A DNA stretch of 64,000 bases. It comes from Betaproteobacteria bacterium (lineage in GTDB: Bacteria; Pseudomonadota; Gammaproteobacteria; Burkholderiales; Casimicrobiaceae). Location: NCBI GenBank assembly GCA_029884335.1, contig JAOUIA010000007.1:1-64000 (forward strand). The letters are read 5' to 3'. Positions 1-64,000 of the stretch are shown in pieces. The notes under the pieces are model-generated. The model was not told the DNA's origin. It saw only the letters and a program-made list of their open reading frames with translations, and did no database searches. Both the position numbers and the translations under genes were made by a program. Within the stretch, counting starts at the first letter, position 1, and every line of letters begins with the position of its first letter.

Positions 1-72
1 GTCCCCGCGCCTTCCGCCATCGTCGTCCCCGCGCCTTCCGCCATCGTCGTCCCCGCGCCTTCCTTTATCGTC
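1..72. repeat. 24-bp tandem repeat, about three copies
   Basis: Three head-to-tail copies of a 24-base unit beginning GTCCCCGCGCCTTCC and ending CATCGTC (the third ends TATCGTC). They run into the palindromic repeat that follows, whose first half resembles the unit. The array reaches the left edge of the window, so its full extent is unknown. It looks like local amplification of one arm of the adjacent REP-like element. Confidence 0.75.
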
Positions 73-167
73 GTCCCCGCGAAGGCGGGGACCCAGCGTC
101 TCAACAACTTACCCGTTTGCACGTTATCCTCGAAGACACTGGGTCCCCGCCTTCGCGGGGACGACGA
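70..167. repeat. REP-like inverted repeat pair, family A copy 1
   Basis: Two inverted units, each centred on GTCCCCGCGAAGGCGGGGAC (73-92 and, inverted, 143-162), with flanking CGTC and CCAG bases and about 40 bases between them. Each unit is itself palindromic. The same paired arrangement recurs at 6669-6763 and 16231-16324, always between genes. This copy lies just upstream of the rpfE-like gene. Function unknown; such REP pairs can form hairpins at transcript ends. Confidence 0.85.
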
Positions 168-243
168 CGAACCAGACGCTGGCCCCCCCGACTGCGGTCC
201 TCGTGGGCAGAATCCGCGGGGACAACGATAAAACAACCCACTG

Positions 244-1194
244 ATGCCGCTGGTTCTGTTCGTCCCCGGATTGCTCGACGTCGACGCCGACGCGCTGGCC
301 GCGTGCGCGCCGCTGTCGCGCGTCGCCGCGCGCAGCCGCGGAGAGCGGGCCGACGACGCGGATGCGGCGATGCTGCAGGCGCTGGGCACCGAGGCGGCCG
401 TTGCGCCGCTCGCGGCACTCGGCGCCGGCCTAGACGCCGGCGGCGACTGGATCGCGCGCGCCGATCCGGTGACCACGCTGGTGACGCACGAGGACGTGCG
501 CATCGTCGCGCGCGTCGACGATCTCGCCGACGACGAGGTGCTCGCGCTGCGTGCGCTGCTCGACCGCCACTTCGCCGGCGACGGCCTCGCGTTCGCGGCG
601 CCGCGCCCCGACGCGTGGTTCGTGCGCTCGCGCGTGCCGCACGCCGTCGCGTTCATGCCGCTCGCGGCTGCCATCGGCCGCGCGCTGCGCGAGCGCCTGC
701 CCACCGGCGCCGACGCCGCGCGGTGGCGGCGCTGGTGGACCGAAATCCAGATGCTGCTGCACGGCCAGCCCGTCGCGGCGCGCGAGCGAGCACCCGTCGA
801 TGCGCTGTGGTTCTCCGGCGCGGGCACCCTGCCCCGGCAGCGCATCGCGCCGCTCGACGCCCGCGCCACCGCGGCGCGCGCCGGCGACGTGGCGCGCGGC
901 CTCGCGCTGCTCGCGGGAACGCAGGCTGCGCCGCTGCGCGAATGGTGCCCCGGGAGCGCCGCGACGCAAGTCGTCGTCGTTGATCCGGTCGACGCGGGAT
1001 CGCTGCCATCCTTCGCAGAGACGATGCTCGCGCCGGCGCTCGCCGCGCTCGACCGTGGCGCGTTCGACCGGCTCGTGCTGATCGCCAAAGGGCGCGACGG
1101 CGCCGCGCGCTGGACGATCGGGCGCGCTCGGCTGCTCGACCGCGTGCTCCGTCGTTCCTCCCCGTTCACGGTGCCGCCGCGGGACGCGACGTGA
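244..1194 (+). CDS. RpfE-like conserved protein upstream of recJ
   Basis: A 316-residue cytoplasmic protein starting at ATG 244, the first start after the REP element. It has no signal peptide, membrane segment or catalytic motif that I recognise. I assign it to the RpfE / phosphoglycerate-mutase-related family because that family is known directly upstream of recJ in Xanthomonas and many betaproteobacteria, and the opening MPLVLFVPGLL fits it. Its TGA overlaps the GTG start of recJ (GTGA), so the two are almost certainly cotranscribed and translationally coupled. The biochemical role is unknown. The assignment rests mainly on context. Confidence 0.6.
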   Translation: MPLVLFVPGLLDVDADALAACAPLSRVAARSRGERADDADAAMLQALGTEAAVAPLAALGAGLDAGGDWIARADPVTTLVTHEDVRIVARVDDLADDEVLALRALLDRHFAGDGLAFAAPRPDAWFVRSRVPHAVAFMPLAAAIGRALRERLPTGADAARWRRWWTEIQMLLHGQPVAARERAPVDALWFSGAGTLPRQRIAPLDARATAARAGDVARGLALLAGTQAAPLREWCPGSAATQVVVVDPVDAGSLPSFAETMLAPALAALDRGAFDRLVLIAKGRDGAARWTIGRARLLDRVLRRSSPFTVPPRDAT

Positions 1195-2891
1195 CGATCG
1201 CAATCGAGCGCCGCCCGGTTCCCGCCTACGCGGCTGCGCTCGCCGCCGCGGGCGTCGAGCCCGTGCTCGCGCGGCTCTTCGCGTCGCGCGGCATCGCCGC
1301 GCCGGAGGAGATCGACGACGCCCTCGCGCGCCTGCCCGCGTACGCGTCGATGCGAGGCATCGGCGAAGCCGCCGAGCGCCTGGTGCGCGCGATCGACCGG
1401 CGCGAGCGCATCCTCGTCGTCGCCGACTACGACGCCGACGGCGCCACCGCGTGCGCCGTCGCGCTGCGCGGCCTGCGCGCGATGGGGGCCGTGGCCGACT
1501 TCCTCGTGCCGAACCGCTTCAACGACGGCTACGGCCTGACGCCGGGCATCGTCGCGCAGGTGCGCGAGCGCTCGCCCGCCCTCCTCGTCACTGTCGACAA
1601 CGGCATCACGAGCGTCGAGGGCGTGGCCGCGGCGGCAACGGCCGGGATCGACGTGCTCGTCACCGACCATCACCTTCCGGGCGAGCGGTTGCCCGAGCCG
1701 GCGATCATCGTCAACCCGAACCAGCCCGGATGCGCGTTCCCGTCGAAGCACCTCGCGGGCGTGGGCGTGATGTTCTACGTGCTCGCGGCCACGCGAGCGC
1801 TGCTGCGCGAGCGCGGCGGCAACGCGTCGGCCAACCTCGCGGACCTGCTCGACCTCGTCGCGCTCGGCACGGTCGCCGACGTCGTGCGCCTCGACCACGC
1901 CAATCGCGTGCTGGTCGCGCAGGGACTGAAGCGCCTCCGCGCGGGCCGCGCGCAAGCCGGCGTGGAGGCGCTGTTCCGCGTCGCGGGACGCGACCCGCGC
2001 TCGGCGATCGCCACCGACCTCGGCTTCGTCGCCGGGCCGCGGCTCAACGCGGCGGGCAGGCTCGCCGACATGACCGTCGGCATCCGTTGCCTCGTCACCG
2101 ACGATCCCGCCGAAGCGCTGGCGCTCGCCGCCGAGCTCGACCGCCTCAACCGCGAGCGCCGCTCGGTGGAGGCCGGCATCGTCGTCGAGGCGCAGGCCGA
2201 CCTCGACGAGGCCGCGACGATGGCGCGCGACGACACGTTCACGCTGTGCCTCTACCGGCCGAACTGGCACCAGGGCGTGGTGGGCATCGTCGCTTCGCGC
2301 ATCAAGGACCGCGAGCACCGGCCGGCGATCGTGTTCGCGCCCGCCGGCGACGGCCGGTTGCGCGGCTCGGGGCGCTCGATCGCCGGCTTCCACCTGCGCG
2401 ATGCGCTGGCGCTCGTCGACGCCCGCGAGCCGGGGCTGATCGGCCCGTTCGGCGGCCACGCCGTCGCGGCGGGACTGGCGATCCGCGAAGCCGACTTCGG
2501 CCGCTTCGCGGAGGCCTTCGAGCGGGTCGGGCGCGAGTGGCTGCGGCCCGCCGACCTCGAGCGCGTCATCGAGACCGACGGCGCGCTCGCCCCCGGCGAG
2601 CTCGACGTTTCGCTCGCCGAGCGCCTGCGCGAGCCGGTCTGGGGCCAGGGCTTCGCGCCGCCGGCGTTCGACGACGAGTTCGGCGTGGCCGCATCGCGCA
2701 TCGTGGGCGGCGCCCACACGAAGCTCCTGCTGGAGCGCGGCGGCGAGCGTTTCGACGCCATCCTGTTCCGCTCGACGGCGCCGCTTCCCGGCCGGATCCG
2801 CGCCGTTTTCCGCCCCGAGGTCGACACGTTCCGCGGCTCCCCCGCGCTGCAACTCGTGCTCACGCACTGGGAACCTGCAGGGTCCGCATAG
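1191..2891 (+). CDS. recJ: Single-stranded-DNA-specific exonuclease RecJ
   Basis: RecJ degrades single-stranded DNA 5' to 3' in RecF-pathway recombination, mismatch repair and base-excision repair. The 566-residue product has the usual family length. DHH-superfamily metal-binding motifs are visible: DYDADG at residues 79-84 and VTDHH ending at 161, with a DHHA1-type region containing GSGRSI and GPFGGHAVAAG further on. The GTG start at 1191 overlaps the stop of the upstream gene, implying translational coupling. It ends at 2891, followed by a short intergenic region with a new promoter for the SDR gene. Confidence 0.97.
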   Translation: MTIAIERRPVPAYAAALAAAGVEPVLARLFASRGIAAPEEIDDALARLPAYASMRGIGEAAERLVRAIDRRERILVVADYDADGATACAVALRGLRAMGAVADFLVPNRFNDGYGLTPGIVAQVRERSPALLVTVDNGITSVEGVAAAATAGIDVLVTDHHLPGERLPEPAIIVNPNQPGCAFPSKHLAGVGVMFYVLAATRALLRERGGNASANLADLLDLVALGTVADVVRLDHANRVLVAQGLKRLRAGRAQAGVEALFRVAGRDPRSAIATDLGFVAGPRLNAAGRLADMTVGIRCLVTDDPAEALALAAELDRLNRERRSVEAGIVVEAQADLDEAATMARDDTFTLCLYRPNWHQGVVGIVASRIKDREHRPAIVFAPAGDGRLRGSGRSIAGFHLRDALALVDAREPGLIGPFGGHAVAAGLAIREADFGRFAEAFERVGREWLRPADLERVIETDGALAPGELDVSLAERLREPVWGQGFAPPAFDDEFGVAASRIVGGAHTKLLLERGGERFDAILFRSTAPLPGRIRAVFRPEVDTFRGSPALQLVLTHWEPAGSA

Positions 2892-2961
2892 GCAGCCGCA
2901 AGCTATTGATTTTCCTATGGCCAATCGCGCAACACGGGTTGGCCGAGCGCCAGAAAATCAC

Positions 2962-2990
2962 TTGTGCATCGCACAAATTCCCGCTAGATT
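2962..2990 (+). promoter_or_regulatory. Candidate promoter with palindromic operator upstream of SDR gene
   Basis: A perfect palindrome TTGTGC-ATC-GCACAA occupies 2962-2976. Its left half TTGTGC can serve as a -35 box, spaced 17 bases from TAGATT (2985-2990) as -10, so a protein bound to the palindrome would cover the -35. The core TTGTGC-N3-GCA also occurs in the repeats around the phaP promoter near 13.95 and 14.0 kb, so PhaR is a candidate binder. That link is inference. Confidence 0.4.
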
Positions 2991-3066
2991 ACATCGGTTT
3001 AGCTTCGACGCCCGGCGCGGGCGCCGCAGCAGTGCCCGAGCGCCGCAGCGAGGAAAGGGAAAACAC

Positions 3067-3810
3067 GTGCGACGACTTATCGACAAGGTGGCCATCATCA
3101 CGGGGGCGGGTTCCGGGATCGGCGAGGCCACGGCGTTCAAGTTCGCCCGGGAGGGCGCCAAGGTGGCGGTGTGCGACATCAAGCTCGACACGGCCGAGCG
3201 GGTGGCGACCGAGATCCGCGACGGCGGCGGCACGGCGATGGCTTTCGAGATCGACGTCACGAACAAGGCGAGCATCGCCCGGATGGTCGAGGGCGTGATG
3301 GCCGCGTGGGGCCGCATCGACACGCTGGTCAACAACGCCGGCATCGTGCAGGACGCGCAGTTCAAGAAGATGACCGACGAGCAGTTCGATCGCGTCATCG
3401 ACGTGAACCTGAAGGGCGTCTACAACTGCACGAAGGCGGTCGTCGAGGTGATGCTGGACCAGAACTCCGGCTGCATCCTGAACGCGTCGTCGATCGTCGG
3501 CATCCACGGCAACTTCGGCCAGACGAACTACGCGGCCACGAAGTTCGGCGTGATCGGCATGGTCAAGACCTGGGCGCGCGAACTCGGCCGCAAGGGCATC
3601 CGCGCCAACGCGATCTGCCCGGGCTTCGTCGAGACGCCGATCCTGCGCACGATGCCGGAGAAGGTGGTCAAGATGATCGAGGACCGCGTGCCGCTCGGCC
3701 GGCTCGCGAAGCCGGAGGAGATCGCGAACACCTACGCGTGGCTCGCCTCCGACGAGGCCTCGTACATCAACGGCGCCGTCATCGAGGTCTCCGGGGGCGT
3801 GACGATCTGA
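3067..3810 (+). CDS. Short-chain dehydrogenase/reductase, FabG/PhaB-like
   Basis: Classical SDR of 247 residues, probably an NAD(P)H-dependent 3-oxoacyl (ACP or CoA) reductase. It shows the cofactor motif TGAGSGIG near residue 13, NNAG near 90, the catalytic serine in NASSIVG, YAATK as the catalytic Tyr-Lys pair, and a PG motif after it. GTG 3067 is chosen because AGGAAAGGG lies just upstream and the length then matches the family. An in-frame ATG at 2917 would place the promoter inside the gene. It stands alone, with its own promoter after recJ. The substrate cannot be read from sequence; a link to PHA or beta-oxidation is suggested only by the operator-like palindrome. Confidence 0.88.
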   Translation: MRRLIDKVAIITGAGSGIGEATAFKFAREGAKVAVCDIKLDTAERVATEIRDGGGTAMAFEIDVTNKASIARMVEGVMAAWGRIDTLVNNAGIVQDAQFKKMTDEQFDRVIDVNLKGVYNCTKAVVEVMLDQNSGCILNASSIVGIHGNFGQTNYAATKFGVIGMVKTWARELGRKGIRANAICPGFVETPILRTMPEKVVKMIEDRVPLGRLAKPEEIANTYAWLASDEASYINGAVIEVSGGVTI

Positions 3811-3913
3811 GGCGGGGGGCAAGGCCCCGGGCGCGGCGCTCGGCCGTTCGTCTGCTTTGCCGCCGCCGGCCTCGCGGCGTACCATTCGTCCCGGTCGCAA
3901 TCGCCGGGATTCC

Positions 3914-4504
3914 ATGACTCGCCTTCTCGCCCTCCGCATCGCCCTGCCGCTCGCGTGGCTCGCTCTGGCCGCGCCCGCGGCGGCGCAGTCCTATCTGGCC
4001 AGGCCGCAGGCAATCGGCGGCAACCCGGGCCCCGCCCACAACTACGTCTGCCCGGGCGTCGACGCGAGCGGCACCGCGCTCGACTGCTTCCTCGACGCGG
4101 TGCGCCACCTCTACACGATGTGCCGGCACGTGAAGAGCATCGAGATCATCGAGCACGGCTACGAGGCCTCCGAACAGGGCACCAACAGCGCGAAGAGCGA
4201 GTACTGCGTCGACAAGCAGAAGCTCAACATCGCGCGGCCCTACCAGGCGGCGCTGCGCGAGGCGACGGTGTCGCGGCAGGCCGTCGACGCGCTGCGGTCG
4301 CTTCACGAGCACTGGCTCGCTTCGCTCGCGGCGCTCAAGTGGCGCAGCCCCGAGTCCGACGACGCGTACAAGGCGCGCACCGGCGCCGTCGCCGGCGAGT
4401 TCGAGCAGCGCGCCGCGGGCATCCGCTCGATGGTCACGGTCGTGCGGGAGCGCACGGCCGCGCAGCCGGCCGCCCCTCCGCGCGACAGGAAGGCCCTGCG
4501 CTGA
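3914..4504 (+). CDS. Secreted hypothetical protein
   Basis: A 196-residue protein of unknown function. The first about 26 residues form a clear Sec signal peptide (MTRLLALRIALPLAWLALAA, then PAAAQS). The mature part carries four cysteines (in YVCPG, DCFLD, MCRH and EYCVD) that could pair in the periplasm, and a proline-rich C-terminus. ATG 3914 places the signal peptide at the N-terminus; an upstream in-frame ATG at 3857 would bury it. Its TGA overlaps the probable CTG start of the helicase gene (CTGA), so the two may be coupled although no functional link is evident. Confidence 0.7.
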   Translation: MTRLLALRIALPLAWLALAAPAAAQSYLARPQAIGGNPGPAHNYVCPGVDASGTALDCFLDAVRHLYTMCRHVKSIEIIEHGYEASEQGTNSAKSEYCVDKQKLNIARPYQAALREATVSRQAVDALRSLHEHWLASLAALKWRSPESDDAYKARTGAVAGEFEQRAAGIRSMVTVVRERTAAQPAAPPRDRKALR

Positions 4505-6618
4505 CCGCTTCGCCGACCGCCGCGGCCGCCGACGCGGCCGGCGCGAGCGCCTCCGATCGGGAACTCGCCGCCGTCTTCGGCGACGGCGGCGCGCTCGCCC
4601 GGGCGCTCCCCGGATTCCGCTTCCGCGCGCAGCAGTTGGCGATGGCGCAGGCGGTCGCCGATGCCATCCGCGGCCACGGCCGGCTCGTCGCGGAGGCCGG
4701 CACCGGCACCGGCAAGACGTTCGCCTACCTCGTTCCCGCGCTGCTCGACGGCGGCAAGGTCATCGTGTCGACGGGCACGAAGACGCTGCAGGACCAGCTC
4801 TTCGAGCGCGACGTGCCGCTGCTGCGCGACGCGCTGAAGGTCCCCGCGACGATCGCGCTGCTCAAGGGCCGCGCGAACTACGTCTGCCTGCACCACCTCG
4901 AGCGCGCCTCGCACGAGGACAGGCTGCCGTCGCGCGACGACTTCCGCCACCTGAAGAAGATCGTCGCCTTCGCGCACGCCTCCGACCGCGGCGACCGCGC
5001 GCAGCTCGGCGCGGTGCCCGAGAACGCGACGATCTGGCCGCTGGTGACGTCGACGCGCGACAACTGCCTCGGCAGCCAGTGCGGCCACTTCCGCGACTGC
5101 TTCGTGATGAAGGCGCGCAAGGAGGCGATGGAGGCCGACGTGGTGATCGTCAACCACCACCTGTTCTTCGCCGACGTCATGCTGCGGGACGAGGGGCTGG
5201 CCGAGCTGCTGCCGTCGTGCAACACGGTGATCCTCGACGAGGCGCACCAGCTGCCGGACACCGCCACGCTGTTCTTCGGCGAGCAGGTCGCCGCAGGCCA
5301 GCTCGCCGACCTCGCGCGCGATGCCGAGGTGATGGCGCGCACCGAACTGCGCGACGTGCCCGAGCTGCCGGACGCCGCGGCCGGCCTGCAGCCGGCGATC
5401 CGCAAGCTGCGGCTCGCCGCGGGCGAGCTGCCGGGCAAGCACCCGCGCGACGCGATCCTCGCGCGCGAGGGCTTCGCGGCCGCGCTCGACGCGCTGACCG
5501 CCGCACTCGACCGCCTCGCGACCGAGCTGGGGCTCTTCGCGCAGCGCGGCGAGGAGATCGCCAACCTCGCCGCGCGCGCCGACGAGCTCGCCGGCGCGCT
5601 CGCGCGCTGGCGAGGGACGGACGCTCGATTCGACGGCGACGCCGCATCGAAATTGGGGCCAGACTCGCATTTCGCCGGGGACCCGGCCGCGGCCGGTGGC
5701 GATGGTGACAGGCGAAATGCGAACCCGGCCCCGGGAAACGACGGCCAGACTCCAGTTTCCGGCGAGTGGATCAGGTGGATCGACGTGACGCCGCACGGCT
5801 GGCTGCTGCAGGCCTCGCCGCTATCCGTCGCTCCGCTGTTCCGCCGCCAGATCGACGCGACGGCGCGCGCGTGGATCTTCACGTCGGCCACGCTGGCCGT
5901 GGCGGGCGACTTCTCGCACTACACGTCGTCGCTGGGCCTCGACGACGCGCAGACGGGCTGCTGGGACAGCCCGTTCGACTACCCGCACCAGGCGCTGCTG
6001 TGCGTGCCGAAGGGCCTGCCCGAGCCGAACCAGCCCGCGCACACGGACGCGGTCGTCGACGTCGCGCTGCCGGTGATCGAGGCCGCCGGCGGCAAGGCCT
6101 TTCTCCTCTTCACCACGCTGCGCGCGCTCGCCCGCGCGCGCGAGCGGATCGAGCAGGCGCTGCGCGAACGCGGCCTCGACTACCCGCTGCTCGTGCAGGG
6201 CGAGGCGTCGAAGACCGAGTTGCTGGAGCGCTTCCGCGAGCTCGGCAACGCGGTGCTGCTCGGCAGCGCGAGCTTCTGGGAAGGCGTCGACGTGCCCGGC
6301 CCCGCGCTGTCGCTCGTCGTCATCGACAAGCTGCCGTTCGCGCCGCCCGACGATCCGCTGATGGCCGCGCGGCTCGCGAAGCTCAAGGCGGACGGCGGCA
6401 ACCCGTTCCGCGACTACCAGCTGCCGCAGGCCGCGATCGCGCTCAAGCAGGGCGCCGGTCGCCTGATCCGCACCGAGACCGACCGCGGCGTGCTGATGAT
6501 CTGCGACGCGCGCCTCGCGGAGAAGCCCTACGGGAAGACGCTGTGGCGCGCGCTGCCGCCGATGGCGCGCACGCGCGAGGTGGGGGAGGCGGCGGCGTTC
6601 TTCGCCAGCCCGGGGTGA
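4501..6618 (+). CDS. dinG: ATP-dependent helicase, DinG/YoaA family (XPD-like), probable CTG start
   Basis: Superfamily 2 iron-sulfur helicase of about 705 residues that unwinds DNA with 5'-3' polarity in repair. Walker A AEAGTGTGKT lies at residues 64-73 and the DEAH box at 246-249. Four cysteines between them (about 129, 189, 194, 200; NCLGSQC and FRDC) match the 4Fe-4S domain. The C-terminal motif with GAGRLIR is present. No ATG, GTG or TTG exists between the preceding stop and residue 46, where the Q-motif PGFRFRAQQ would already be lost, so CTG 4501, overlapping the upstream TGA, is the best start. Residues about 380-420 (5649-5760) are a low-complexity insertion encoded by a palindromic repeat. 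A single in-frame ORF argues that the gene is functional. Confidence 0.9.
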   Translation: MTASPTAAAADAAGASASDRELAAVFGDGGALARALPGFRFRAQQLAMAQAVADAIRGHGRLVAEAGTGTGKTFAYLVPALLDGGKVIVSTGTKTLQDQLFERDVPLLRDALKVPATIALLKGRANYVCLHHLERASHEDRLPSRDDFRHLKKIVAFAHASDRGDRAQLGAVPENATIWPLVTSTRDNCLGSQCGHFRDCFVMKARKEAMEADVVIVNHHLFFADVMLRDEGLAELLPSCNTVILDEAHQLPDTATLFFGEQVAAGQLADLARDAEVMARTELRDVPELPDAAAGLQPAIRKLRLAAGELPGKHPRDAILAREGFAAALDALTAALDRLATELGLFAQRGEEIANLAARADELAGALARWRGTDARFDGDAASKLGPDSHFAGDPAAAGGDGDRRNANPAPGNDGQTPVSGEWIRWIDVTPHGWLLQASPLSVAPLFRRQIDATARAWIFTSATLAVAGDFSHYTSSLGLDDAQTGCWDSPFDYPHQALLCVPKGLPEPNQPAHTDAVVDVALPVIEAAGGKAFLLFTTLRALARARERIEQALRERGLDYPLLVQGEASKTELLERFRELGNAVLLGSASFWEGVDVPGPALSLVVIDKLPFAPPDDPLMAARLAKLKADGGNPFRDYQLPQAAIALKQGAGRLIRTETDRGVLMICDARLAEKPYGKTLWRALPPMARTREVGEAAAFFASPG
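5649..5760. repeat. Palindromic repeat family B inside the helicase gene
   Basis: An inverted repeat: GCCAGACTCGCATTTCGCC near 5659 against GGCGAAATGCGA near 5711, followed by a second GGCCAGACTC near 5742. The same GGGTCAGACTC / GAGTCTGACCC theme occurs at 6801-6842, 10277-10341 and 62677-62775. Here it is in frame and adds about 40 residues rich in D, G, P and A to the helicase, presumably as a loop. Confidence 0.7.
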
Positions 6619-6668
6619 AGTTTCAGGACGTTGCTCCCGTCTTTCAGGACCCGTCCGCATGAGTGAAT

Positions 6669-6763
6669 CGTCGTCCCCGCGCAGGCGGGGACCCAGCGTC
6701 TTGTACGCTCAAAGGTCGCGCTGGACGGACGTCACTGGGTCCCCGCCTTCGCGGGGACGACGG
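6669..6763. repeat. REP-like inverted repeat pair, family A copy 2
   Basis: Two facing units with GTCCCCGCGCAGGCGGGGAC and its inverse GTCCCCGCCTTCGCGGGGAC, about 35 bases apart. They lie in the convergent gap between the helicase (plus strand) and bamD (minus strand), a typical REP position where hairpins may stabilise both transcript ends. Confidence 0.85.
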
Positions 6764-6800
6764 ATGATCTTGGCTCGTGCTCAGGCGGACCAGCGTCCTG

Positions 6801-6842
6801 ACAATCGACTGTCAGGAAATGCGACTCTGACCCTCGTTTCCT
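6801..6842. repeat. Palindromic repeat family B, copy at the bamD stop codon
   Basis: Contains GCGACTCTGACCCTCGTTTC running to the complement of the bamD TAG codon, plus a small hairpin CTGACA-atcgac-TGTCAG just before it. On the minus strand this sits immediately downstream of bamD and may form its transcript end. Confidence 0.55.
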
Positions 6843-7659
6843 ACCAGAACTTCCACCACGGCTTCTCCGCCGCCGCCGCGAGGTACTTGCTCTCCGGGAA
6901 CGTGCCCCTGAGCACGCGCCGCGAGTCCTCGGCCAGCTTCTCGAGGCCGAGCTTCTCGTAGCTGCGCACCAGGACGTCGAGCGCGTCCTCGTTGCTCGGC
7001 GTGCGGGGGTAGTTGACGAGCGAGGACTGCGCGCGGTTCGCCGCCGCGAGGTAGGCGCCGCGGTTGAAGTAGTAGCGCGCCACGTGCACCTCGGACATGC
7101 CGAGCGCGTTGCTGAGGTAGCGCATGCGCTGCTTCGCATCCTCGGCGTAGCGGCTGTCGGGGAACTTCTGCGCGAGGTCGCGGAACGCGTTGAAGGACTC
7201 CTTCATCGCCTTCGGGTCGCGCTCGGCGAGGTCGAGCTCGTAGACGTAGCCCAGCAGCCCCTGGTCCTCGCGGAAGTGCACGAGGCCCTTGAGGTAGTAC
7301 GCGTAGTCGACGTTCGCGTGGTTCGGGTACGTGCGGATGAAGCGGTCGGCCGCCGCAATCGCCGCCGCCGTCTCGCCGGCCCGGTAGCTCGAGTAGGCCC
7401 CTTCGAGCATCGCCTGCTGCGCGAAGCGGCCGTACGGGAAGCGCGACTCCAGCGACTCGAAGAGCTTGTTCGCCCGCGTATAATTTCCAGCGACCATCTC
7501 GTCGTGCGCGGCGGCGTACAGCCGCTCCGCCGACCATCCCGCGGTGTCGTCCTTCACCTCGGGCAGCAGATTGCAGCCGGCCAGCGCCACAGCGAGGAAC
7601 AGCGCGGCCAGCCGGACCAGCACGGCACGCAGCGGTGCGCCCATCGACATTGGCTTCAT
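6841..7659 (-). CDS. bamD: Outer membrane protein assembly factor BamD (ComL)
   Basis: Lipoprotein subunit of the BAM complex, which folds beta-barrel proteins into the outer membrane. The signal peptide ends in the lipobox ALAGC with Cys about 29. The mature part is built of TPR-like helices (GNYTRANKLFESLESRFPYG and later repeats), with the family's RFP, YPNH and DSRYAEDA stretches. The length of 272 residues is normal. ATG 7659 is preferred because GGAA precedes it; ATG 7677 and 7650 are alternatives. It diverges from rluD-pgeF, an arrangement common in proteobacteria. A TATAAT at 7693-7698 (minus strand) can drive it. Confidence 0.96.
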   Translation of the reverse strand: MKPMSMGAPLRAVLVRLAALFLAVALAGCNLLPEVKDDTAGWSAERLYAAAHDEMVAGNYTRANKLFESLESRFPYGRFAQQAMLEGAYSSYRAGETAAAIAAADRFIRTYPNHANVDYAYYLKGLVHFREDQGLLGYVYELDLAERDPKAMKESFNAFRDLAQKFPDSRYAEDAKQRMRYLSNALGMSEVHVARYYFNRGAYLAAANRAQSSLVNYPRTPSNEDALDVLVRSYEKLGLEKLAEDSRRVLRGTFPESKYLAAAAEKPWWKFW

Positions 7660-7682
7660 GGCGGTTCCAGCGGACATCCGGG

Positions 7683-8666
7683 ATGACGGGGCATTATAGT
7701 CGAGCGGACGAGGCGCGCTCCGTCGAGCCGGCGCCGCGCACGTTCGTCGTGCCGGCGGCGCTGGCCGGATGCCGCCTCGACCAGGCGCTCGCGCAACTGT
7801 GGCCTGCGCACTCGCGCAGCCGCCTCAAGGCGTGGATCGACGCGGGACGGGTGACGCTCGACGGCGCCGTCGCCGCGCCGCGCCGCAAGCTCGCGGGCGG
7901 CGAGACGCTCGTCGTGAGGCCCTCCGAAGACGCCGCGCCGCTGCGCGACGCGCCGGAGGCGATCGCGCTCGCGATCGTGTACGAGGACGACGACATCCTG
8001 GTGGTCGACAAGCCCGCCGGCCTGGTGGTGCACCCGGGCGCAGGCAACCGTGCCGGCACGCTGCTCAACGCGCTGCTCCACCACGCGGGCGCGACCGCAG
8101 CGCTGCAGCGCGGGGGCATCGTGCACCGTCTCGACAAGGACACCAGCGGCCTGATGGTCGTGGCGAAGACCGCCGAGGCGCAGACGAGCCTCGTGCGCCA
8201 GCTCGCCTCGCGCACGGTCGCAAGGCACTACGTCGCGCTGGCGCGCGGCGACCTCGCGAAAGGCGTGGTCGTCGACGCGCCGATCGGCCGCCACCCCGCG
8301 CAGCGCACGCGGATGGCGGTCGTCGAGCGCGGCAAGCCGGCGCGCACGCACGTCGACGTGATCGAGCGCTTCGGCGCCGCCACGCTCGTGCGCTGCCGGC
8401 TGGAGACCGGCCGCACGCACCAGATCCGCGTCCACCTCGCCGCGATCGGCCACCCGCTGGTCGGCGACCCGGTCTACGGCAGGAGCGCGGCGGCATTGCC
8501 TGCGGAGCTGCGGGCATTCCGCCGGCAGGCGCTGCACGCCGAGCGCCTCGAGCTCGACCACCCGCGCGACGGGCGACGCATGGCGTGGACCGCCCCGCTG
8601 CCCGCGGACTTCGCGGCGCTGCTGTCCGCGGTGCGGCGCGAGCCGGGCACTGCGCAGCCGGCGTGA
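7683..8666 (+). CDS. rluD: 23S rRNA pseudouridine synthase RluD
   Basis: Converts specific uridines of 23S rRNA helix 69 (positions 1911/1915/1917 in E. coli) to pseudouridine. The 327-residue protein has an N-terminal S4 RNA-binding domain (about residues 25-85, with the motif RLDQAL). The RluA-family catalytic domain follows, with HRLDKDTSGLMV and the catalytic Asp about 151. RTHQIRVH and HPLVGDPVYG are also present. ATG 7683 is used; a start a few codons later is possible given the overlapping bamD -10. Its TGA overlaps the GTG of pgeF, so the two form an operon. Confidence 0.95.
   Translation: MTGHYSRADEARSVEPAPRTFVVPAALAGCRLDQALAQLWPAHSRSRLKAWIDAGRVTLDGAVAAPRRKLAGGETLVVRPSEDAAPLRDAPEAIALAIVYEDDDILVVDKPAGLVVHPGAGNRAGTLLNALLHHAGATAALQRGGIVHRLDKDTSGLMVVAKTAEAQTSLVRQLASRTVARHYVALARGDLAKGVVVDAPIGRHPAQRTRMAVVERGKPARTHVDVIERFGAATLVRCRLETGRTHQIRVHLAAIGHPLVGDPVYGRSAAALPAELRAFRRQALHAERLELDHPRDGRRMAWTAPLPADFAALLSAVRREPGTAQPA
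7693..7698 (-). promoter_or_regulatory. -10 box for bamD
   Basis: Perfect TATAAT on the minus strand, 34 bases before the preferred bamD ATG. No convincing -35 was found at 16-18 bases. It lies just inside the first codons of the assigned rluD reading frame, so either the two regulatory regions overlap or rluD starts slightly downstream. Confidence 0.5.
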
Positions 8667-9451
8667 GCAAGCTCGCCGAGCGCCTCGCCGATGCGGGGCT
8701 CGACTGGATCGTCCCGGCGTGGGACGCCCCGCGCTGCGTCGGTGCGCTCTGCACGACGCGCAACGGGAGCGCCGTCGCGGGCGAGCCGCTCGACATCGGC
8801 CCATCGCGGCTCGGTACGCTGGACGACGCGGCGCGCGAACGCGTGCTCGCGAACCGGCGGCGCGTGCAGGCGTTCCTGCCGGGCCCCGCGGCGATCCTCG
8901 AGCAGGTGCACGGACGCGACGTCGTCGTGATCGATGCGGCCAACGTCGCGGCCGCGCGCGCGCAGCCCCCGGTCGCCGACGCCGCCGTCACGCGGCAGAC
9001 CGGCGTTCCGCTCGCGGTGCGCGTGGCGGACTGCGTGCCGGTGCTGCTCGCGTCGGGCAGCGGCGAAGTCGTCGCCGCCGCGCACGCAGGGTGGCGCGGG
9101 CTCGCCGCCGGCGTGATCGAGGCGACGCTCGCGGCGATGCGCGCGCCCGCGGCCGAGGTCGCCGCGTGGCTCGGGCCGGCGATCGGGCGGGATGCCTTCG
9201 AGGTCGGCGACGACGTGCGCGAGGCGTTCACCGCGGCCGATGCGCGCGACGCGGCGCACTTCCGCCCGCTGCGCGAAGGCAAGTGGCTCGGCGACTTGCA
9301 CGCGTTGGCGCGCGCGCGCCTTGCGCGGGCCGGCGTGCAGCGCGTCGCCGCGGACCCGTCGTGCACCTTCACCGAGGCTGCGCGCTTCCACTCGTGGCGG
9401 CGCGACCGCGCGCCGTGGCGCATGGCCGCGTACGTCTGGCGCCAGGACTGA
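8663..9451 (+). CDS. pgeF: PgeF/YfiH-type multicopper-like (laccase domain) protein
   Basis: Member of the DUF152/YfiH family, variously described as a purine nucleoside phosphorylase/adenosine deaminase and as a peptidoglycan editing factor that removes L-Ser-containing precursors. Visible family motifs are EQVHGRDVVVID, the metal-ligand segment ADCVPVLL, AAHAGWRGL, WLGPAIG and DPSCTF. The product is 262 residues, which is normal. The GTG start at 8663 overlaps the rluD stop (GTGA). The rluD-pgeF pair beside bamD is conserved across proteobacteria. Confidence 0.93.
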   Translation: MSKLAERLADAGLDWIVPAWDAPRCVGALCTTRNGSAVAGEPLDIGPSRLGTLDDAARERVLANRRRVQAFLPGPAAILEQVHGRDVVVIDAANVAAARAQPPVADAAVTRQTGVPLAVRVADCVPVLLASGSGEVVAAAHAGWRGLAAGVIEATLAAMRAPAAEVAAWLGPAIGRDAFEVGDDVREAFTAADARDAAHFRPLREGKWLGDLHALARARLARAGVQRVAADPSCTFTEAARFHSWRRDRAPWRMAAYVWRQD

Positions 9452-9467
9452 GCCCGGGCGCGGCCGC

Positions 9468-9473
9468 TATAAT
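9468..9473 (+). promoter_or_regulatory. -10 box for the ZIP transporter gene
   Basis: TATAAT ends at the first in-frame ATG (9472) of the transporter ORF. That ATG would therefore lie within the promoter, which favours ATG 9496, about 16 bases after the expected transcription start, as the real start. No clear -35 is seen. Confidence 0.5.
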
Positions 9474-9495
9474 GCAACTCGGTTTCATCGCGCCC

Positions 9496-10278
9496 ATGCC
9501 CCCCCTCGCCTCCTCGCTGCTCGCCGCCTTCGCCGGCGGCGTCCTCGCCGTCGTCGCGGCCGCGGCGACGCTGGCGCTGTCGCGCGCGTGGATCCCGCGG
9601 CTCGTGTCCTTCGCGGTGGGGGCGCTGCTCGGCGCGGTGTTCCTCGAGCTCCTGCCGCACGCGCTCGAGGAAGGCGCCGCCGAGCCGGTGATGGTCACGG
9701 TGCTCGTCGGGCTGCTGGCGTTCTTCCTGCTCGAGAAGCTCGTGCTCTGGCGGCACAGCCACGGCCACGAGGAGCACAGCGCCCACGCCGACGAGACCGA
9801 GCACGAACACGCGATGCACGGCCAGGATGGCGGGCGCTCGGGCCTGCTGATCCTGATCGGCACGGCGGTGCACAACTTCTGCGACGGCGTCGTGATCGCG
9901 GCGGCCTTCCTCGCCGACGCGGGGCTCGGCATCGCCGCCACTGTCGCGATCGTCGCGCACGCGGTGCCCCAGCAGGTCGGCGACTTCGCGGTCCTGCTGC
10001 ACTCGGGCTTCGCGCGGTCGAAGGCGTTCGCCTACAACGTCTCCGCGGGCGCGGCGACGGTGGCCGGCGCGCTCGCGGGCCACTTCGCTCTCGCGCCGAT
10101 GCAGCAGTCGCTGCCGATCGTCCTCGCGGTCGCGGCGTCGAGCCTGCTCTACGTCGCGGTCGCCGACCTCATCCCCAGCCTGCACCGGCGCGCCGAGCCG
10201 CTCGAGACCGCGAAGCAGATGCTGCTGATCGGCCTGGGGATCGGGATCATCGGCGCCGTGCACTTCGCCCTGCACTGA
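9496..10278 (+). CDS. ZIP family metal (zinc) transporter
   Basis: Inner-membrane importer of Zn2+ or a similar divalent cation. The product is 260 residues with about eight hydrophobic segments. Between segments three and four lies a histidine-rich cytoplasmic loop (HSHGHEEHSAH and EHEHAMHG). The following helices carry the signature pair HNFCDGVVIAAAF and HAVPQQVGDFAVLL, whose His and Asp/Glu line the transport site. The start is set by the upstream TATAAT. The gene is monocistronic; a family-B palindromic repeat abuts its stop codon. Confidence 0.9.
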   Translation: MPPLASSLLAAFAGGVLAVVAAAATLALSRAWIPRLVSFAVGALLGAVFLELLPHALEEGAAEPVMVTVLVGLLAFFLLEKLVLWRHSHGHEEHSAHADETEHEHAMHGQDGGRSGLLILIGTAVHNFCDGVVIAAAFLADAGLGIAATVAIVAHAVPQQVGDFAVLLHSGFARSKAFAYNVSAGAATVAGALAGHFALAPMQQSLPIVLAVAASSLLYVAVADLIPSLHRRAEPLETAKQMLLIGLGIGIIGAVHFALH

Positions 10279-10341
10279 AGTCGGGGTCGGGGCACCGTTT
10301 GCGCCGCGCGCGCTGCAAATGGCACTCCGACCCTGATTTCG
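10277..10341. repeat. Palindromic repeat family B, copy at the ZIP gene stop codon
   Basis: Arms GGGTCGGGGCACCGTTTGC and GCAAATGGCACTCCGACCC flank a CG-rich centre. The element begins at the TGA of the ZIP gene and ends about 35 bases before phaC. It can form a long hairpin and may terminate the transporter transcript. Confidence 0.7.
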
Positions 10342-10375
10342 CTAACATCGGGACGGCCTCCACTGCGCCGCGCCC

Positions 10376-12148
10376 ATGCCCGAAGCCCGTTCCAGCGCGG
10401 CGTCCGCGTTTCCTTCCGAAGCCCTCGACCTCGCCTCCGAGTGGCGGCGCATCGGCGCCGAGTGGGCGGCGTGGTGGGCCAGGGCCGCGCTGCCGCCCGC
10501 CGCGGGCGCCGCGCTTGCCGGCCCGCTGCCGGCGCTGCACGATCGCGTGCGCACGCTGGTCCCGCCGGCGAAGCTCGCCGAGATCAACGCGAAGCACCAG
10601 GCGAAGCTCGCGCAGCTGTGGCAGGCGGCCGTGGCGACGCCACTGGGTGCGCCGCTGCCGCAGGTCGTCGACATTCCCGCGGACGACAAGCGCTTCCGCG
10701 CCGAGGCGTGGCGCACGTCGCCGTTCCACTCGCTGGTGCTGCAGTCCTACCTCGTCAACGCGGCGTGGCTCACCGAGCTGGCGGCGAACGCCGACCTGCC
10801 CGGCCCCGATCGCGCGCGCCTGGCGTTCATGACGCGTCAGTGCGTCGACGCGCTGGCGCCCTCGAACTTCCCGGCGACCAATCCCGAAGTCGTCGAGCTC
10901 TCGCTCGCCACCGAGGGCGGCAACTTCGTGCAGGGCGCGGCGAACCTCGTCGCCGACCTCGCGCGGGGCCGCATCACGATGAGCGACGCGACGGCCTTCG
11001 AGGTCGGGCGCGACATCGCGGTGACGCCCGGCGCGGTCGTTTACCGCAACGAGCTGATCGAGCTGATCCAGTACGCGCCCACGACGGCCACGGTGCACGC
11101 ACGCCCGCTGGTGATCATCCCGCCGTGCATCAACAAGTACTACATCCTCGACTTGCGTCCCGAGAACTCGTTCGTCCGCCACGCGGTGGCGCAGGGGCAC
11201 ACGGTGTTCACGGTGAGCTGGCGCAACATCCCGCCCGAGCTCGGCCGCCTGACCTGGGACGACTACCTGGCGAAGGGCGTGCTGACCGCGCTCGCCACGG
11301 CGCGCGAGATCGCCGGCAGCGCGACGGCGAACGCGCTGGGCTTCTGCGTGGGCGGCACGCTGCTCGCAGGCGCACTGGCGGTGCTCGCGGCGCGCGGCGA
11401 CCGCTCGGTGGCGAGCGCGACCTTCCTCACCACGATGCTCGACTTCGCCGACCCCGGCGAGATCGGCGTGTACGTGTCGCGCGAGTTCCTCGAGTCGCGC
11501 GAGGCGGCGCTGATGGCCGGCCAGCGCATGCACGGCAGCGAGCTGGCCGGCGCGTTCGCGAGCCTGCGCGCCAACGACCTCGTGTGGAGCTACGTCGTCA
11601 ACAACTACCTCAAGGGCCGCACGCCGCCGGCGTTCGACCTGCTGCATTGGAACGGCGACTCGGCGAACCTGCCCGGGCCGATGTTCGCGTACTACCTGCG
11701 CGAGATGTACCTCGGCAACCGGCTGTGCAAGCCGGGCGCGCTGACGATGCTGGGCGAGCGCGTCGACCTCGGGCGCGTACGCATGCCGGCCTACGTGCTC
11801 GCCGCGCGCGAAGACCACATCGTGCCGTGGCGCTCGGCCTACCGCAGCGTCCGGCTGCTGGGCGGCGAGGTCGAGTTCGTGCTCGCCGCGTCCGGCCACA
11901 TCGCCGGCGTCGTCAACCCGCCGCAACCGCCGCGGCGCGGCCACTGGACCGCCGTGTCGCAGCCGAGCGAACCCGCCGCTTGGCTCGACGGCGCCCGCGA
12001 AGTGCAGGGCAGCTGGTGGCCGCACTGGCACGCCTGGCTCGCGCGGCACGGCGGCCGCAGGCGCCGCGCCCCGGCACGCCCCGGCCATCCGCGCCATCCG
12101 GCGCTCGAGCCTGCGCCGGGCCGCTACGTGCGCGAAGCTGTCGACTGA
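10376..12148 (+). CDS. phaC: Class I polyhydroxyalkanoate synthase PhaC
   Basis: Polymerises (R)-3-hydroxyacyl-CoA into PHA on the granule surface. At 590 residues it has class I length. The lipase-like box GFCVGG holds the nucleophile Cys324, and the rest of the triad is visible as Asp480 (AREDHIV) and His508 (GHIAGVVNPP). The PhaC N-terminal domain spans about residues 90-270, and the C-terminal motif PGRYVREA is typical. It is followed by phaB; no thiolase gene phaA lies between them, unlike the Cupriavidus phaCAB order, so acetoacetyl-CoA must come from a thiolase encoded elsewhere. Confidence 0.97.
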   Translation: MPEARSSAASAFPSEALDLASEWRRIGAEWAAWWARAALPPAAGAALAGPLPALHDRVRTLVPPAKLAEINAKHQAKLAQLWQAAVATPLGAPLPQVVDIPADDKRFRAEAWRTSPFHSLVLQSYLVNAAWLTELAANADLPGPDRARLAFMTRQCVDALAPSNFPATNPEVVELSLATEGGNFVQGAANLVADLARGRITMSDATAFEVGRDIAVTPGAVVYRNELIELIQYAPTTATVHARPLVIIPPCINKYYILDLRPENSFVRHAVAQGHTVFTVSWRNIPPELGRLTWDDYLAKGVLTALATAREIAGSATANALGFCVGGTLLAGALAVLAARGDRSVASATFLTTMLDFADPGEIGVYVSREFLESREAALMAGQRMHGSELAGAFASLRANDLVWSYVVNNYLKGRTPPAFDLLHWNGDSANLPGPMFAYYLREMYLGNRLCKPGALTMLGERVDLGRVRMPAYVLAAREDHIVPWRSAYRSVRLLGGEVEFVLAASGHIAGVVNPPQPPRRGHWTAVSQPSEPAAWLDGAREVQGSWWPHWHAWLARHGGRRRRAPARPGHPRHPALEPAPGRYVREAVD

Positions 12149-12221
12149 CCGCGCTCGCCCGCCCTTGCGCTAACATCCCGGCATACTTTCGCGCAACGCA
12201 TCCCTGGGAGGAGGAGACGCC

Positions 12222-12974
12222 ATGGCAATGAAGAATCCGCGCATCGCACTGGTCACCGGCGGCATGGGAGGGCTCGGCGAGGCGATCTGCATCAAGCTCG
12301 CCGCGCTCGGATACAAGGTCGTCACGACCTACTCGCCGGGCAACCAAAAGGCGCAGGAGTGGCTCGAAGCGATGAACAAGATGGGCTACGGGTTCCGCGC
12401 CTACGCCTGCGACGTCACCGACTGGGACTCGTGCGCCGCGTGCGTGACGAAGGTCGCCGCCGAGGTCGGCCCGGTCGACGTGCTCGTGAACAACGCCGGC
12501 ATCACGCGCGACATGACGTTCCGCAAGATGGACAAGGCGGCGTGGGACGCCGTGATCCGCACGAACCTCGACTCGGTCTTCAACATGACCAAGCAGGTCT
12601 GCGACGGCATGGTCGACCGCGGGTGGGGCCGCGTGATCAACATCTCGTCGGTCAACGGGCAGAAGGGCGCGTTCGGCCAGGTCAACTACTCGGCCGCCAA
12701 GGCCGGCATGCACGGCTTCACCAAGGCGCTCGCGCTCGAGACGGCGAAGAAGGGCGTCACCATCAACACGATCTCGCCCGGGTACATCGGGACGAAGATG
12801 GTGATGGCGATCCCGCAGGACGTGCTCGACTCGAAGATCATCCCGCAGATCCCGCTCGGCCGGCTGGGCAAGCCCGAGGAGGTCGCGGGGCTGGTCGCCT
12901 ATCTCTCGAGCGACGAGGCGGCGTTCGTGACCGGCGCCAACATCGCGATCAACGGCGGCCAGCACATGTTCTGA
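12222..12974 (+). CDS. phaB: Acetoacetyl-CoA reductase PhaB
   Basis: NADPH-dependent SDR that reduces acetoacetyl-CoA to (R)-3-hydroxybutyryl-CoA, the substrate of PhaC. The 250-residue protein shows TGGMGGLG (cofactor loop), NNAGITRD, catalytic Ser in INISSVNGQKG, YSAAK as the Tyr/Lys pair, and the PhaB-typical C-terminus GANIAINGGQHM. A strong ribosome-binding site GGGAGGAGGAG precedes ATG 12222. It lies 73 bases after phaC and is probably cotranscribed. The two hairpin modules that follow end in T-tracts on the opposite strand, so they do not obviously terminate phaB. Confidence 0.95.
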   Translation: MAMKNPRIALVTGGMGGLGEAICIKLAALGYKVVTTYSPGNQKAQEWLEAMNKMGYGFRAYACDVTDWDSCAACVTKVAAEVGPVDVLVNNAGITRDMTFRKMDKAAWDAVIRTNLDSVFNMTKQVCDGMVDRGWGRVINISSVNGQKGAFGQVNYSAAKAGMHGFTKALALETAKKGVTINTISPGYIGTKMVMAIPQDVLDSKIIPQIPLGRLGKPEEVAGLVAYLSSDEAAFVTGANIAINGGQHMF

Positions 12975-12992
12975 CGCGTCCGCGGAACGCCG

Positions 12993-13063
12993 AAAGAAAA
13001 AGGGCCCCGGCAGCGCCGGGGCCCGAGGACTGTATCTTTTCAGGAGGAGGAGGAAAGATACAG
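12993..13063 (-). ncRNA. Candidate small RNA, module 2: anti-SD loop hairpin plus terminator
   Basis: Read on the minus strand: a 10-bp stem CTGTATCTTT/AAAGATACAG (13054-13063 with 13030-13039) closes a 14-base loop CCTCCTCCTCCTGA. Five bases later a strong GC hairpin (13002-13011 with 13015-13024) is followed by TTTTTCTTT, a textbook intrinsic terminator. The loop is complementary to Shine-Dalgarno sequences. Module 1 at 13181-13244 has the same loop but a different stem and terminator sequence, which indicates selection for structure and loop. No clear promoter was found; it could be its own RNA or a processed phaP 3'UTR. Confidence 0.6.
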
Positions 13064-13146
13064 CTCGCCGCCGCGGGAGGGCCGGGGGCGCAGGGGATGC
13101 GCAGGACCGGCTTTTCGCGACGACAAATCCAATCTACCGCTACGGG

Positions 13147-13164
13147 TTAGAGCGGGGGCTCTAA
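13147..13164. repeat. 18-bp perfect palindrome between the two RNA modules
   Basis: TTAGAGC-GGGG-GCTCTAA, a perfect inverted repeat with a four-base centre, lies between the terminator of module 1 and module 2. It might be an operator for module 2 or a short hairpin; no partner site was found elsewhere in the window. Confidence 0.4.
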
Positions 13165-13180
13165 TCTGCCGCGGTGCAAC

Positions 13181-13244
13181 AAAAAGAGAGCCCCGCATCG
13201 CGGGGCTCGAGGCTGTATCTATCAGGAGGAGGAGGTAGATACAG
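13181..13244 (-). ncRNA. Candidate small RNA, module 1: anti-SD loop hairpin plus terminator
   Basis: On the minus strand, about 65 bases after the phaP stop codon, a 9-bp stem CTGTATCTA/TAGATACAG (13236-13244 with 13213-13221) closes the 14-base loop CCTCCTCCTCCTGA. Four bases later comes a terminator stem GAGCCCCGC/GCGGGGCTC (13200-13208 with 13188-13196) and TCTTTTT. The loop is identical to module 2 while the stem differs by compensating changes (A-T against T-A pairs). It may be the 3' end of the phaP mRNA, released as a small RNA, or an independent transcript. Confidence 0.62.
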
Positions 13245-13310
13245 TTACTGCTGTGCTGCAACATGGGGACGCCGGCCAGGGGTTACAAGGCCCCGCCCCC
13301 ACGCCGGCGC

Positions 13311-13856
13311 TTACGCGGCGCGGCGGCCCTTCGGCGCGGCCTTGGCGGCCGAGTTCGCCGCGGCGCGCACGCTCGCGTCGGCCAGGTTCACGACCTGGCG
13401 CGTCGCCTTCTGGAACTGGTCGAAGGCCGCGGTCGTGGCCGCCACCGTCGACTTGAACGCGTTCACGGCCACATCCGAGCCGGCCGGAGCCGACTGGCTC
13501 GCGGTGTCGACCCACTTCGCCATGCCGCGGGTGTAGTTGGACCACGACTCTTCCGAAGCGGCGGTCAGCTCGGCCTGTGCTTCCGAGGCCAGCTCGTAGA
13601 GGTTCTTGGAGTACGCCAGCGCCGTCTGCACACCGTGCTCGGCGAGCTTCGCGCGCAGCGCGAACAGCTCCTGGACGTCCTTGACGGTCGCGACGGCCTT
13701 CGCGTTCTCGAGCGACTGCTCGACGGCGAAGCGCGCGGTGTTCATGCCGAGCTTGACGAACTTCTCGGCGTTCCCGATCGCGATCGCGGCGAGCTTCGAG
13801 GCTTGGGCGACGTTGACCTTGTTGAATTCGGCGAACTGCTCGGTGGGGTTGTACAT
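13311..13856 (-). CDS. phaP: Phasin family protein PhaP
   Basis: Phasins coat PHA granules and control their number and size. The 181-residue protein starts MYNPTEQFAEFNKVNV, is helical and amphipathic throughout with many Ala, Glu and Lys, and ends in a basic AAKAAPKGRRAA tail, all typical of the phasin_2 family. ATG 13856 follows a GGGAG site; a longer frame upstream would include the promoter region. It is transcribed away from phaR from a good promoter at 13977-14005 flanked by two near-identical repeats likely to bind PhaR. Downstream lie the two anti-SD hairpin/terminator modules. Confidence 0.92.
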   Translation of the reverse strand: MYNPTEQFAEFNKVNVAQASKLAAIAIGNAEKFVKLGMNTARFAVEQSLENAKAVATVKDVQELFALRAKLAEHGVQTALAYSKNLYELASEAQAELTAASEESWSNYTRGMAKWVDTASQSAPAGSDVAVNAFKSTVAATTAAFDQFQKATRQVVNLADASVRAAANSAAKAAPKGRRAA

Positions 13857-13953
13857 GGCGGGCTCCCGGTTGGAAATCGACTCGACCTCGGCGCAGCTTG
13901 CGGCACCCCGGGACCTGCTCCGCGGGGGCGCCCGGGGCACCCGGGCGCGCGGG

Positions 13954-13973
13954 TTTTGCTGCACCGCACAAAT
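13954..13973. promoter_or_regulatory. Candidate PhaR operator 1 (at phaP transcription start)
   Basis: TTTTGCTGCACCGCACAAAT, located between the phaP -10 box and the coding start, where a bound repressor would block initiation. It matches operator 2 in 17 of 20 bases or more over the core TTGCTGC-R-CCGCAC. PhaR is known to repress phaP in other betaproteobacteria by binding TGC/GCA-rich sites; the assignment here is inference from position and repetition. Confidence 0.5.
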
Positions 13974-13976
13974 CGG

Positions 13977-14005
13977 AGTATAGGTATGCGGAACGCCCTC
14001 GTCAA
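13977..14005 (-). promoter_or_regulatory. phaP promoter
   Basis: On the minus strand, TTGACG (14000-14005) and TATACT (13977-13982) are separated by exactly 17 bases, close to the sigma-70 consensus. Transcription would start near 13970, inside operator 1, about 115 bases before the phaP ATG. Confidence 0.72.
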
Positions 14006-14008
14006 GGA

Positions 14009-14030
14009 TTTTTTGCTGCGCCGCACCAAT
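14009..14030. promoter_or_regulatory. Candidate PhaR operator 2 (next to the phaP -35 box)
   Basis: The core TTTTTTGCTGCGCCGCAC followed by CAAT repeats operator 1 in the same orientation, just upstream of the phaP -35 box and about 40 bases before the phaR -10 box. It is well placed to act on both divergent promoters, consistent with PhaR autoregulation. Confidence 0.5.
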
Positions 14031-14070
14031 CCGGCCGATCGATCCCCGAAAGTCCGACAAATCAGTGGGT

Positions 14071-14076
14071 TATAAT
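14071..14076 (+). promoter_or_regulatory. -10 box for phaR
   Basis: Perfect TATAAT, 25 bases upstream of the phaR ATG. The -35 region is poor (GAAAGT-like), suggesting a weak or regulated promoter. Confidence 0.55.
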
Positions 14077-14101
14077 GCACGCTCGCTCCCGGAGTGCCCC
14101 G

Positions 14102-14674
14102 ATGGCCAACGCGATCCGCACCATCAAGAAGTACCCCAACCGCCGCCTCTACGACACGGCCAACAGCGGCTACATCACGCTCGCCGACGTGAAGCAGATG
14201 GTGCTCGACAACGTCGATTTCCAGGTGGTCGACGCGAAGAGCGGCGAGGACCTGACGCGGGCCATCCTGCTGCAGATCATCCTCGAGGAGGAGTCCGGCG
14301 GCCTGCCGATGTTCAGCTCCGAGATGCTCACGCAGATGATCCGCTTCTACGGCTCGGCGCAGCAGACGATGATGGGCCAGTACATGGAGCAGAACGTCAA
14401 GGCGTTCATGGCGATCCAGAAGAAGCTGCAGGACCAGGCCAAGCAGATCTACGGCGACAAGATGCTGCTGACGCCGGACCTGTGGAAGCAGTTCATGCAG
14501 ATGCAGGCGCCCGCGATGCAGGGCATGCTCGGCAACTACCTCGAGCAGAGCGCCAAGCTCTTCATGGACATGCAGCAGCGCATGCAGGACCAGACGCGCG
14601 GCATGTTCTCGGCGTTCCCGTTCCCCGGGTTCGCGGCGCCGCAGTCCGGCCCGGACGAAGACAAGTCGCGCTGA
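14102..14674 (+). CDS. phaR: PHA synthesis repressor PhaR
   Basis: DNA- and PHB-binding regulator: it represses phasin genes until polymer appears and titrates it. The 190-residue protein opens with the PHB/PHA accumulation regulator DNA-binding domain ([20 protein letters not shown] at residues 5-24 is the signature), followed by PHB_acc repeats rich in Met and Gln ([15 protein letters not shown] and [13 protein letters not shown]). ATG 14102 fits the domain start; GGAG precedes it. It is divergent from phaP with shared operators, and rimO follows, an order seen in other betaproteobacteria. Confidence 0.96.
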
Positions 14675-14736
14675 AGCGCCGCGACGCGCCGCAACAAGCG
14701 GGCCTTCGCGCCGCGCGTTGTGCGGCGCGTGATCCC

Positions 14737-16188
14737 GTGTCCCGCACCGCAGCGTCCCGCAAGCCCCCCGCCCCCGCCGGCGCGCCGAGCGTGGGCTTCG
14801 TGTCGCTGGGCTGCCCGAAGGCGCTGGTCGACTCCGAGCAGATCCTCACCCAGCTGCGCGCCGAGGGCTACGCCGTCGCGCCGCAGTACGCCGGCGCCGA
14901 CCTCGTCGTCGTCAACACCTGCGGCTTCATCGACTCGGCGGTCGCGGAGTCGCTCGACGCCATCGGCGAGGCGCTCGCCGAGAACGGCAAGGTGATCGTC
15001 ACCGGGTGCCTGGGCGCGAAGGAAGGCGGCGGGTTCGTGCGCGAGCGGCACCCGAAGGTGCTCGCCGTCACCGGGCCGCACGCGGCGCACGAGGTCATGG
15101 AGGCGGTGCACGCGCACCTGCCGCGGCCGCACGACCCGTTCACCGACCTCGTGCCGCCCTCAGTTGCCAACATCGGCATCAAGCTCACGCCTAAGCACTA
15201 CGCCTACCTCAAGATCAGCGAGGGCTGCAACCACCGCTGCACCTTCTGCATCATCCCGTCGATGCGCGGCGACCTCGTGTCGCGGCCGCTCGGCGAGGTG
15301 ATGGCGGAGGCCGAGCGGCTGCTGCAGGCGGGCGTGAAGGAGCTGCTCGTCATCTCGCAGGACACGAGCGCCTACGGCGTCGACGTCAGGTACCGCACCG
15401 GCTTCTGGCAGGGCCGGCCCGTCCGCACCCGCATGACGGAACTGGTGCGCGAGCTCGACGCGCTCGCCCGCGCGCACGGGGCGTGGGTGCGGCTGCACTA
15501 CGTCTATCCCTACCCGCACGTCGACGAGGCGATCGCGCTGATGCGCGACGACCCGGCCCGCGGCGGGCTCGTCCCCTACCTCGACGTGCCGTTCCAGCAC
15601 GCGAGCCCGCGCATCCTGAAGCTCATGAAGCGCCCCGCGGCGCCCGAGAAGGTGCTCGACCGCGTGCGCGCATGGCGCGCCGCGAAGCCGCAGCTCGCGA
15701 TCCGCAGCACGTTCATCGTCGGCTTCCCCGGCGAGACGCAGGCCGAGTTCGAGGAGCTGCTCGCTTTCCTGCGCGAGGCGCAGCTCGACCGCGTCGGCTG
15801 CTTCGCCTACTCGCCGGTCGACGGCGCCGCGGCCAACGCCCTGCCCGGCGCCGTGCCGCCCGACGAGAAGGAGGCGCGCCTCGCGCGGTTCATGGAGGTC
15901 CAGGCCGCCATCAGCGCGCAGCGACTCGCCGCGCGCGTCGGCTCGACGCTCGACGTGCTGGTCGACGCCCACGCGGAGGCCGGCCGCGGCAAGGCGAAGC
16001 GCCGCATCGCGATCGGCCGCTCCCACGCGGATGCGCCGGAGATCGACGGCATCGTGCGCATCGAGGACGGTGCGGACCTGGCGCCGGGGACGTTTGCGCG
16101 CGTGGCGATCGAGGCTTCCGACGAGCACGAGCTTGCCGGACGCCTGGCGTCCAGCGAGCCGGGGACGGGGACCGCTCGCCAGGCGTGA
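14737..16188 (+). CDS. rimO: Ribosomal protein S12 methylthiotransferase RimO
   Basis: Radical-SAM enzyme that methylthiolates Asp88 of ribosomal protein S12. Order of domains: UPF0004 with Cys26 (SLGCPK), Cys62 (NTCGF) and Cys91 (TGCLG) for the auxiliary cluster; radical-SAM core with CNHRCTFC (Cys164, 168, 171); C-terminal TRAM domain. At 483 residues it is slightly longer than usual because of about 16 extra N-terminal residues from the GTG 14737 start; a later start is not available before the first domain. It lies 62 bases after phaR. Confidence 0.95.
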
Positions 16189-16230
16189 AGCTGCAACACG
16201 CCACTCCGCCCAAGGACGGTCCAGAAATTT

Positions 16231-16324
16231 CGTCGTCTCCGCGAAGGCGGGGACCCAGTGGCGTGCCTTCCACCCACCCGACCGGCGCACAAGACGCTGG
16301 GTCCCCGCCTTCGCGGGGACGACG
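16231..16324. repeat. REP-like inverted repeat pair, family A copy 3
   Basis: Units with GTCTCCGCGAAGGCGGGGAC and, inverted, GTCCCCGCCTTCGCGGGGAC, about 45 bases apart, in the convergent gap between rimO and rsgA. Same structure as the copies at 70-167 and 6669-6763. Confidence 0.85.
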
Positions 16325-16353
16325 CCTTGAGAACGTGCGCAGCGCCCCGCGAT

Positions 16354-17433
16354 TCACACCCGCCCTCTCGCCTTCATCCACGCCCTCACGGACTTGCTGC
16401 GCGCCTTCCATCCCGCGACCTGACGCTGCCGCTCGAGCGCGGTCATGGTGTCGCGGCGGGCGTCGCGCAGCAGCCGGTGGTAGTTGCGCAGCCGGTCGGC
16501 GTCCACCGTATCGCGCACCGCGCAGCCCGGCTCCTCGCCGTGCGTGCAGTTGCGGTAACGGCAGCGCGCGGCGAGCGAGTCGATGTCGTCGAAGCTCGCG
16601 GCAAGGCGTTGCTCGTCGACGTCGGGCCGGAGGCTCCGCAGCCCCGGCGTATCGATCACGCAGCCGCCCTGCGGCAGCAGGAACAGCGACCGCGCGCGCG
16701 TGGTGTGGCGGCCGCGGCTGTCGTCCGCGCGCACCGCGCCGGTCGCCTGGACGCTCGCGCCGAGCAGCGTGTTCGTGAGCGTCGACTTGCCCGCGCCCGA
16801 GGAGCCGAGCATCACCAGCGTCTCGCCGGCGCCGAGGTAGGGCGCAAGGCGCGGCGCGGTCGCCGGATCGGTCGCGTTCACCGCGAGCACGTCGACGCCG
16901 CGCGGCAGTCGGCCCCGCAGTTCGTCGACGCGCTCCTCGCGCTCGCGTTCGCCGACGAGGTCGGCCTTCGTCAGCACGACCACGCCGGCCACGCCGCTGC
17001 CCTGCGCCAGCGCGAGGTAGCGCTCCGCGCGGCGCGGGCTGAAGTCGCCGTCCGCGCCCATCACGACCAGCGCCGTGTCGACGTTGCTCACGATCGTGCG
17101 CCGCCGACCTTCGCCGTCGCGGCGGGCGAGGTGCGTCAGCGGCGGCACGCGCGCGCGCACCCACGCCTGGCCGTACGCGTCCGCGGCGGCGAGCACCCAG
17201 TCGCCGACCGCCAGCGCATCGCCCTCGTCGGCGAGCTCGCGCTCCAGCCGCGGCAGCGGCCGCGCCGGGCATTCGTCGCGGCCGTCGTGCACGCGTACGC
17301 GATCGCGATGCACCTCGGTGATGCGCACGAGGTGCAGTTCGCCGCCTTCTTCCACCTGCGCTGCGGCCGCGAGTTGCGCCACCGCAGGCTTGAGGCCCGC
17401 GCGCGCGAGGGCCGCAAAGTCGATCTCTATCAT
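16354..17433 (-). CDS. rsgA: Ribosome small subunit-dependent GTPase RsgA
   Basis: Circularly permuted GTPase that helps late 30S subunit maturation. Order: N-terminal OB fold, then G4 TKAD (residues 155-158), G1 GSSGAGKST (210-218), switch region with RGRHTT, G3 DTPG (261-264), and the zinc domain with Cys291, Cys296, His298 and Cys304 (CRYRNCTHGEEPGC). The product is 359 residues from ATG 17433; TTG 17445 and GTG 17442 are in-frame alternatives. A small leader-like ORF and a palindrome lie upstream on the same strand. Confidence 0.95.
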   Translation of the reverse strand: MIEIDFAALARAGLKPAVAQLAAAAQVEEGGELHLVRITEVHRDRVRVHDGRDECPARPLPRLERELADEGDALAVGDWVLAAADAYGQAWVRARVPPLTHLARRDGEGRRRTIVSNVDTALVVMGADGDFSPRRAERYLALAQGSGVAGVVVLTKADLVGEREREERVDELRGRLPRGVDVLAVNATDPATAPRLAPYLGAGETLVMLGSSGAGKSTLTNTLLGASVQATGAVRADDSRGRHTTRARSLFLLPQGGCVIDTPGLRSLRPDVDEQRLAASFDDIDSLAARCRYRNCTHGEEPGCAVRDTVDADRLRNYHRLLRDARRDTMTALERQRQVAGWKARSKSVRAWMKARGRV

Positions 17434-17557
17434 CGTCGTCACCAAGCTCGTTCGTCGGGGCGCGCGCGAACGCGCGCCGCTGCCCGCGCAGCAGCGCGGG
17501 AGACACGGGAGCGAAGTCGGCCGGGCGCGGGAGGCGCGCGGCGAGGCCTGGCGATGG

Positions 17558-17577
17558 CCGGACCGTCGACGGTCCGG
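17558..17577. terminator. 20-bp perfect palindrome after the leader ORF
   Basis: CCGGACCGTCGACGGTCCGG, perfectly self-complementary, begins 9 bases after the stop of the 19-codon ORF on the minus strand and about 125 bases before rsgA. It can form a strong stem without a loop or act as a dimeric-protein site. No T-tract follows, so intrinsic termination is doubtful. Confidence 0.35.
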
Positions 17578-17586
17578 CGGAGGCGA

Positions 17587-17646
17587 TCAGGCGGCGGCGC
17601 GCGCCTTCGGTTGCGGCCGACGGGAGGCGAGGTCAAGGGTCGTCAT
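17587..17646 (-). CDS. Possible 19-residue leader peptide upstream of rsgA
   Basis: ATG 17646 is preceded by a very strong AAGGAGG site (6-base spacing) and opens a 19-residue frame, MTTLDLASRRPQPKARAAA, followed by a perfect palindrome and then rsgA. The ribosome-binding site is better than that of most genes here, which argues for real translation. The peptide has four Arg/Lys and five Ala and no amino-acid run typical of classic attenuators. It could be a leader peptide, a small protein or a leftover start region of a decayed gene. Confidence 0.4.
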   Translation of the reverse strand: MTTLDLASRRPQPKARAAA

Positions 17647-17741
17647 GGAGCCTCCTTCGTGGTGGTCTGCGGGACCGGCGCAGCGCCGGGTGCGAATGGG
17701 CGCGGAGTCTGCCACGCGCGCCGCACCGACGTCAATGCACG

Positions 17742-17985
17742 TCAGGTAGGGAGTCGCCGGTGGAGCGAAGTCGGTCCCGAAGGCAGGTCTACCGGCGAGG
17801 ACTGCGGCTCGTAGCCGCCGCCGAGTTGCGGATAGAGGAACGAGCGCTGGATGCCGAACTGCGCGCGGGCGAGCGCCACGCCGACCTGCGGCGGCGGCGC
17901 CTTGGCCGCCTCCTTCCTTCCCTCGCCGCACACGGCGTACGGCCGCCGCCAGCACCGCAACGGCGAGCGACGCGCGGGCTTCCAT
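17742..17985 (-). pseudogene. Remnant of an outer-membrane efflux (NodT/TolC-type) gene
   Basis: ATG 17985 with GAGGAG just before it starts a lipoprotein-like signal (MEARASLAVAVLAAAV), but the frame then degenerates. In the next frame the stretch VGVALARAQFGIQRSFLYPQLGGG strongly resembles the first helix of RND-type outer-membrane factors, and the frame closes at 17742. So the signal region and a short part of the mature protein remain, joined by a frameshift and lacking about 400 residues. It follows the MCE-transporter lipoprotein gene by about 25 bases. Assignment is from pattern memory only. Confidence 0.4.
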
Positions 17986-18008
17986 CTCCTCGGCTCCCTG
18001 CAAGGGCC

Positions 18009-18632
18009 TCAGCCCCGCGGCAGGTCGGCAGCCGCGAGGTCGCGGGCGAGCGCTGCGAGCACCCGGCCAAGCGCCACGTTCATCGCGGCCGCGACCGCGT
18101 CGGGGGCGGTGCCGTCGATCGGCGCGCGCTCGCCGTAGTCGCGCGTCCAGACCACCCCGCCCGGGTAGGCCGCGCGCGACACGTACCACGTGATGGCGAC
18201 CTCCGCTTCCGCCTTCGCCGTGCGCGCGTCCGCGTACAGCGACGACACGAAGCCCTCGAGCACGAAGTCCGCGCCCTCGAGGCCGGAGCCCGCGCGCACC
18301 ACGCGATCGAACACGCGCGCGGCCGACATCGCGCGCGCGGCCGACTCGCCGACCATCGACGCGGGACTCGCAAAGAACTCGTGGTAGAAGTCCGACTCCA
18401 CCTTGAGGTCGGCGGTCCGGAAGACGAACCCGCGGTCGCGGTACGGCGCCGCCACGGTGATCGCGCCGACGCGCAGCGTGCCCGGTTGCGTGCGCGAGCC
18501 CGGCGCGGGCAGCGCGGGCTCGAGCAGGAACGTGCGCTTGACCGGCGAGGGGCGCGTCAGCGAGCAGGCCGGCAGCACGGCCGCGAGCGGCAGCAGCGCC
18601 AGCGCGCGGCGGCGGGAGAAGGAAGTCGTCAT
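18009..18632 (-). CDS. ABC-type transport auxiliary lipoprotein of the MCE transporter
   Basis: Periplasmic lipoprotein of the PqiC/YmbA/LptE-like auxiliary family that partners MCE (MlaD-type) lipid transporters. 207 residues, with an arginine-rich start, hydrophobic segment and lipobox VLPAC (Cys about 23). The mature part has the family features FLLEP near the N-terminus and an FV-F-RT..KVESDFY strand region. The ATG overlaps the stop of the mce gene (ATGA). It is the last intact gene of the operon. Confidence 0.85.
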   Translation of the reverse strand: MTTSFSRRRALALLPLAAVLPACSLTRPSPVKRTFLLEPALPAPGSRTQPGTLRVGAITVAAPYRDRGFVFRTADLKVESDFYHEFFASPASMVGESAARAMSAARVFDRVVRAGSGLEGADFVLEGFVSSLYADARTAKAEAEVAITWYVSRAAYPGGVVWTRDYGERAPIDGTAPDAVAAAMNVALGRVLAALARDLAAADLPRG

Positions 18633-19693
18633 CGCGTGCGCTCCAGCGGGGTGGGCGGCTCGCCGAACAGCAGGCCGGACGGGTGGCGCTTCGCCGTCTC
18701 CGTCAGGTCGCGCAGGTTTTCGGTGATCTGGCGCAGGTTCTCGATGGTGCCGGCGAGGTTCGTCTCGCTGCCACCGGTGATGCGCTCGAGGCGCGCCAGC
18801 GTGCGCTCGAGGTGCGCGACGGCGGCCGCGAGCTTCGGATCGTTGATCAGCTTGCGCAGGTCGCCCACCGCGGCATCGGCGTTCTCGGGAATGCGCTTGA
18901 GCGCGGGGCTCGCCAGCAGCGACTTGAGCTCGGCGTTGCTCTGGCGCAGCTCGGCGAGCAGCGCGGCGCCCTCGTCGGAGAGCCGCTTCGTGTCCACCGA
19001 CTTGAGCGAGGACTCGATCTGCACCATCGTGCGGTTGGCCTGGTCGCCGAGCTTGCGCGTGTCGATCGCGCCGACCCGCTCGTTGGTGGTCACCAGCAGC
19101 GTGTTGAGATTGACCATCGTGCTCTCGACGTCGAGCTTGCGCAACCGGTCGATGATCTCGCTCGCCGCGTTCACGAACGAGGTGAGCGTCGAACGCGCGC
19201 TCGGGATGTAGATGTTGGCCGGCGTCCATTCGATCGGCAGCACGGGATTGGCCGCCGGATCGACGTAGTCGATCTCGAGGTAGCTCGTTCCGGTGATTCC
19301 CTGCGGCGCGAGCCGCATGCGCAGGCCCCGCTCGACCTCCACGGCCGAGTTCTTGGCGTCGGTGAGGTCGCCGGCGGCCGCACGCCCGCCGAGCTGCCGC
19401 GGCTGGATCTCGGCCTCGACCAGCACGTAGCGCGCCCGCTCGGTGACCGGCTTGTCGAGCTGGTAGCGGTTGTAGGTGAAAGTGATGCGCGTGACGTCGC
19501 CGATCACCACGCCCCGGTACTTGAGCTTGCTGCCGATGTCGAGGCCCTGGACCGACTCGTCGAAGTACGACTCGATGGTGAGCTTCGCAGTGAACCAGCG
19601 GCCGCTCCCGACGACGAGCAGGATCACCACCGCGCAAAACACCGCGCCGATGACGAACAGGCCCAGCTTGTAGTAGTTCGCTCGCAAGCTCAT
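18629..19693 (-). CDS. MCE/MlaD family periplasmic lipid-binding protein
   Basis: Substrate-binding component of an MlaFED-like lipid transporter. One N-terminal transmembrane anchor (YKLGLFVIGAVFCAVVILLV) and one MCE domain (about residues 40-120, with GLDIGSKLKYRGVVIGDV) are followed by a long helical C-terminal region that may form a needle or tunnel in the periplasm. 354 residues is typical for the single-MCE, long-tail type. The ATG at 19693 gives the anchor at the N-terminus; the longer upstream frame overlaps the ATPase stop and is unlikely. Confidence 0.9.
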   Translation of the reverse strand: MSLRANYYKLGLFVIGAVFCAVVILLVVGSGRWFTAKLTIESYFDESVQGLDIGSKLKYRGVVIGDVTRITFTYNRYQLDKPVTERARYVLVEAEIQPRQLGGRAAAGDLTDAKNSAVEVERGLRMRLAPQGITGTSYLEIDYVDPAANPVLPIEWTPANIYIPSARSTLTSFVNAASEIIDRLRKLDVESTMVNLNTLLVTTNERVGAIDTRKLGDQANRTMVQIESSLKSVDTKRLSDEGAALLAELRQSNAELKSLLASPALKRIPENADAAVGDLRKLINDPKLAAAVAHLERTLARLERITGGSETNLAGTIENLRQITENLRDLTETAKRHPSGLLFGEPPTPLERTR

Positions 19694-19700
19694 GGCAGTC

Positions 19701-20483
19701 CTAGGCAGCGATCGGCTCGGGTTCCCGGCGGAAGAACGAGCGCACGCGCGGATCCTCGCTCTCGTCGCGCAGGCGGCGCGGGTCGCCCTCCGCGATGATC
19801 CCACGCGCCTTCTTGTGGATGAGGATGACGCGGTCGGTGGCCGTGTAGATGCTCGCGAGGTCGTGCGTGACCATGACGAACGTCACGCCGGTCGCCTCGG
19901 CCAGCCGCCGGATCGTCGCGTCGAGCGAGGCGGCGGTGATCGGGTCGAGCCCCGACGAGGGCTCGTCGAGGAACAGGATCTCGGGATCGAGCGCCATCGC
20001 GCGCGCGATGCCGGCGCGCTTCTGCATGCCGCCCGACAGCTCGGCCGGCAGGTGCCCGGTGAACGCCTCGAGGCCGACCAGCTCGAGCTTCATGCGCGCG
20101 ATGAGGTCGATCGCGTCGTCGGGCAGGCTGGTGGCGGTCTCGAGCGGCAGCCGCACGTTCTCGAGCAGCGTCATGGAGCCGAACAGCGCGCCCGACTGGT
20201 ACATGACGCCGAAGCGCGACAGGATGCGCTCGCGCGCGTCGCCTTCGGCGGTGGCAATGTCGTCGTCGCCGAACAGGACCTTGCCGCGGATCGGCGGCAG
20301 CAGCCCGATCATGTTCTTCAGGATCGTGCTCTTGCCGGAACCCGAGCCGCCGAGGATGCCGAACACCTCGCCTCGGCGCACCTCGAAGTTGACGTCGGTC
20401 AGGAGCGGCACGCCGTCGTAGCCGGTGTCCAGCCCGATCACGCGGATGATCGGCTCTCCCTTGGCGCCCGTCGTCGTTCCCAT
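19701..20483 (-). CDS. MlaF-type ABC transporter ATP-binding protein
   Basis: ATPase of the lipid transporter, 260 residues. Walker A GGSGSGKST, Q-loop MYQSGALFGS (typical of MlaF), signature LSGGMQKR, Walker B ILFLDEPSSGLDP and H-loop VMVTHD are all present. It is 7 bases upstream of the MCE gene and 6 bases downstream of the permease gene, so the four genes form one transcription unit on the minus strand. Confidence 0.93.
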   Translation of the reverse strand: MGTTTGAKGEPIIRVIGLDTGYDGVPLLTDVNFEVRRGEVFGILGGSGSGKSTILKNMIGLLPPIRGKVLFGDDDIATAEGDARERILSRFGVMYQSGALFGSMTLLENVRLPLETATSLPDDAIDLIARMKLELVGLEAFTGHLPAELSGGMQKRAGIARAMALDPEILFLDEPSSGLDPITAASLDATIRRLAEATGVTFVMVTHDLASIYTATDRVILIHKKARGIIAEGDPRRLRDESEDPRVRSFFRREPEPIAA

Positions 20484-20488
20484 GGCCT

Positions 20489-21607
20489 TCAGAAGTCGAG
20501 CACGTAGTAGGCCAGCGCGAACAGGCCGTCGACGACGACCAGCATGATGATGCACGACACGACCGCCCGCGTCGCGGAGTCGCCGACCGCCGACGCCCCC
20601 GCCGCCGTCTGCAGGCCGCGCAGGCAGCCGATGCCGCCGATCAGGATCGCGAAGAAGAACGTCTTGATGAAGCCGGCGATGAAGTCCTTCATGTTCACCG
20701 CGACGTCCGCCTCGCGGAAGAACGTGATGAACGGGATGCCGAACGTCTGCATCGTCACCGCGCCGCCGATCAGCCCCACGACGTCGGAGAACAGCGTGAG
20801 CAGCGGGGCCATCATCACGAGCGCGATGATCCGCGGCGTGACGAGGAAGCGGACCGGGTCGAGGCCCATCGTCGTCAGCGCGTCGACCTCCTGGTTGACG
20901 CGCATGGTGCCGATCTCGGCGGCAAACGCGGCCCCCGAGCGGCCGGCGAGCAGGATCGCCGTCATCAGCGGCCCCAGCTCGCGCAGCATCGACAGCGCGA
21001 TCAGGTCGGCGACGAAGATCTCCGCGCCGAAGCGCTTCATCGGGACCGCGGACTGGAACGCCAGGATCATGCCGAGCAGGAAGCTGATGAGCGCGACGAT
21101 CGGCAGCGCGTCCGCGCCCGCGCGCTCGGCGACGCGCCACACGTCGCGCCAGCGCACGGTGTGAGGGTGCGTGAACGCGTGGGCCAGCGCGGCGGTCGTC
21201 TCGCCGATGAAGCGGATCTGTGTGCGGAGGTCGCGTCCCACCTGTGCCGCGGCACGTCCGATCTCCTCGACGATCGGGATGCGCGGCGGCGGCGGGTCGA
21301 GGTCGTGCTCGAGCCGCCGGGCGTCGAACTGGCGGAGCAGCGCGTCGAACGGCGGCCGCAGGTTCTTCACCTCCAGCGGCGCGGCACGCTCGTGGCGCAG
21401 CAGCTCGACCAGCAGCGCGGCGCCGGCGCCGTCGCAGTAATCTACGCCGCTTGCGTCGATGAGCACCGGGCGCGAAGGCTCGGAGGCGACCGCGTCGCGC
21501 ACCGGCTTCCAGAGCTCCTTCAGCGCCGCGGCGTCGAGGCGGCCGGTCAGCGTGAGGACGCGCTGGCCGCCCTGGTCGTCGGCAACGGCAAACGCGGCCA
21601 CGGCCAT
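20489..21607 (-). CDS. MlaE-type permease with N-terminal STAS domain
   Basis: Integral membrane part of the lipid transporter, 372 residues. An N-terminal STAS-like domain (about residues 15-105, with LTGRLDAAALKELW and IDASGVDYCDGAGAALL) is fused to the MlaE/Ttg2B domain, whose hallmark LRELGPLMTAILLAGRSGAAFAAEIG is intact and followed by EVDAL. In E. coli the STAS protein MlaB is separate; here it is part of the permease polypeptide. Starts at ATG 21607 and heads the mce operon, possibly together with the small gene before it. Confidence 0.92.
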   Translation of the reverse strand: MAVAAFAVADDQGGQRVLTLTGRLDAAALKELWKPVRDAVASEPSRPVLIDASGVDYCDGAGAALLVELLRHERAAPLEVKNLRPPFDALLRQFDARRLEHDLDPPPPRIPIVEEIGRAAAQVGRDLRTQIRFIGETTAALAHAFTHPHTVRWRDVWRVAERAGADALPIVALISFLLGMILAFQSAVPMKRFGAEIFVADLIALSMLRELGPLMTAILLAGRSGAAFAAEIGTMRVNQEVDALTTMGLDPVRFLVTPRIIALVMMAPLLTLFSDVVGLIGGAVTMQTFGIPFITFFREADVAVNMKDFIAGFIKTFFFAILIGGIGCLRGLQTAAGASAVGDSATRAVVSCIIMLVVVDGLFALAYYVLDF

Positions 21608-21615
21608 TTCGCGCC

Positions 21616-22014
21616 CTAGTCGGCGAGCTCGACCTGCGTGCCGAACACGCGCACGCGATCGCCCTCGCGCAGCGCCGGCTCGTAGGCCTGCGACAGCGTG
21701 CGCGTCCCGCCCGAGTCCATGCGCACGACGATCTCCCAGCGCGACCGCTCGTAGGACTGCGGGCGCTTGGCGTACCCGGCTCCGCCGGCCGCGCCGAGCA
21801 CGACGACGTTGCCCGACGTGAAGTTGTACTGCGTGGACACGCGGCCGGGCGTCTCACCGGGGAACGCGGCCGAGGTGCCGAGCGGCGTCCACGCCTGCTT
21901 CTCGGTGGCGGTGCGGATCGCCTCGACGCGACCGCAGTTGTCGCAGCGATCCTGCGCCGCCGCCGGCGCGGCGGCGAGCAGCACGACCAGCAGGGAGGTT
22001 GCGAGCGGCAGCAT
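21616..22014 (-). CDS. Small secreted protein with SlyB-like C-terminal segment
   Basis: 132 residues with a Sec signal peptide ending AAAPAAAQD, a CDNC pair at the mature N-terminus, and a C-terminal beta-rich segment SRWEIVVRMDSGGTRTLSQ...GDRVRV that resembles the tail of SlyB/glycine-zipper outer-membrane lipoproteins, although the Gly-zipper itself is reduced to a short LGAAGGAG. No catalytic motif. It lies 8 bases before the permease gene and starts 1 base after the stop of the solute-binding protein gene, so all may be cotranscribed. Function unknown. Confidence 0.65.
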   Translation of the reverse strand: MLPLATSLLVVLLAAAPAAAQDRCDNCGRVEAIRTATEKQAWTPLGTSAAFPGETPGRVSTQYNFTSGNVVVLGAAGGAGYAKRPQSYERSRWEIVVRMDSGGTRTLSQAYEPALREGDRVRVFGTQVELAD

Positions 22015-22015
22015 C

Positions 22016-22924
22016 CTAATCCTGGTACTGCTGAAGGTAGAACATCGCGTGCAGCAGCGGGCCGGGCGCGCCCAGTCCACCGAACCAGCGGTGAAAGATC
22101 GCGTCGATCTCGCCGCTGCGGTACAGCGCGACGAGCGCGCGGTTGACTGCCAGGCGGAAGTCGGGATCGTCGCGGCGCACGACGATCGCGTACGGCTCGT
22201 ACGAGAAGTCGTCGCCGACGAACGCGTAGCTGACCGGCTTGGCCGCCCGCGCGCGCTGCCAGGTGAGCACGATGCGGTCGCCCGCCACGCCGTCGACCTT
22301 GCCCGCCGCCAGCGCGGCCATGCCTTCGGCGATGCTGGCGACCGGTACGAGCGTGGCCGGCGCGCCGATGGCCGTGAGCTGCGTCGTCAGCGCGCGCTCG
22401 GTGGTCGTGCCCGGAATCGCGGCGACCCGGCGGCCCTTGAGGCCCGCGAGCCGCGCGATCTTCGCCTCCGCGCGCACGAGCACGCTGCCGCCGTCGACGT
22501 AGAACGGCACGCTGAAGTCGACCTGCTCCATGCGGCCCAGCGTGATCGTCGTGGTGCCGCACTCCGCGTCCACCTCGCCCTTCGCGACCGCCTCCAGCCG
22601 CGCGGCGGCGTCGACGCCGCGCCACTGCACGTCGAGCCTGGCCAGCCCGAGGCGCGCGCGGATCGACTCGGCGACGCGCTCGCACAACTCGACCGCGTAG
22701 CCGCGCACGCGATCGCCGTCCTTGAACGAGAACGGCGCGGCCGCCTCGCGGTAGGCGAAGCGCACCACTCCTCCCGACTTGATGCGGTCGAGCGTCGCGC
22801 TCGCCGCCGCGGCCGGAACCGCAACGGCCGAAAACGCTGCCGCCAGCAACCAGGCGACGGCGCGCGCGCGCAGCCCGGCGCGGCGGCCGCACGTGTCCGA
22901 CTCAGGCGATCCCATGCGCTGCAA
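22016..22924 (-). CDS. Amino-acid ABC transporter substrate-binding protein (family 3)
   Basis: Periplasmic solute-binding protein of about 302 residues, glutamate/aspartate-binding (GltI) type. The signal peptide follows a charged N-terminus; the mature part has the family hallmarks FSFKDGDRVRGYAVELCERV, ECGTTTITLGR and GRRVAAIPGTTTERAL. TTG 22924 is preferred because a perfect GGAGG lies 6 bases upstream; ATG 22915 is the alternative. No permease or ATPase for it is nearby. The divergent gene at 23079 is a paralogue. Confidence 0.85.
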   Translation of the reverse strand: MQRMGSPESDTCGRRAGLRARAVAWLLAAAFSAVAVPAAAASATLDRIKSGGVVRFAYREAAAPFSFKDGDRVRGYAVELCERVAESIRARLGLARLDVQWRGVDAAARLEAVAKGEVDAECGTTTITLGRMEQVDFSVPFYVDGGSVLVRAEAKIARLAGLKGRRVAAIPGTTTERALTTQLTAIGAPATLVPVASIAEGMAALAAGKVDGVAGDRIVLTWQRARAAKPVSYAFVGDDFSYEPYAIVVRRDDPDFRLAVNRALVALYRSGEIDAIFHRWFGGLGAPGPLLHAMFYLQQYQD

Positions 22925-23078
22925 TCACGACCTCCGGGAGACCGGCGCAGTCTAGCACGCGCACCGGCGCCCGCAGCACCGTCCGCCCGGTGGCACGGCC
23001 GCTGTCCAGTCTCACCCGAAGCCGCGCGTCGGCTACCATTCCGGTTCGCTCGTCGCTTCGCCCACCCCGGAGAGCCCC

Positions 23079-23942
23079 ATGAGACCCGCCCGCCTGTTCG
23101 TCGCACTCGTCCTGGCCGCGACCGCGGCGCTGCCCGCCGCTGCGCAGGCGCCGGCGGACACGCTCGGCCGCATCCGCGCCGCCAAGGCCATCAACGTCGC
23201 CTTCGCCGGCGACTCGCTGCCGTTCTCGTTCGTCGACAAGGACACCCGCCCGGCCGGGTACTCGATCGACCTGTGCAACAAGGTGATCGCGGGCATCGCG
23301 CGCGCCGTCAACGAGCCGAACCTCAAGGTGAACTGGAAGATCGGCACCACCGCCGAGCGCCTGGCGATGGTCGCCGACGGCCGCGCCGAGCTCGAGTGCG
23401 GCAACACCACGCCGACGCTCGGCCGCATGAAGGGCGTGGACTTCTCGTCGATGGTGTTCGTCGATTCCAGCGGCCTGATGGTGCGGCGCGACGCCAAGGC
23501 GACGCGCTTCGGCGAGCTCGGCGGCAGGAAGATCGCCGTGATCGGCGGCACCACCACCGAGGCGCGCCTCCAGGCGGCGCTCAAGGAGCGGCTGGTCAAC
23601 GCGGAGGTCGTGCGCGTGCGCGACGCGGGCGAGGCGGTGGCAATGCTCGACGCCGGCAGCGTCGACGCGTTCGCGAGCGACAAGCTCAAGCTGGTGGGCG
23701 CGGCGCTGCAGTCCAGGGACGCGAAGGCGCTGGCGGTGCTCGAGGAGAACATCTCGCTCGAGCCGTACGCTTTCGCCGTGCCGCGCAACGACAGCGCCTA
23801 CCGCCTCGAGGTCAATCGCGCGCTGGCGCAGGTGTTCTCCAGTGGCGAGCTGCAGTCGATCTTCGGCCGCTGGTTCGGCTCGCTCGGCCCGCCGTCCGGC
23901 CTGCTCCTATCGCTTTATGCGCTGAACGCGCTGCCCGAGTAG
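23079..23942 (+). CDS. Amino-acid ABC transporter substrate-binding protein (family 3), paralogue
   Basis: 287-residue periplasmic binding protein with signal peptide (ends LPAAAQA) and the same motif order as the divergent gene at 22016-22924: FVDKDTRPAGYSIDLCNKV, ECGNTTPTLGRMKGVDFS, GRKIAVIGGTTTE, and a C-terminal GRWFGSLG. Probably binds an acidic or polar amino acid. GAGAG precedes the ATG. Both copies are orphan binding proteins in this window, and they probably arose by duplication and inversion around a common regulatory region (22925-23078). Confidence 0.88.
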   Translation: MRPARLFVALVLAATAALPAAAQAPADTLGRIRAAKAINVAFAGDSLPFSFVDKDTRPAGYSIDLCNKVIAGIARAVNEPNLKVNWKIGTTAERLAMVADGRAELECGNTTPTLGRMKGVDFSSMVFVDSSGLMVRRDAKATRFGELGGRKIAVIGGTTTEARLQAALKERLVNAEVVRVRDAGEAVAMLDAGSVDAFASDKLKLVGAALQSRDAKALAVLEENISLEPYAFAVPRNDSAYRLEVNRALAQVFSSGELQSIFGRWFGSLGPPSGLLLSLYALNALPE

Positions 23943-24023
23943 GCCCGCGCAGGGGAGGCCGCGGCGGCGGATTGACAGCCGCCGGGCCGCGGGCGAGCAT
24001 CGCCCCGCTCCCTGCCCGGCCGC

Positions 24024-25528
<1,505 letters not shown>

Positions 25529-25532
<4 letters not shown>

Positions 25533-27844
25533 ACGACACGGGCGCAGCCCTCCCGATCGCGGCAACCGGCGTGGCGCACGAGTCGGCCGAACTGCACGTG
25601 AGCGGCCGCGCCGCGTACACCGACGACCTGCCCGAGCCGCTCGGCACGCTGCACGTGGCGCTGGGACTCTCGCCGGTCGCGCACGGCCGCCTGCGCGGCG
25701 TCGACCTCGACGCGGTGTGCGCGGCACCCGGCGTGGTCGACGTGATCGTCGCGGCCGACGTTCCCGGCGTCAACGACGTCGGCCCGATCCAGCACGACGA
25801 CCCGATCCTCGCCGACGGCGTCGTGCACTTCGCGGGACAGCCGGTGTTCGCGGTCGCCGCGACGAGCGTCGGGGCCGCGCGCCGCGCTGCGCGCCTCGCG
25901 CGCTACGACATCGAGCCGCTGCCCGCGATCCTCACCATCGAGGAGGCGCTCGCTGCCGGCTCGTACGTGCTGCCGCCCGTGCACGTGTCGCGCGGCGACG
26001 CGGCGCGCGCGATCGCCGCCGCGCCGCACCGCCTCTCCGGCGAGATCGCGAGCGGCGGCCAGGACCACTTCTACCTCGAGGGGCAGGTCGCGCTCGCCGT
26101 TCCCGCCGACGACGGCGGCATGCACGTGCACTGCTCCACGCAGCACCCGGGCGAAGTGCAGCACATGGTCGCGCACGCGCTCGGCCTGCCCTCGCACGCG
26201 GTCGTGGTCGAGTGCCGGCGCATGGGCGGCGGCTTCGGCGGCAAGGAGACGCAGATGTCGCTGTTCGCCTGCGTCGCCGCGATCTTCGCCCGGCGCACCG
26301 GGCGCGCCGCGAAGCTGCGCCTCGACCGCGACGACGACATGGTCGCGACCGGCAAGCGGCACGCGTTCGTCCACCGCTTCGACGTCGGCTTCGACGACGA
26401 CGGCCGCATCCTCGGGCTCGACCTGACGCTCGCCTCGCGCTGCGGGTTCTCGGCCGACCTCTCCGGCCCGATCAACGACCGCGCCGTGTTCCACGCCGAT
26501 AACGCCTACTGGCTGCCGGACGTCGCGATCCACTCGTACCGCTGCCGCACGAACACGGTCTCCGACACCGCGTTCCGCGGCTTCGGCGGGCCGCAGGGCA
26601 TGTTCGCCATCGAGGCGGTGATGGACGAGGTGGCGCGGGCACTGTCCCGCGACCCGCTCGACGTCCGCACGGTCAACCTCTACGGCACCACCGAGCGCAA
26701 CGTCACGCCGTTCGGCATGGCGGTCGAGGACAACATCGCGCCGCCGCTGATGGCCGAGCTCGCGCGCACGTCGCGCTACCGCGAGCGGCGCGCCGAGATC
26801 GCCGCGTGGAACCGCGAGAGCCCGGTGATCAGGCGCGGCATCGCGCTCACGCCGGTGAAGTTCGGCATCTCGTTCACGGCGACGCACTACAACCAGGCCG
26901 GCGCGCTCGTCCACGTGTACAGCGACGGCACGGTGATGCTCAACCACGGCGGCACCGAGATGGGCCAGGGGCTGTTCACCAAGGTGCGGCAGGTGGTCGC
27001 GCGCGAGCTGGGCTTGCCGCTCGCCGCGATCCGCGTCAGCGCCTCCGACACCAGCAAGGTGCCGAACGCGTCGCCTACTGCCGCGTCCTCCGGCAGCGAC
27101 CTCAACGGCATGGCCGCGCGCGACGCGTGCCGCAAGCTGCGCGGGCGGCTCGCGGAGTTCGCCGCGCGCAAGTTCGACTGCGCGCCGGAGACCGTCGAGT
27201 TCCGCGACGGCGTCGTGCACGCGGGGGCGCACGCGCTGCCGTTCGCCGAGCTCGCGCGCAGCGCCTACTTCTCACGCGTGCCGCTGTCGGCGACCGGCTT
27301 CTATGCGACGCCGAAGATCCACTACGACCGCAGGACGCTGTCGGGCCGGCCGTTCTTCTACTACGCGTACGGCGCGGCGGTCTCCGAGGTCGCCGTCGAC
27401 ACGCTGACCGGCGAGCACCGGCTGCTCGCGGTCGACATCCTCCACGACGTCGGCGACTCGCTCAACCCGGCGATCGACCGCGGCCAGATCGAGGGCGGCT
27501 TCCTCCAGGGTTGGGGGTGGCTCGCGATGGAGGAGCTGTGCTGGAACGGCAGGGGCGAGCTGACCACGCACGCGCCGTCGACCTACAAGATCCCCACCTC
27601 GCGCGACTGGCCGGACCGCGTGCGCATCGACTTCTGGCCCGAGCCCAACCGCGAGGAAACGATCTACCGCAGCAAGGCGGTCGGCGAGCCGCCGTTCATG
27701 CTGGCGCTCTCCGCGTTCCACGCGCTGCGCGACGCGGTGGCGAGCGTTGCCGACTACCGGCTCGCGCCGCGGCTCGACGCTCCGGCGACCGACGAGCGCA
27801 TTCTCGCCGCGGTCGCAGAGCTCAGGGTGCGGGCGCTGCGATGA
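25529..27844 (+). CDS. xdhB: Xanthine dehydrogenase molybdopterin subunit XdhB
   Basis: Catalytic molybdenum subunit, 771 residues. Moco-binding signatures GGGFGGKET, FRGFGGPQGM and GTEMGQGLFTK are intact, and the active-site Glu is in VGEPPFMLALS near the C-terminus. The start at 25529 overlaps the xdhA stop and the stop overlaps the xdhC start, so expression is strictly coupled. It forms an alpha2beta2 enzyme with XdhA in the cytoplasm. Confidence 0.96.
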
Positions 27845-28956
27845 TCGCCAACCTGCGCTGGACCGATGCGCTGCGCGACGCCGTGGGCAGCGGCGAGCGC
27901 GCGGTGCTGGTCGCCGTCGCCGCGGCGGCCGGCTCCACGCCGCGCGAGGCCGGGACTGCGATGGTCGTCACGCGCGACGCGCAGGCCGGAACGATCGGCG
28001 GCGGGCACCTCGAGTTCGAGGCCACGCGACTCGCACGCGAAGCGCTTGCCGCGGGCAACGGCGGCTCGTGGGCGGTGCGCTTCCCGCTCGCCGCGCGCCT
28101 GGGCCAGTGCTGCGGGGGCGTGGCCACGCTCGTGTTCGCGATGATCGACGCCGACTCTGGGCCGTGGCTCGACGTCGTCGCGAGCTGCCAGCGCGCCGCC
28201 ACCGCCTGCGCGATCGTCGCCCGCCTCGGGGCGGGCAGCGGCGGCCGGCTCGTGGTCACGCTCGACGACGCGCGCGGCACGCTGGGCGACAGCGCGGTCG
28301 ACTCCGCCTCGGTGGCCGATGCGCGCGCGCGCCTCGCGCAGGGCGAAGGCGGCACCGCGCTGGTCGAAACGGCAGGCGCCAGCCTGTTCGTTCACGTCCT
28401 GCGCCCATCTGCGTTTCACGTCCACGTGTTCGGCAACGGCCACGTCGGGCGCGCGCTGGTGCAGGTGCTGGGCGCGTTGCCCGCCGAAGTGGCGTGGGTC
28501 GACACGCGCGAGCACGACTTCCCGGCTGCGGTCCCCGCCAACGTCGAGGTCGTGGCCACCGACGATCCCGCGGCCGAGATCGCCGCGGCGCCGCGCGGAG
28601 CGTACGTGGTCGTGCTGACGCACAGCCACTCGCTCGACTTCGACGTCGTCGAGGCGGCGCTCGCCCGCGACGACCTCGCCTACGTCGGGATGATCGGCTC
28701 GAAGGCGAAGCGCGCGCAGTTCGAGCGCCGCCTGCTGCAGCGCGGGGTGCCGGCGGGAGCGCTGGAGCGGGTCACCTGTCCGGTCGGCGCCGCGCTCGCG
28801 AGCAAGGAGCCGGGCGTGATCGCCGTGGGCATCGCAGCCGAGCTGCTGAAGCTGCGCGAGCAGGCGCTGCTCGCGGGCGGGCACGCGGCTTCCGCCGCCG
28901 CACCGATCGGTGCCAGAATGCGCGCGCTGCGTTCCACGGCCCCGCGCGACGAATGA
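27841..28956 (+). CDS. xdhC: Xanthine dehydrogenase accessory protein XdhC
   Basis: Moco chaperone that binds and sulfurates the molybdenum cofactor before insertion into XdhB. 371 residues. N-terminal XdhC/CoxI domain with AGSTPREAGTAMVV and GTIGGGHLE; C-terminal Rossmann domain with VFGNGHVGRALV and the terminal VGMIGSKAKRAQF motif. ATG 27841 overlaps the xdhB stop; its own stop overlaps the start of the ABC transporter ATPase, tying purine oxidation to purine uptake in one operon. Confidence 0.94.
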   Translation: MIANLRWTDALRDAVGSGERAVLVAVAAAAGSTPREAGTAMVVTRDAQAGTIGGGHLEFEATRLAREALAAGNGGSWAVRFPLAARLGQCCGGVATLVFAMIDADSGPWLDVVASCQRAATACAIVARLGAGSGGRLVVTLDDARGTLGDSAVDSASVADARARLAQGEGGTALVETAGASLFVHVLRPSAFHVHVFGNGHVGRALVQVLGALPAEVAWVDTREHDFPAAVPANVEVVATDDPAAEIAAAPRGAYVVVLTHSHSLDFDVVEAALARDDLAYVGMIGSKAKRAQFERRLLQRGVPAGALERVTCPVGAALASKEPGVIAVGIAAELLKLREQALLAGGHAASAAAPIGARMRALRSTAPRDE

Positions 28957-30545
28957 GCGTTCCGTCTCCCCGCCTCGCGCTGCGCGGCATCACGAAGGCG
29001 TATCCGTCGGTCGTCGCCAACGACGACATCGCGCTCGACGTGCTGCCCGGCGAGATCCACGCCGTGCTGGGCGAGAACGGCGCCGGCAAGTCCACGCTGA
29101 TGAAGATCATCTACGGCGTGGTGAAGCCCGACCGGGGCACGATCGCGTGGGAGGGCTCGCCGGTGGTCATCGCCAACCCGGCGCGGGCGCGTCGGCTGGG
29201 CATCGGCATGGTGTTCCAGCACTTCTCGCTGTTCGAGACGCTGACCGTCGCCGAGAACATCGCGCTCGCGCTCGAGGCCGACCGCGCGGGGCCCGGCCTG
29301 TCGCAGCGCATCGGCGACGTCTCCGCGCACTACGGGCTGCCGCTCGAACCGGACCGCCACGTGCACACGATGAGCGTGGGCGAGCGCCAGCGCGTGGAGA
29401 TCGTGCGCTGCCTGCTGCAGGGCCCGCGGCTGCTCATCATGGACGAGCCGACGTCGGTGCTGACGCCGCAGGCGGTGGAGAAGCTCTTCGAGACGCTGCG
29501 CACGCTGGCGAGCGAAGGCTGCAGCATCCTCTACATCAGCCACAAGCTCGACGAGATCCGCGCGCTGTGCCAGAAGGCCACCGTGCTGCGGGCCGGCCGC
29601 GTCACCGGCACCTGCGACCCGCGCGAGGAGACTTCGGAGTCGCTCGCGCGCATGATGATCGGCGGCGACCTGCCGCGCCCGCGCCACGCCGCGGCGAAGG
29701 CCGGCGCCGAGCGCCTCGCCGTCGACCACCTGACGCTGCCCGCCGACGACCCGTTCGGAACGTCGCTGCACGCGATCTCGCTCGCCGTGCGCGCGGGCGA
29801 GATCGTCGGCATCGCCGGCGTGTCGGGCAACGGCCAGAAGGAGCTCATGGCGGCGCTCTCCGGGGAGCGGCCGGTCGACGACGCCAACGCGATCCGCCTC
29901 GACGGCGCGCCGGTGGGCACGCTCGACGCGGCGAAGCGGCGCGCGATGGGCCTTGCGTTCGTGCCCGAGGAGCGGCTCGGGCGCGGCGCGGTGCCCGAAC
30001 TTTCGCTCGCCGAGAACGCGCTCCTCACCGCGCACCGGCAGTCGATGGTGTCGCGCGGGTTCGTGCGGTCCGAAGCGGTGCGCACCTATGCCGAGGACAC
30101 GATCAGGGCGTTCGGCGTGAAGGCGGGCGGGCCGCACGCCGCGGCGCGCAGCCTGTCCGGCGGCAACCTCCAGAAGTACATCGTCGGCCGCGAGATCCGC
30201 CAGAAGCCGCGCGTGATGATCGCCGCGCAGCCGACCTGGGGCGTCGACGTCGGCGCCGCGGCGCAGATCCGCCAGGCGCTGATCGACCTGCGCGAGGCAG
30301 GCGTTGCCGTGCTCGTCGTGTCGGAGGAGCTCGACGAGCTCTTCGAGATCTGCGACCGGCTCGCCGTGATCGCGCAGGGCCGGCTCTCCGAGGCGAAGGA
30401 CATCGCCGACACCAATGCGGGCGAGATCGGGCAGCTGATGGCGGGCTCGTTCGTCGCCGCAGGGCCGCACGGCCAGCGCCGCTTCTCGCCGGCGGGCGCG
30501 CTCGGCCTCGACGCCGAGCCCGGGACGGGGGACCGCGAGCCATGA
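28953..30545 (+). CDS. Nucleoside/purine-type ABC transporter ATP-binding protein
   Basis: Tandem-ABC ATPase of 530 residues, of the sugar/nucleoside (YufO/NupO, RbsA-like) class. The first domain has Walker A GENGAGKST, signature MSVGERQRVEI and Walker B LLIMDEPTSVL. The second has a degenerate Walker A (GVSGNGQKEL), signature LSGGNLQKYIVGRE and a variant Walker B (MIAAQPTWGVD), as usual in this class. Overlap of its ATG with xdhC and of its stop with the first permease (both ATGA) puts it in the middle of a polycistron. Probable substrate: a purine base or nucleoside. Confidence 0.92.
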   Translation: MSVPSPRLALRGITKAYPSVVANDDIALDVLPGEIHAVLGENGAGKSTLMKIIYGVVKPDRGTIAWEGSPVVIANPARARRLGIGMVFQHFSLFETLTVAENIALALEADRAGPGLSQRIGDVSAHYGLPLEPDRHVHTMSVGERQRVEIVRCLLQGPRLLIMDEPTSVLTPQAVEKLFETLRTLASEGCSILYISHKLDEIRALCQKATVLRAGRVTGTCDPREETSESLARMMIGGDLPRPRHAAAKAGAERLAVDHLTLPADDPFGTSLHAISLAVRAGEIVGIAGVSGNGQKELMAALSGERPVDDANAIRLDGAPVGTLDAAKRRAMGLAFVPEERLGRGAVPELSLAENALLTAHRQSMVSRGFVRSEAVRTYAEDTIRAFGVKAGGPHAAARSLSGGNLQKYIVGREIRQKPRVMIAAQPTWGVDVGAAAQIRQALIDLREAGVAVLVVSEELDELFEICDRLAVIAQGRLSEAKDIADTNAGEIGQLMAGSFVAAGPHGQRRFSPAGALGLDAEPGTGDREP

Positions 30546-31723
30546 GCGCCGCCGGGCCGCCCCAAGGCGCGAATCGCTCCCCCACCGGGGGCAGCGCAGC
30601 GGCCAATGCCGCAAGCGTGGGGGGCTCAATCAGGCTGCGCCTCGAAGCGCGCCCGGAGCCCTCCCGCCTCGCCGGCTGGCTGTCGCCGCTCGCGGCGGCG
30701 CTCGCCACGCTCGTCGTCGGCTTCGTGCTGTTCTCGTGGCTGGGCAAGAACCCGTTCACGGCGTTCCACGCGTTCTTCGTGAAGCCGGTCGCCGATGCCT
30801 ACGGCGTCTCCGAGCTGCTGCTGAAGGCGAGCCCGCTGATCCTGATCGCCACGGGACTCGCCGCCGGCTATCGCGCCAACGTCTGGAACATCGGCGCCGA
30901 AGGACAGCTGCTCGTCGGAGCGGTCGCGGGAGGCGGCCTCGCCCTCGCGTTTCCCGAGACCACTTCGCCGCTGCTGCTGCCGGCGATGATCGTCGCGGGC
31001 GCGCTGGGAGGCATGGCGTGGGCGGCGATCCCCGCGTTCCTGCGCACGCGCTTCAACGCCAACGAGATCCTCGTGTCGCTGATGCTGGTCTACGTCGCCA
31101 CGCACCTGCTGTCGTGGCTGGTCCACGGGCCGTGGCGCGACCCCGAGGGATTCAACTTCCCGCAGTCGAGGCTGTTCCACGAGGCCGCGCTGCTGCCGCC
31201 GCTGTTCGAGGGGCTGCGCGTGAACGCGGGGCTGTTCGTCGCGCTCGCAGTCGTCGCCGCCGGCTACCTGTTCATGCAGAAGAGCCTGGCCGGCTTCCAG
31301 ATGCGCGTCGCGGGGCTGGCGCCGGCGGCGGCGAACTACGCCGGCATCTCGTCGAATCGCAACGTGTGGATGGGGCTGCTGATCGGCGGCGGGTGCGCGG
31401 GGGTGGCGGGCGTGCAGGAGGCGGCGGGGCCGGTGGGCCAGCTGCTGCCCACGCTGTCGCCGGGGTACGGCTTCGCCGCGATCATCGTCGCCTTCGTCGG
31501 CCGCCTGCACCCGGTGGGCGTGGTGTTCGCGGCGCTCCTGATGTCGCTGCTCTACCTCGGCGGGGAGTCCGCGCAGCTCAATCTCGCGCTGCCCTCCGCG
31601 GTCACCGGGCTGTTCCAGGGCACGCTGCTGTTCTTCCTGCTCGCCGCCGACGTGCTGATCCACTACCGTCTGCGCGTCGTGCGTCCCGCGCGCACACCAG
31701 TCCCCGTCCCGAAGGGCGCGTGA
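30542..31723 (+). CDS. BMP-type ABC transporter permease 1
   Basis: Inner-membrane permease of 393 residues (BPD_transp_2 family, like YufP/NupP), about ten hydrophobic segments, with the conserved ANVWNIGAEGQL and RFNANEILVSLML motifs. The first about 30 residues after MSAA (GPPQGANRSPTGGSAAANA and on) are not typical of the family: the DNA at 30552-30627 is a palindromic intergenic-type repeat read through in frame. The first recognisable family residues start around RLEARPEPS. Start ATG 30542 overlaps the ATPase stop; no later start with a ribosome-binding site is evident. Confidence 0.92.
   Translation: MSAAGPPQGANRSPTGGSAAANAASVGGSIRLRLEARPEPSRLAGWLSPLAAALATLVVGFVLFSWLGKNPFTAFHAFFVKPVADAYGVSELLLKASPLILIATGLAAGYRANVWNIGAEGQLLVGAVAGGGLALAFPETTSPLLLPAMIVAGALGGMAWAAIPAFLRTRFNANEILVSLMLVYVATHLLSWLVHGPWRDPEGFNFPQSRLFHEAALLPPLFEGLRVNAGLFVALAVVAAGYLFMQKSLAGFQMRVAGLAPAAANYAGISSNRNVWMGLLIGGGCAGVAGVQEAAGPVGQLLPTLSPGYGFAAIIVAFVGRLHPVGVVFAALLMSLLYLGGESAQLNLALPSAVTGLFQGTLLFFLLAADVLIHYRLRVVRPARTPVPVPKGA
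30552..30627. repeat. GC-rich palindromic repeat inside the permease 5' end
   Basis: GCTCCCCCACCGGGGGCAGC forms a hairpin and is followed by a downstream GCAAGCGTGGGGGGC; together they look like the intergenic repeat common in Burkholderiales genomes. It is in frame and encodes about 25 residues of the permease N-terminus. Confidence 0.55.
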
Positions 31724-31724
31724 C

Positions 31725-32645
31725 GTGGACCAGTTCGCGCAGCTGATCGTCCTCACGCTCGCCGCCGGGACGCCGCTGGTCTATGCGGCGCTGGGCGAGC
31801 TGGTCACCGAGAAGTCGGGCGTGCTGAACCTCGGCGTCGAGGGGATGATGCTGGTCGGCGCGGTGGCGTCGTTCGCCGTCGCGGCCACGACGAAGTCGCC
31901 GTGGCTCGGCGTCGGCGCCGGCATCCTCGCCGGCGCCGCCGTGTCGATGATCTTCGCCGTGCTCGCGCTCTCGCTGATGTCGAACCAGGTCGCGACGGGG
32001 CTCGCCCTCTCGCTGTTCGGCGTCGGGCTCTCCGCGTTCCTGGGCCTCGAGTACGTCTCGGTGGTGATCGAGGGCATCCGGCCGCTCGCCGTTCCCGGCC
32101 TCTCCGACCTTCCGATCGTGGGCAAGCTCCTGTTCGCGCACAACCCGCTCGTCTACCTGTCGCTGGCGCTGTTCGCGGCAGTGCACTGGTTCCTGTACCG
32201 CACGCGCGCCGGGCTCGTCGTGCGCGCGGTCGGCGAGTCGCCGCAGTCGGCGCACGCGATCGGCTACCCGGTGATCGCGATCCGCTACATGGCGGTGCTC
32301 TTCGGCGGCGCGTGCTCGGGGCTGGCCGGCGCCTACCTCGCCGTGGCCTACACGCCGCTGTGGGTCGAGGGCATGACCGCGGGCCGCGGCTGGATCGCCC
32401 TCGCGCTGGTGGTGTTCGCGACGTGGAAGCCGTGGCGCGTGCTCGCCGGCGCGTACCTCTTCGGCGGCGTCACGCTCGCGCAGTTCCAGGCGCAGGCGCT
32501 GGGGCTGGAGATGCCCTCGCAGTTCCTGTCGATGCTGCCCTACGTCGCCACGATCGTCGTGCTGGCGATCATCTCGCGCGACGCGACGACGATCCGTCTC
32601 AACGCACCGGCATCGCTCGGCAAGCCGTTCCACGCGGGGGCGTGA
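31725..32645 (+). CDS. BMP-type ABC transporter permease 2
   Basis: Second permease of the nucleoside/purine transporter, 306 residues, BPD_transp_2 family (like NupQ), with about eight to nine membrane segments and the typical [18 protein letters not shown] motif near the N-terminus and [21 protein letters not shown] in the middle. GTG 31725 lies one base after the previous stop. It is the last gene of the xdhABC-transporter operon. The cognate binding protein is probably the BMP-family gene at 55962. Confidence 0.93.
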
Positions 32646-32679
32646 GACCTGCCCGGCGGGGCCATGGGGGGGGACCGCC

Positions 32680-33501
32680 ATGAAGTCGATCGACGCATTC
32701 CACGAGTTCGAGCGCGAGGGCTGGGGCGACGCCGGCGTGTGCGGCGAGTACGACCAGCACTTCGGCGCGGTGACGTCGCAGTCGGTGCGGGCGTTGCTCG
32801 ACGCGGCGGGCGTTGCCACCGGGTCGCGCGTGCTCGACGTCTGTTGCGGCGCCGGGTACGCCTGCGCCGGCGCGCTGCAGCGGGGCGCGGAAGCGGTCGG
32901 CGTCGACTTCTCGCCTGCCCAGATCGAGCTGGCGCGCGAACGCGTGCCTGGCGCCCGCTTCGAGGTGGGCGACGGCTGCGCCCTGCCCTTCTCAGACGCG
33001 AGCTTCGACGGCGTGGTGAACGCGATCGGCGTGCCGCACCTGCCCGACCCCGATCTCGGCCTGCGCGAAGCGCTGCGCGTGCTCCGGCGCGGCGGCCGCT
33101 TCGCCTTCACGGTGTACGACGTGCCGGAGCGCGTCCTCGGCTTCGGCCCGATCGTCCCGACCGTGCAGGCGCACGGCAATCCCGACTTCGGCGTCCCCCC
33201 CGGCCCCGACTTCTTCGCGTTCAGCGACCCCGCGCAGTCGCGGCCGCGGCTGGAAGCGGCGGGGTTCGCGGACGTCGTCTTCGCGACCGTTCCGCAGGTG
33301 TGGCGCGTGCGCACGGTGGACGAAGCGCTCGCCGCGGTGGCGGAAGGGACGGTCCGCGCGCGGGCGGCGCTGCGCGCGCAGACGCCTGCGGCGATGGTGC
33401 GCATCCGCGCGGCGCTGGAGCAGATCTGGGCGCCCTACCGGCGCGAGTTCGGCTACGAGCTGCCGATGCCGGTCGTGCTCGCCTCCGGAGCGAAGCCTTG
33501 A
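32680..33501 (+). CDS. Class I SAM-dependent methyltransferase
   Basis: 273-residue cytoplasmic methyltransferase of the UbiE/Methyltransf_11 type. SAM-binding motif I is VLDVCCGAGY (residues about 50-59), followed by AVGVDFSPAQIELAR (motif for the acidic residue) and DGVVNAIGVPHLPDP. Substrate unknown. A GGGGGGGA tract precedes ATG 32680. It is the last native gene before the integron; the truncated integrase gene ends only 6 bases past its stop, on the opposite strand, so a deletion boundary probably lies here. Confidence 0.88.
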   Translation: MKSIDAFHEFEREGWGDAGVCGEYDQHFGAVTSQSVRALLDAAGVATGSRVLDVCCGAGYACAGALQRGAEAVGVDFSPAQIELARERVPGARFEVGDGCALPFSDASFDGVVNAIGVPHLPDPDLGLREALRVLRRGGRFAFTVYDVPERVLGFGPIVPTVQAHGNPDFGVPPGPDFFAFSDPAQSRPRLEAAGFADVVFATVPQVWRVRTVDEALAAVAEGTVRARAALRAQTPAAMVRIRAALEQIWAPYRREFGYELPMPVVLASGAKP

Positions 33502-33507
33502 CCCGGC

Positions 33508-33945
33508 TCAACGGCCGTCGAGCTGCGCCAGCACCGCCCTCACTTCCTCGCGCGAAAGCACCACCGGCAGCCGGCGCGGGCGCTTTGGGCGGTGGATGTC
33601 GCCCAACCACGGCAGCTCGACGCCGAGGACCTCGCGATACAGGAACAGCAGCGCCGGGAGCGCCTGGTTGTGCGTAGACGCCGCGACGTGGCGCTCGTTC
33701 GCCAGGTGGCCGAGCAACGCCTCGATCTCGCGCGCCGCCATGTCGCGCGGGTGCCGGCGCCCGTGAAACGCGACGAAGCGCCGCATCCACTCCACGTACG
33801 CCTGCTCGGTCCGATAGCTGTAATGGCGACAGCGGATACGCTCCCGCAGGACGTCAACGAGGCGCGACGGCCGCACCGGCGGCAGTGGCGTGGAATCCGG
33901 CTCGACTTCTCCGGTCGCAGGGGCCCGCCCCGGCAGGACGTGCAT
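33508..33945 (-). pseudogene. intI: Truncated integron integrase (IntI), N-terminal part only
   Basis: The minus-strand frame opens at 34053, with ATG 33945 the likely start. It encodes the core-binding (SAM-like) domain of an integron-type tyrosine recombinase: LRERIRCRHYSYRTEQAYVE, FVAFHGRRHPRDMAAREIEA, NQALPALLFLYREVLGVELPWL and RPRRLPVVLSREEVRAVL are all IntI-like. It stops at LAQLDGR, just where the catalytic domain should begin, so the Arg/His/Arg/Tyr residues and the IntI-specific patch are missing; about 145 residues remain of about 320. The break abuts the methyltransferase stop. The protein cannot catalyse recombination. Confidence 0.88.
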
Positions 33946-34002
33946 CGAGCGGCCCTTCCTTTCGCACGCATCCACTTTCCGTGGCGCTTCAGGGACTTGT
34001 CG

Positions 34003-34032
34003 TTGACGCCCTCCGATTATGCGGCGTAGCCT
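34003..34032 (+). promoter_or_regulatory. Candidate cassette promoter (Pc)
   Basis: TTGACG (34003-34008) and TAGCCT (34027-34032) spaced 18 bases, directed toward the cassettes and lying in the intI-attI interval where Pc promoters are usual. The -10 is weak. Confidence 0.3.
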
Positions 34033-34044
34033 GTCCGCATACGC

Positions 34045-34074
34045 ATCATCCAAACGACCTACATTCCGTTAGGC
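34045..34074 (+). other. attI-like recombination junction
   Basis: ACCTACATTCC-GTTAGGC-CTCACT: the GTTAGGC core with the cut after G lies between the integrase start and the first cassette. The exact attI extent cannot be set from one site. Confidence 0.55.
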
Positions 34075-34122
34075 CTCACTGAAGAGCCCTCGCGCGGTCA
34101 CATCCGCCACCGAAAGCAGCCA

Positions 34123-34485
34123 ATGCCGGTCGTCGACATCCAGGTTGTGACCGACGCAGAACACACGGTTCCGGCGGGCTCTGCCAAGGCCGTCGCCACT
34201 GCCATGGCCACGGTGCTCCATGCTCCTTCCGGCCACGTCTGGGTACGGCTCGAGCATCTACCCGTCGAGCAGTACGCTGAGAACGGGCCGGTCGAGGTGC
34301 TTTTCCCTGTCTTCGTGAAGGTCCTGCTCGCGGATCTGCCGCCGCCAGACGCCTTGGCCACCCAGGCAGCCAGCCTGGCTCAGGCAGTCGCAACGTGCTT
34401 GAACCGCAGGGCCGAGCAGGTTCACATCGAGTACGCACCCGCAGGCCGCGGTCGAGTTGCGTTCGGTGGCCAGCTCGTAAGGTGA
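34123..34485 (+). CDS. Tautomerase (4-OT-like) family protein, cassette 1
   Basis: 120 residues with the 4-oxalocrotonate tautomerase fold signature: catalytic Pro directly after the start Met (MPVVDIQVV), then a helix with SAKAVATAMATVL and a WVRLEHLPVEQYAENG strand-loop. Probably a ketone/enol tautomerase of unknown substrate. Longer than a single 4-OT unit (about 62 residues) and apparently a two-unit fusion, the second unit (VLFPVFVKVLLADLPPPDAL) lacking its own Pro start. The gene begins about 50 bases after the attI junction and is followed at once by a very short attC remnant. Confidence 0.75.
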   Translation: MPVVDIQVVTDAEHTVPAGSAKAVATAMATVLHAPSGHVWVRLEHLPVEQYAENGPVEVLFPVFVKVLLADLPPPDALATQAASLAQAVATCLNRRAEQVHIEYAPAGRGRVAFGGQLVR

Positions 34486-34505
34486 GGCCTAATTTTCGTT
34501 GGGCC
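34486..34505 (+). other. Shortened attC-like site after cassette 1
   Basis: GGCCTAATTTTCGTTGGGCC: only the outer R'' and R' parts remain (GCCTAAT and GTTGGGC) as a 20-base hairpin. The central L''/L' boxes are missing, so an internal deletion is likely. Confidence 0.5.
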
Positions 34506-34520
34506 TCGCAGGAGACGCCG

Positions 34521-34901
34521 TTGAATCTCGTCGCAGTTGAAATCAAAGCCTTCGTTCCTGCCGCGGACTTTGCGCTGTCCAAGGAGTTCTATGTCGCGCT
34601 TGGGTTCAAGATTCCCTGGTCATCCGAGGACCTCGCGTACGTTCGGCACGGCGAGACGAGCTTTCTCTTGCAGGCGTTCAACGAGCCAGGGTTCATCAAG
34701 AACTACCAGATGCATCTGCTCGTCGAGAACGTTGACGACTGGTACGCTCAAGTTCTTTCTTCTGGCGTCGCCGCTCGCTTCGGGGTGAAGGTGGGAACAC
34801 TACAGGACCAGCCTTGGGCCATGCGCGACTTCACGTTGTTTGACCCCAGCGGTGTCCTGTGGCGTGTTGCGCAGAACATTCCGCGCGAAGAGGGCGAATG
34901 A
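34521..34901 (+). CDS. VOC family (glyoxalase/bleomycin-resistance-like) protein, cassette 2
   Basis: 126 residues with the vicinal-oxygen-chelate fold: an N-terminal beta-alpha-beta unit (AFVPAADFALSKEFYVALGFK) and a second with MHLLVENVDDWYAQVL and FTLFDPSGVLWRVAQN. Small VOC proteins of this type are frequent in integron cassettes and may bind bleomycin-like compounds or act as lyases; the ligand is unknown. TTG 34521 is chosen because AGGAG lies 7 bases upstream and no ATG or GTG fits. It is followed by a full attC site. Confidence 0.8.
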   Translation: MNLVAVEIKAFVPAADFALSKEFYVALGFKIPWSSEDLAYVRHGETSFLLQAFNEPGFIKNYQMHLLVENVDDWYAQVLSSGVAARFGVKVGTLQDQPWAMRDFTLFDPSGVLWRVAQNIPREEGE

Positions 34902-34917
34902 GGCAATGCGCCGCGAT

Positions 34918-35043
34918 GCCTGACCCTTCGCTCAAGCGGAGCGGCAACGGCGCGTCACCGCGCCCGCGAGCCCCCCAGGTTATTGTTCCGCCTCGCGGGC
35001 GCGGTGCCACGCCGCTGCCGCCCGCTTGGCTCAAACGTTAGGC
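34918..35043 (+). other. attC site 2
   Basis: 126 bases from GCCTGAC (R''-like) through CGCTCAAGCGGAGCGGCAAC (L''-like) to TTGGCTCAAAC-GTTAGGC (R'). Arms GCCCGCGAG and CTCGCGGGC form the central stem. The start closely matches attC 5, showing related cassettes. Confidence 0.75.
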
Positions 35044-35046
35044 CTC

Positions 35047-35559
35047 ATGAGCGAGATCACCATTCGCGATGCGCGGCCGGACGATGCGGGCGCGTATGTG
35101 ACGCTGCAGAAGGCGCTTTTTGGCGAAACGAACTTCATGCTGTTTGCGCCAGGCGAGTACCAGGTTTCTCCCGAAGAAGTGTCCGCACAGTTTGAGAAGA
35201 TTGCGAACTCTGGCACCAGCAGGCGGATCTTGGCGATTGACCAAGCCGATCTGGTGGGCTTTCTCGGGGTCTCTGGCTCGCCGATCCCGCGAATTCGTCA
35301 CTCTGCGCTACTTGTAATAGGCGTGCTGCGGTCCCATTGGCGGCGCGGTGTAGGTCGGAGCTTGCTTGCCGAAGCAATTCGCTGGGCGCCGACGGTCGGA
35401 TTGTCGAGACTAGAGCTCTTCGTAATGAAGTCCAACTCGCGCGCTATTGCACTTTGCGAGCAGATGGGCTTTCGCGTCGAAGGCTGCCGACGGCGCGCCT
35501 ATGTCATTGACGGCGCGCCTATTGACGATCAACTCATGGCCTGTGTATTTGAGGCCTAA
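35047..35559 (+). CDS. GNAT family N-acetyltransferase, cassette 3
   Basis: 170-residue acetyl-CoA-dependent acetyltransferase of the GNAT fold. Opens MSEITIRDARPDDAGAYV (typical beta1-alpha1). The acetyl-CoA loop is visible as RSHWRRGVGRSLLAEAIRWA, and the late strand-helix reads LELFVMKSNSRAIALCEQMGFRVEG. It resembles the YhhY/PhnO-like small-molecule or ribosomal-protein acetyltransferases; the substrate is unknown. ATG 35047 lies only 4 bases after the attC 2 core, as is common in compact cassettes. Its stop codon TAA is part of the R'' box of attC 3. Codon use is less GC-rich than the flanks. Confidence 0.85.
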   Translation: MSEITIRDARPDDAGAYVTLQKALFGETNFMLFAPGEYQVSPEEVSAQFEKIANSGTSRRILAIDQADLVGFLGVSGSPIPRIRHSALLVIGVLRSHWRRGVGRSLLAEAIRWAPTVGLSRLELFVMKSNSRAIALCEQMGFRVEGCRRRAYVIDGAPIDDQLMACVFEA

Positions 35560-35640
35560 CCCGTCGCTCAACGCGGACGTCCCGCGTGCGGGCGCTGCGC
35601 GCCCCGCAGCGGGCCGCCGGTTAGCTTCAGTTCGTTGGGC
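35554..35640 (+). other. attC site 3
   Basis: 87 bases: GCCTAAC (R'', matching RYYYAAC) overlaps the GNAT stop; R' is GTTGGGC at 35634-35640, with the cut after G. Interior arms GCGGGCGCTGC and GCGGGCCGCCGG fold imperfectly. It is the best-formed site of the array. Confidence 0.85.
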
Positions 35641-35670
35641 GTCAACGTCGCATTCAACTCGAGCGCGCTT

Positions 35671-36651
35671 ATGACTGACGTCGCACATACCGGAACACCG
35701 CTTCTGTATGCAGGCTTCAGCCTGCTCGTCGCCTTGCTTCTCGCCGTCGATTTCCTGTTGCTACGTACACAGGGAAGTCACAGGGTGTCGATGAAAGAAG
35801 CGGCGTGGTGGTCGGTGGTGTGGTTCGCAGCGGCTGGCGCCTTCGGCGCATGGTTCTGGTGGTACTTGAACGGGCAGTTTGGAGCGGATGTGGCCAATCA
35901 GAAAGCGCTGCAGTACGCCACGGGCTATCTCATCGAGAAGGGGCTAGCGGTTGAGAACGTGTTCGTCTGGATCACGATCTTCACGTACTTCTCGGTACCG
36001 CCTGAGTTCCAGAAACGCGTGCTTCTCTGGGGGGTTCTCGGCGCAATCGTGATGCGAGCGGTGCTGATCTACCTAGGCGCCTTGTTGATACAGCAGTTCT
36101 CCTGGATCTTCTACCTGTTCGGCGCATTTCTGGTCGCAACCGGAATCAAGATGTTCTTGTTCACCGGCAAGAAAAGCGACCTCGGTTCGAACCCCCTGTT
36201 ACGCTGGCTTCGAAATCACGCGCCCCTCACGGCTACGTTGCATGGCGAGCGATTCGTGGTTCTCGAAAATGGAAGGCGTGTGTTTACGCCGCTATTCCTG
36301 GTCCTGGTCTTGGTGGAGGCCACGGACCTCATCTTTGCCGTCGACAGCATACCGGCCATCTTCGCCGTCACGAGCGACCCTTTCATCGTGTTCACGGCCA
36401 ACACCTTCGCCATCTTGGGGTTGCGCGCCATGTACTTCCTGCTCGCTGACGTCGCTGAGCGCTTCCACCTGCTAGGGTACGGCCTTGCAATCATCGTCGC
36501 GCTCGTGGGCGTAAAGATGCTGATCATCGACCTGTACAAGGTGCCCGTTCTGTGGATGCTTGCGACCGTTGCAGCCGTGTTGCTGATTTCCGTCGCTGCG
36601 AGCTTGATGATGCCCCGCCCTGCGTCTGCAGCGCGAAAGACGCGAGCATGA
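35671..36651 (+). CDS. TerC/Alx family integral membrane protein, cassette 4
   Basis: 326 residues with about nine membrane helices, TerC family (tellurite-resistance-associated; E. coli Alx exports Mn2+). Conserved parts include GYLIEKGLAVENVFVW, with the paired acidic membrane residue, LLIQQFSWIFYLFGAFLVATG, and EATDLIFAVDSIPAIFAVTSDPFIVFTAN, the family hallmark. Likely a metal ion exporter. Start at ATG 35671; an upstream in-frame TTG (35635) lies inside attC 3. A nearly 1-kb multi-spanning transporter is large for a cassette. Base composition is clearly lower in GC than the flanks. Confidence 0.9.
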   Translation: MTDVAHTGTPLLYAGFSLLVALLLAVDFLLLRTQGSHRVSMKEAAWWSVVWFAAAGAFGAWFWWYLNGQFGADVANQKALQYATGYLIEKGLAVENVFVWITIFTYFSVPPEFQKRVLLWGVLGAIVMRAVLIYLGALLIQQFSWIFYLFGAFLVATGIKMFLFTGKKSDLGSNPLLRWLRNHAPLTATLHGERFVVLENGRRVFTPLFLVLVLVEATDLIFAVDSIPAIFAVTSDPFIVFTANTFAILGLRAMYFLLADVAERFHLLGYGLAIIVALVGVKMLIIDLYKVPVLWMLATVAAVLLISVAASLMMPRPASAARKTRA

Positions 36652-36667
36652 CGGGTGGTGCTATGAC

Positions 36668-36746
36668 GCCCAACCACGGGCTGCAGGCGACCCACAACAG
36701 CGGCGCTGCGCATGCTGTTGTGGACGCCTGAGCCCGGACGTTGGAC
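36668..36746 (+). other. attC site 4
   Basis: 79 bases: GACGCCCAAC (R'' GCCCAAC) pairs with GTTGGACGTC (R' GTTGGAC at 36740-36746). Inner arms CCACAACAGC and GCTGTTGTGG form a clean stem. Unlike attC 2, 3 and 5 in sequence, so this cassette came from a different source. Confidence 0.8.
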
Positions 36747-36870
36747 GTCAGAGGACGACTGCCTGCCCTCAATCCGGAATGCCAGCCCATTCCCCAAGCC
36801 GCCCTTTCCCGCCGCTCCATGCAGACCTAAACTGCTCAGCGGCCAACTCAGAAGCTGAACGCGGTGACTG

Positions 36871-37674
36871 ATGCGCGACTTTCCTGCCGACGTTGAATAT
36901 TCCGAGTGGGGCGAAGGACCGGCGCTGTTGCTGCTGCCGGGAAGTTTTGGGACGGGCTCAGGATGGAAGGCCGTCACTGATCGGCTCGCCCGAAGCCACC
37001 GCATCGTGACAACGAGCCTGCTCGGCTACGGTGCGACTGCCGAACGCCGTCCGCTCGGCAACTCGACCATGCGGCAGCAGACGGAAGTCATCGACCGCAT
37101 CCTTGAACGGATTGGCGAGCCGACACACGTGGTCGGCCACTCCTTCGGCGGCCTTGCGGCGCTTGCGCACGCAATCGAAGGCACGGTCAAGCCGGCAAGC
37201 CTCATGCTGGTCGAAGCGAATCCGCTCGGCCTCTTGAAGACATCGGGAGAAAGCGACCTCTATGCGATGTTCGGTGCGATGACGCGAGATTACTTTGCAG
37301 AGTTCGAAGCTGGCCGGCCCGACGCGGCTCGCCACGTGATCGACTTCTATGGCGGCGAGGGGACCTTTGCCGCGTTTCCCGCGAAAGTGCGCGACTACGT
37401 CATCAAGACGACGCCAGCCAACATTCGCGACTGGTCATCAGGCACGCCTTTTGAGCCTCCACGGTCTGCCTACGAGAAGATCGCCGTATCGACGCTCGTC
37501 GTGCGCGGCGGCGATGGCCACCCGGCGATGATGCGCATCGCTGAGTTCCTGACTGAGTTCATTCCGAACGCCCGTCTGCAGACGGTCGCCGGAGGCAGCC
37601 ACTTCCTGCCGGCGACCAATCCAGCCGAGCTGGCCCACCTGCTCGACATTCATGTGGAGGCGGGCGCCACGTAG
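36871..37674 (+). CDS. Alpha/beta hydrolase, cassette 5
   Basis: 267-residue alpha/beta-hydrolase-fold enzyme. The nucleophile elbow is GHSFGG (Ser91), with a probable acid Asp215 (GGDGHP) and His244 (GGSHFLPATNP). The oxyanion region LLPGSFGTGSGW precedes. No signal peptide. It could be an esterase, lactonase or C-C hydrolase. The ATG at 36871 comes about 125 bases after the attC 4 core, an interval without another recognisable gene. Followed by about 85 bases of non-coding DNA and attC 5. Confidence 0.87.
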   Translation: MRDFPADVEYSEWGEGPALLLLPGSFGTGSGWKAVTDRLARSHRIVTTSLLGYGATAERRPLGNSTMRQQTEVIDRILERIGEPTHVVGHSFGGLAALAHAIEGTVKPASLMLVEANPLGLLKTSGESDLYAMFGAMTRDYFAEFEAGRPDAARHVIDFYGGEGTFAAFPAKVRDYVIKTTPANIRDWSSGTPFEPPRSAYEKIAVSTLVVRGGDGHPAMMRIAEFLTEFIPNARLQTVAGGSHFLPATNPAELAHLLDIHVEAGAT

Positions 37675-37760
37675 ACGCGTCGCCCGTGCGAGACTGGCAT
37701 CAAAGAAGAAGGTATGCCAAGACATCCCGAGCCACCCGGTAGTGGAAGTCCCGCGCTGAC

Positions 37761-37840
37761 GCCTGACCCCTCGCTCAAGCGGAGCGCCAACGGCGGGCCT
37801 TCGGCCGCGCCTGGCGGCCGGTTACCTTCGTTCGTCGGGC
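37761..37840 (+). other. attC site 5
   Basis: 80 bases from GCCTGAC through CGCTCAAGCGGAGCGCCAAC to TTCGTTC-GTCGGGC. The R' box has GTC in place of GTT, so the recombination triplet is mutated. The left half nearly repeats attC 2. Confidence 0.7.
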
Positions 37841-37854
37841 GTCAAGGAGCAGCG

Positions 37855-38079
37855 ATGTCTACGCCGCGCCGAGGATCTGATTCGGTGATGTGCCGGCGGA
37901 CATTCGTCACACTCGTTGCCGGCACATGCCTGCTCGGGCCGTTCGCGGTTCGCGCACATCATATGGGCGAGGTATTCAGGATTGGCTTGCTTGCTCGGAC
38001 GACTGAACCGCCCCCTGGGGGCCGGATCGAGGTCATCAAGGTGGGACATCGCCGCGAGATCGATCGGAGTGCCCGCTGA
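37855..38079 (+). pseudogene. Truncated ABC-type substrate-binding protein N-terminus, cassette 6
   Basis: 74 residues: MCRRTFVTLVAGTCLLGPFA forms a signal peptide with a twin arginine, then the mature start EVFRIGLLARTTEP, the usual opening of the ABC_sub_bind (PF04392-like) family whose members are about 320 residues. The frame then ends at 38079 within the next attC-like stem. So either a captured fragment or a gene cut by cassette formation. It could still make a short exported peptide. Confidence 0.5.
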
Positions 38080-38151
38080 CCAGACCGTGATCCGGACCGT
38101 CCTCGGCGCGGCTTCGCCGGCCCCGGCGGCCGATCACCTTGGTCATGGGGC
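38075..38151 (+). other. Degenerate attC-like site 6
   Basis: Arms TGACCA (38077) / TGGTCA (38140) and GTGATC / GATCAC flank a CG-rich centre, giving a long hairpin of attC size, but neither end has a proper RYYYAAC or GTTRRRY core. It overlaps the stop of cassette 6 and ends at the start of the cation transporter gene. Confidence 0.45.
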
Positions 38152-38826
38152 GTGATCGAGGCGATGGACGATTGCTGCACCGACAAGGGCTGCGCCGTCG
38201 ACTGGCTGCGGGAGCGCCAATCGGCAACCCTGCGCGTTGCGCTCCTGCTCAACGCCGGGATGTTCCTTGTGGAGATCGTGTCGGGATGGCTCGCCGGGTC
38301 CGTGGCCCTGCTCGCCGACTCCCTCGACATGCTGGGCGACGCCCTCGTCTACGGGTTCAGTCTCTACGTGGTCGCGCGAGGCGCTGTCTGGAAAGCGCGG
38401 GCAGCTGTCGCGAAGGCAGCGGTCATGGGGTTGTTCGGGTTGTTCGTCCTTGCGCAGCTCGTGTACAAGCTGCTCCAACCCCAGCTTCCGGCGGTCGAGG
38501 CAATGGGTGCGGTAGGCGCCCTCGCGCTTGTGGCGAACGGCGTTTGCTTCACCCTGCTCTGGCGGCAGCGTGCCGAGGACATCAACATGCGGTCGGTCTG
38601 GCTGTGCACACGGAACGACCTCATTGCAAACGTCTCGGTACTGTTCGCGGCCCTGGCCGTCTGGATGACCTCTTCGCCCTGGCCGGACGTCGCAGTTGGG
38701 GCACTCATCTGCGCCGTATTCCTTCGCTCAGCGTACCTCGTTGCCCGCGACGCGCGTGCGGATCTGCGGTTGAGTCACGCCCGGCCACCCGTTGCGGCGG
38801 AGGTGCCGCAAGCGTCGCGCCGTTGA
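38152..38826 (+). CDS. Cation diffusion facilitator-like transporter
   Basis: 224-residue membrane protein of the CDF (Zn/Co/Cd efflux) superfamily. A cysteine-bearing N-terminus (DDCCTDKGC) may bind metal. About six membrane helices follow, with the metal-site motif ADSLDMLGDALVYG in helix 2 and its counterpart LCTRNDLIANVSVL in helix 5. There is almost no cytosolic C-terminal domain, as in the short CDF subfamily often linked to metal resistance. GTG 38152 begins at the end of the degenerate attC. No attC follows it, so it may be the last cassette or the first gene beyond the integron. Confidence 0.85.
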   Translation: MIEAMDDCCTDKGCAVDWLRERQSATLRVALLLNAGMFLVEIVSGWLAGSVALLADSLDMLGDALVYGFSLYVVARGAVWKARAAVAKAAVMGLFGLFVLAQLVYKLLQPQLPAVEAMGAVGALALVANGVCFTLLWRQRAEDINMRSVWLCTRNDLIANVSVLFAALAVWMTSSPWPDVAVGALICAVFLRSAYLVARDARADLRLSHARPPVAAEVPQASRR

Positions 38827-38920
38827 ACGGCAGCGTCGTGCGACGATGGCTGTCCGCGCCTCCCGCTTCGCTCTTTACTCACCCGGGACCCTGCAGGGCG
38901 CCAGCGATAGGAGTTGGAGA

Positions 38921-40345
38921 ATGCGCAGCAACTCAATCACCGGTGGCCGGCGACCGATGACCCGCGCGCTGCTTGCGACCTGCTTGGCCTGGCTTGCTTG
39001 CGGCGCAGCCTGGGCCGGCACGCTCGAAGGCACTGCGGCGTATCGGGAGCGCATCGCGCTGCCGCCCGATGCGGTGTTCGAGGCCGAGCTGCAGGACGTG
39101 TCGAAGGCGGACGCGCCGGCGGTGGTGCTCGGCCGCGCCAGGCTGGACCCGGCCGGGCAGCCGCCGTTCCGCTTTGCCATCGCCTACGACGATGCCGCCG
39201 TGAAGGCGGGCCGCCGCTACACGGTGCGCGCGACCGTCAGGCACCAGGGACAGCTGATGTTCACGACGGACACACATACCCCGGTATTGGACGGCCGCAA
39301 CGCGCCGCTCGAACTGCTGCTGGTGTCCGCCCGCGGCGGCGCGAAGCCAAAGCCGAAGCCGGCGGCAGCCGCGATCGGCACCCTGCCCGCCTCGTACGAA
39401 GGCGAACTGCCCGGCGCAAGCAACCCCATCGCCTGGCACCTCGACCTGATGCCGCAGGGCCGCTACCAGTTGCGCATGACGCACGTCGGCCGTCCGGAGC
39501 CCAACCGCTTCGACGACATCGGCCGCTGGATGCAGGAACGCGACACCGGCCGCATCGTGCTTCGCAGCGCGCGCGAGGCGCGCGTCCATCTGATGCCGGT
39601 GGACGGCGGCGCCGCGCTGCGCAAGCTCGACACGGCCGGCAAGCCCATCGAGTCCTCCCACAACGATCGACTGGCGCGCCTGCCGAAGTTCGCGCCGATC
39701 GAGCCGCGCATGGCGCTCACCGGCATGTTCCGCTACATGGCCGACGCCGCCGGCATCACGCTGTGCGCCGACGGCCGGCGCCTGCCCGTGGCAATGGAGG
39801 CCGACTTCAGGGCGCTCGAGGCCGCGTATCGCCAGTCGGGGACGAAACCGGGGCAGCCGGTGCTGGTGAGCGTCAATGGCGCGATCGCGCAACGCCCTTC
39901 GATGGAGGAGAGCCAGCCGCCGCGCCCGACGCTGGTCGTCGAGCGCTTCGTCAACGTCTGGCCGCGCGAGACGTGCGGCAACACGCTCGCCGACAGCCCG
40001 CTGCGCGGCACCTACTGGAAGCTCGTGCGCCTGGGCGATGCACCTGTGCCGGCCGGCGCCAGGCAGCGCGAGGCGCACCTGATGCTCGCCAGCGATGCGC
40101 TTCGCGTCAGCGGGAGCGGCGGCTGCAACCGACTGGCCGGCGGCTTCGAGCTCGACGGCGACAAGTTGCGCTTCAGCCGCGTGGCGGGGACCATGATGGC
40201 CTGCGGGGAAGGCATGGAACAGGAGACGCGCTTCCTCGACGCGTTGGGGCAGGTGGAGAGCTACCGAGTCCGCGGCAGCCACCTCGAGCTGATGGACGCG
40301 CAAGGCGTGCCGCGGGCGCGGTTCGAGGCCGTCGCGATGAAGTAG
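38921..40345 (+). CDS. Envelope lipoprotein-like fusion: YbaY, NlpE-like and META domains
   Basis: 474 residues, exported (signal MTRALLATCLAWLACGAAWA from residue 13). The first part (residues about 35-140; LEGTAAYRERIALPPDAVFE, TVRATV) is a YbaY/YscW-type domain. The middle (SYEGELPGAS to LTGMFRYMADAAGITLCADG) resembles NlpE, the copper/envelope stress lipoprotein. The C-terminal about 100 residues (LRGTYWKLVRLG, GSGGCNRLAGGF, GTMMACGEGMEQE) form a META/HslJ domain. AGGAGTTGGAGA precedes ATG 38921. Role in envelope stress or metal sensing is inferred from the domains. Confidence 0.82.
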   Translation: MRSNSITGGRRPMTRALLATCLAWLACGAAWAGTLEGTAAYRERIALPPDAVFEAELQDVSKADAPAVVLGRARLDPAGQPPFRFAIAYDDAAVKAGRRYTVRATVRHQGQLMFTTDTHTPVLDGRNAPLELLLVSARGGAKPKPKPAAAAIGTLPASYEGELPGASNPIAWHLDLMPQGRYQLRMTHVGRPEPNRFDDIGRWMQERDTGRIVLRSAREARVHLMPVDGGAALRKLDTAGKPIESSHNDRLARLPKFAPIEPRMALTGMFRYMADAAGITLCADGRRLPVAMEADFRALEAAYRQSGTKPGQPVLVSVNGAIAQRPSMEESQPPRPTLVVERFVNVWPRETCGNTLADSPLRGTYWKLVRLGDAPVPAGARQREAHLMLASDALRVSGSGGCNRLAGGFELDGDKLRFSRVAGTMMACGEGMEQETRFLDALGQVESYRVRGSHLELMDAQGVPRARFEAVAMK

Positions 40346-40445
40346 CGGTTCCTTCAAGCCGGCCGCGGCGGGGCGTGACGCGGCGAATCGCCGGCAACGC
40401 CCACCGGTGTGCGGTCGAGACCATCAGTCTGGAAAGGGATAGGGA

Positions 40446-40898
40446 ATGGCAAAGGCACTTCGGGCAGCTGTGATCGCAATGCTCCTCGCTTCCGCCACCG
40501 ATGTCTCGGCGCAGGAGCGCTTCGTCGCGAAGCTCACGCTGCCGGACGGCAGGACGGCGGTCGTCGCGGAGGGCGACTTCGAGGCCCGGTCGACCGGCAG
40601 CTTCAGCGTGCGGCTCTACGATGCCGCGGCGGCGCCGGACGAAACGACGTTCTTTGCTTCGGGCCTCATTCGCGCTCGCGACGGAGTCGTCGAGAAGGTC
40701 GTCCTCGCGGACGTCGACGGCGATCGGCAGCCGGAAGTGGTCGTCGTCGTGCGATCCGCAGGCACCGGCAGCTACCTCTCGGCGCACGCCTTCGCTACCG
40801 GGAAGGGCAAGCTGGCGTTTCGCGCGACGGTGGACGGCCTCGCCGCGGACGCCGACCCGGTAGCGGCCCTGCGGAAGTCCCGGACAGCGAAGAAGTGA
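40446..40898 (+). CDS. Small periplasmic protein resembling PliI lysozyme inhibitor
   Basis: 150 residues with a signal peptide ending VSAQE. The mature part is a beta-rich domain with FVAKLTLPDGRTAVVAEGDF, EARSTGSFSVRLY and ADVDGDRQPEVVVVVRSAGTG followed by SYLSA; the last stretch is what I recall as the conserved patch of periplasmic inhibitors of I-type lysozyme. If so it protects peptidoglycan from host or predator lysozyme. The acidic DVDGD loop might instead bind calcium. GGGATAGGGA precedes the ATG. Monocistronic. Confidence 0.55.
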   Translation: MAKALRAAVIAMLLASATDVSAQERFVAKLTLPDGRTAVVAEGDFEARSTGSFSVRLYDAAAAPDETTFFASGLIRARDGVVEKVVLADVDGDRQPEVVVVVRSAGTGSYLSAHAFATGKGKLAFRATVDGLAADADPVAALRKSRTAKK

Positions 40899-41189
40899 TC
40901 CGACGCCACCGACGGCCGGTCGCGGCGAAGGATCCTCCACGCCGCCCGCTGCCGGCACGCTCCGGCGCTGGACAATCGCCGCGGGCGCTTCGTCATCGCC
41001 GCGAGGTCGTGCGTGCACCGGGTTGCCCCGGTGAGACGGCGGCTCGGCACGTGACGCAGTCGAGCGCGAGGCCCGGCCGGCCCGGGTAACGGCCGCCCGT
41101 GGCCAGACGTCCGTGCACGTCCACGTGTCGATTGCTGCGCGACGCAGTACAGTTTCCTCTCCGATCAACTCCGTTGCACGAGAACCCCA
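40899..41189. other. Intergenic region without recognised gene
   Basis: About 290 bases of GC-rich sequence between the PliI-like gene and the next small membrane protein. No credible coding frame, terminator with T-tract, or repeat family found elsewhere in the window was seen. Confidence 0.5.
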
Positions 41190-41468
41190 TTGCGCTACGT
41201 CTACTGGATCCTCGCCGTCCCGACCGCCCTGGCGGCGTGCCTGGTCATCCTCCTCACGGTCGCGGGCGAGAATCTCAGCCGCAGCACCCCGTGGTGGGTG
41301 TCCCTGGCGGCCAGTTCGGGCGTCCTTGCCCTGCTCTGGTGGGGCCACGTCCTGGCCACGCGCAAGGGTCGCCCCGGGGCCGGATCCCTCCTGGTCGCCG
41401 CTTCGTGGCTGTTCTTCTTCACCGTCGTCCTCGTCAACGGCCTGCTGCGGCAGCGCACGTGGCAGTAG
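41190..41468 (+). CDS. Small membrane protein of unknown function
   Basis: 92 residues with three predicted transmembrane segments (YWILAVPTALAACLVILLTV, WVSLAASSGVLALLWWGHVL, LLVAASWLFFFTVVLVNGLL) joined by short loops with Arg/Lys inside. No known motif. TTG 41190 is the only plausible start; the ribosome-binding site is weak. Codon position bias and the clean hydrophobic pattern support a real gene. Confidence 0.55.
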   Translation: MRYVYWILAVPTALAACLVILLTVAGENLSRSTPWWVSLAASSGVLALLWWGHVLATRKGRPGAGSLLVAASWLFFFTVVLVNGLLRQRTWQ

Positions 41469-41606
41469 CGCATTCGGGGCGCCGACGACACGATCCGCCG
41501 CGCGAGCGGGCCTGCCGTGCGACAGGCATGCGGCGGAGGCGACGCGACCGGCGGACCGCAGACAGTTCCTCATCCATCGACCGAACGCACAGGAGCGACC
41601 GACGCC

Positions 41607-41957
41607 ATGTGGACGTACGCGATCAAGATCGCAGTGACCGCCGTCGTTGCAGTCGCCGTCGCCGAGGTCGCGAAGCGAAGCCCGGTGTGGGCGGCACTGC
41701 TCGCCTCGCTCCCGCTGACGTCGATCCTCGCCTTCGTCTGGCTTTATGCCGACACCGGCGATAGCGAGCGCGTGGCGGAGCTCGCGCAGGGCATCCTGTG
41801 GCTCGTGCTGCCTTCGCTGGTGCTGTTCGTCGCGTTGCCGCTGATGCTGCGTGCCGGCTGGAGCTTCTGGGCGAGCCTCGCCTCGTCATGCGCCGCGACC
41901 GCCGGGGCGTACCTCGCGATGGTCTGGATCCTCGGCCGGATGGGCATACGTGCGTGA
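41607..41957 (+). CDS. DUF3147-type small membrane protein
   Basis: 116 residues, four hydrophobic segments, opening MWTYAIKIAVTAVVAVAVAEVAKRSPVWAALLASLPL, which fits the DUF3147 family of small inner-membrane proteins. Function unknown. AGGAG precedes the ATG by about 14 bases. Its end overlaps the GTG start of the following acetyltransferase by 8 bases, suggesting coupling. Confidence 0.72.
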   Translation: MWTYAIKIAVTAVVAVAVAEVAKRSPVWAALLASLPLTSILAFVWLYADTGDSERVAELAQGILWLVLPSLVLFVALPLMLRAGWSFWASLASSCAATAGAYLAMVWILGRMGIRA

Positions 41958-42525
41958 CGCGGACGACGCGAGCCGAAGCGCATCGAAGCACGGCCACGAC
42001 CAAAGCGTCGTCCTGCGCACGCCATCGCTGGTCCTGCGCAGGCTCCGCCTGACCGACGCGCCCCGCATCTTCGAGCTCAGCCGGGAAGCAACGCTCAGGG
42101 AACGGATCCCCGACCAGGTGTACCGCGACGAACGCGAGGCCAGGGGAGTCCTGCGCCACCTCGTTGCCCAGTACGCGGTCGCCGATCCGCGCTCGGCCCC
42201 CTACGTGCTCGCGATCGATCTCGGCACGCCGAACGAACTCGTCGGGCACGTCGGCTTCAGTCCTCTCGCAGGCGAGGTCGAGATCGGCTACGCGATCGCG
42301 ATGGCGCATCAGGGACGCGGACGGGCCACGGAGGGCGTCGGCGCGGCCGCGCAGTGGGCGCTCCGGACGTTCGCGCTGCAGTCGATCGTCGGCGTTGTGG
42401 CGGCGGACAACGCGGCATCGTGCAAGGTGCTCGAGCGCTGCGGCTTCCTGCTGGAGCGCGAAGGCGAGAGAATGCTGCACCGCAGGCCGCAGTCGGCGAG
42501 GTTGTACCGCCTTGCGGGTGGATAG
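41950..42525 (+). CDS. GNAT family N-acetyltransferase (RimJ/RimL-like)
   Basis: 191 residues of the Acetyltransf_3 class: LRTPSLVLRRLRLTDAPRIFE at the N-terminus, EIGYAIAMAHQGRGRATEGV as the acetyl-CoA loop, and GVVAADNAASCKVLERCGFLLE near the end. Such enzymes acetylate ribosomal N-termini or small amines. GTG 41950 is the most upstream start that overlaps the previous gene; the conserved domain starts about 20 residues later, so an internal start is possible. Confidence 0.8.
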   Translation: MRDADDASRSASKHGHDQSVVLRTPSLVLRRLRLTDAPRIFELSREATLRERIPDQVYRDEREARGVLRHLVAQYAVADPRSAPYVLAIDLGTPNELVGHVGFSPLAGEVEIGYAIAMAHQGRGRATEGVGAAAQWALRTFALQSIVGVVAADNAASCKVLERCGFLLEREGERMLHRRPQSARLYRLAGG

Positions 42526-42606
42526 GGGGCCGCGCGCGACGGGAGACGATTGCGCAACACGGGGCGGTTGTGGCGAAATGCCACGCCACCGGACAGGAAT
42601 GCCCCG

Positions 42607-43068
42607 ATGCACCGACTGGAGTTGCGGATTCCGCCTCTCGCCCTCGCCGCGGCATTCGCGGGCGCGATCGCACTGGCGTCCGCGCACGCGCCCCTGCTGC
42701 GCCTGCCGTTCCCGGGACGCCGGCTCGTCGCGGCGTCGCTCGCGATCGCCGGCCTCGCCGTCGCGCTGGCCGGCGTCGTGCAGTTCAGGCGGGCGCGCAC
42801 GACGGTCGATCCCACGTCGCCGGAGCGGACAACGGCGATCGTCACCTCCGGCCTCTACCGCTGGAGCCGCAATCCGATGTACCTCGGCATGGCGCTGATG
42901 CTCCTCGGCGCGGCCGCCTGGGCGTCCACGCTCGCCGGTTACCTGCTGGTCGCGGCCTTCTGCGCCTATCTCACGCGGTTCCAGATCGTCCCCGAAGAGC
43001 GCGCGCTTGCGGTTGCGTTCGGCCATGAGTTCGAGCGGTACGCGGCAACGGTGCGGAGGTGGATTTGA
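42607..43068 (+). CDS. Isoprenylcysteine carboxyl methyltransferase-like (PEMT/NnrU-like) membrane protein
   Basis: 153 residues with about four membrane helices and the ICMT/PEMT-family motif TSGLYRWSRNPMYLGMALMLLG, followed by the C-terminal acidic motif VPEERALAVAFGHEFERYAATVRRWI that binds SAM and substrate. Likely methylates a lipid or membrane protein; the substrate is unknown. ATG 42607 gives the typical N-terminus; a longer frame from 42550 has a weaker context. Confidence 0.83.
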   Translation: MHRLELRIPPLALAAAFAGAIALASAHAPLLRLPFPGRRLVAASLAIAGLAVALAGVVQFRRARTTVDPTSPERTTAIVTSGLYRWSRNPMYLGMALMLLGAAAWASTLAGYLLVAAFCAYLTRFQIVPEERALAVAFGHEFERYAATVRRWI

Positions 43069-43096
43069 CCCCTGCAAAGAAGCCTGGAGGCATTGC

Positions 43097-43576
43097 ATGA
43101 GCGCCGGGGAGGTACTCGCGCTGCGCCGCGAGGGCAAGCACGAGGAAGCGCGCGAGCTTGCGGTCGCCCTCGTGCAGGCGGCGCCCGGCGACGCCGAGCT
43201 CCAGTACGAGACCGCGTGCGTCCACGACTACCTCGGGCTGGAAGCGGAAGCCGTTCCCTTCTACCGCGCTGCGCTCGCCGGACGTCTCGACCCGGCGCGC
43301 CGGCGGGGGGCGTTCCTGGGCCTGGGCAGCACGCTCCGGGTGCTGGGACAGTATCCGGAGTCGGAGGAAGTGCTGGCCACGGGACTGGGGGAATTCCCGG
43401 ACGCCAACGAGCTCAAGGTCTTCCTGGCGATGACGCTGCACAACCTCGGCCGGAGCAAGGACGCGGTGGAGCTGCTGCTGCGGCTCGTCGCGGCGACCAG
43501 CGCGGATCCGGAGGTGCGCGCCTACGGCGGCGCCATCGACTTCTACGCGCAGGACGTCGAGCGCACCTGGCCCTAG
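43097..43576 (+). CDS. Tetratricopeptide repeat protein
   Basis: 159-residue soluble protein built of TPR-like helix pairs: EVLALRREGKHEEARELAVALVQAAPGDAE, then LGLEAEAVPFYRAALAG, LGSTLRVLGQYPESEEVLATGL and LHNLGRSKDAVELLLRLV. It probably mediates a protein contact; no partner is evident. It resembles a family of short Gram-positive and proteobacterial TPR proteins. TGGAGG precedes the ATG. Confidence 0.78.
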   Translation: MSAGEVLALRREGKHEEARELAVALVQAAPGDAELQYETACVHDYLGLEAEAVPFYRAALAGRLDPARRRGAFLGLGSTLRVLGQYPESEEVLATGLGEFPDANELKVFLAMTLHNLGRSKDAVELLLRLVAATSADPEVRAYGGAIDFYAQDVERTWP

Positions 43577-43728
43577 ATCGATGCGAGCGGCGTTCGGGAG
43601 CGCGGTGCATGCCGCAACGTCGATGCAGCCCTTCGCTGCGGCGAACGGGACTTGCGCCGGGGGCGCTCGCGCAGCAGACTCGCGACGCCGGTCGCGCGCG
43701 ACCACCCGGCATCCGGAAGAAGAACCTC

Positions 43729-44175
43729 ATGGCCACAGGCACCGTCCGCCTCCACCGCGTGCTCCGCGCGCCGCCGGAGCGCGTTTATCGCGCGTTCATC
43801 GACCCCGACGCGATGGCGAAGTGGCTGCCGCCGCACGGCTTCACCGGCAAGGTCCATCACCTCGACGCGCGGGTCGGCGGCAGCTACCGGATGTCGTTCA
43901 CGAACCTCTCGACGGGTGCGAGCCACTCGTTCGGCGGCGAGTACCTCGAGCTGGTCCCGCACGAGCTGATCCGCCACACGGACAGGTTCGACGACGCCAA
44001 CCTGCCCGGGACGATGCAGGTCGCCGTGTCGTTGCGGAAGGCGTTCTGCGGCACCGAACTCGACATCCTGCAGGAGGGCATCCCCGAGGCCATTCCCCTG
44101 CAGGCCTGCTACCTCGGTTGGCAGGAGTCGCTCGCGCTCCTCGCGATGCTCGTCGAGGCGGAGATTCCCGGCTGA
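43729..44175 (+). CDS. SRPBCC family (AHSA1-like) protein
   Basis: 148 residues of the START/Bet v1-like fold, activator-of-Hsp90-homologue type: VRLHRVLRAPPERVYRAFIDPDAMAKWLPP at the N-terminus, VGGSYRMSFTN in the middle and LQACYLGWQESLALLAMLVE at the C-terminal helix. These bind hydrophobic ligands in a cavity; specific function unknown. ATG 43729 starts at the fold boundary. Confidence 0.85.
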   Translation: MATGTVRLHRVLRAPPERVYRAFIDPDAMAKWLPPHGFTGKVHHLDARVGGSYRMSFTNLSTGASHSFGGEYLELVPHELIRHTDRFDDANLPGTMQVAVSLRKAFCGTELDILQEGIPEAIPLQACYLGWQESLALLAMLVEAEIPG

Positions 44176-44211
44176 GCATGCGTCGCGGGCACGGTCATCG
44201 CCGCCGCGCGG

Positions 44212-44337
44212 GTGCCGCTGCACTGCCGCGTCGACTCGCGACCATCGCCCGCGGGTATCGCGCCGGTCGGCGATCCGGCGAAAGACTTCCCGGCGATCGT
44301 GCAGGACGGGAAGATCCGCAGCAACCTGAGAAACTGA
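44212..44337 (+). pseudogene. Possible remnant of an amidohydrolase C-terminus
   Basis: A frame ending at TGA 44335 reads GIAPVGDPAKDFPAIVQDGKIRSNL. This resembles the closing strand of imidazolonepropionase-like amidohydrolases (GKIAPG...GDP-KD...VVQDGKI), with an internal deletion. Nothing of the metal site is left. The similarity is short and from memory, so this may be chance. Confidence 0.25.
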
Positions 44338-44350
44338 CCGTCGACAGGCC

Positions 44351-44809
44351 ATGCTGATCCGCGTCGACGACCTCGCCGGCCCCGAGATCCGCGCGCTGCT
44401 CGAGGAGCACCTGCGCTCGATGCACGAGCTCTCGCCGCCGGAGAGCGTGCACGCGCTCGACCTCGCGGCATTGCGCAGGCCCGGGATCACGTTCTGGACG
44501 GCCTGGTCGGACGGAACGCTGCTCGGCTGCGGCGCGCTCAAGGAGCTCGATCCCCGGCACGGCGAGGTGAAGTCGATGCGCACGGCCATGTCGCACCGCC
44601 GCAGCGGCGTCGGCCGCGCGATGCTCGAGCACATCGTCGCCGAGGCCCGCTCGCGCGCCTATGCTCGCCTCAGCCTGGAGACCGGATCGATGGACGCCTT
44701 CCTGCCCGCGCGGCGACTCTACGAGAGCTTCGGCTTCAGCTACTGCGCGCCGTTCGCGGACTACGCCGAGGACCCGCACAGCGTGTTCATGACGCGCACG
44801 CTCGGGTAG
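44351..44809 (+). CDS. GNAT family N-acetyltransferase
   Basis: 152-residue acetyltransferase with a full GNAT core: IRALLEEHLRSMHELSPPES at the N-terminus, GCGALKELDPRHGEVKSMRT, the acetyl-CoA loop MSHRRSGVGRAMLEHIV, and the C-terminal GSMDAFLPARRLYESFGFSY typical of the YjgM/PhnO-like subgroup. The substrate is unknown. ATG 44351. Confidence 0.87.
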   Translation: MLIRVDDLAGPEIRALLEEHLRSMHELSPPESVHALDLAALRRPGITFWTAWSDGTLLGCGALKELDPRHGEVKSMRTAMSHRRSGVGRAMLEHIVAEARSRAYARLSLETGSMDAFLPARRLYESFGFSYCAPFADYAEDPHSVFMTRTLG

Positions 44810-44928
44810 CCGGGAACGGTCGGGCGATCCTCGCGGCGACGCGGCCCGCAATCCGGGTTCCCGGGGCAACGGAATCGGGCGCGTTGGGGTACGCTACGCG
44901 CTGCCGCGTCAGCGTCGAGGAGGCGCAC

Positions 44929-45315
44929 GTGAAGCGAGTCACCGGCATCGGAGGCATCTTCTTCAAGGCGAGGGACCCGGCGGCGCTGCGCGCCTGGTAC
45001 AAGCGCCACCTCGGCATCGACGTGCAGGACTGGGGCGGCGCGGTGTTCCGCTGGGCCGACGACGCGGGCAACCCCGTGCCGGGCACGACGGTCTGGAACG
45101 TCAATGCCGCCGACAGCGACTACTTCGCGCCGAGCACCTCGCCGTTCATGATCAACTACCGCGTCGCGGACCTTGCCGGCCTGCTGCAGGCGCTGCGCAG
45201 CGAAGGCTGCAAGGTCGTCGACCGGACCGAGGACTCCGAGTACGGGAAGTTCGGCTGGGTCGTCGATCCGGAGGGCAACAAGGTCGAGCTCTGGCAGCCG
45301 CCGGAAGGGCAGTGA
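44929..45315 (+). CDS. VOC family glyoxalase-like protein
   Basis: 128 residues: GIGGIFFKARDPAALRAWYKRHLGI is the first VOC module and MINYRVADLAGLLQALRSEG with WVVDPEGNKVELWQPP the second. The final Glu (KVELW) and an N-terminal position would hold the metal. Probably a dioxygenase or glyoxalase relative. GTG 44929 with CGAGGAGG upstream is preferred over ATG 44884. Confidence 0.85.
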   Translation: MKRVTGIGGIFFKARDPAALRAWYKRHLGIDVQDWGGAVFRWADDAGNPVPGTTVWNVNAADSDYFAPSTSPFMINYRVADLAGLLQALRSEGCKVVDRTEDSEYGKFGWVVDPEGNKVELWQPPEGQ

Positions 45316-45373
45316 GGCACCGCCGGGTCGTCTCACGCCGCGCAACCACGCTTTTCACGCGAAGGCGCAATCC

Positions 45374-46165
45374 ATGCAGTGGTCCGTGCCGTGTGCAGTT
45401 CTTCTCGTCGCCGCCCTCGCCTGGCCCGCCGAGGCGCCGGCGCAGCAGGCGGTTGCCGCCGAGATCGCGCCGTCGGGTCGGTTGCGCGTCGGATTCCAGA
45501 CGGGGAGCCCGATCCTGGCGAAGCGGGCGCCAGACGGCAGCGTGGGCGGCGTCGTCGTCGACCTCGGCCGTTTCATCGCCGAGCGGCTCGGCTTGCCGTT
45601 CGATGCCGTTGTCTACGCCAACCAGGAGGCGTACGCACAAAGCTTCGGCAAGGGCGAGTGGGACCTCGTCATCGGTGTGCGCAGCGCGGCGGCCGAGGAG
45701 AAGACCGACATGAGCCCCGACTTCATGCTGGCCGACGCGATGTACGTCGCCGCCCCCGGGCGCGAGTACGGCGACGTGGCCGCGATCGACCGGGCGGGCG
45801 TCAAGGTGGGCGTCTCGCGAGGCGGCGGCTCGGACCAGTTCCTCACCCGCGCCTTGAAGCTCGCGCAAGTGGTGCGCGTGCCCGGCGGCGTGCCGAACGC
45901 GGTGGAGGCGCTGCGCTCCGGCGCGGCGGACGTCTGGGCCGCGAATCCCGTCACGCTGCGCGAGATCGAGGACGCGCTGCCCGGTACCCGCATCGTCCCC
46001 GGCGCGTGGACGACGGGCAGGTACGCCGCGTCGCTTCCCAAGGGGCGCTCGACCGCAGCCCGCGACAGGCTCGCGGCGATCATCGACGAGGCCAAGCGGT
46101 CCGGCGTCGTGCAACGGGCCATCGACCGGGAAGGATTCAAGGGCGTCCGCGTCGCGCCGGGTTGA
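45374..46165 (+). CDS. Periplasmic solute-binding protein, family 3
   Basis: 263 residues with signal peptide ending APAQQA. SGRLRVGFQTGSPILAKR opens lobe 1; GGVVVDLGRFIAERLGLPF and WDLVIGVRSAAAEEKTDMSP follow, all typical of SBP_bac_3. No ABC permease or ATPase is adjacent, so it is an orphan binding protein or a sensor component. This is the third family-3 binding protein in the window, less similar to the pair at 22-24 kb. Confidence 0.83.
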   Translation: MQWSVPCAVLLVAALAWPAEAPAQQAVAAEIAPSGRLRVGFQTGSPILAKRAPDGSVGGVVVDLGRFIAERLGLPFDAVVYANQEAYAQSFGKGEWDLVIGVRSAAAEEKTDMSPDFMLADAMYVAAPGREYGDVAAIDRAGVKVGVSRGGGSDQFLTRALKLAQVVRVPGGVPNAVEALRSGAADVWAANPVTLREIEDALPGTRIVPGAWTTGRYAASLPKGRSTAARDRLAAIIDEAKRSGVVQRAIDREGFKGVRVAPG

Positions 46166-46211
46166 GCCGGCCCCGGTACAGCGAGTTTCGATCCCGCTCA
46201 CGCTCCACGCC

Positions 46212-46781
46212 ATGGCAGTCATCACTTGCGCGCCGCTCACCGCAGATCGGCTGGCCGACTACCTCGCGTTCTTCGACACGAGGGCATTCACCGACAACCC
46301 GCGCTGGGCCGGCTGCTACTGCTACTTCCCGGTGCACGACCCGCGGCAAGTCGAGTGGGAGAAGCGCACGGCCGCGGAGAACCGCGCCGACGTCGCCGCC
46401 TGCATTCGCGCCGGCACCACCTCGGGGTTCCTCGCCTACCGCGACGGCGAGGTCGTGGGCTGGTGCCACGCCGGTCCGTGGTCGACGTACCCGATGTTCC
46501 GCGACCAGCCGGAACCGGACGGCGCGACGCTCGGCGTCGTCTTCTGCTTCGTCGTCGCACCCGAAGCGCGCGGCCAGGGCGTGGCCACCGCGCTGCTCGC
46601 CGCAGCCTGCGACGGGCTGCGCGCGCGGGGGATGAAGGAAGTGCAGGCCAAGCCGACGCGCGGCGCCGAGGGCGCCGCGGCCAACTACTACGGGCCGCTG
46701 TCGATGTATCTCGCCGCAGGCTTCCGCATCGTGCGCGAGTCCGCCGACGGCGACGTCTTCGTACGCAAGGCGCTCGCCTGA
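46212..46781 (+). CDS. GNAT family N-acetyltransferase
   Basis: 189 residues. The N-terminal part WAGCYCYFPVHDPRQVEWEKRTAAENRADV is typical of a subgroup found in many soil bacteria. The acetyl-CoA loop is VVAPEARGQGVATALLAAAC and the end is GPLSMYLAAGFRIVRES. Several Cys and Trp sit near the presumed substrate pocket. The substrate is unknown. ATG 46212 fits the family start. Confidence 0.85.
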   Translation: MAVITCAPLTADRLADYLAFFDTRAFTDNPRWAGCYCYFPVHDPRQVEWEKRTAAENRADVAACIRAGTTSGFLAYRDGEVVGWCHAGPWSTYPMFRDQPEPDGATLGVVFCFVVAPEARGQGVATALLAAACDGLRARGMKEVQAKPTRGAEGAAANYYGPLSMYLAAGFRIVRESADGDVFVRKALA

Positions 46782-46850
46782 TGGCAGGCCACGGGGTTGC
46801 TCGCCGCCGCGCCGACGCGACGCCTGTTGCATGACCGAAAAGGAAGCGCG

Positions 46851-47804
46851 ATGAACTCGCAGGCCGGGGCTTCGACCGTCAAGGTTGCGGTGGTGCAGGC
46901 CGGCTCGGTGCCGTTCGACACCGACGCCTGCGTCGACAAGGCCGTTCGCCTGATCGGCGAGGCCGCGGCCGGCGGCGCGAAGGTGATCGTCTTTCCGGAG
47001 GCGTTCATCTCCGGCTATCCGAAGGGACTGAGCTACGGCCTCGTGGTCGGCGCGCGCGACGCAGCCGGCCGCGAGGAGTTCCGGCTCTACCTCGACGCGG
47101 CGATCGACGTGCCGGGCGCGCACACGCTGCGCCTCGGCGAAGCGGCAGCGGCGCACGGCTGCTTCGTGGTGATGGGCGTCATCGAGCGCGAGGGCGGCAC
47201 CTGCTACTGCACGGTGCTGTTCTTCGGACCGGACGGCCGGCTGCTCGGCAAGCACCGCAAGCTGATGCCGACCGCGCTGGAGCGGATGATCTGGGGCTTC
47301 GGCGACGGCTCCACCCTGACGGCGGTGGACAGCCCTTACGGCCGCATCGGCTCGGTGATCTGCTGGGAAAACTACATGCCGATGCTGCGCATGGCGATGT
47401 ACGCGAAGAACGTCGCGCTGTACTGCGCTCCCACCGCCGACGACCGCGACACGTGGCTGCCCTCGATGCGGCACGTGGCGCTCGAGGGGCGCTGCTTCGT
47501 GCTCACGGCATGCCAGTTCCTGCGCCGGAAGGACTTCCCCGATGCCGTGCGCGTCGCGCTCGGCGACTCCCCGGATGCCGTGCTGATGCGCGGCGGGAGC
47601 GCGATCGTGAGCCCGCTCGGCAAGGTGCTCGCGGGCCCGCACTTCGACGGCGAGACCATCCTGACTGCGACCCTCGACCTGGGCGAGATCGGCCGCGGGA
47701 AGTTCGACTTCGACGTCGTCGGCCACTACAGCCGGCCGGACGTGTTCCAGCTGACGGTGAACGAGGCGCCGATGCGGGCGGTGGTCGCCAAACCGGGCGA
47801 GTGA
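46851..47804 (+). CDS. Carbon-nitrogen hydrolase, nitrilase type
   Basis: 317 residues with the full nitrilase catalytic set: Glu50 (VFPEAFISGYPKG), Lys137 (GKHRKLMPT) and Cys171 (GSVICWENYMP), plus the second Glu region LERMIWGFGDGS. The CWENYMP form after the Cys marks true nitrilases (nitrile to acid plus ammonia) rather than amidases. It acts in the cytoplasm, usually as a helical oligomer. GGAAGCG precedes ATG 46851. The nitronate monooxygenase gene downstream also handles nitrogenous compounds, but no operon link is evident. Confidence 0.92.
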   Translation: MNSQAGASTVKVAVVQAGSVPFDTDACVDKAVRLIGEAAAGGAKVIVFPEAFISGYPKGLSYGLVVGARDAAGREEFRLYLDAAIDVPGAHTLRLGEAAAAHGCFVVMGVIEREGGTCYCTVLFFGPDGRLLGKHRKLMPTALERMIWGFGDGSTLTAVDSPYGRIGSVICWENYMPMLRMAMYAKNVALYCAPTADDRDTWLPSMRHVALEGRCFVLTACQFLRRKDFPDAVRVALGDSPDAVLMRGGSAIVSPLGKVLAGPHFDGETILTATLDLGEIGRGKFDFDVVGHYSRPDVFQLTVNEAPMRAVVAKPGE

Positions 47805-47861
47805 CGGTAGGCCGCGGAATTCGCGTAATCTAGCGGGTTTGGACGACACACGAGGTGACAA

Positions 47862-48020
47862 TTGGCCAAGCCGAACTATGCTTTCCAGAAGCGCCAGCGC
47901 GATCTTGCGAAGAAGCAGCGCAAGGAAGCGAAGCTCCAGAAGAAGGCCGAGGCCGCCGCAGCTCCCCAAGCCGCGCCCGCCGAGCAACCGGCGTCCGCCG
48001 ACAAGCCGGTACCGCAATAA
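47862..48020 (+). CDS. Small basic conserved protein (MAKPNYAF family)
   Basis: 52 residues: MAKPNYAFQKRQRDLAKKQR, then a Lys/Glu-rich helix and an Ala/Pro tail. The N-terminus matches a short protein I recall as widespread in betaproteobacteria. TTG 47862 is preceded by GAGGTG; the frame is not ATG-initiated and is easily missed. The charge pattern suggests nucleic-acid or ribosome contact, but its function is unknown to me. Confidence 0.7.
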   Translation: MAKPNYAFQKRQRDLAKKQRKEAKLQKKAEAAAAPQAAPAEQPASADKPVPQ

Positions 48021-48141
48021 CGCGCCGCCGGGCCCGGATCGCGACCGGGGACAGCCGCTCCGCGCGCGACGGGAGCGCCTCCCGAGGGCCGCCGTCCGCG
48101 GCTGCCGACAGATCCGCGCCGCGTTCGCCGACGTGCCGCCG

Positions 48142-49185
48142 ATGACCCTGCAGCAACTCCTCGGGATCCGCCTGCCCGTCGTGCAGGCGCCGATGGCCGG
48201 CGTGCAGGGCAGCGCGCTCGCGGTGGCAGTCTCGAACGCCGGCGGACTGGGCTCGCTGCCCTGCGCAATGCTGGGTCCGGAAGCCATTCGCGACGAGCTG
48301 GCGGCCATCGTCGCGCAGACGTCGCAGCCGTACAACGTCAACTTCTTCTGCCACGCGCCGCCCGTTCCCGACGCCGCGCGCGAGGCGGCGTGGCGCAAGC
48401 TGCTGGCGCCCTACTACGCCGAGTTCGGCATCGACCCGCAGGCGATTCCGGCCGGCCCGGGGCGCCGGCCGTTCAGCCACGAGGCTGCCGACGTGCTGGA
48501 GGCGTTCCGGCCGCCGGTGGTCAGCTTTCACTTCGGCCTGCCCGCGCCTGACCTGCTCGCGCGCGTGCGCAGCTGGGGCGCGAAGGTCCTGAGCACCGCG
48601 ACCACTGTCGCGGAGGCGCGCTGGCTGGAGGCGCAAGGCGTGGACGCCGTGGTCGCGCAGGGCCTCGAGGCCGGCGGCCATCGCGGGATGTTCCTCACCG
48701 GCGACCTCGGCACGCAGATGGGGACGTTTGCCCTCGTGCCGCAGGTGGCGCGGGCCGTGAGGATCCCGGTCATCGCGGCCGGCGGCATCGCCGACGCGCG
48801 AGGCGTGGCGGCCGTGGTGGCGCTCGGGGCGGCCGGCGCGCAGCTCGGCACCGCGTACATGCTGTGCCCGGAGGTGACCACGAGCGAGCCGCACCGCGCC
48901 GCGCTCGCGAGCGATGCCGCGCAGGTGACCGCGCTCACCAACCTGTTCACCGGGCGGCCCTCGCGCAGCATCGTCAACCGCCTCATTCGCGAGCTCGGGC
49001 CGCTCAACGCGGCAACGCCGGCATTTCCGCTGGCGGCGGCGGCCATCGCGCCGTTGCGCGCGAAAGCCGAAGCGGCGGGCAGCGGAGACTTCTCGCCCCT
49101 GTGGGCCGGGCAGAACGCGAGCGCGTGCCGCGTCGTCCCCGCCGCGACGCTCACGGGCGAGCTGGCCTCGGGTTGCAGCGGCTGA
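48142..49185 (+). CDS. Nitronate monooxygenase (2-nitropropane dioxygenase type)
   Basis: FMN enzyme of 347 residues that oxidises alkyl nitronates such as propionate 3-nitronate. The TIM-barrel signatures are QAPMAGVQGSALAVAVSNAG near the N-terminus, GLEAGGHRGMF (phosphate/FMN loop with the catalytic His of class I enzymes) and PVIAAGGIADARGV plus GAAGAQLGTAYMLCPE. ATG 48142 gives the usual N-terminus MTLQQLLGIRLPVVQAPM; the frame is open upstream but overlaps the small basic gene. About 120 bases separate it from that gene. Confidence 0.93.
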   Translation: MTLQQLLGIRLPVVQAPMAGVQGSALAVAVSNAGGLGSLPCAMLGPEAIRDELAAIVAQTSQPYNVNFFCHAPPVPDAAREAAWRKLLAPYYAEFGIDPQAIPAGPGRRPFSHEAADVLEAFRPPVVSFHFGLPAPDLLARVRSWGAKVLSTATTVAEARWLEAQGVDAVVAQGLEAGGHRGMFLTGDLGTQMGTFALVPQVARAVRIPVIAAGGIADARGVAAVVALGAAGAQLGTAYMLCPEVTTSEPHRAALASDAAQVTALTNLFTGRPSRSIVNRLIRELGPLNAATPAFPLAAAAIAPLRAKAEAAGSGDFSPLWAGQNASACRVVPAATLTGELASGCSG

Positions 49186-49234
49186 CGAGCGCATCCGCGA
49201 GCGGCCGGATTCGACTCCTTCGCAAGGACCTCTA

Positions 49235-49501
49235 GGGCCTGTTCACGCTATGGACACAAGCGCGCTGCGCAGCGAAAAAGGCCGTGGGGTAGGCGCAAGG
49301 CCGAAGGCGGGTCGGGAACCCGGCAAGGGCTTGCAACACCGCCCACGGTCTTTTTCGCCGCAGCCCGAAGGGAAGGGTCGTCCTCGCGCGCCCCTCATTG
49401 TTGCTCGCCTTGCGAATACTCCCGGTATTCGCTGCGGCGAGCGCCGCGATGGCCACGCGAGGACACCCCTTCGCGCATGCGTCCATAGCGTGAACAGGCC
49501 C
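49235..49501. mobile_element. 267-bp MITE, IS630/Tc1-like (TA duplication)
   Basis: Terminal inverted repeats of about 21 bases starting GGGCCTGTTCACGC are perfect, and each end is flanked by TA (49233-49234 and 49502-49503) in a CTAG context, the target habit of IS630-family transposons. There is no transposase gene. Two further nested inverted repeats lie inside: GCGAAAAAGGCCGTGGG / CCCACGGTCTTTTTCGC, and GCGAATAC / GTATTCGC with flanking GCTCGCC / GGCGAGC. Spurious frames on both strands end in the same residues because of the inverted ends. Confidence 0.8.
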
Positions 49502-49503
49502 TA

Positions 49504-49899
49504 GTGCCCATCGACACGCTGCACGCCTGGCACGCCATCGTCGCCGCCCGCGATGCGGCCGGCCTCGACGGGCTGCTCGCCGACGACGTCGTGTTCCACT
49601 CGCCGGTCGTGCACACCCCGCAACGCGGCAAGCCGCTGACGAACATGTACCTAGGCGCGGCGATGCGCGTGTTCACGGCGGAAGCATTCCGCTACGTCCG
49701 CGAGGTGGCCCGGGGCAACGACGCGGTGCTGGAGTTCGAGGCGCAGATCGACGGCATCCTCGTCAATGGCGTCGACATGATCAAGTGGGACGCGGAGGGC
49801 AGGATCGTCGACTTCAAGGTGATGATCCGGCCGCTCAAGGCGATCGAAGTCGTCCACCGCAAGATGGCCGAGATGCTGGCCGCCGGCCGCAGGGCGTGA
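49504..49899 (+). CDS. SnoaL/NTF2-like nuclear transport factor 2 family protein
   Basis: 131-residue cone-shaped alpha+beta barrel protein: TLHAWHAIVAARDAAGLDGLLADDVVFHSPVVHTP at the N-terminus, FRYVREVARGNDAVLEFEAQIDGILVNGVDMIKWDAEGRI and IVDFKVMIRPLKAIEVVHRKM. Catalytic or ligand role unknown. The GTG start at 49504 lies immediately after the MITE. Removing the element (leaving one TA) restores AAGGACCTCTA-GTG, so the ribosome-binding site has been separated from the start; translation may now be poor. Confidence 0.82.
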   Translation: MPIDTLHAWHAIVAARDAAGLDGLLADDVVFHSPVVHTPQRGKPLTNMYLGAAMRVFTAEAFRYVREVARGNDAVLEFEAQIDGILVNGVDMIKWDAEGRIVDFKVMIRPLKAIEVVHRKMAEMLAAGRRA

Positions 49900-49936
49900 C
49901 GATGGCGCCACAGCAGGTGAAGCGGAGGGCTGCGCC

Positions 49937-50884
49937 TTGCGAGTAGCCGTGCTCGACGACATCCACGAAGCCTGGGACGGCAGCGAAGGCGTGCGCCGCC
50001 TGCGCGAGCGCGCCGAGGTGCGCGTGTTCACCGCGCCGTTTCGCGACCCCGCCGCGCTGCGCGGCTTCGACGCGCTGATCGCCAATCGCGAGCGCACGCG
50101 CTTCAGCCGCGCACTGCTGCAGCAGTTGCCGGACGTGAGGATCGTCGCGCAGACCGGCAACCACGCCTATCACGTCGACTTCGCCGCCGCGGCCGAGCTG
50201 GGAATCCTCTTCGGCCGGGCCACGGGCGGCTTCTCGCACGGCGCCGCCGAGCTCGCGATCGGGCTGGCGATGGCGGTGATGCGCGGCATCCCCGCCGCGG
50301 ACGCGGCGATGAAGCGCGGCGAGTGGCCGCGGCCGATGACCCGCGTGCTCCACGGCAAGACGATGGGCATCGTGGGGCTCGGCCGGATCGGTCGCCACGT
50401 CGCGAAGATCGCGGACGCGTTCGGCATGCGCGTCGTCGCGTGGAGCCCCCGGCTGACTGCGGAGGCGGCGCAGGCGTCGGGCGCGCAGCGGCTCGATCTG
50501 GACGACCTGCTGGGCGAGTCGGACGTCGTGTCGATCCACCTGACGCTCGCGCCCGAGTCGCGCGGGCTGATCGACGCGCGCCGGCTCGCGCTGATGAAGC
50601 GCACGGCCTGCCTCGTCAACACGGCGCGCGGCCCGATCGTCGACGAGGCCGCGCTGGTCGCCGCGCTGCGCGAGGGCAGGATCGCGGGCGCGGGGCTCGA
50701 CGTGTTCGACGTCGAGCCGCTGCCGGCCGGCCACGAGCTCGCGCGCCTGCCAAACGTCGTCCTCACGCCGCACATCGGCTGGCCCACCGACGAGGCCTAC
50801 GCCGACTTCGCGAATGCCGCCGCCGACGTCCTCATCGCCTACATGGACGGCCGCGAGGTCCCGCGGTTCGTCGAGCACCCCTGA
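49937..50884 (+). CDS. D-isomer-specific 2-hydroxyacid dehydrogenase
   Basis: 315 residues, NAD(P)-dependent. The dinucleotide motif is GIVGLGRIGRHVAKIADAFGMRV; the substrate/catalytic residues are Arg in NTARGPIVDE, Glu in FDVEPLPAGHEL and His in LTPHIGWPT. ANRERTRFSRALLQQLPDVRIVAQTGNHAYH is the phosphoglycerate-dehydrogenase-like N-terminal half. TTG 49937 is the start; GCGGAGGGC precedes. The exact hydroxyacid is unknown. Confidence 0.9.
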   Translation: MRVAVLDDIHEAWDGSEGVRRLRERAEVRVFTAPFRDPAALRGFDALIANRERTRFSRALLQQLPDVRIVAQTGNHAYHVDFAAAAELGILFGRATGGFSHGAAELAIGLAMAVMRGIPAADAAMKRGEWPRPMTRVLHGKTMGIVGLGRIGRHVAKIADAFGMRVVAWSPRLTAEAAQASGAQRLDLDDLLGESDVVSIHLTLAPESRGLIDARRLALMKRTACLVNTARGPIVDEAALVAALREGRIAGAGLDVFDVEPLPAGHELARLPNVVLTPHIGWPTDEAYADFANAAADVLIAYMDGREVPRFVEHP

Positions 50885-50923
50885 CCGGCGCGGCGCCGGC
50901 CGGACAAGACGACTGGGACAGCC

Positions 50924-51220
50924 ATGCCTGCGTACCTGATCGCCGAGCACGTCATCACCGATGCGCCCAAGTTCGAGGAGTACCGCGCGAAGGCCGCGCC
51001 GATGATCGCGAAACACGGCGGCCGCTACCTCACCAAGGGCGGCAGCCACAGGCTGCCGGAGGGCGGGCACTGGCGCCCCGAGCGCGTGGTGATCATCGAG
51101 TTCCCGGACAAGGCCGCGCTCGACCGGTGGTATTCCTCGCCCGAGTACCAGCCGCTGATCGCGCTGCGCAAGGCGTGCACTAGCGACCTCGACATGCTGA
51201 TCATGCTGGAAGGCGCCTGA
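50924..51220 (+). CDS. DUF1330 family protein
   Basis: 98 residues of the dimeric alpha/beta-barrel DUF1330 family: AYLIAEHVITDAPKFEEYRAKAAPMIAKHGGRYLTKGG and ERVVIIEFPDKAALDRWYSSPEYQPLIALRK are characteristic. Function unknown, possibly an isomerase or monooxygenase-like small enzyme. The start is ATG 50924. Confidence 0.88.
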   Translation: MPAYLIAEHVITDAPKFEEYRAKAAPMIAKHGGRYLTKGGSHRLPEGGHWRPERVVIIEFPDKAALDRWYSSPEYQPLIALRKACTSDLDMLIMLEGA

Positions 51221-51252
51221 GCTGCGCAGAGCATTCGCCGGAGGATTCTGCC

Positions 51253-51906
51253 TTGCGCCCCAACTTCACATTCGGCCCGATCGACTCGGTCACCCAGTAC
51301 CTGCTCTACCTGTCCATCGTCGTCCTGGGCATCCTCCTGCCGCTGGCGGTCCAGCGCTGGGTCAAGCGCCGGCAGGACAGGCAGCTGCTCGAGGGAACCC
51401 GCACGGCGCTTGCTGCCGAAGTGGCCGCCAACCGCGCCAGGGTGGCCAGGTCGCAAGAGTCGTTCGCCGCGCTGGCGGCGCACCTCGACGGCGACATCGC
51501 CGCGTACCGGGCGTTGTGGGACGCCGCAGCGCAGCCTTCTGGCGACAGCGCTCCGCCACAGCCGCCGCCACCGATCGACCTCACCGTCGCGTACGCAACC
51601 ACCATCCGCACGGCGTGGGACACGGCCAACTTCCGCCAGGCGCTGCCGCTCATGCCGGCGGCCTCGCTGGCCAGGTACTCGCGTGCCTACCAGCTGCAAC
51701 GCGCGCTGGAGGAGCATCGCGCGATCTTCCTCGCGGCTGCCATGCGGGCCAGCGCGCTGGAGGCGCCCAGCGACCTCAGCGTCGCGCGCAACGTCGAGCG
51801 CCGCATCGAGACCCTGCTCGAGCTCCAGGCGTTTGCGCAGCACCACGCCGGGCTGTCCCGCTCGCTCGTCGACGCCTACGACGAGACGCTCGCCGACGCC
51901 GGCTGA
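51253..51906 (+). CDS. Membrane-anchored hypothetical protein
   Basis: 217 residues. One N-terminal transmembrane segment (QYLLYLSIVVLGILLPLAV) is followed by a basic stretch (QRWVKRRQDRQ) and a long helical, Ala-rich cytoplasmic region that could form a coiled coil. A proline-rich spacer (PPQPPPP) lies in the middle. No family recognised. TTG 51253 is preceded by GCCGGAGGAT, a good ribosome-binding site. Confidence 0.65.
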   Translation: MRPNFTFGPIDSVTQYLLYLSIVVLGILLPLAVQRWVKRRQDRQLLEGTRTALAAEVAANRARVARSQESFAALAAHLDGDIAAYRALWDAAAQPSGDSAPPQPPPPIDLTVAYATTIRTAWDTANFRQALPLMPAASLARYSRAYQLQRALEEHRAIFLAAAMRASALEAPSDLSVARNVERRIETLLELQAFAQHHAGLSRSLVDAYDETLADAG

Positions 51907-51926
51907 CTTCGCGCGCGCGTCAGCGC

Positions 51927-52604
51927 ATGCTCGACCTTCTCGACAACGTCACCTGGCACGCGCTCTCCGGCCCGCACGCGCGGTTCGCCGCCGGCGAGGG
52001 CACGGTGCGGCGCTACGCGAAGGGCTTCTCGCCGATCCTCGGGCTCGAGGATCCCGACCGGCCCGACTTCGACACGCTGGCGCGCTACTGCGAGCCCGGC
52101 GAGCACTTCTACGCGGAACGGTGGGCAGGCGACGCGCCCTCCGGCTGGCGGGTCGACGCCGAGACGACGATGTTCAAGATGATCTGGGACGGCGCCCTTC
52201 CGCCGCCCGATCCCGGGCTCGACGCCGTGCCGCTCGCCGCGACCCATGCCGCAGAGGCGCTCGCGCTCGCCACGCTCACGCGACCGGGGCCGTTCGGGAT
52301 TCGCACGATCGAGCTGGGCCAGTATCTCGGCGTGTTCGCGGACGGCGCGCTGGTCGCGATGGCCGGCGAGCGCATGCAGGCGGGCACGCTGCGCGAGATC
52401 AGCGGCGTGTGCACGCACCCGTCGTTCCAGGGCCGCGGCCTCGCGCGGCGCCTCATGAACGAGCTGCTGCGCCGCGAGCTCGCCCGCGGCGAGACGCCGT
52501 TCCTGCACGTGATGCGCGACAACGCGCTCGCGCGGGACCTCTACCGGCGCATGGGCTTTCGCGACCATCGCGAGGTCGTCGTCCGCGTCGTCGCGCGGCA
52601 GTAG
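51927..52604 (+). CDS. GNAT family N-acetyltransferase (FR47-like)
   Basis: 225 residues. The N-terminal half contains LDNVTWHALSGPHARFAAG and RRYAKGFSPILGLED; the C-terminal half is a GNAT core with GVCTHPSFQGRGLARRLMNELL (acetyl-CoA loop) and HVMRDNALARDLYRRMGFRDHREVVVRVV. This two-part FR47-like architecture is common in soil bacteria. The substrate is unknown. ATG 51927 starts shortly after the preceding gene. Confidence 0.87.
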   Translation: MLDLLDNVTWHALSGPHARFAAGEGTVRRYAKGFSPILGLEDPDRPDFDTLARYCEPGEHFYAERWAGDAPSGWRVDAETTMFKMIWDGALPPPDPGLDAVPLAATHAAEALALATLTRPGPFGIRTIELGQYLGVFADGALVAMAGERMQAGTLREISGVCTHPSFQGRGLARRLMNELLRRELARGETPFLHVMRDNALARDLYRRMGFRDHREVVVRVVARQ

Positions 52605-52695
52605 CGCGAGGGCGTGGCGCGCGACCGCGGCAGCGGATACCATGCCGCCGTCCGACGGCGCCGCCGCAGAGGCTTCGAAGAGGGGGAACTCTACC

Positions 52696-53106
52696 GTGAC
52701 CGATCCCGTCATGACCTGGGGTTTCGTCGCCGCCGGCGCGTTCGCGCAGGGCGTCGCGCTGATGCTCGCGCGCCGCTCGGCCGCAAGGCTCTCCGCCGGT
52801 GGCCGGGCCATGGGCAAGGTCGCCCGCAACGAGGAGCAGCTCGTCGAGCGCAGCAAGGGGGCACCGCGCACGTTCTACTTCCCGGTGGTCGAGTTCGACA
52901 CGCCGCAGGGCCAATCGGTCGTGTTCCGCTCCGACACGGGACGCGGCGCGCCTACGCCGGTGGGCACGCCGCTGCCGGTCGTCTACGACCCTGCGCAACC
53001 GAGCCGGGCCGAGCTCGCCACGTTCCGCAGCCTGTGGCTGTTCCCCCTGCTGGTGTCGCTGCTGGGCTTGCCGTTCCTCGTTGCCGGCCTGGTCTCGCTG
53101 CGCTGA
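52696..53106 (+). CDS. DUF3592-type membrane protein
   Basis: 136 residues with an N-terminal and a C-terminal hydrophobic segment (WGFVAAGAFAQGVALMLA; LWLFPLLVSLLGLPFLVAGLV) and a beta-rich middle (YFPVVEFDTPQGQSVVFRSDTG, VGTPLPVVYDPAQPSRAELATF), the DUF3592 pattern. GTG 52696 is chosen because GAGGGGGAA precedes it; ATG 52642 would add 18 atypical residues. Function unknown. Confidence 0.75.
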   Translation: MTDPVMTWGFVAAGAFAQGVALMLARRSAARLSAGGRAMGKVARNEEQLVERSKGAPRTFYFPVVEFDTPQGQSVVFRSDTGRGAPTPVGTPLPVVYDPAQPSRAELATFRSLWLFPLLVSLLGLPFLVAGLVSLR

Positions 53107-53239
53107 GCGCCCGAAGTCCGGCCGCGCCGCACCATCGAGCCGGCAGATCGCCCGTGACGGACCCGAACGTGCCGACGCTGCGGCTGCGCGACGCCCGACC
53201 GTTGCAGCCGGCGCGCCTGCTGGCGTACGCTGCCAGACG

Positions 53240-53761
53240 ATGCCCGCCGCCGAGATCCGCCACCTCGCTCCCGCCGACGTCGCCTTCGCGGCCCCCGCGC
53301 TCGCCGAGCTGTTCCTCGACGCGGTCGCGGACGGCGCGTCGATCGGCTACATGTCCGGCCTCGCGCGCGAGGACGCGGAAGCCCATTGGCTCGACGTCGC
53401 CGCGCGTCCGGACGGCCGCGTCGTGCTCGTCGCGGAGGACGCGGACGGCATCGCCGGCACGGTGACGCTCGTGCCCGCGCGCGAAGCGTTCCAGCCGCAC
53501 CGCGCGGAGATCGTCAAGCTCGTCGTCCACCGCCGCGCGCGCGGGCGGGGCGTCGCCGCGGCGCTGATGGAAGCCGCGGAACGCGAGGCACGCACCCACG
53601 GCCGGACGCACCTCACGCTGATGACGCGCGCGGGCAGCGACGGCGAGCGCCTCTATCGCCGGTCGGGCTGGACGCTCGTCGGCATCATCCCGCAGGACTC
53701 CCTCGCGCCCGACGGCACGCTCGTCGATGCCGCGATCTTCCGCAAGCAGCTCCGGGCCTGA
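53240..53761 (+). CDS. GNAT family N-acetyltransferase
   Basis: 173 residues: EIRHLAPADVAFAAPALAEL, then LVAEDADGIAGTVTLVPAREA, acetyl-CoA loop VHRRARGRGVAAALMEAAEREA, and SDGERLYRRSGWTLVGIIP. Compact single-domain GNAT of unknown substrate. ATG 53240 fits the family N-terminus. It sits 25 bases before a SnoaL gene on the same strand, perhaps one transcript. Confidence 0.87.
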   Translation: MPAAEIRHLAPADVAFAAPALAELFLDAVADGASIGYMSGLAREDAEAHWLDVAARPDGRVVLVAEDADGIAGTVTLVPAREAFQPHRAEIVKLVVHRRARGRGVAAALMEAAEREARTHGRTHLTLMTRAGSDGERLYRRSGWTLVGIIPQDSLAPDGTLVDAAIFRKQLRA

Positions 53762-53786
53762 GCGCCGAACCACGATCACACGAGCC

Positions 53787-54212
53787 ATGACCATCGACGA
53801 CTTCATGCGCGGCTACAAGGCGGCATGGGAGCGGCGCGACGAGCGCGCGTTCTGCGCGCTCTTCCACCCCGACGGCGTCTACCGCAACACGCCGTTCGCC
53901 GAGCAGCGCGGGCACGAGCAGCTCGCCGCCTACTGGCAGCGCGTGAAGCTGCAGGAGGACGTGCGGGTCGACTACGAGGTGCTGGCGCGTCTCGAGCACG
54001 GCGGCATCGCGCACTGGCACACGACCTACCAGGTCGCCTCCGAGGAGTTGTTCCGCGTGTGGGCCGCGTCGACGGGGACGAACCTCGTCGCGCGCAAGCC
54101 GGGCGACCCGCTGCCGCGCATGGCGCTCGACGGCGTGCTGCAGGCGACGTTCGAGCGCGGCCTTTGCAGGGAGGCCCGCATCTGGTGGCACAGCATGCCG
54201 CTGCCCGCGTGA
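53787..54212 (+). CDS. SnoaL/NTF2-like family protein
   Basis: 141 residues: DFMRGYKAAWERRDERAFCALFHPDGVYRNTPFAEQ is the typical first helix and strand, then YWQRVKLQEDVRVDYEVLARLEHGGIAHWHTTYQV and a C-terminal ARIWWHSMP. Belongs to the same broad fold as the gene at 49504 but is not closely similar. Enzymatic role unknown. ATG 53787 chosen over 53727, which would overlap the previous gene. Confidence 0.82.
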   Translation: MTIDDFMRGYKAAWERRDERAFCALFHPDGVYRNTPFAEQRGHEQLAAYWQRVKLQEDVRVDYEVLARLEHGGIAHWHTTYQVASEELFRVWAASTGTNLVARKPGDPLPRMALDGVLQATFERGLCREARIWWHSMPLPA

Positions 54213-54231
54213 ACCCGACGACGGGGAAGCC

Positions 54232-54738
54232 ATGACAGACCGCTTTCCGCTCGAAGGCGGCTGCGACTGCCGCCGCATCCGCTTCCGGATGGAGACTGCG
54301 CCGCTGTTCGTGCACTGCTGCCACTGCCGCTGGTGCCAGCGCGAGACGGGCTCGGCGTTCGCGCTCAACGCAATGATCGAGACCGACCGGCTGACGCTCG
54401 CGGGCGACGCGCCGGAGCTGGTCGACACGCCCTCGGCGAGCGGGCGCGGGCAGCTGATCGCGCGCTGCCCCACGTGCCGGGTTGCGGTGTGGAGCCACTA
54501 CGGCGGCGCGGGCCGCGCAGTCGCCTTCGTGCGCGTCGGCACGCTCGACGACCCCGACGCGCTGCCGCCCGACATCCACATTTTCACCGCGTCGAAGCAG
54601 CCGTGGGTCGTGCTGCCGCCCGGCTCGACGGCGGTGCCCGAGTTCTACGACCGCAACGAGCACTGGCCGAAGGCGAGCCTCGCTCGTCGTGAAGCGCTGC
54701 GCGCGAAGCTGCGACAAGGCGAGCCCGGGCCGCGCTGA
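54232..54738 (+). CDS. GFA family (glutathione-dependent formaldehyde-activating-like) zinc protein
   Basis: 168 residues. Zinc ligands of the GFA fold are visible: GGCDCRRIRF, then FVHCCHCRWCQRETGSAFA and later ARCPTCRVAVWSHYG. The family binds one or two zinc ions and may handle S-hydroxymethyl glutathione, but many members have no known activity. The stop TGA shares its A with the ATG of the next gene, so they are coupled. Confidence 0.9.
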   Translation: MTDRFPLEGGCDCRRIRFRMETAPLFVHCCHCRWCQRETGSAFALNAMIETDRLTLAGDAPELVDTPSASGRGQLIARCPTCRVAVWSHYGGAGRAVAFVRVGTLDDPDALPPDIHIFTASKQPWVVLPPGSTAVPEFYDRNEHWPKASLARREALRAKLRQGEPGPR

Positions 54739-55397
54739 TGCGCTTGACGACGGCCGTCCTGCTTGCCCTCGCCCTTTCGGTCGCGGCGTGCACGACGGCC
54801 TCCGGCCCGCGGCTGGCCACCGCGCCGGACGACTCGCCGGAGCCGTGGCCGCCGCGCGTCACCTCCTATCGCGACGCAGCCACGTATGGCGAGGCGTTGC
54901 GCACCTGGCGCACGCCGGAGGACGTGAGCGCGTGGATGGGCGCGCGCTTTTCCTACGACGCGTCGCGGGCGATCCTGCTGTCCGAGTCGGCGCGCTCACG
55001 CGGCGCGGCGCCGGCGATCCACCGTCCCGCGGACTTCTTCGCGGCGCCGTCGGGCATGTGCCTCGACCTCGCGCGCTTCGCGGTCGAGACGCTGGCGGCG
55101 ATCGACGCGCAGCTCCTGCCCGCCTACCTGATGATCGAGTTCGAGCCGGTGACCGTGGCGGGCGAGACCATGCGCCTGCACTGGCTCGCGCTGTTCAGGC
55201 GCGACGGCCGCTACTGGTTCGTCGGCGACTCGAAGCGCCCCGGCCACGTCGCGGGGCCGTACGCGTCGGTGGAGGCGTTCGTCGACGAGTACTCGCGATA
55301 CCGGCAGCGGAAAGTGGTCGCGTTCCGCGAGACCGCGAGCTTCGAGCGCCGGCAGCGCACGCCGGCCACCCGCGCCGAAAGGCAGCCCTTGACGTGA
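54738..55397 (+). CDS. Lipoprotein with transglutaminase-like cysteine-protease fold
   Basis: 219 residues with a lipobox-type signal (ALALSVAACTT, Cys about 18). The mature part includes TPEDVSAWMGARFSYDASRAI, then PSGMCLDLARFAVETL (Cys), MRLHWLALFRRDGRYWFVGDSKRPGH (His and Asp), the order Cys-His-Asp of transglutaminase-like enzymes. A periplasmic cysteine peptidase or inactive relative is likely. Its TGA overlaps the GTG of the next gene. Confidence 0.68.
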   Translation: MRLTTAVLLALALSVAACTTASGPRLATAPDDSPEPWPPRVTSYRDAATYGEALRTWRTPEDVSAWMGARFSYDASRAILLSESARSRGAAPAIHRPADFFAAPSGMCLDLARFAVETLAAIDAQLLPAYLMIEFEPVTVAGETMRLHWLALFRRDGRYWFVGDSKRPGHVAGPYASVEAFVDEYSRYRQRKVVAFRETASFERRQRTPATRAERQPLT

Positions 55398-55852
55398 GCG
55401 GGCGTGGCGTGGATCCGGACCTCGCGTTCGTCCTGCACGACGGCGTGCCGGAGGAGGCCGGTCGCATCGTCGACTCGGGGCTCGGCGCATCCAACGAGAA
55501 CGCCGCGCCGCTGCACGAGGTCGAGCGGCTCTCCTGCTTCGCGCGGAAGCCCTCCGGCGAGCTGATCGGCGGCGCAGTCGGCCGCACCTGGGGCGAGTGC
55601 TGCGAATTGCAGCAGCTCTGGGTCGACTCGGCGCACCGGCGCCGCGGCGTCGCAAGCGAACTCGTCCGGCGCTTCGAGGCCCGGGCGCGCGAGCGCGGCT
55701 GCAGGACCTTCTACCTCGAGACGTTCAGTTTCCAGGCGCCCGGGCTCTACCGCCGCCTGGGTTACGAAGTCGGGCTCGAGCTGCGCGGCTTTCGTCCCGG
55801 CGTGGTGAAGTACGTCATGGTCAAGCGCGCCGACGCCGCGCCGACTCCCTGA
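55394..55852 (+). CDS. GNAT family N-acetyltransferase
   Basis: 152 residues: FVLHDGVPEEAGRIVDSGLGASNENAAP at the N-terminus, LQQLWVDSAHRRRGVASELVRRFEARA as the acetyl-CoA loop, and TFYLETFSFQAPGLYRRLGYEV near the end. The subgroup is frequent in rhizobacteria. GTG 55394 overlaps the preceding stop (GTGA), making a three-gene unit GFA-lipoprotein-GNAT. Confidence 0.87.
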   Translation: MSGRGVDPDLAFVLHDGVPEEAGRIVDSGLGASNENAAPLHEVERLSCFARKPSGELIGGAVGRTWGECCELQQLWVDSAHRRRGVASELVRRFEARARERGCRTFYLETFSFQAPGLYRRLGYEVGLELRGFRPGVVKYVMVKRADAAPTP

Positions 55853-55894
55853 GCCTGCCCTGAAGCGTGGGGACGGGGTCCGCCGGCGACGGCG

Positions 55895-55900
55895 TACAAT
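55895..55900 (+). promoter_or_regulatory. -10 box for the BMP-family binding protein gene
   Basis: TACAAT, 61 bases before the ATG at 55962. A -35 was not clear. The leader is long enough to carry a regulatory structure but none is evident. Confidence 0.4.
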
Positions 55901-55961
55901 GCGCCCCCGCGGCCGGTGGTGCCGGCTACGCCAGAACAACCGTACGTCCCAAGGAGCCCCG

Positions 55962-57062
55962 ATGATTCCCGTTGCCCGCAGGAAGACGCTCGCCGCTCTC
56001 GCGGCCGGCGCCGCCGCCCTAGCAATTGCCCTTCCCGCCGCCGCGCAGCAGAAGGCCGGCGAGCCGCTCAAGATCGGCTACGTGTACGTGAGCCCGATCG
56101 GCGACGCGGGCTGGACCTACCAGCACGACGTCGGCCGCAAGGAGATGGAGAAGGCGCTGGGTGCCAAGGTCACGACGAAGTTCATCGAGAGCGTCCCCGA
56201 GGGCGCCGACGCCGAGCGCGTGATCCGCGAGCTGGCGCAGTCCGGCCACAACCTGATCTTCACGACCTCGTTCGGCTACATGAACCCGACGATCAAGGTC
56301 GCGCAGACGTTCCCGAAGGTCCACTTCAACCACGCAACCGGCTACAAGACGGCGAAGAACGTCGGCACGTACAACGCGCGCTTCTACGAGGGCCGCTACC
56401 TCGCCGGCATCGTCGCGGGCAGGATGACGAAGACGAACGTCGCGGGCTACGTCGCCGCGTTCCCCATCCCCGAGGTGGTGATGGGCATCAACGCGTTCGC
56501 GCGCGGCATGCGCAGCGTCCACCCGAAGGCCGAGGTGAAGGTCGTCTGGGTGAACTCGTGGTACGACCCGGGCCGCGAGCGCGAGGCCGCCGACACGCTG
56601 ATCTCGCAGGGCTCCGACGTCGTCACGCATCACACCGACTCGACCGCCGCCGTGCAGGCCGCGGAGGCGAAGAAGGTCTACGCGATCGCCTACCACTCCG
56701 ACATGTCGAAGTACGGCCCGAACGCGCACCTGACGGCCGTCACGCACAACTGGGGCGAGTACTACACGCGCACCGCGCAGGCCGCGCTCGACGGCAAGTG
56801 GAAGATGGAGTCGCCGTGGATGGGGATCAAGGAGAACGTGATCCGCATGGCGCCGTTCAACAAGGCCGTGCCGCAGGACGTGCAGGACCTCGTGAAGAAG
56901 ACGGAAGCCGACATCAAGGCGGGCAAGTTCCACCCGTTCACCGGGCCGGTGAAGGACAACGAGGGCAAGGAGCGCCTCGCCGCGGGCAAGACGCTCGACG
57001 ACGGCACGCTCAACAAGATGGACTACTACGTCGAGGGCGTGCAGGGCAAGCTGCCGAAGTAG
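55962..57062 (+). CDS. BMP family ABC transporter substrate-binding protein (nucleoside/purine type)
   Basis: 366-residue periplasmic binding protein of the Bmp/Med/PnrA family. A signal peptide with an RRK start ends ALPAAAQQ. The mature part opens KIGYVYVSPIGDAGWTYQHDVG and has ERVIRELAQSGHNLIFTTSFGY, VWVNSWYDPGREREAADTLI and VTHHTDS, all typical. It probably feeds the ATPase and two permeases at 28953-32645, which lack their own binding protein; the genes are 23 kb apart. AAGGAG precedes the ATG. Confidence 0.92.
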   Translation: MIPVARRKTLAALAAGAAALAIALPAAAQQKAGEPLKIGYVYVSPIGDAGWTYQHDVGRKEMEKALGAKVTTKFIESVPEGADAERVIRELAQSGHNLIFTTSFGYMNPTIKVAQTFPKVHFNHATGYKTAKNVGTYNARFYEGRYLAGIVAGRMTKTNVAGYVAAFPIPEVVMGINAFARGMRSVHPKAEVKVVWVNSWYDPGREREAADTLISQGSDVVTHHTDSTAAVQAAEAKKVYAIAYHSDMSKYGPNAHLTAVTHNWGEYYTRTAQAALDGKWKMESPWMGIKENVIRMAPFNKAVPQDVQDLVKKTEADIKAGKFHPFTGPVKDNEGKERLAAGKTLDDGTLNKMDYYVEGVQGKLPK

Positions 57063-57208
57063 CGACATGCGACACGCGGCGAGGGGACCCGTCGGCGCGA
57101 AGCGCGACGGGGATCGCCGCCAAGTCGCGTGTCGCAGGCGGCCGACGCGCAACGCCTCGTCATGCCGAGGCGGTCCAATGAGGCCGCGCCGCGCGAGCCG
57201 CCCGTCGA

Positions 57209-57402
57209 GGAGCCCTCACCCCCTCCCCTCTCCCGCTGGCGCGGGAGAGGGGAGTAGCGATGCGCCTCGCGCCTCTCTCGCGGGCGCCAGCGCCGGGTGA
57301 GGGCTTCCGCTCCCCTCGCCCGCCGCCAGGCGGGAGAGGGGCCGGGGGTGAGGGCTTCCGCTCCCCTCGCCCGCCGCCAGGCGGGAGAGGGGCCGGGGGT
57401 GA
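57209..57402. repeat. GC-rich REP-like repeat cluster with a 51-bp tandem duplication
   Basis: The 345-base gap 57063-57407 has no recognised gene. It starts with CCCTCACCCC...CTCTCCC, a motif that pairs with GGGAGAGGGG...GGGTGAGGG. Two exact 51-base units follow (57301-57351 and 57352-57402), each containing the hairpin half GGCGGGAGAGGGGCCGGGGG. This is a repeat type common between proteobacterial genes. It runs up to 5 bases before the pdxH ATG and supplies a G-rich GGTGAGGG as the only ribosome-binding site candidate. Confidence 0.8.
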
Positions 57403-57407
57403 GGGCA

Positions 57408-58046
57408 ATGAGCGACATCGACAAGCTTAGGCGCGACTACGCGCGCGACGAACTCGACGAGGCGACCGCCGAGAGCGTCCCGCTCGCGCAGTTCCGCCGC
57501 TGGCTGGACGACGCGGTGGCCGCGAAGCTCGTCGATCCGACGGCGATGACGCTCGCCACCGTCGGCGAGGACCTGCGGCCGTCGACGCGCGTCGTGCTGC
57601 TCAAGGGCTGCGACGAGCGAGGCCTCGTCTTCTACACGAACTACCGCAGCCGCAAGGCGCGCGAGCTCGCGATCCACCCGCAGGCCGCGCTGCAGTCGTA
57701 CTGGCCGGACCTCGAGCGGGTGGTGCGCGTCGAGGGGCGCGTCGGGAAGACGAGCGAGGAAGAGTCCGACGCCTACTACCGCACGCGGCCGCTCGACTCG
57801 CGCATCGGCGCGTGGGCCTCGCCGCAGAGCGAGGTCATCGCTTCGCGCGCGCTGCTCGTGACCGAGGCGGCGAAGGTCGCCGCGAAGTACCTTCTCGACC
57901 CGCCGCGCCCGCCGCACTGGGGCGGCTACCGCCTCGTGCCCGACCGCTTCGAGTTCTGGCAGGGGCGGACGAGCCGGCTGCACGACAGGCTGCGCTACTC
58001 GCTCAAGCCCGACGGCTCCTGGCTGCGCGAGCGCCTCGCGCCCTGA
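57408..58046 (+). CDS. pdxH: Pyridoxamine 5'-phosphate oxidase
   Basis: FMN-dependent oxidase that makes pyridoxal 5'-phosphate from PNP or PMP. 212 residues, normal length: [42 protein letters not shown] (FMN-binding), [33 protein letters not shown] and the C-terminal [25 protein letters not shown] motif are all canonical. Its frame is open into the preceding repeat, so the start is set by homology at ATG 57408. Confidence 0.96.
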
Positions 58047-58056
58047 GCCGGCCGCA

Positions 58057-59016
58057 ATGACCGGCGCCGCCCCGGCGTTTCCCTCGCACGTCGCCGTGCT
58101 CGGCGCGGGCGCGGTCGGCTGCTACTACGGCGGCCTGCTAGCGCTCTCCGGCGCGCGCGTCACGCTGATCGGCCGGCCGGCACACGTCGACGCCATCACG
58201 CGCGACGGACTCGTGATCGTCCGCGACGGCGGCGAGACGCGCGTGCGCGTCGCGGCGACGACCGACGACGCCGCGGTGCGCGACGCCGACCTCGTGCTGT
58301 TCTGCGTCAAGTCGCAGGACACGGAAGCCGCGGCCCGTGCGATCGCCCCGCACCTTCGCGCCGAGGCGCGGCTGCTCGCGATGCAAAACGGCGTGGACAA
58401 CCCCGCGCGTTTGGCTGCCGCAGTGCCGCAGCCCGTGCACGCCGCCGTGGTGTACGTCGGCACGATCGTGGAGGGGCCGGGCCGCGTGCGCCACAGCGGC
58501 GGCGGGCGGCTGGTGATCGGCACGCCGCGCGAGGCGCGCGGACGCGGCGACGCGGCCGCCGACCTGGCGGCGATCGCCGCGGCCTTCGAGCGCGCCGGAG
58601 TTCCCTGCGCGGCGACCGACGACGTCGAGGCGGCGCTGTGGACGAAGCTCGTGGTCAACTGCGCATTCAACGCCGTGTCCGCGCTCGGGCGCTCGCGCTA
58701 CGGGCGCATGGCCGCCTCCCCGCCGGTGCGCGCCGTCATGGAGGACGCCGTGCGCGAGGCCGTCGCCGTCGCGCGCGCGGACGGCGTCAAGCTCGACCAG
58801 TCTGCGCTGATCGCCAACGTGTGGGACGTCGCGAAGGCGATGGCGGGGCAGCACTCGTCGACCGCGCAGGACGTGATGCGCGGCAGGCCGACCGAGATCG
58901 ACGCGCTCAACGGCTACGTCCTGCGGCGCGGGGAGGAGCTCGGCGTGGCCGTGCCGGTCAACCGAACGCTGCACGCGCTCGTGAAGCTGCTCGAGGCCGC
59001 GCCGGGCGCGCAGTAA
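58057..59016 (+). CDS. panE: 2-dehydropantoate 2-reductase
   Basis: NADPH-dependent enzyme (ApbA/PanE family) that reduces ketopantoate to pantoate for coenzyme A synthesis, or a relative acting on another 2-oxoacid. 319 residues. The dinucleotide motif is VLGAGAVGCYYGGLLA, the loop AMQNGVDNP follows, then the catalytic Lys region ALWTKLVVNCAFNAVSAL and the C-terminal HSSTAQDVMRGRPTEIDALNGYV, the family hallmark. ATG 58057 lies 10 bases after pdxH, suggesting one transcript. Several bacteria have paralogues, so panE is likely but not certain. Confidence 0.87.
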   Translation: MTGAAPAFPSHVAVLGAGAVGCYYGGLLALSGARVTLIGRPAHVDAITRDGLVIVRDGGETRVRVAATTDDAAVRDADLVLFCVKSQDTEAAARAIAPHLRAEARLLAMQNGVDNPARLAAAVPQPVHAAVVYVGTIVEGPGRVRHSGGGRLVIGTPREARGRGDAAADLAAIAAAFERAGVPCAATDDVEAALWTKLVVNCAFNAVSALGRSRYGRMAASPPVRAVMEDAVREAVAVARADGVKLDQSALIANVWDVAKAMAGQHSSTAQDVMRGRPTEIDALNGYVLRRGEELGVAVPVNRTLHALVKLLEAAPGAQ

Positions 59017-59022
59017 CTCCGC

Positions 59023-59772
59023 ATGCGAAGCCCCGTGCTCCTCCTTGCCGCTCTCGCCTGCGCGCTCGCGTGCGCGCCGGCCGCGCGCGCCGACCTGTGG
59101 GGCTACATCGACGCCGACGGCAAGGCGCACTTCGCCACCGAGCGGCTCGACGAGCGCTACCAGCTGTTCTACAAGGGGCCGACGAACCTCGACGCGCCGC
59201 CGCCGGCGCCGGTCGTGCCTCCGCCGGCCCTTCCGCCGCTCGAAGGCACGGCGGCGACCATCTTCGCCCGCGTCACCAACCACCCGAACGTCCAGCGTTT
59301 CGCGGCATTGATCGAGACCGAGGCGAAGCGCCACGGCCTCGACCCCGCGCTGGTGCGCGCGGTGGTCGCGGTGGAGTCCGCGTACGAGCCTGCCGCGGTC
59401 TCGGCGAAGGGCGCGGTCGGGCTGATGCAGGTGATTCCGGCCACCGCCGAGCGCTACGGGCTGACGGCCGACCGGCGCGCGAGCGTCGAGCAGAAGCTCA
59501 AGGATCCGGCGACGAACGTGCGCATAGGCGCGCGCCACCTCTCCGACCTGATCGAGCGCTTCGGGCAGGACCTGCGGCTCGCGCTCGCGGCCTACAACGC
59601 CGGCGAGGGCGCCGTCGAGCGCTACGCGCGCGCGATTCCCCCGTTTCCGGAGACGATCCAGTACGTCGCGCTGGTCGAGCAGTTCCGCGCGCTCTACACG
59701 CCTCCCCCGCCGCCGCCGCCGCCGCTCACGCGGCCGGAGCGCGTCACGATCCCGCGCGTGCGGGGCTCCTGA
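59023..59772 (+). CDS. Lytic transglycosylase (SLT domain) with N-terminal DUF4124
   Basis: Periplasmic peptidoglycan lytic transglycosylase, 249 residues. The signal peptide ends PAARAD; the first mature segment LWGYIDADGKAHFATERLDERYQLFYKG is the DUF4124-like unit. A Pro-rich linker leads to the SLT domain with catalytic Glu118 (AVVAVESAYEP), SAKGAVGLMQVIPATAERYG, and NVRIGARHLSDLIERFG with LALAAYNAGEGAV. A PPPPPPPPP run near the C-terminus is a flexible tail. It starts 7 bases after panE. Confidence 0.92.
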   Translation: MRSPVLLLAALACALACAPAARADLWGYIDADGKAHFATERLDERYQLFYKGPTNLDAPPPAPVVPPPALPPLEGTAATIFARVTNHPNVQRFAALIETEAKRHGLDPALVRAVVAVESAYEPAAVSAKGAVGLMQVIPATAERYGLTADRRASVEQKLKDPATNVRIGARHLSDLIERFGQDLRLALAAYNAGEGAVERYARAIPPFPETIQYVALVEQFRALYTPPPPPPPPLTRPERVTIPRVRGS

Positions 59773-59799
59773 CCATTCGCGGGTAGAATCGGCGGCGCC

Positions 59800-61200
59800 A
59801 TGGACGAGCGCGCCGCACTCGACGTCACCGCCGTCCGCGCCGTGGAGACGTCCGACCGCGCGCGCAGCCTGTGGGGGGACGCCGACCGCGCGTGGGCGAG
59901 CCGCGCCGCGGCCGAAGCGATCGGCGCGGACGCGTCGTCCGACGCGTTTCTCGCGCGCCGCGCGCGTTTCGCGCTGGAGCGTTTCGGCGAGCGCGTCAAG
60001 GCGATTCCGCGCGCCGTGCGCGCGCTGCGCTGGCGCCCGTGGGTGGGCCTCGCCGTCGTCGCCGCGGCGCTCGTCCTCGGCTTCCTGCTCGACCGCATCG
60101 GCGACTCCGGCCGCATCAACATCCTCGCCCCGCCGGTCCTCGGACTCGTCGCGTGGAACCTGGCCGTCTACGCGCTGCTGTTCGCCGGCATGGTGCTGCG
60201 CTACGGCGACGTCGCGCTGCCGGGGCCGCTCAAGCGCGCGATCGTCCGCGTCGCAGGCGGGTCGCTGAGGCCGCGCGGCGAATTGTCCGAAGCGCTGGGC
60301 GCGCTCGGCCGGGACTGGGCGAAGCTCGCCGCTCCGCTCTACTCCGCGCGTGCATCGCGCATCCTGCACCTCGCCGCCGCGCTGCTCGCGCTCGGCGTCA
60401 TCGCCGGGCTCTACGTGCGCGGCCTCGCCTACGAGTACCGCGCGTCGTGGGAGAGCACGTTCCTGTCCGCGGATACCGTGCACGCGATTGCCCGCTTCGC
60501 CTACGCCGCGGGTTCGGCGGTCACCGGCATCGCCGTGCCGGACGCAAAGGCGATCGCGGCGATCCGCGCTCCCGACGGCGAGAACGCCGCGCGCTGGCTG
60601 CACCTCATGGCCGCGAGCGTCGTCGTGCTGGTCGTCGTTCCGCGCCTCGGGCTGGCCGCGTTCTCCGGCGTGCTCGAGCGCCATCGCTCGCGCAACGTCC
60701 CGCTGCCGCTCGACGAGCCGTACTACCGCCGCCTGCTGCGCGGCTACCGCGGCGGCCCGGCGCGCGTGCGCGTGCTGCCGTACAGCTATACGCTGCCGGC
60801 CGAGGCGGCGAGCGGGCTCGAAGCGATCGTGGCGCGCAGCTTCGGCGGCAGCGCCGCGCTGCACGTGGCCGCGCCTGTCGAGTACGGCACCGAGGCGCTC
60901 GATCCGGGCGACGGACGCGGCGGCGCGACGTTCGTCGTGTTCAGCGGCGCGGCCACGCCCGAGCCGGAGCTGCACGGCCGGCTGCTGGCGCAGCTTGCGG
61001 GCAGCGATGCGATCGCGTTCGTCGACGAGAGCCCGCTCGTCGCGCAGGGCGCCGACGCGGCGCGGCTGGAGGCGCGGCGGACCGCGTGGCGCGAAGTCTG
61101 CGCGCACGCGCGGGTTCCCGTGGTGTTCGCGGACCTGCGTGCGCCGGACCTCGCGGCGGTCGAAGCGGCGCTCGACGACGCGCTGGGAGAAGCCGGATGA
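59800..61200 (+). CDS. DUF2868 family membrane protein
   Basis: 466 residues with four predicted transmembrane segments (WVGLAVVAAALVLGFLL, LGLVAWNLAVYALLFAGMVL, HLAAALLALGVIAGLYV, MAASVVVLVVVPRLGLAAF) and a long cytoplasmic C-terminal part. DUF2868 proteins are encoded directly before DUF3482 GTPases in many betaproteobacteria; function unknown. TAGAAT at 59784-59789 is a possible -10 box. The stop overlaps the GTPase start (ATGA). Confidence 0.85.
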   Translation: MDERAALDVTAVRAVETSDRARSLWGDADRAWASRAAAEAIGADASSDAFLARRARFALERFGERVKAIPRAVRALRWRPWVGLAVVAAALVLGFLLDRIGDSGRINILAPPVLGLVAWNLAVYALLFAGMVLRYGDVALPGPLKRAIVRVAGGSLRPRGELSEALGALGRDWAKLAAPLYSARASRILHLAAALLALGVIAGLYVRGLAYEYRASWESTFLSADTVHAIARFAYAAGSAVTGIAVPDAKAIAAIRAPDGENAARWLHLMAASVVVLVVVPRLGLAAFSGVLERHRSRNVPLPLDEPYYRRLLRGYRGGPARVRVLPYSYTLPAEAASGLEAIVARSFGGSAALHVAAPVEYGTEALDPGDGRGGATFVVFSGAATPEPELHGRLLAQLAGSDAIAFVDESPLVAQGADAARLEARRTAWREVCAHARVPVVFADLRAPDLAAVEAALDDALGEAG

Positions 61201-62681
61201 GCGGCGCGGCTGCCGCATCGATCGCGCTGTCGCTGATCTCGCACACGAACGCGGGCAAGACGACGCTCGCGCGCACGCTGCTCGGCCGCGACGTCGGCGA
61301 AGTGCGCGACGCCGCGCACGTGACCACCGAGGCGACCGCCTACCCGATGATCGCCACGCCGGAGGGCGACGCGCTGGTGCTGTGGGACACGCCGGGCTTC
61401 GGCGACAGCGCGCGGCTCGCGAAGCGCCTCGCACTGCAAGGCAACCCGATCGGCTGGTTCCTCTCCGAAGTGTGGGACCGCTTCCGCGACCGCGCGTTCT
61501 ACCTCTCGCAGCAGGCCGTGCGCAACGTGCGCGACCAGGCCGACGTCGTGCTCTACCTCGTCGCCGCCGCCGAGTCGCCGCGCGACGCCGGCTACCTCGA
61601 GCCCGAGATGCGCGTGCTCGAGTGGATCGGCAAGCCGGTGATCGTGCTGCTCAACCAGACCGGCCGGCCGCGGCCGCGCGACGAGGAACTCGCGGACGAG
61701 GCCCGTTGGCGGGAGGCGCTGGGCGATCGCGCATTCGTCAGGGCGGTCACCACGCTCGACGCGTTCGCCCGGTGCTGGGTGCAGGAGTTCGCGCTGCTCG
61801 ACCTCGTCGGCGACGCGCTGCCGGAGCCGCAAGGGCCTGCGTTTGCGCGGCTGGCGCGGGCGTGGCAGGCGCGCCGTCTCGGGCAGTTCGACGCCTCGAT
61901 GGCCGCGCTCGCCACCCCGATCGCGGACGCCGCGTGCGACCGCGAGGTGCTGCCCGACCCCGGCATGAAGGGCGCGCTGCGCGAGCTGGGCCGCAGCCTC
62001 GGGCTCGGCAAGGACGACGCCGAGGATGCGAAACGCCGGGCTTCCGAGGCGCTTGCGGCGCGGCTCGACGCCGGCATCCGCGCGAGCACCGACCGCGTCA
62101 TCTCACTCAACGAGCTCGAGGGGAGCGCCGCGCAGGACGTGCTCGCGCGCCTCGCCGCGGGAACGACCGCGTCGGCGCCGGTCAACGAGGGAAAGGCCGC
62201 GCTGATGGGCGGCATCGTTTCGGGCGCGCTCACCGGCCTGGCCGCCGACCTCGCTGCCGGCGGCCTCACGTTCGGCGCCGGAGTGCTCGCGGGCGCGGTG
62301 ATGGGCGCGCTGGGCGGCGCGGGCATCGCGCGCGGCATGAACGCAGTGCGCGGGCGATCCGGCATCGTCGTCCGCTGGGACGACGACGTGCTCACCGGCC
62401 TCGTGCGCTCGGCGCTGCTGCGCTATCTCGCGATCGCGCACTATGGCCGCGGCCGCGGCGGCTGGGTCGAGACCGAGTATCCGCCGTTCTGGCAGCCGCT
62501 GGTCGCCGAGATCGTCGACGAACGCATCGACGCGTTGCGCGAGGCATGGTCGGCGCGGACAGGCGACTGCGACCGCGAGGCGCTGGCGGCTCGCCTGACC
62601 GAGCTTCTGTCCGGCGCGGCGCGCGAGGCGCTCGACCGCCTCTACCCCGAAATCGCGGTCGGAGCGCCGTCCGAAAAGTAG
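61197..62681 (+). CDS. DUF3482 family GTPase
   Basis: 494 residues. N-terminal P-loop GTPase: G1 SHTNAGKTTLA, G3 LVLWDTPGFGDS, G4-like LLNQTGRP (in place of NKxD). The C-terminal DUF3482 half holds a Gly-rich hydrophobic pair GGIVSGALTGLAADLAAGGL and GAGVLAGAVMGALGGAGIA, likely membrane-inserting. Coupled with DUF2868 by ATGA overlap; together they look like a membrane protein with its GTPase partner. Its stop codon is the first part of a palindromic repeat. Confidence 0.88.
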   Translation: MSGAAAASIALSLISHTNAGKTTLARTLLGRDVGEVRDAAHVTTEATAYPMIATPEGDALVLWDTPGFGDSARLAKRLALQGNPIGWFLSEVWDRFRDRAFYLSQQAVRNVRDQADVVLYLVAAAESPRDAGYLEPEMRVLEWIGKPVIVLLNQTGRPRPRDEELADEARWREALGDRAFVRAVTTLDAFARCWVQEFALLDLVGDALPEPQGPAFARLARAWQARRLGQFDASMAALATPIADAACDREVLPDPGMKGALRELGRSLGLGKDDAEDAKRRASEALAARLDAGIRASTDRVISLNELEGSAAQDVLARLAAGTTASAPVNEGKAALMGGIVSGALTGLAADLAAGGLTFGAGVLAGAVMGALGGAGIARGMNAVRGRSGIVVRWDDDVLTGLVRSALLRYLAIAHYGRGRGGWVETEYPPFWQPLVAEIVDERIDALREAWSARTGDCDREALAARLTELLSGAAREALDRLYPEIAVGAPSEK

Positions 62682-62775
62682 GGTCAGACTCGACTTCCCC
62701 GCGGGCGGTATTGCGGCCCCGAGCCAGGCGCAGGAAAGTCGAGTCTGACCCTACTTTTCAAGTCTGACCCTACTT
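62677..62775. repeat. Palindromic repeat family B, copy between GTPase and GST genes
   Basis: AGTAGGGTCAGACTCGACTT is mirrored by AAGTCGAGTCTGACCCTACT about 80 bases later, with a further partial TCTGACCCTACTT next to it. The left arm includes the TAG stop of the GTPase; the right end touches the complement of the GST stop. Convergent genes are thus separated solely by the repeat, which can form a very stable hairpin for both transcripts. Confidence 0.85.
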
Positions 62776-63380
62776 CAGGTGGGGACCGTGCGCTTGGCCG
62801 ACTCGCGCTCGGAGAGGCGGGCGAACCAGCGCTCGAGCTTCGGCCGCCCGGGGCGCCAGGGGCGCGAGGCGAAGCGGAAGTCGAGGTAGCCCAGCGCCGC
62901 GACGAGCGCGATCTGGTCGATCTGGAACGCGGCGGGCAGCGCGTCGACCTCGCGCTCAAGGGCGTCGAGCGCATTGTCGATCTTGGCGGAGTGCCCGTCG
63001 ATCCACTCCTGCCAGCGCAGCGGCTCGGGTCGCGCCACGGTCTCGTAGCGCACGGCGAGCGCCGAGTCGAGCAGGCCGTCGACCAGCGCGTGGCGCCGCA
63101 GCACCTGCCAGCGCGCCTCGCCCGCCGGCGGGAACAGCGTACCGCCCGCCAGCGAGTCGAAGTACTCGCAGATCACGATCGAGTCGTACAGCTCGCTGCC
63201 GTCGTCGCGGATCAGCGTCGGGATCTTCATCAGCGGGTTGCGCGCCGCCATGTCGCGATTCGGCGCGGCGGGCGTGCCGCTCGCGGGCAGGAGCTCGATG
63301 CGGCTCGCCAGCCCGCACTCCCACGCCGTCATCAGCACCTTGCGGACGTAGGGCGAAGCCGTGGAGTGGTAGAGCTTCAT
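62775..63380 (-). CDS. Glutathione S-transferase family protein
   Basis: 201 residues. The thioredoxin-fold N-terminal domain contains MKLYHSTASPYVRKVLMTAWECG (SPYVRKV is the active-site stretch with Ser) and PTLIRDDGSELYDSIVICEYFD (the cis-Pro and glutathione gamma-Glu binding SxxI), then an all-helical domain. Typical of bacterial GSTs of the beta/theta-like groups. Start at ATG 63380; the next gene upstream on the same strand ends at 63426. Confidence 0.92.
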   Translation of the reverse strand: MKLYHSTASPYVRKVLMTAWECGLASRIELLPASGTPAAPNRDMAARNPLMKIPTLIRDDGSELYDSIVICEYFDSLAGGTLFPPAGEARWQVLRRHALVDGLLDSALAVRYETVARPEPLRWQEWIDGHSAKIDNALDALEREVDALPAAFQIDQIALVAALGYLDFRFASRPWRPGRPKLERWFARLSERESAKRTVPT

Positions 63381-63425
63381 GTCGTGGACCTTTGCTGGAG
63401 GTGAGCGGATTGTCGCACCAATCCG

Positions 63426-64000
63426 TCAGGCCGCCGACGGCGCCCGCCGCCACAGCACCCCGGCCGTCCCGCCGGCGATGAGCAGCATGCCGGCGATCGT
63501 CGCAAGCGTGATGCGCTCGCCGAGCAGCAACGCGCCCCACGCGATGCCGAACGCCGGGATCAGGAACGTCACGGTCATGGTGCGAGTCGGACCGATGTCG
63601 CGCATCAACCGGTAGTAGAGCAGGAACGCAACCGCGCTGCAAAGCAGCGCGAGCCCCAGCAGGTTCGCCAGGACCGCAGGCGTGACCGGTCCGGGCGGCG
63701 GCGCAAGCGGCACCAGCGGCAGGAGCACCAGTCCCGCGAAGAGCTGGCTCCACGCGGCGACCGCATAGGGCGACAGCGCTGCGCCGCGGCGCTTCAGCCA
63801 CACGCCGGTCCACGCGTAGCAGAACGTGGCGGCGAGGCACGCGGCGACGGCGAGCCAGCCTCCCACGGAGGCCTCGATGGCTCCGCCGCCGGTGACGAGA
63901 GCAACACCCGCCACACCGGCGGCGATGCCCCCGACCCTGCGCCCGTCGAGCGACTCGCCGAGCCAGCGCGCGGCGAGCAGCGCGGTGAACATCGGCGTCG
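63426..64000 (-). CDS. EamA/DMT family transporter (partial, 5' end beyond window)
   Basis: The C-terminal about 190 residues of a drug/metabolite-type transporter: MFTALLAARWLGESLDGRRVGGIAAGVAGVALV is the fourth-fifth helix region of the first EamA repeat, and FCYAWTGVWLKRRG to LLLGERITLATIAGMLLIAGGTAGVLW is the second repeat. The frame is open to the window edge and the Met at 63992 is internal, so the start lies outside. Transported compound unknown. Confidence 0.85.
   Translation of the reverse strand, partial: TPMFTALLAARWLGESLDGRRVGGIAAGVAGVALVTGGGAIEASVGGWLAVAACLAATFCYAWTGVWLKRRGAALSPYAVAAWSQLFAGLVLLPLVPLAPPPGPVTPAVLANLLGLALLCSAVAFLLYYRLMRDIGPTRTMTVTFLIPAFGIAWGALLLGERITLATIAGMLLIAGGTAGVLWRRAPSAA

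Follow-up and report, generated by a model that had tools for sequence, protein, structure and literature searches.

Known C-rich-loop RNAs and the phasin locus

The described small RNAs closest to the modules reported here are those of Rfam family RF02278 (Betaproteobacteria_toxic_sRNA), namely ncS03, ncS05, ncS27 and ncS62 of Burkholderia cenocepacia, together with the related S17 of Bordetella pertussis, which come from the same order as our sequence. Like our modules, they consist of a hairpin with a C-rich or CU-rich loop, directly followed by a terminator hairpin and a U-tract, and are about 60-75 nt long. Overexpression of NcS27 slows growth (PMC5688073), and for its relatives an action on the uptake of carbon and amino acids has been predicted (PMC5688073, PMC10987360). 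RNase E cuts a 190-nt precursor to give S17 of about 70 nt, which represses by base pairing at ribosome-binding sites, a repression that compensatory mutations restored for one target; the candidate targets include nearly all paa genes as well as 32 transporter-related genes or operons (PMC11722255).

The nearest alternative C-rich-loop RNAs are the CcsR or cuckoo RNAs (RF02791) and ar14 (RF02344) of Alphaproteobacteria. CcsR RNAs have two to four adjacent hairpins. This group is reported to carry CCUCCUCC(C) loops on variable stems, in tandem copies behind a protein gene and under an RpoHI/RpoHII promoter, and the CcsR RNAs are cut out by RNase E (PMC10253847); SmelA075 and SmelA099 are related C-rich-loop RNAs (PMC3927594). 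A PHA-linked RNA, of which the initial annotation knew no described case, exists in MmgR of Sinorhizobium (RF00519, suhB; ar8), an Hfq-dependent sRNA tied to PHA storage and phasins. MmgR is, however, a free-standing alphaproteobacterial gene that lowers phasin protein from outside the phasin transcript (PMC8401924). Reviews of RNA control of PHA treat MmgR, ArrF, CrcY/Z and the Rsm RNAs, and a phasin 3'-UTR RNA is not named in their available portions (PMC8401924, PMC9049629). A paper on phasin regulation in Ralstonia (PMC11332829) makes no mention of a UTR or terminator, and a literature search of limited reach found no paper on a phasin 3'-UTR sRNA.

The window analysed here is a stretch of 64,000 nt from an assembly of 3.66 Mb (120 contigs, 95.6% complete). 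It carries on the plus strand phaC (PHA synthase, PhaC_N, 10376-12148) and a gene for a phaB-like short-chain dehydrogenase (adh_short, 12222-12974), then on the minus strand the two RNA modules and phaP (phasin, Phasin_2, PF09361, 13311-13856), and again on the plus strand phaR (PHA regulator, PHB_acc_N and PHB_acc), for which 13898-14674 is the open frame and the true start lies further in. The closest named PhaP is 88% identical and belongs to 'Betaproteobacteria bacterium BroJett026'. Because two named Casimicrobiaceae are among the other close PhaP records, we call the family Casimicrobiaceae-like (f1).

The two tandem minus-strand modules with identical loops that the initial annotation described are indeed found behind phaP, at 13244-13181 and 13063-12993, each with its own hairpin terminator. 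Both follow one plan of a 9- or 10-bp stem, a 14-base loop, a GC hairpin and a T-tract. The hairpin of module 1 (13213-13244) reads CTGTATCTA / loop CCTCCTCCTCCTGA / TAGATACAG, with arms at 13244-13236 and 13221-13213 around the anti-Shine-Dalgarno loop (13222-13235), and is followed by a terminator at 13181-13208 (stem 13208-13188, T-tract to 13181). With its 5' end placed from a promoter box, the RNA of module 1 would be about 74 nt long (13181-13254). Module 2 (12993-13063) has the arms CTGTATCTTT (13063-13054) and AAAGATACAG (13039-13030) around the same loop (13053-13040), then a terminator stem at 13024-13002 and a T-tract to 12993. The stems start 66 nt (module 1) and 247 nt (module 2) behind the phaP stop codon.

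Neither module is matched in folding by any of 200 shuffles (z -5.5 and -6.4). We also sought 8-bp hairpins around CCTCCTCC, with a terminator as no part of the criterion, and the window gave two, which are the two modules, compared with 16 in total (mean 0.08) in 200 Markov sequences of window length. The compensating stem changes between the copies that had been pointed out initially are present: pair 9 is flipped from A-T to T-A, and one of the copies has an additional T-A pair. Nothing else differs and the eight outer pairs are identical, so the covariation between the two window copies is slight and weak as evidence. A MAFFT alignment of the two modules alone put the stems in the wrong place and was excluded from our counts.

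Small RNAs derived from 3' UTRs are classed as type I, with their own promoter, or type II, cut from the mRNA. Our locus resembles them in its position behind a coding gene and in the shared terminator. Module 1 lies on the same strand directly behind phaP and ends at the terminator of that gene, and a terminator stands between phaP and module 2. A scan found no terminator besides that of module 1 between the phaP stop and 13208; the one at 13181-13208 probably also serves the phaP mRNA. No sigma-70-type promoter was found in a scan of 12900-13400.

Conservation of structure and linkage to phaP

A phaP search of relatives gave 29 loci, their phaP identity confirmed, in 28 of 149 genomes, and 23 of these loci supplied the 28 modules of our alignment. 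Across the ten stem pairs 94.2% of the cells are paired, with two-sided changes at eight of the ten. These changes amount to 42 cells compared with 11.1 +/- 2.6 in shuffles, none of 500 shuffles being as high, a count that kinship among the sequences can by itself lift above shuffles. Slid registers fail the same test. The loop motif TCCTCC is invariant in all 28 modules, and RNAalifold independently recovers the same stem together with the terminator stem. The initial annotation had read from the two copies that selection acts on a structured RNA whose loop is anti-Shine-Dalgarno; the alignment of related genomes, in which both loop and stem are conserved, bears this out.

Six phaP loci gave no module by our filter (L017, L029, L032, L034, L035 and L036). 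L029 is cut short by the end of its contig; at L034 and L036 the phasin is an additional one, and the genome has the RNA behind a different phaP; and L035 belongs to another family, where a CTCCTCC run is present and the hairpin is different. The element is absent behind phaP in L017 and L032. At L017 (G014:C3), which is of the same genus as our sequence, an inverted-repeat-like stretch (GGGGTCAGACTC...GAGTCTGACCCC) stands behind phaP in place of the RNA.

We built a covariance model, R1, from these family modules; module 1 scores 68.9 bits with it, by construction, since it is part of the model. The covariance search of related genomes proposed at the outset gave matches in 39 of 64 family genomes at E <= 0.01 and in 33 at E below 1e-6, our own genome included. 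In our own genus 20 of 22 genomes (own genome included) match at the stricter level, and the matches are weak or missing in genera g2 and g6. In our own genome R1 at E <= 0.01 finds the two window modules and no others. The suspected tie to phaP proves to be a lasting one: in 30 of the 33 strong-match genomes, own genome included, a copy follows phaP on its own strand at a distance of 28 to 279 nt. In G021 and G005 the RNA borders a contig end beyond which phaP would lie, and in G039 both strong copies are located away from phaP. Copies away from phaP are L099 (G025:C15:56812-56891), L100 and L103 (the latter two at G039:C73 and C147), one of which, judged by eye, is upstream of a small secreted beta/gamma-crystallin-like protein. 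In a few genomes the RNA has thus spread to other sites.

Relation to RF02278 and the form in other families

At the gathering threshold Rfam gives no match in the whole window. RF02278 scores 17.4 and 16.0 bits on the modules against a cut-off of 50, and by that test they are not members. Below threshold we also see CcsR1 (14.8 of 65.3 bits), ar14 (29.8 of 58.8 bits) and RF00519 (19.7 bits, cut-off 41); the matches to ar14, BjrC68, suhB/MmgR and CcsR1 are all due to this C-rich loop or to the terminator. The stem of the modules differs from that of RF02278 (CTGTATC vs TCCACC), and the CU-rich unpaired 5' tail of RF02278, UGUCUCC, is absent before both. A similar tail is found in many family relatives, as GTCTCCT or GACTCC, and also in other families. 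The window copies are in tandem behind phaP, whereas the Burkholderia RF02278 copies are reported not to be in tandem (PMC5688073). As for CcsR, its loop is CCUCCUCCC, its operon has a single terminator at the end and its partner gene is often DUF1127 (PMC10253847), while our locus has the loop CCUCCUCCUCCUGA, one terminator per hairpin and phaP as partner. The likeness to alphaproteobacterial C-rich-loop RNAs on which the initial annotation drew holds, but these are not the sole nearest kind, and the betaproteobacterial RF02278 RNAs (NcS27, S17) were left unnamed there.

The two models recognise each other's sets. RF02278 matches 7 of 18 phaP-linked RNAs of other families with 30 to 40 bits (E 0.0001 to 0.04), the best score among the 18 (40 bits) being under the 50-bit gathering score. 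Conversely, R1 matches the RNA itself in 30 of the 30 best-scoring RF02278 loci and in 22 of 22 phaP-linked loci of other families, with rough E-values of 7e-12 to 0.013; the terminator and C-rich content common to both can inflate such mutual matches. R1 also has one unexplained match elsewhere in L048 (E 0.0009). RF02278 is found at E <= 0.001 in 157 of 250 genomes of the order and above its cut-off in 92 of them. No phaP was seen within about 1.5 kb on each side of the 30 best-scoring RF02278 loci, and lower-scoring matches may include phaP-linked RNAs. Two genomes, G153 and G229, have their listed RF02278 match at one place and the phaP-linked RNA at another, so there at least they are separate genes.

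Across 300 genomes of the order R1 at E <= 1e-5 matched 15, and phaP-linked RNAs were found in two further families, f48 and f42 (L115, L116, L119, L125). For an order-wide sample we took the best PhaP of 113 genomes among the matches listed (193 of the 300 genomes had one), and as only listed matches were used this sample leans to PhaP close to the query. Two were dropped for having less than 80 nt behind the stop, which leaves 111 phaP downstream regions. CTCCTCC lies within 200 nt behind phaP in 24 of the 111 on the sense strand (the 2 of our own family included) and in none on the antisense strand, compared with a Markov mean of 1.8 and maximum of 6 (200 runs); it is absent in the other 87. 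By family the motif occurs in 5/5 regions of f23, 5/5 of f42, 3/4 of f48, 2/3 of f37, 4/8 of f21, 2/2 of f1 and 1/1 of f17. Three matches, the only ones of f11 and of f13 and one of those in f21 (L298, L317, L236), fold unlike the rest, and we distrust them. Among named PhaP loci (the best 80 of 176) the motif is present within 230 nt in 47 of the 80, and the Iodobacter, Deefgea, Thauera and Chitinimonas phaP loci in the set have no motif within 400 nt.

Outside f1 the motif usually reads GUCUCCUCCUCC or nearly so and is found 6 to about 110 nt past the first base of the phaP stop; it is followed by a short hairpin, which varies between loci, and then by a terminator with a U-tract. Thirty of 31 such tail-form RNAs were aligned, and TCCTCC is invariant among them. 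In the folds of 26 (near-duplicates removed) CTCC is unpaired in the 5' tail in 25, and the hairpins are variable. L211 and L212 bear, besides the tail, a C-rich loop similar to that of the window, and thereby join the two forms. The phasin 3'-UTR element is present in at least six GTDB-type families of Betaproteobacteria; it is real, conserved and wider spread than was initially supposed. Two loci, L142 (labelled Bordetella parapertussis) and L162 (labelled Lysobacter sp.), have phaP and the phaP-linked RNA as in betaproteobacterial MAGs, and these organism labels are probably wrong.

What the sequence comparisons point to is no new kind of sRNA but a known one, of which the phasin-linked RNAs form a divergent branch. 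We consider it probable that both modules are base-pairing sRNAs of the RF02278/NcS27/S17 kind, in a diverged branch tied to phasin genes, and that they act by the mechanism proposed below. The alternative that survives best is convergence, in which a phasin 3'-UTR RNA gained a C-rich loop itself and acts like RF02278 or cuckoo RNAs, with separate descent. The stem shares nothing obvious with that of RF02278, the Rfam scores are under the cut-off and short C-rich loops are, in our judgement, easily evolved, but the intermediates L211 and L212 and the mutual recognition of R1 and RF02278, even if inflated by shared content, make separate descent rather unlikely. Our confidences in the preferred reading and in its alternatives overlap and do not sum to one, and convergence would leave the mechanism unchanged.

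Promoter box, mode of action and candidate targets

Ahead of module 1 there is a putative RpoH (sigma-32)-type box, CTTGTA-N15-CCCCATGT (13261-13289, minus strand), which resembles the RpoH consensus CTTGAA-N13-17-CCCCATNT (PMC4263515). The box was spotted by eye first and then tested. In the family, 32 loci were examined, of which 2 were without the RNA, and the box stands ahead of the RNA in 20 of the remaining 30, compared with 0/30 on the antisense strand and a Markov mean of 0.36 and maximum of 3 (300 runs); the other ten are without it at the cut-off used. A looser cut-off gives 19 of 28 modules (antisense 2/28, Markov mean 1.3), with the box at 19 of 23 first copies and at none of five second copies, and no box was recognised for module 2. 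Because the genomes are related and largely shared by both counts, these numbers overstate independence. The box was seen before 1 of 27 RF02278 loci (those of the 30 in which the tail was found) and before none of 30 phaP-linked loci of other families. The Casimicrobiaceae-like family has the putative promoter box, and none was recognised in the other families. The sole perfect CTTGAA-N12-16-CCCCATNT site in the genome (L352:1501-1528, which is G000:C80:15683-15710) lies before a ClpB-like gene (Clp_N, AAA) and shares CCCCATGT with the module 1 box; it is a useful control, from within the same genome, on whether the RpoH consensus applies to this lineage.

It could be argued that the element works in cis, with no free sRNA: the phaP mRNA would have its 3' end protected by the hairpin and terminator, or phaP's own Shine-Dalgarno sequence would pair with the C-rich loop. 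Many loci of other families have so short a gap between the first base of the phaP stop and the motif (6 to about 50 nt) that a promoter could hardly fit in there, if at all, and in the window our scan from the phaP stop to 13208 finds no other terminator. What makes a role in cis improbable in our view is the separate RpoH-type box ahead of module 1, the existence of copies away from phaP (L099, L100, L103) and the poor pairing of the phaP Shine-Dalgarno sequence with the loop (-9.4 kcal/mol vs -23.2 for phaB). The RF02278 relatives, moreover, are described as free RNAs (PMC5688073).

Under the preferred reading of a base-pairing sRNA, module 1 in the phaP 3' UTR would be made both by cutting of the phaP mRNA, with which it shares its terminator, and from its own RpoH-type promoter, and module 2 would be a duplicate behind module 1. 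The exposed CCUCCUCCUCCU loop would likely pair in trans with Shine-Dalgarno sites, by analogy with what has been shown for S17, and probably with Hfq. Such pairing would lower the translation of uptake and catabolic genes, and perhaps also of the convergent phaB, during PHA deposition or stress.

The phaB-like gene is a candidate target close at hand. Its Shine-Dalgarno sequence AGGAGGAG is at 12209. With GGGAGGAGGAG, which stands before the phaB start, the loop forms 11 pairs at a duplex energy of -23.2 kcal/mol, compared with -9.4 kcal/mol each for phaC (at the listed ORF start) and phaP. The strong phaB site is not universal: of 80 loci 21 have a phaB match, and in 8 of these AGGAGG is found within 20 nt. 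The pattern AGGAGGAG-N3-12-ATG has 50 sites in our genome (G000), compared with 15 when it is reversed. Counting from a length of 80 aa upwards, 36 distinct ORFs have AGGAGGAG, and phaB is not among them. By Pfam, 19 of the 36 are solute-uptake proteins (periplasmic solute-binding and other uptake genes); 2 ORFs beyond the main 34 have no family. With the control Shine-Dalgarno sequence GAAGGAGA, however, uptake proteins make up 5 of 7 ORFs (6 of the 7 scanned), one of the five beginning inside a solute-binding protein. TAAGGAG has just 2 sites. On these grounds we dropped the enrichment for uptake genes as a target signal. The enrichment was not specific and gives no evidence of tuned targets.

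The lack of specificity in this comparison would suit a decoy, in which the loop mimics the 3' end of 16S rRNA and titrates the ribosome or an RNA-binding protein, not chosen messages. The window loop includes the 16S anti-Shine-Dalgarno core. The name of the RF02278 RNAs refers to their inhibition of growth in E. coli (PMC5688073), but exponential growth of E. coli BL21 is not impaired by S17, and repression of an S17 target is restored by swap mutants (PMC11722255), and we regard a decoy as a slim prospect. That the modules are two ordinary terminators with chance C-rich sequence is very unlikely, for although C-rich sequence is common in a GC-rich genome, the covariation, the family-wide R1 matches, the Markov hairpin control and the phaP-linked CTCCTCC counts are all contrary.

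A wider picture can be offered tentatively. The phasin 3'-UTR anti-Shine-Dalgarno sRNA might be an old and widespread betaproteobacterial device by which PHA deposition releases a brake on uptake and catabolism, and in the Casimicrobiaceae-like lineage the element might have been duplicated in some members, with its pairing site moved to the loop and a heat-shock promoter gained. If true, the Casimicrobiaceae-like form would tie carbon storage to the stress response, the double-hairpin-like sRNAs would be given a defined metabolic trigger and PHA research a second phaP gene product. Carbon storage may then be linked, through the element, to a known kind of sRNA that slows growth. The arrangement of the genes also varies, and at four loci (L161-L163 and L166) phaP, the RNA and the phaB-like gene lie head to tail on one strand.
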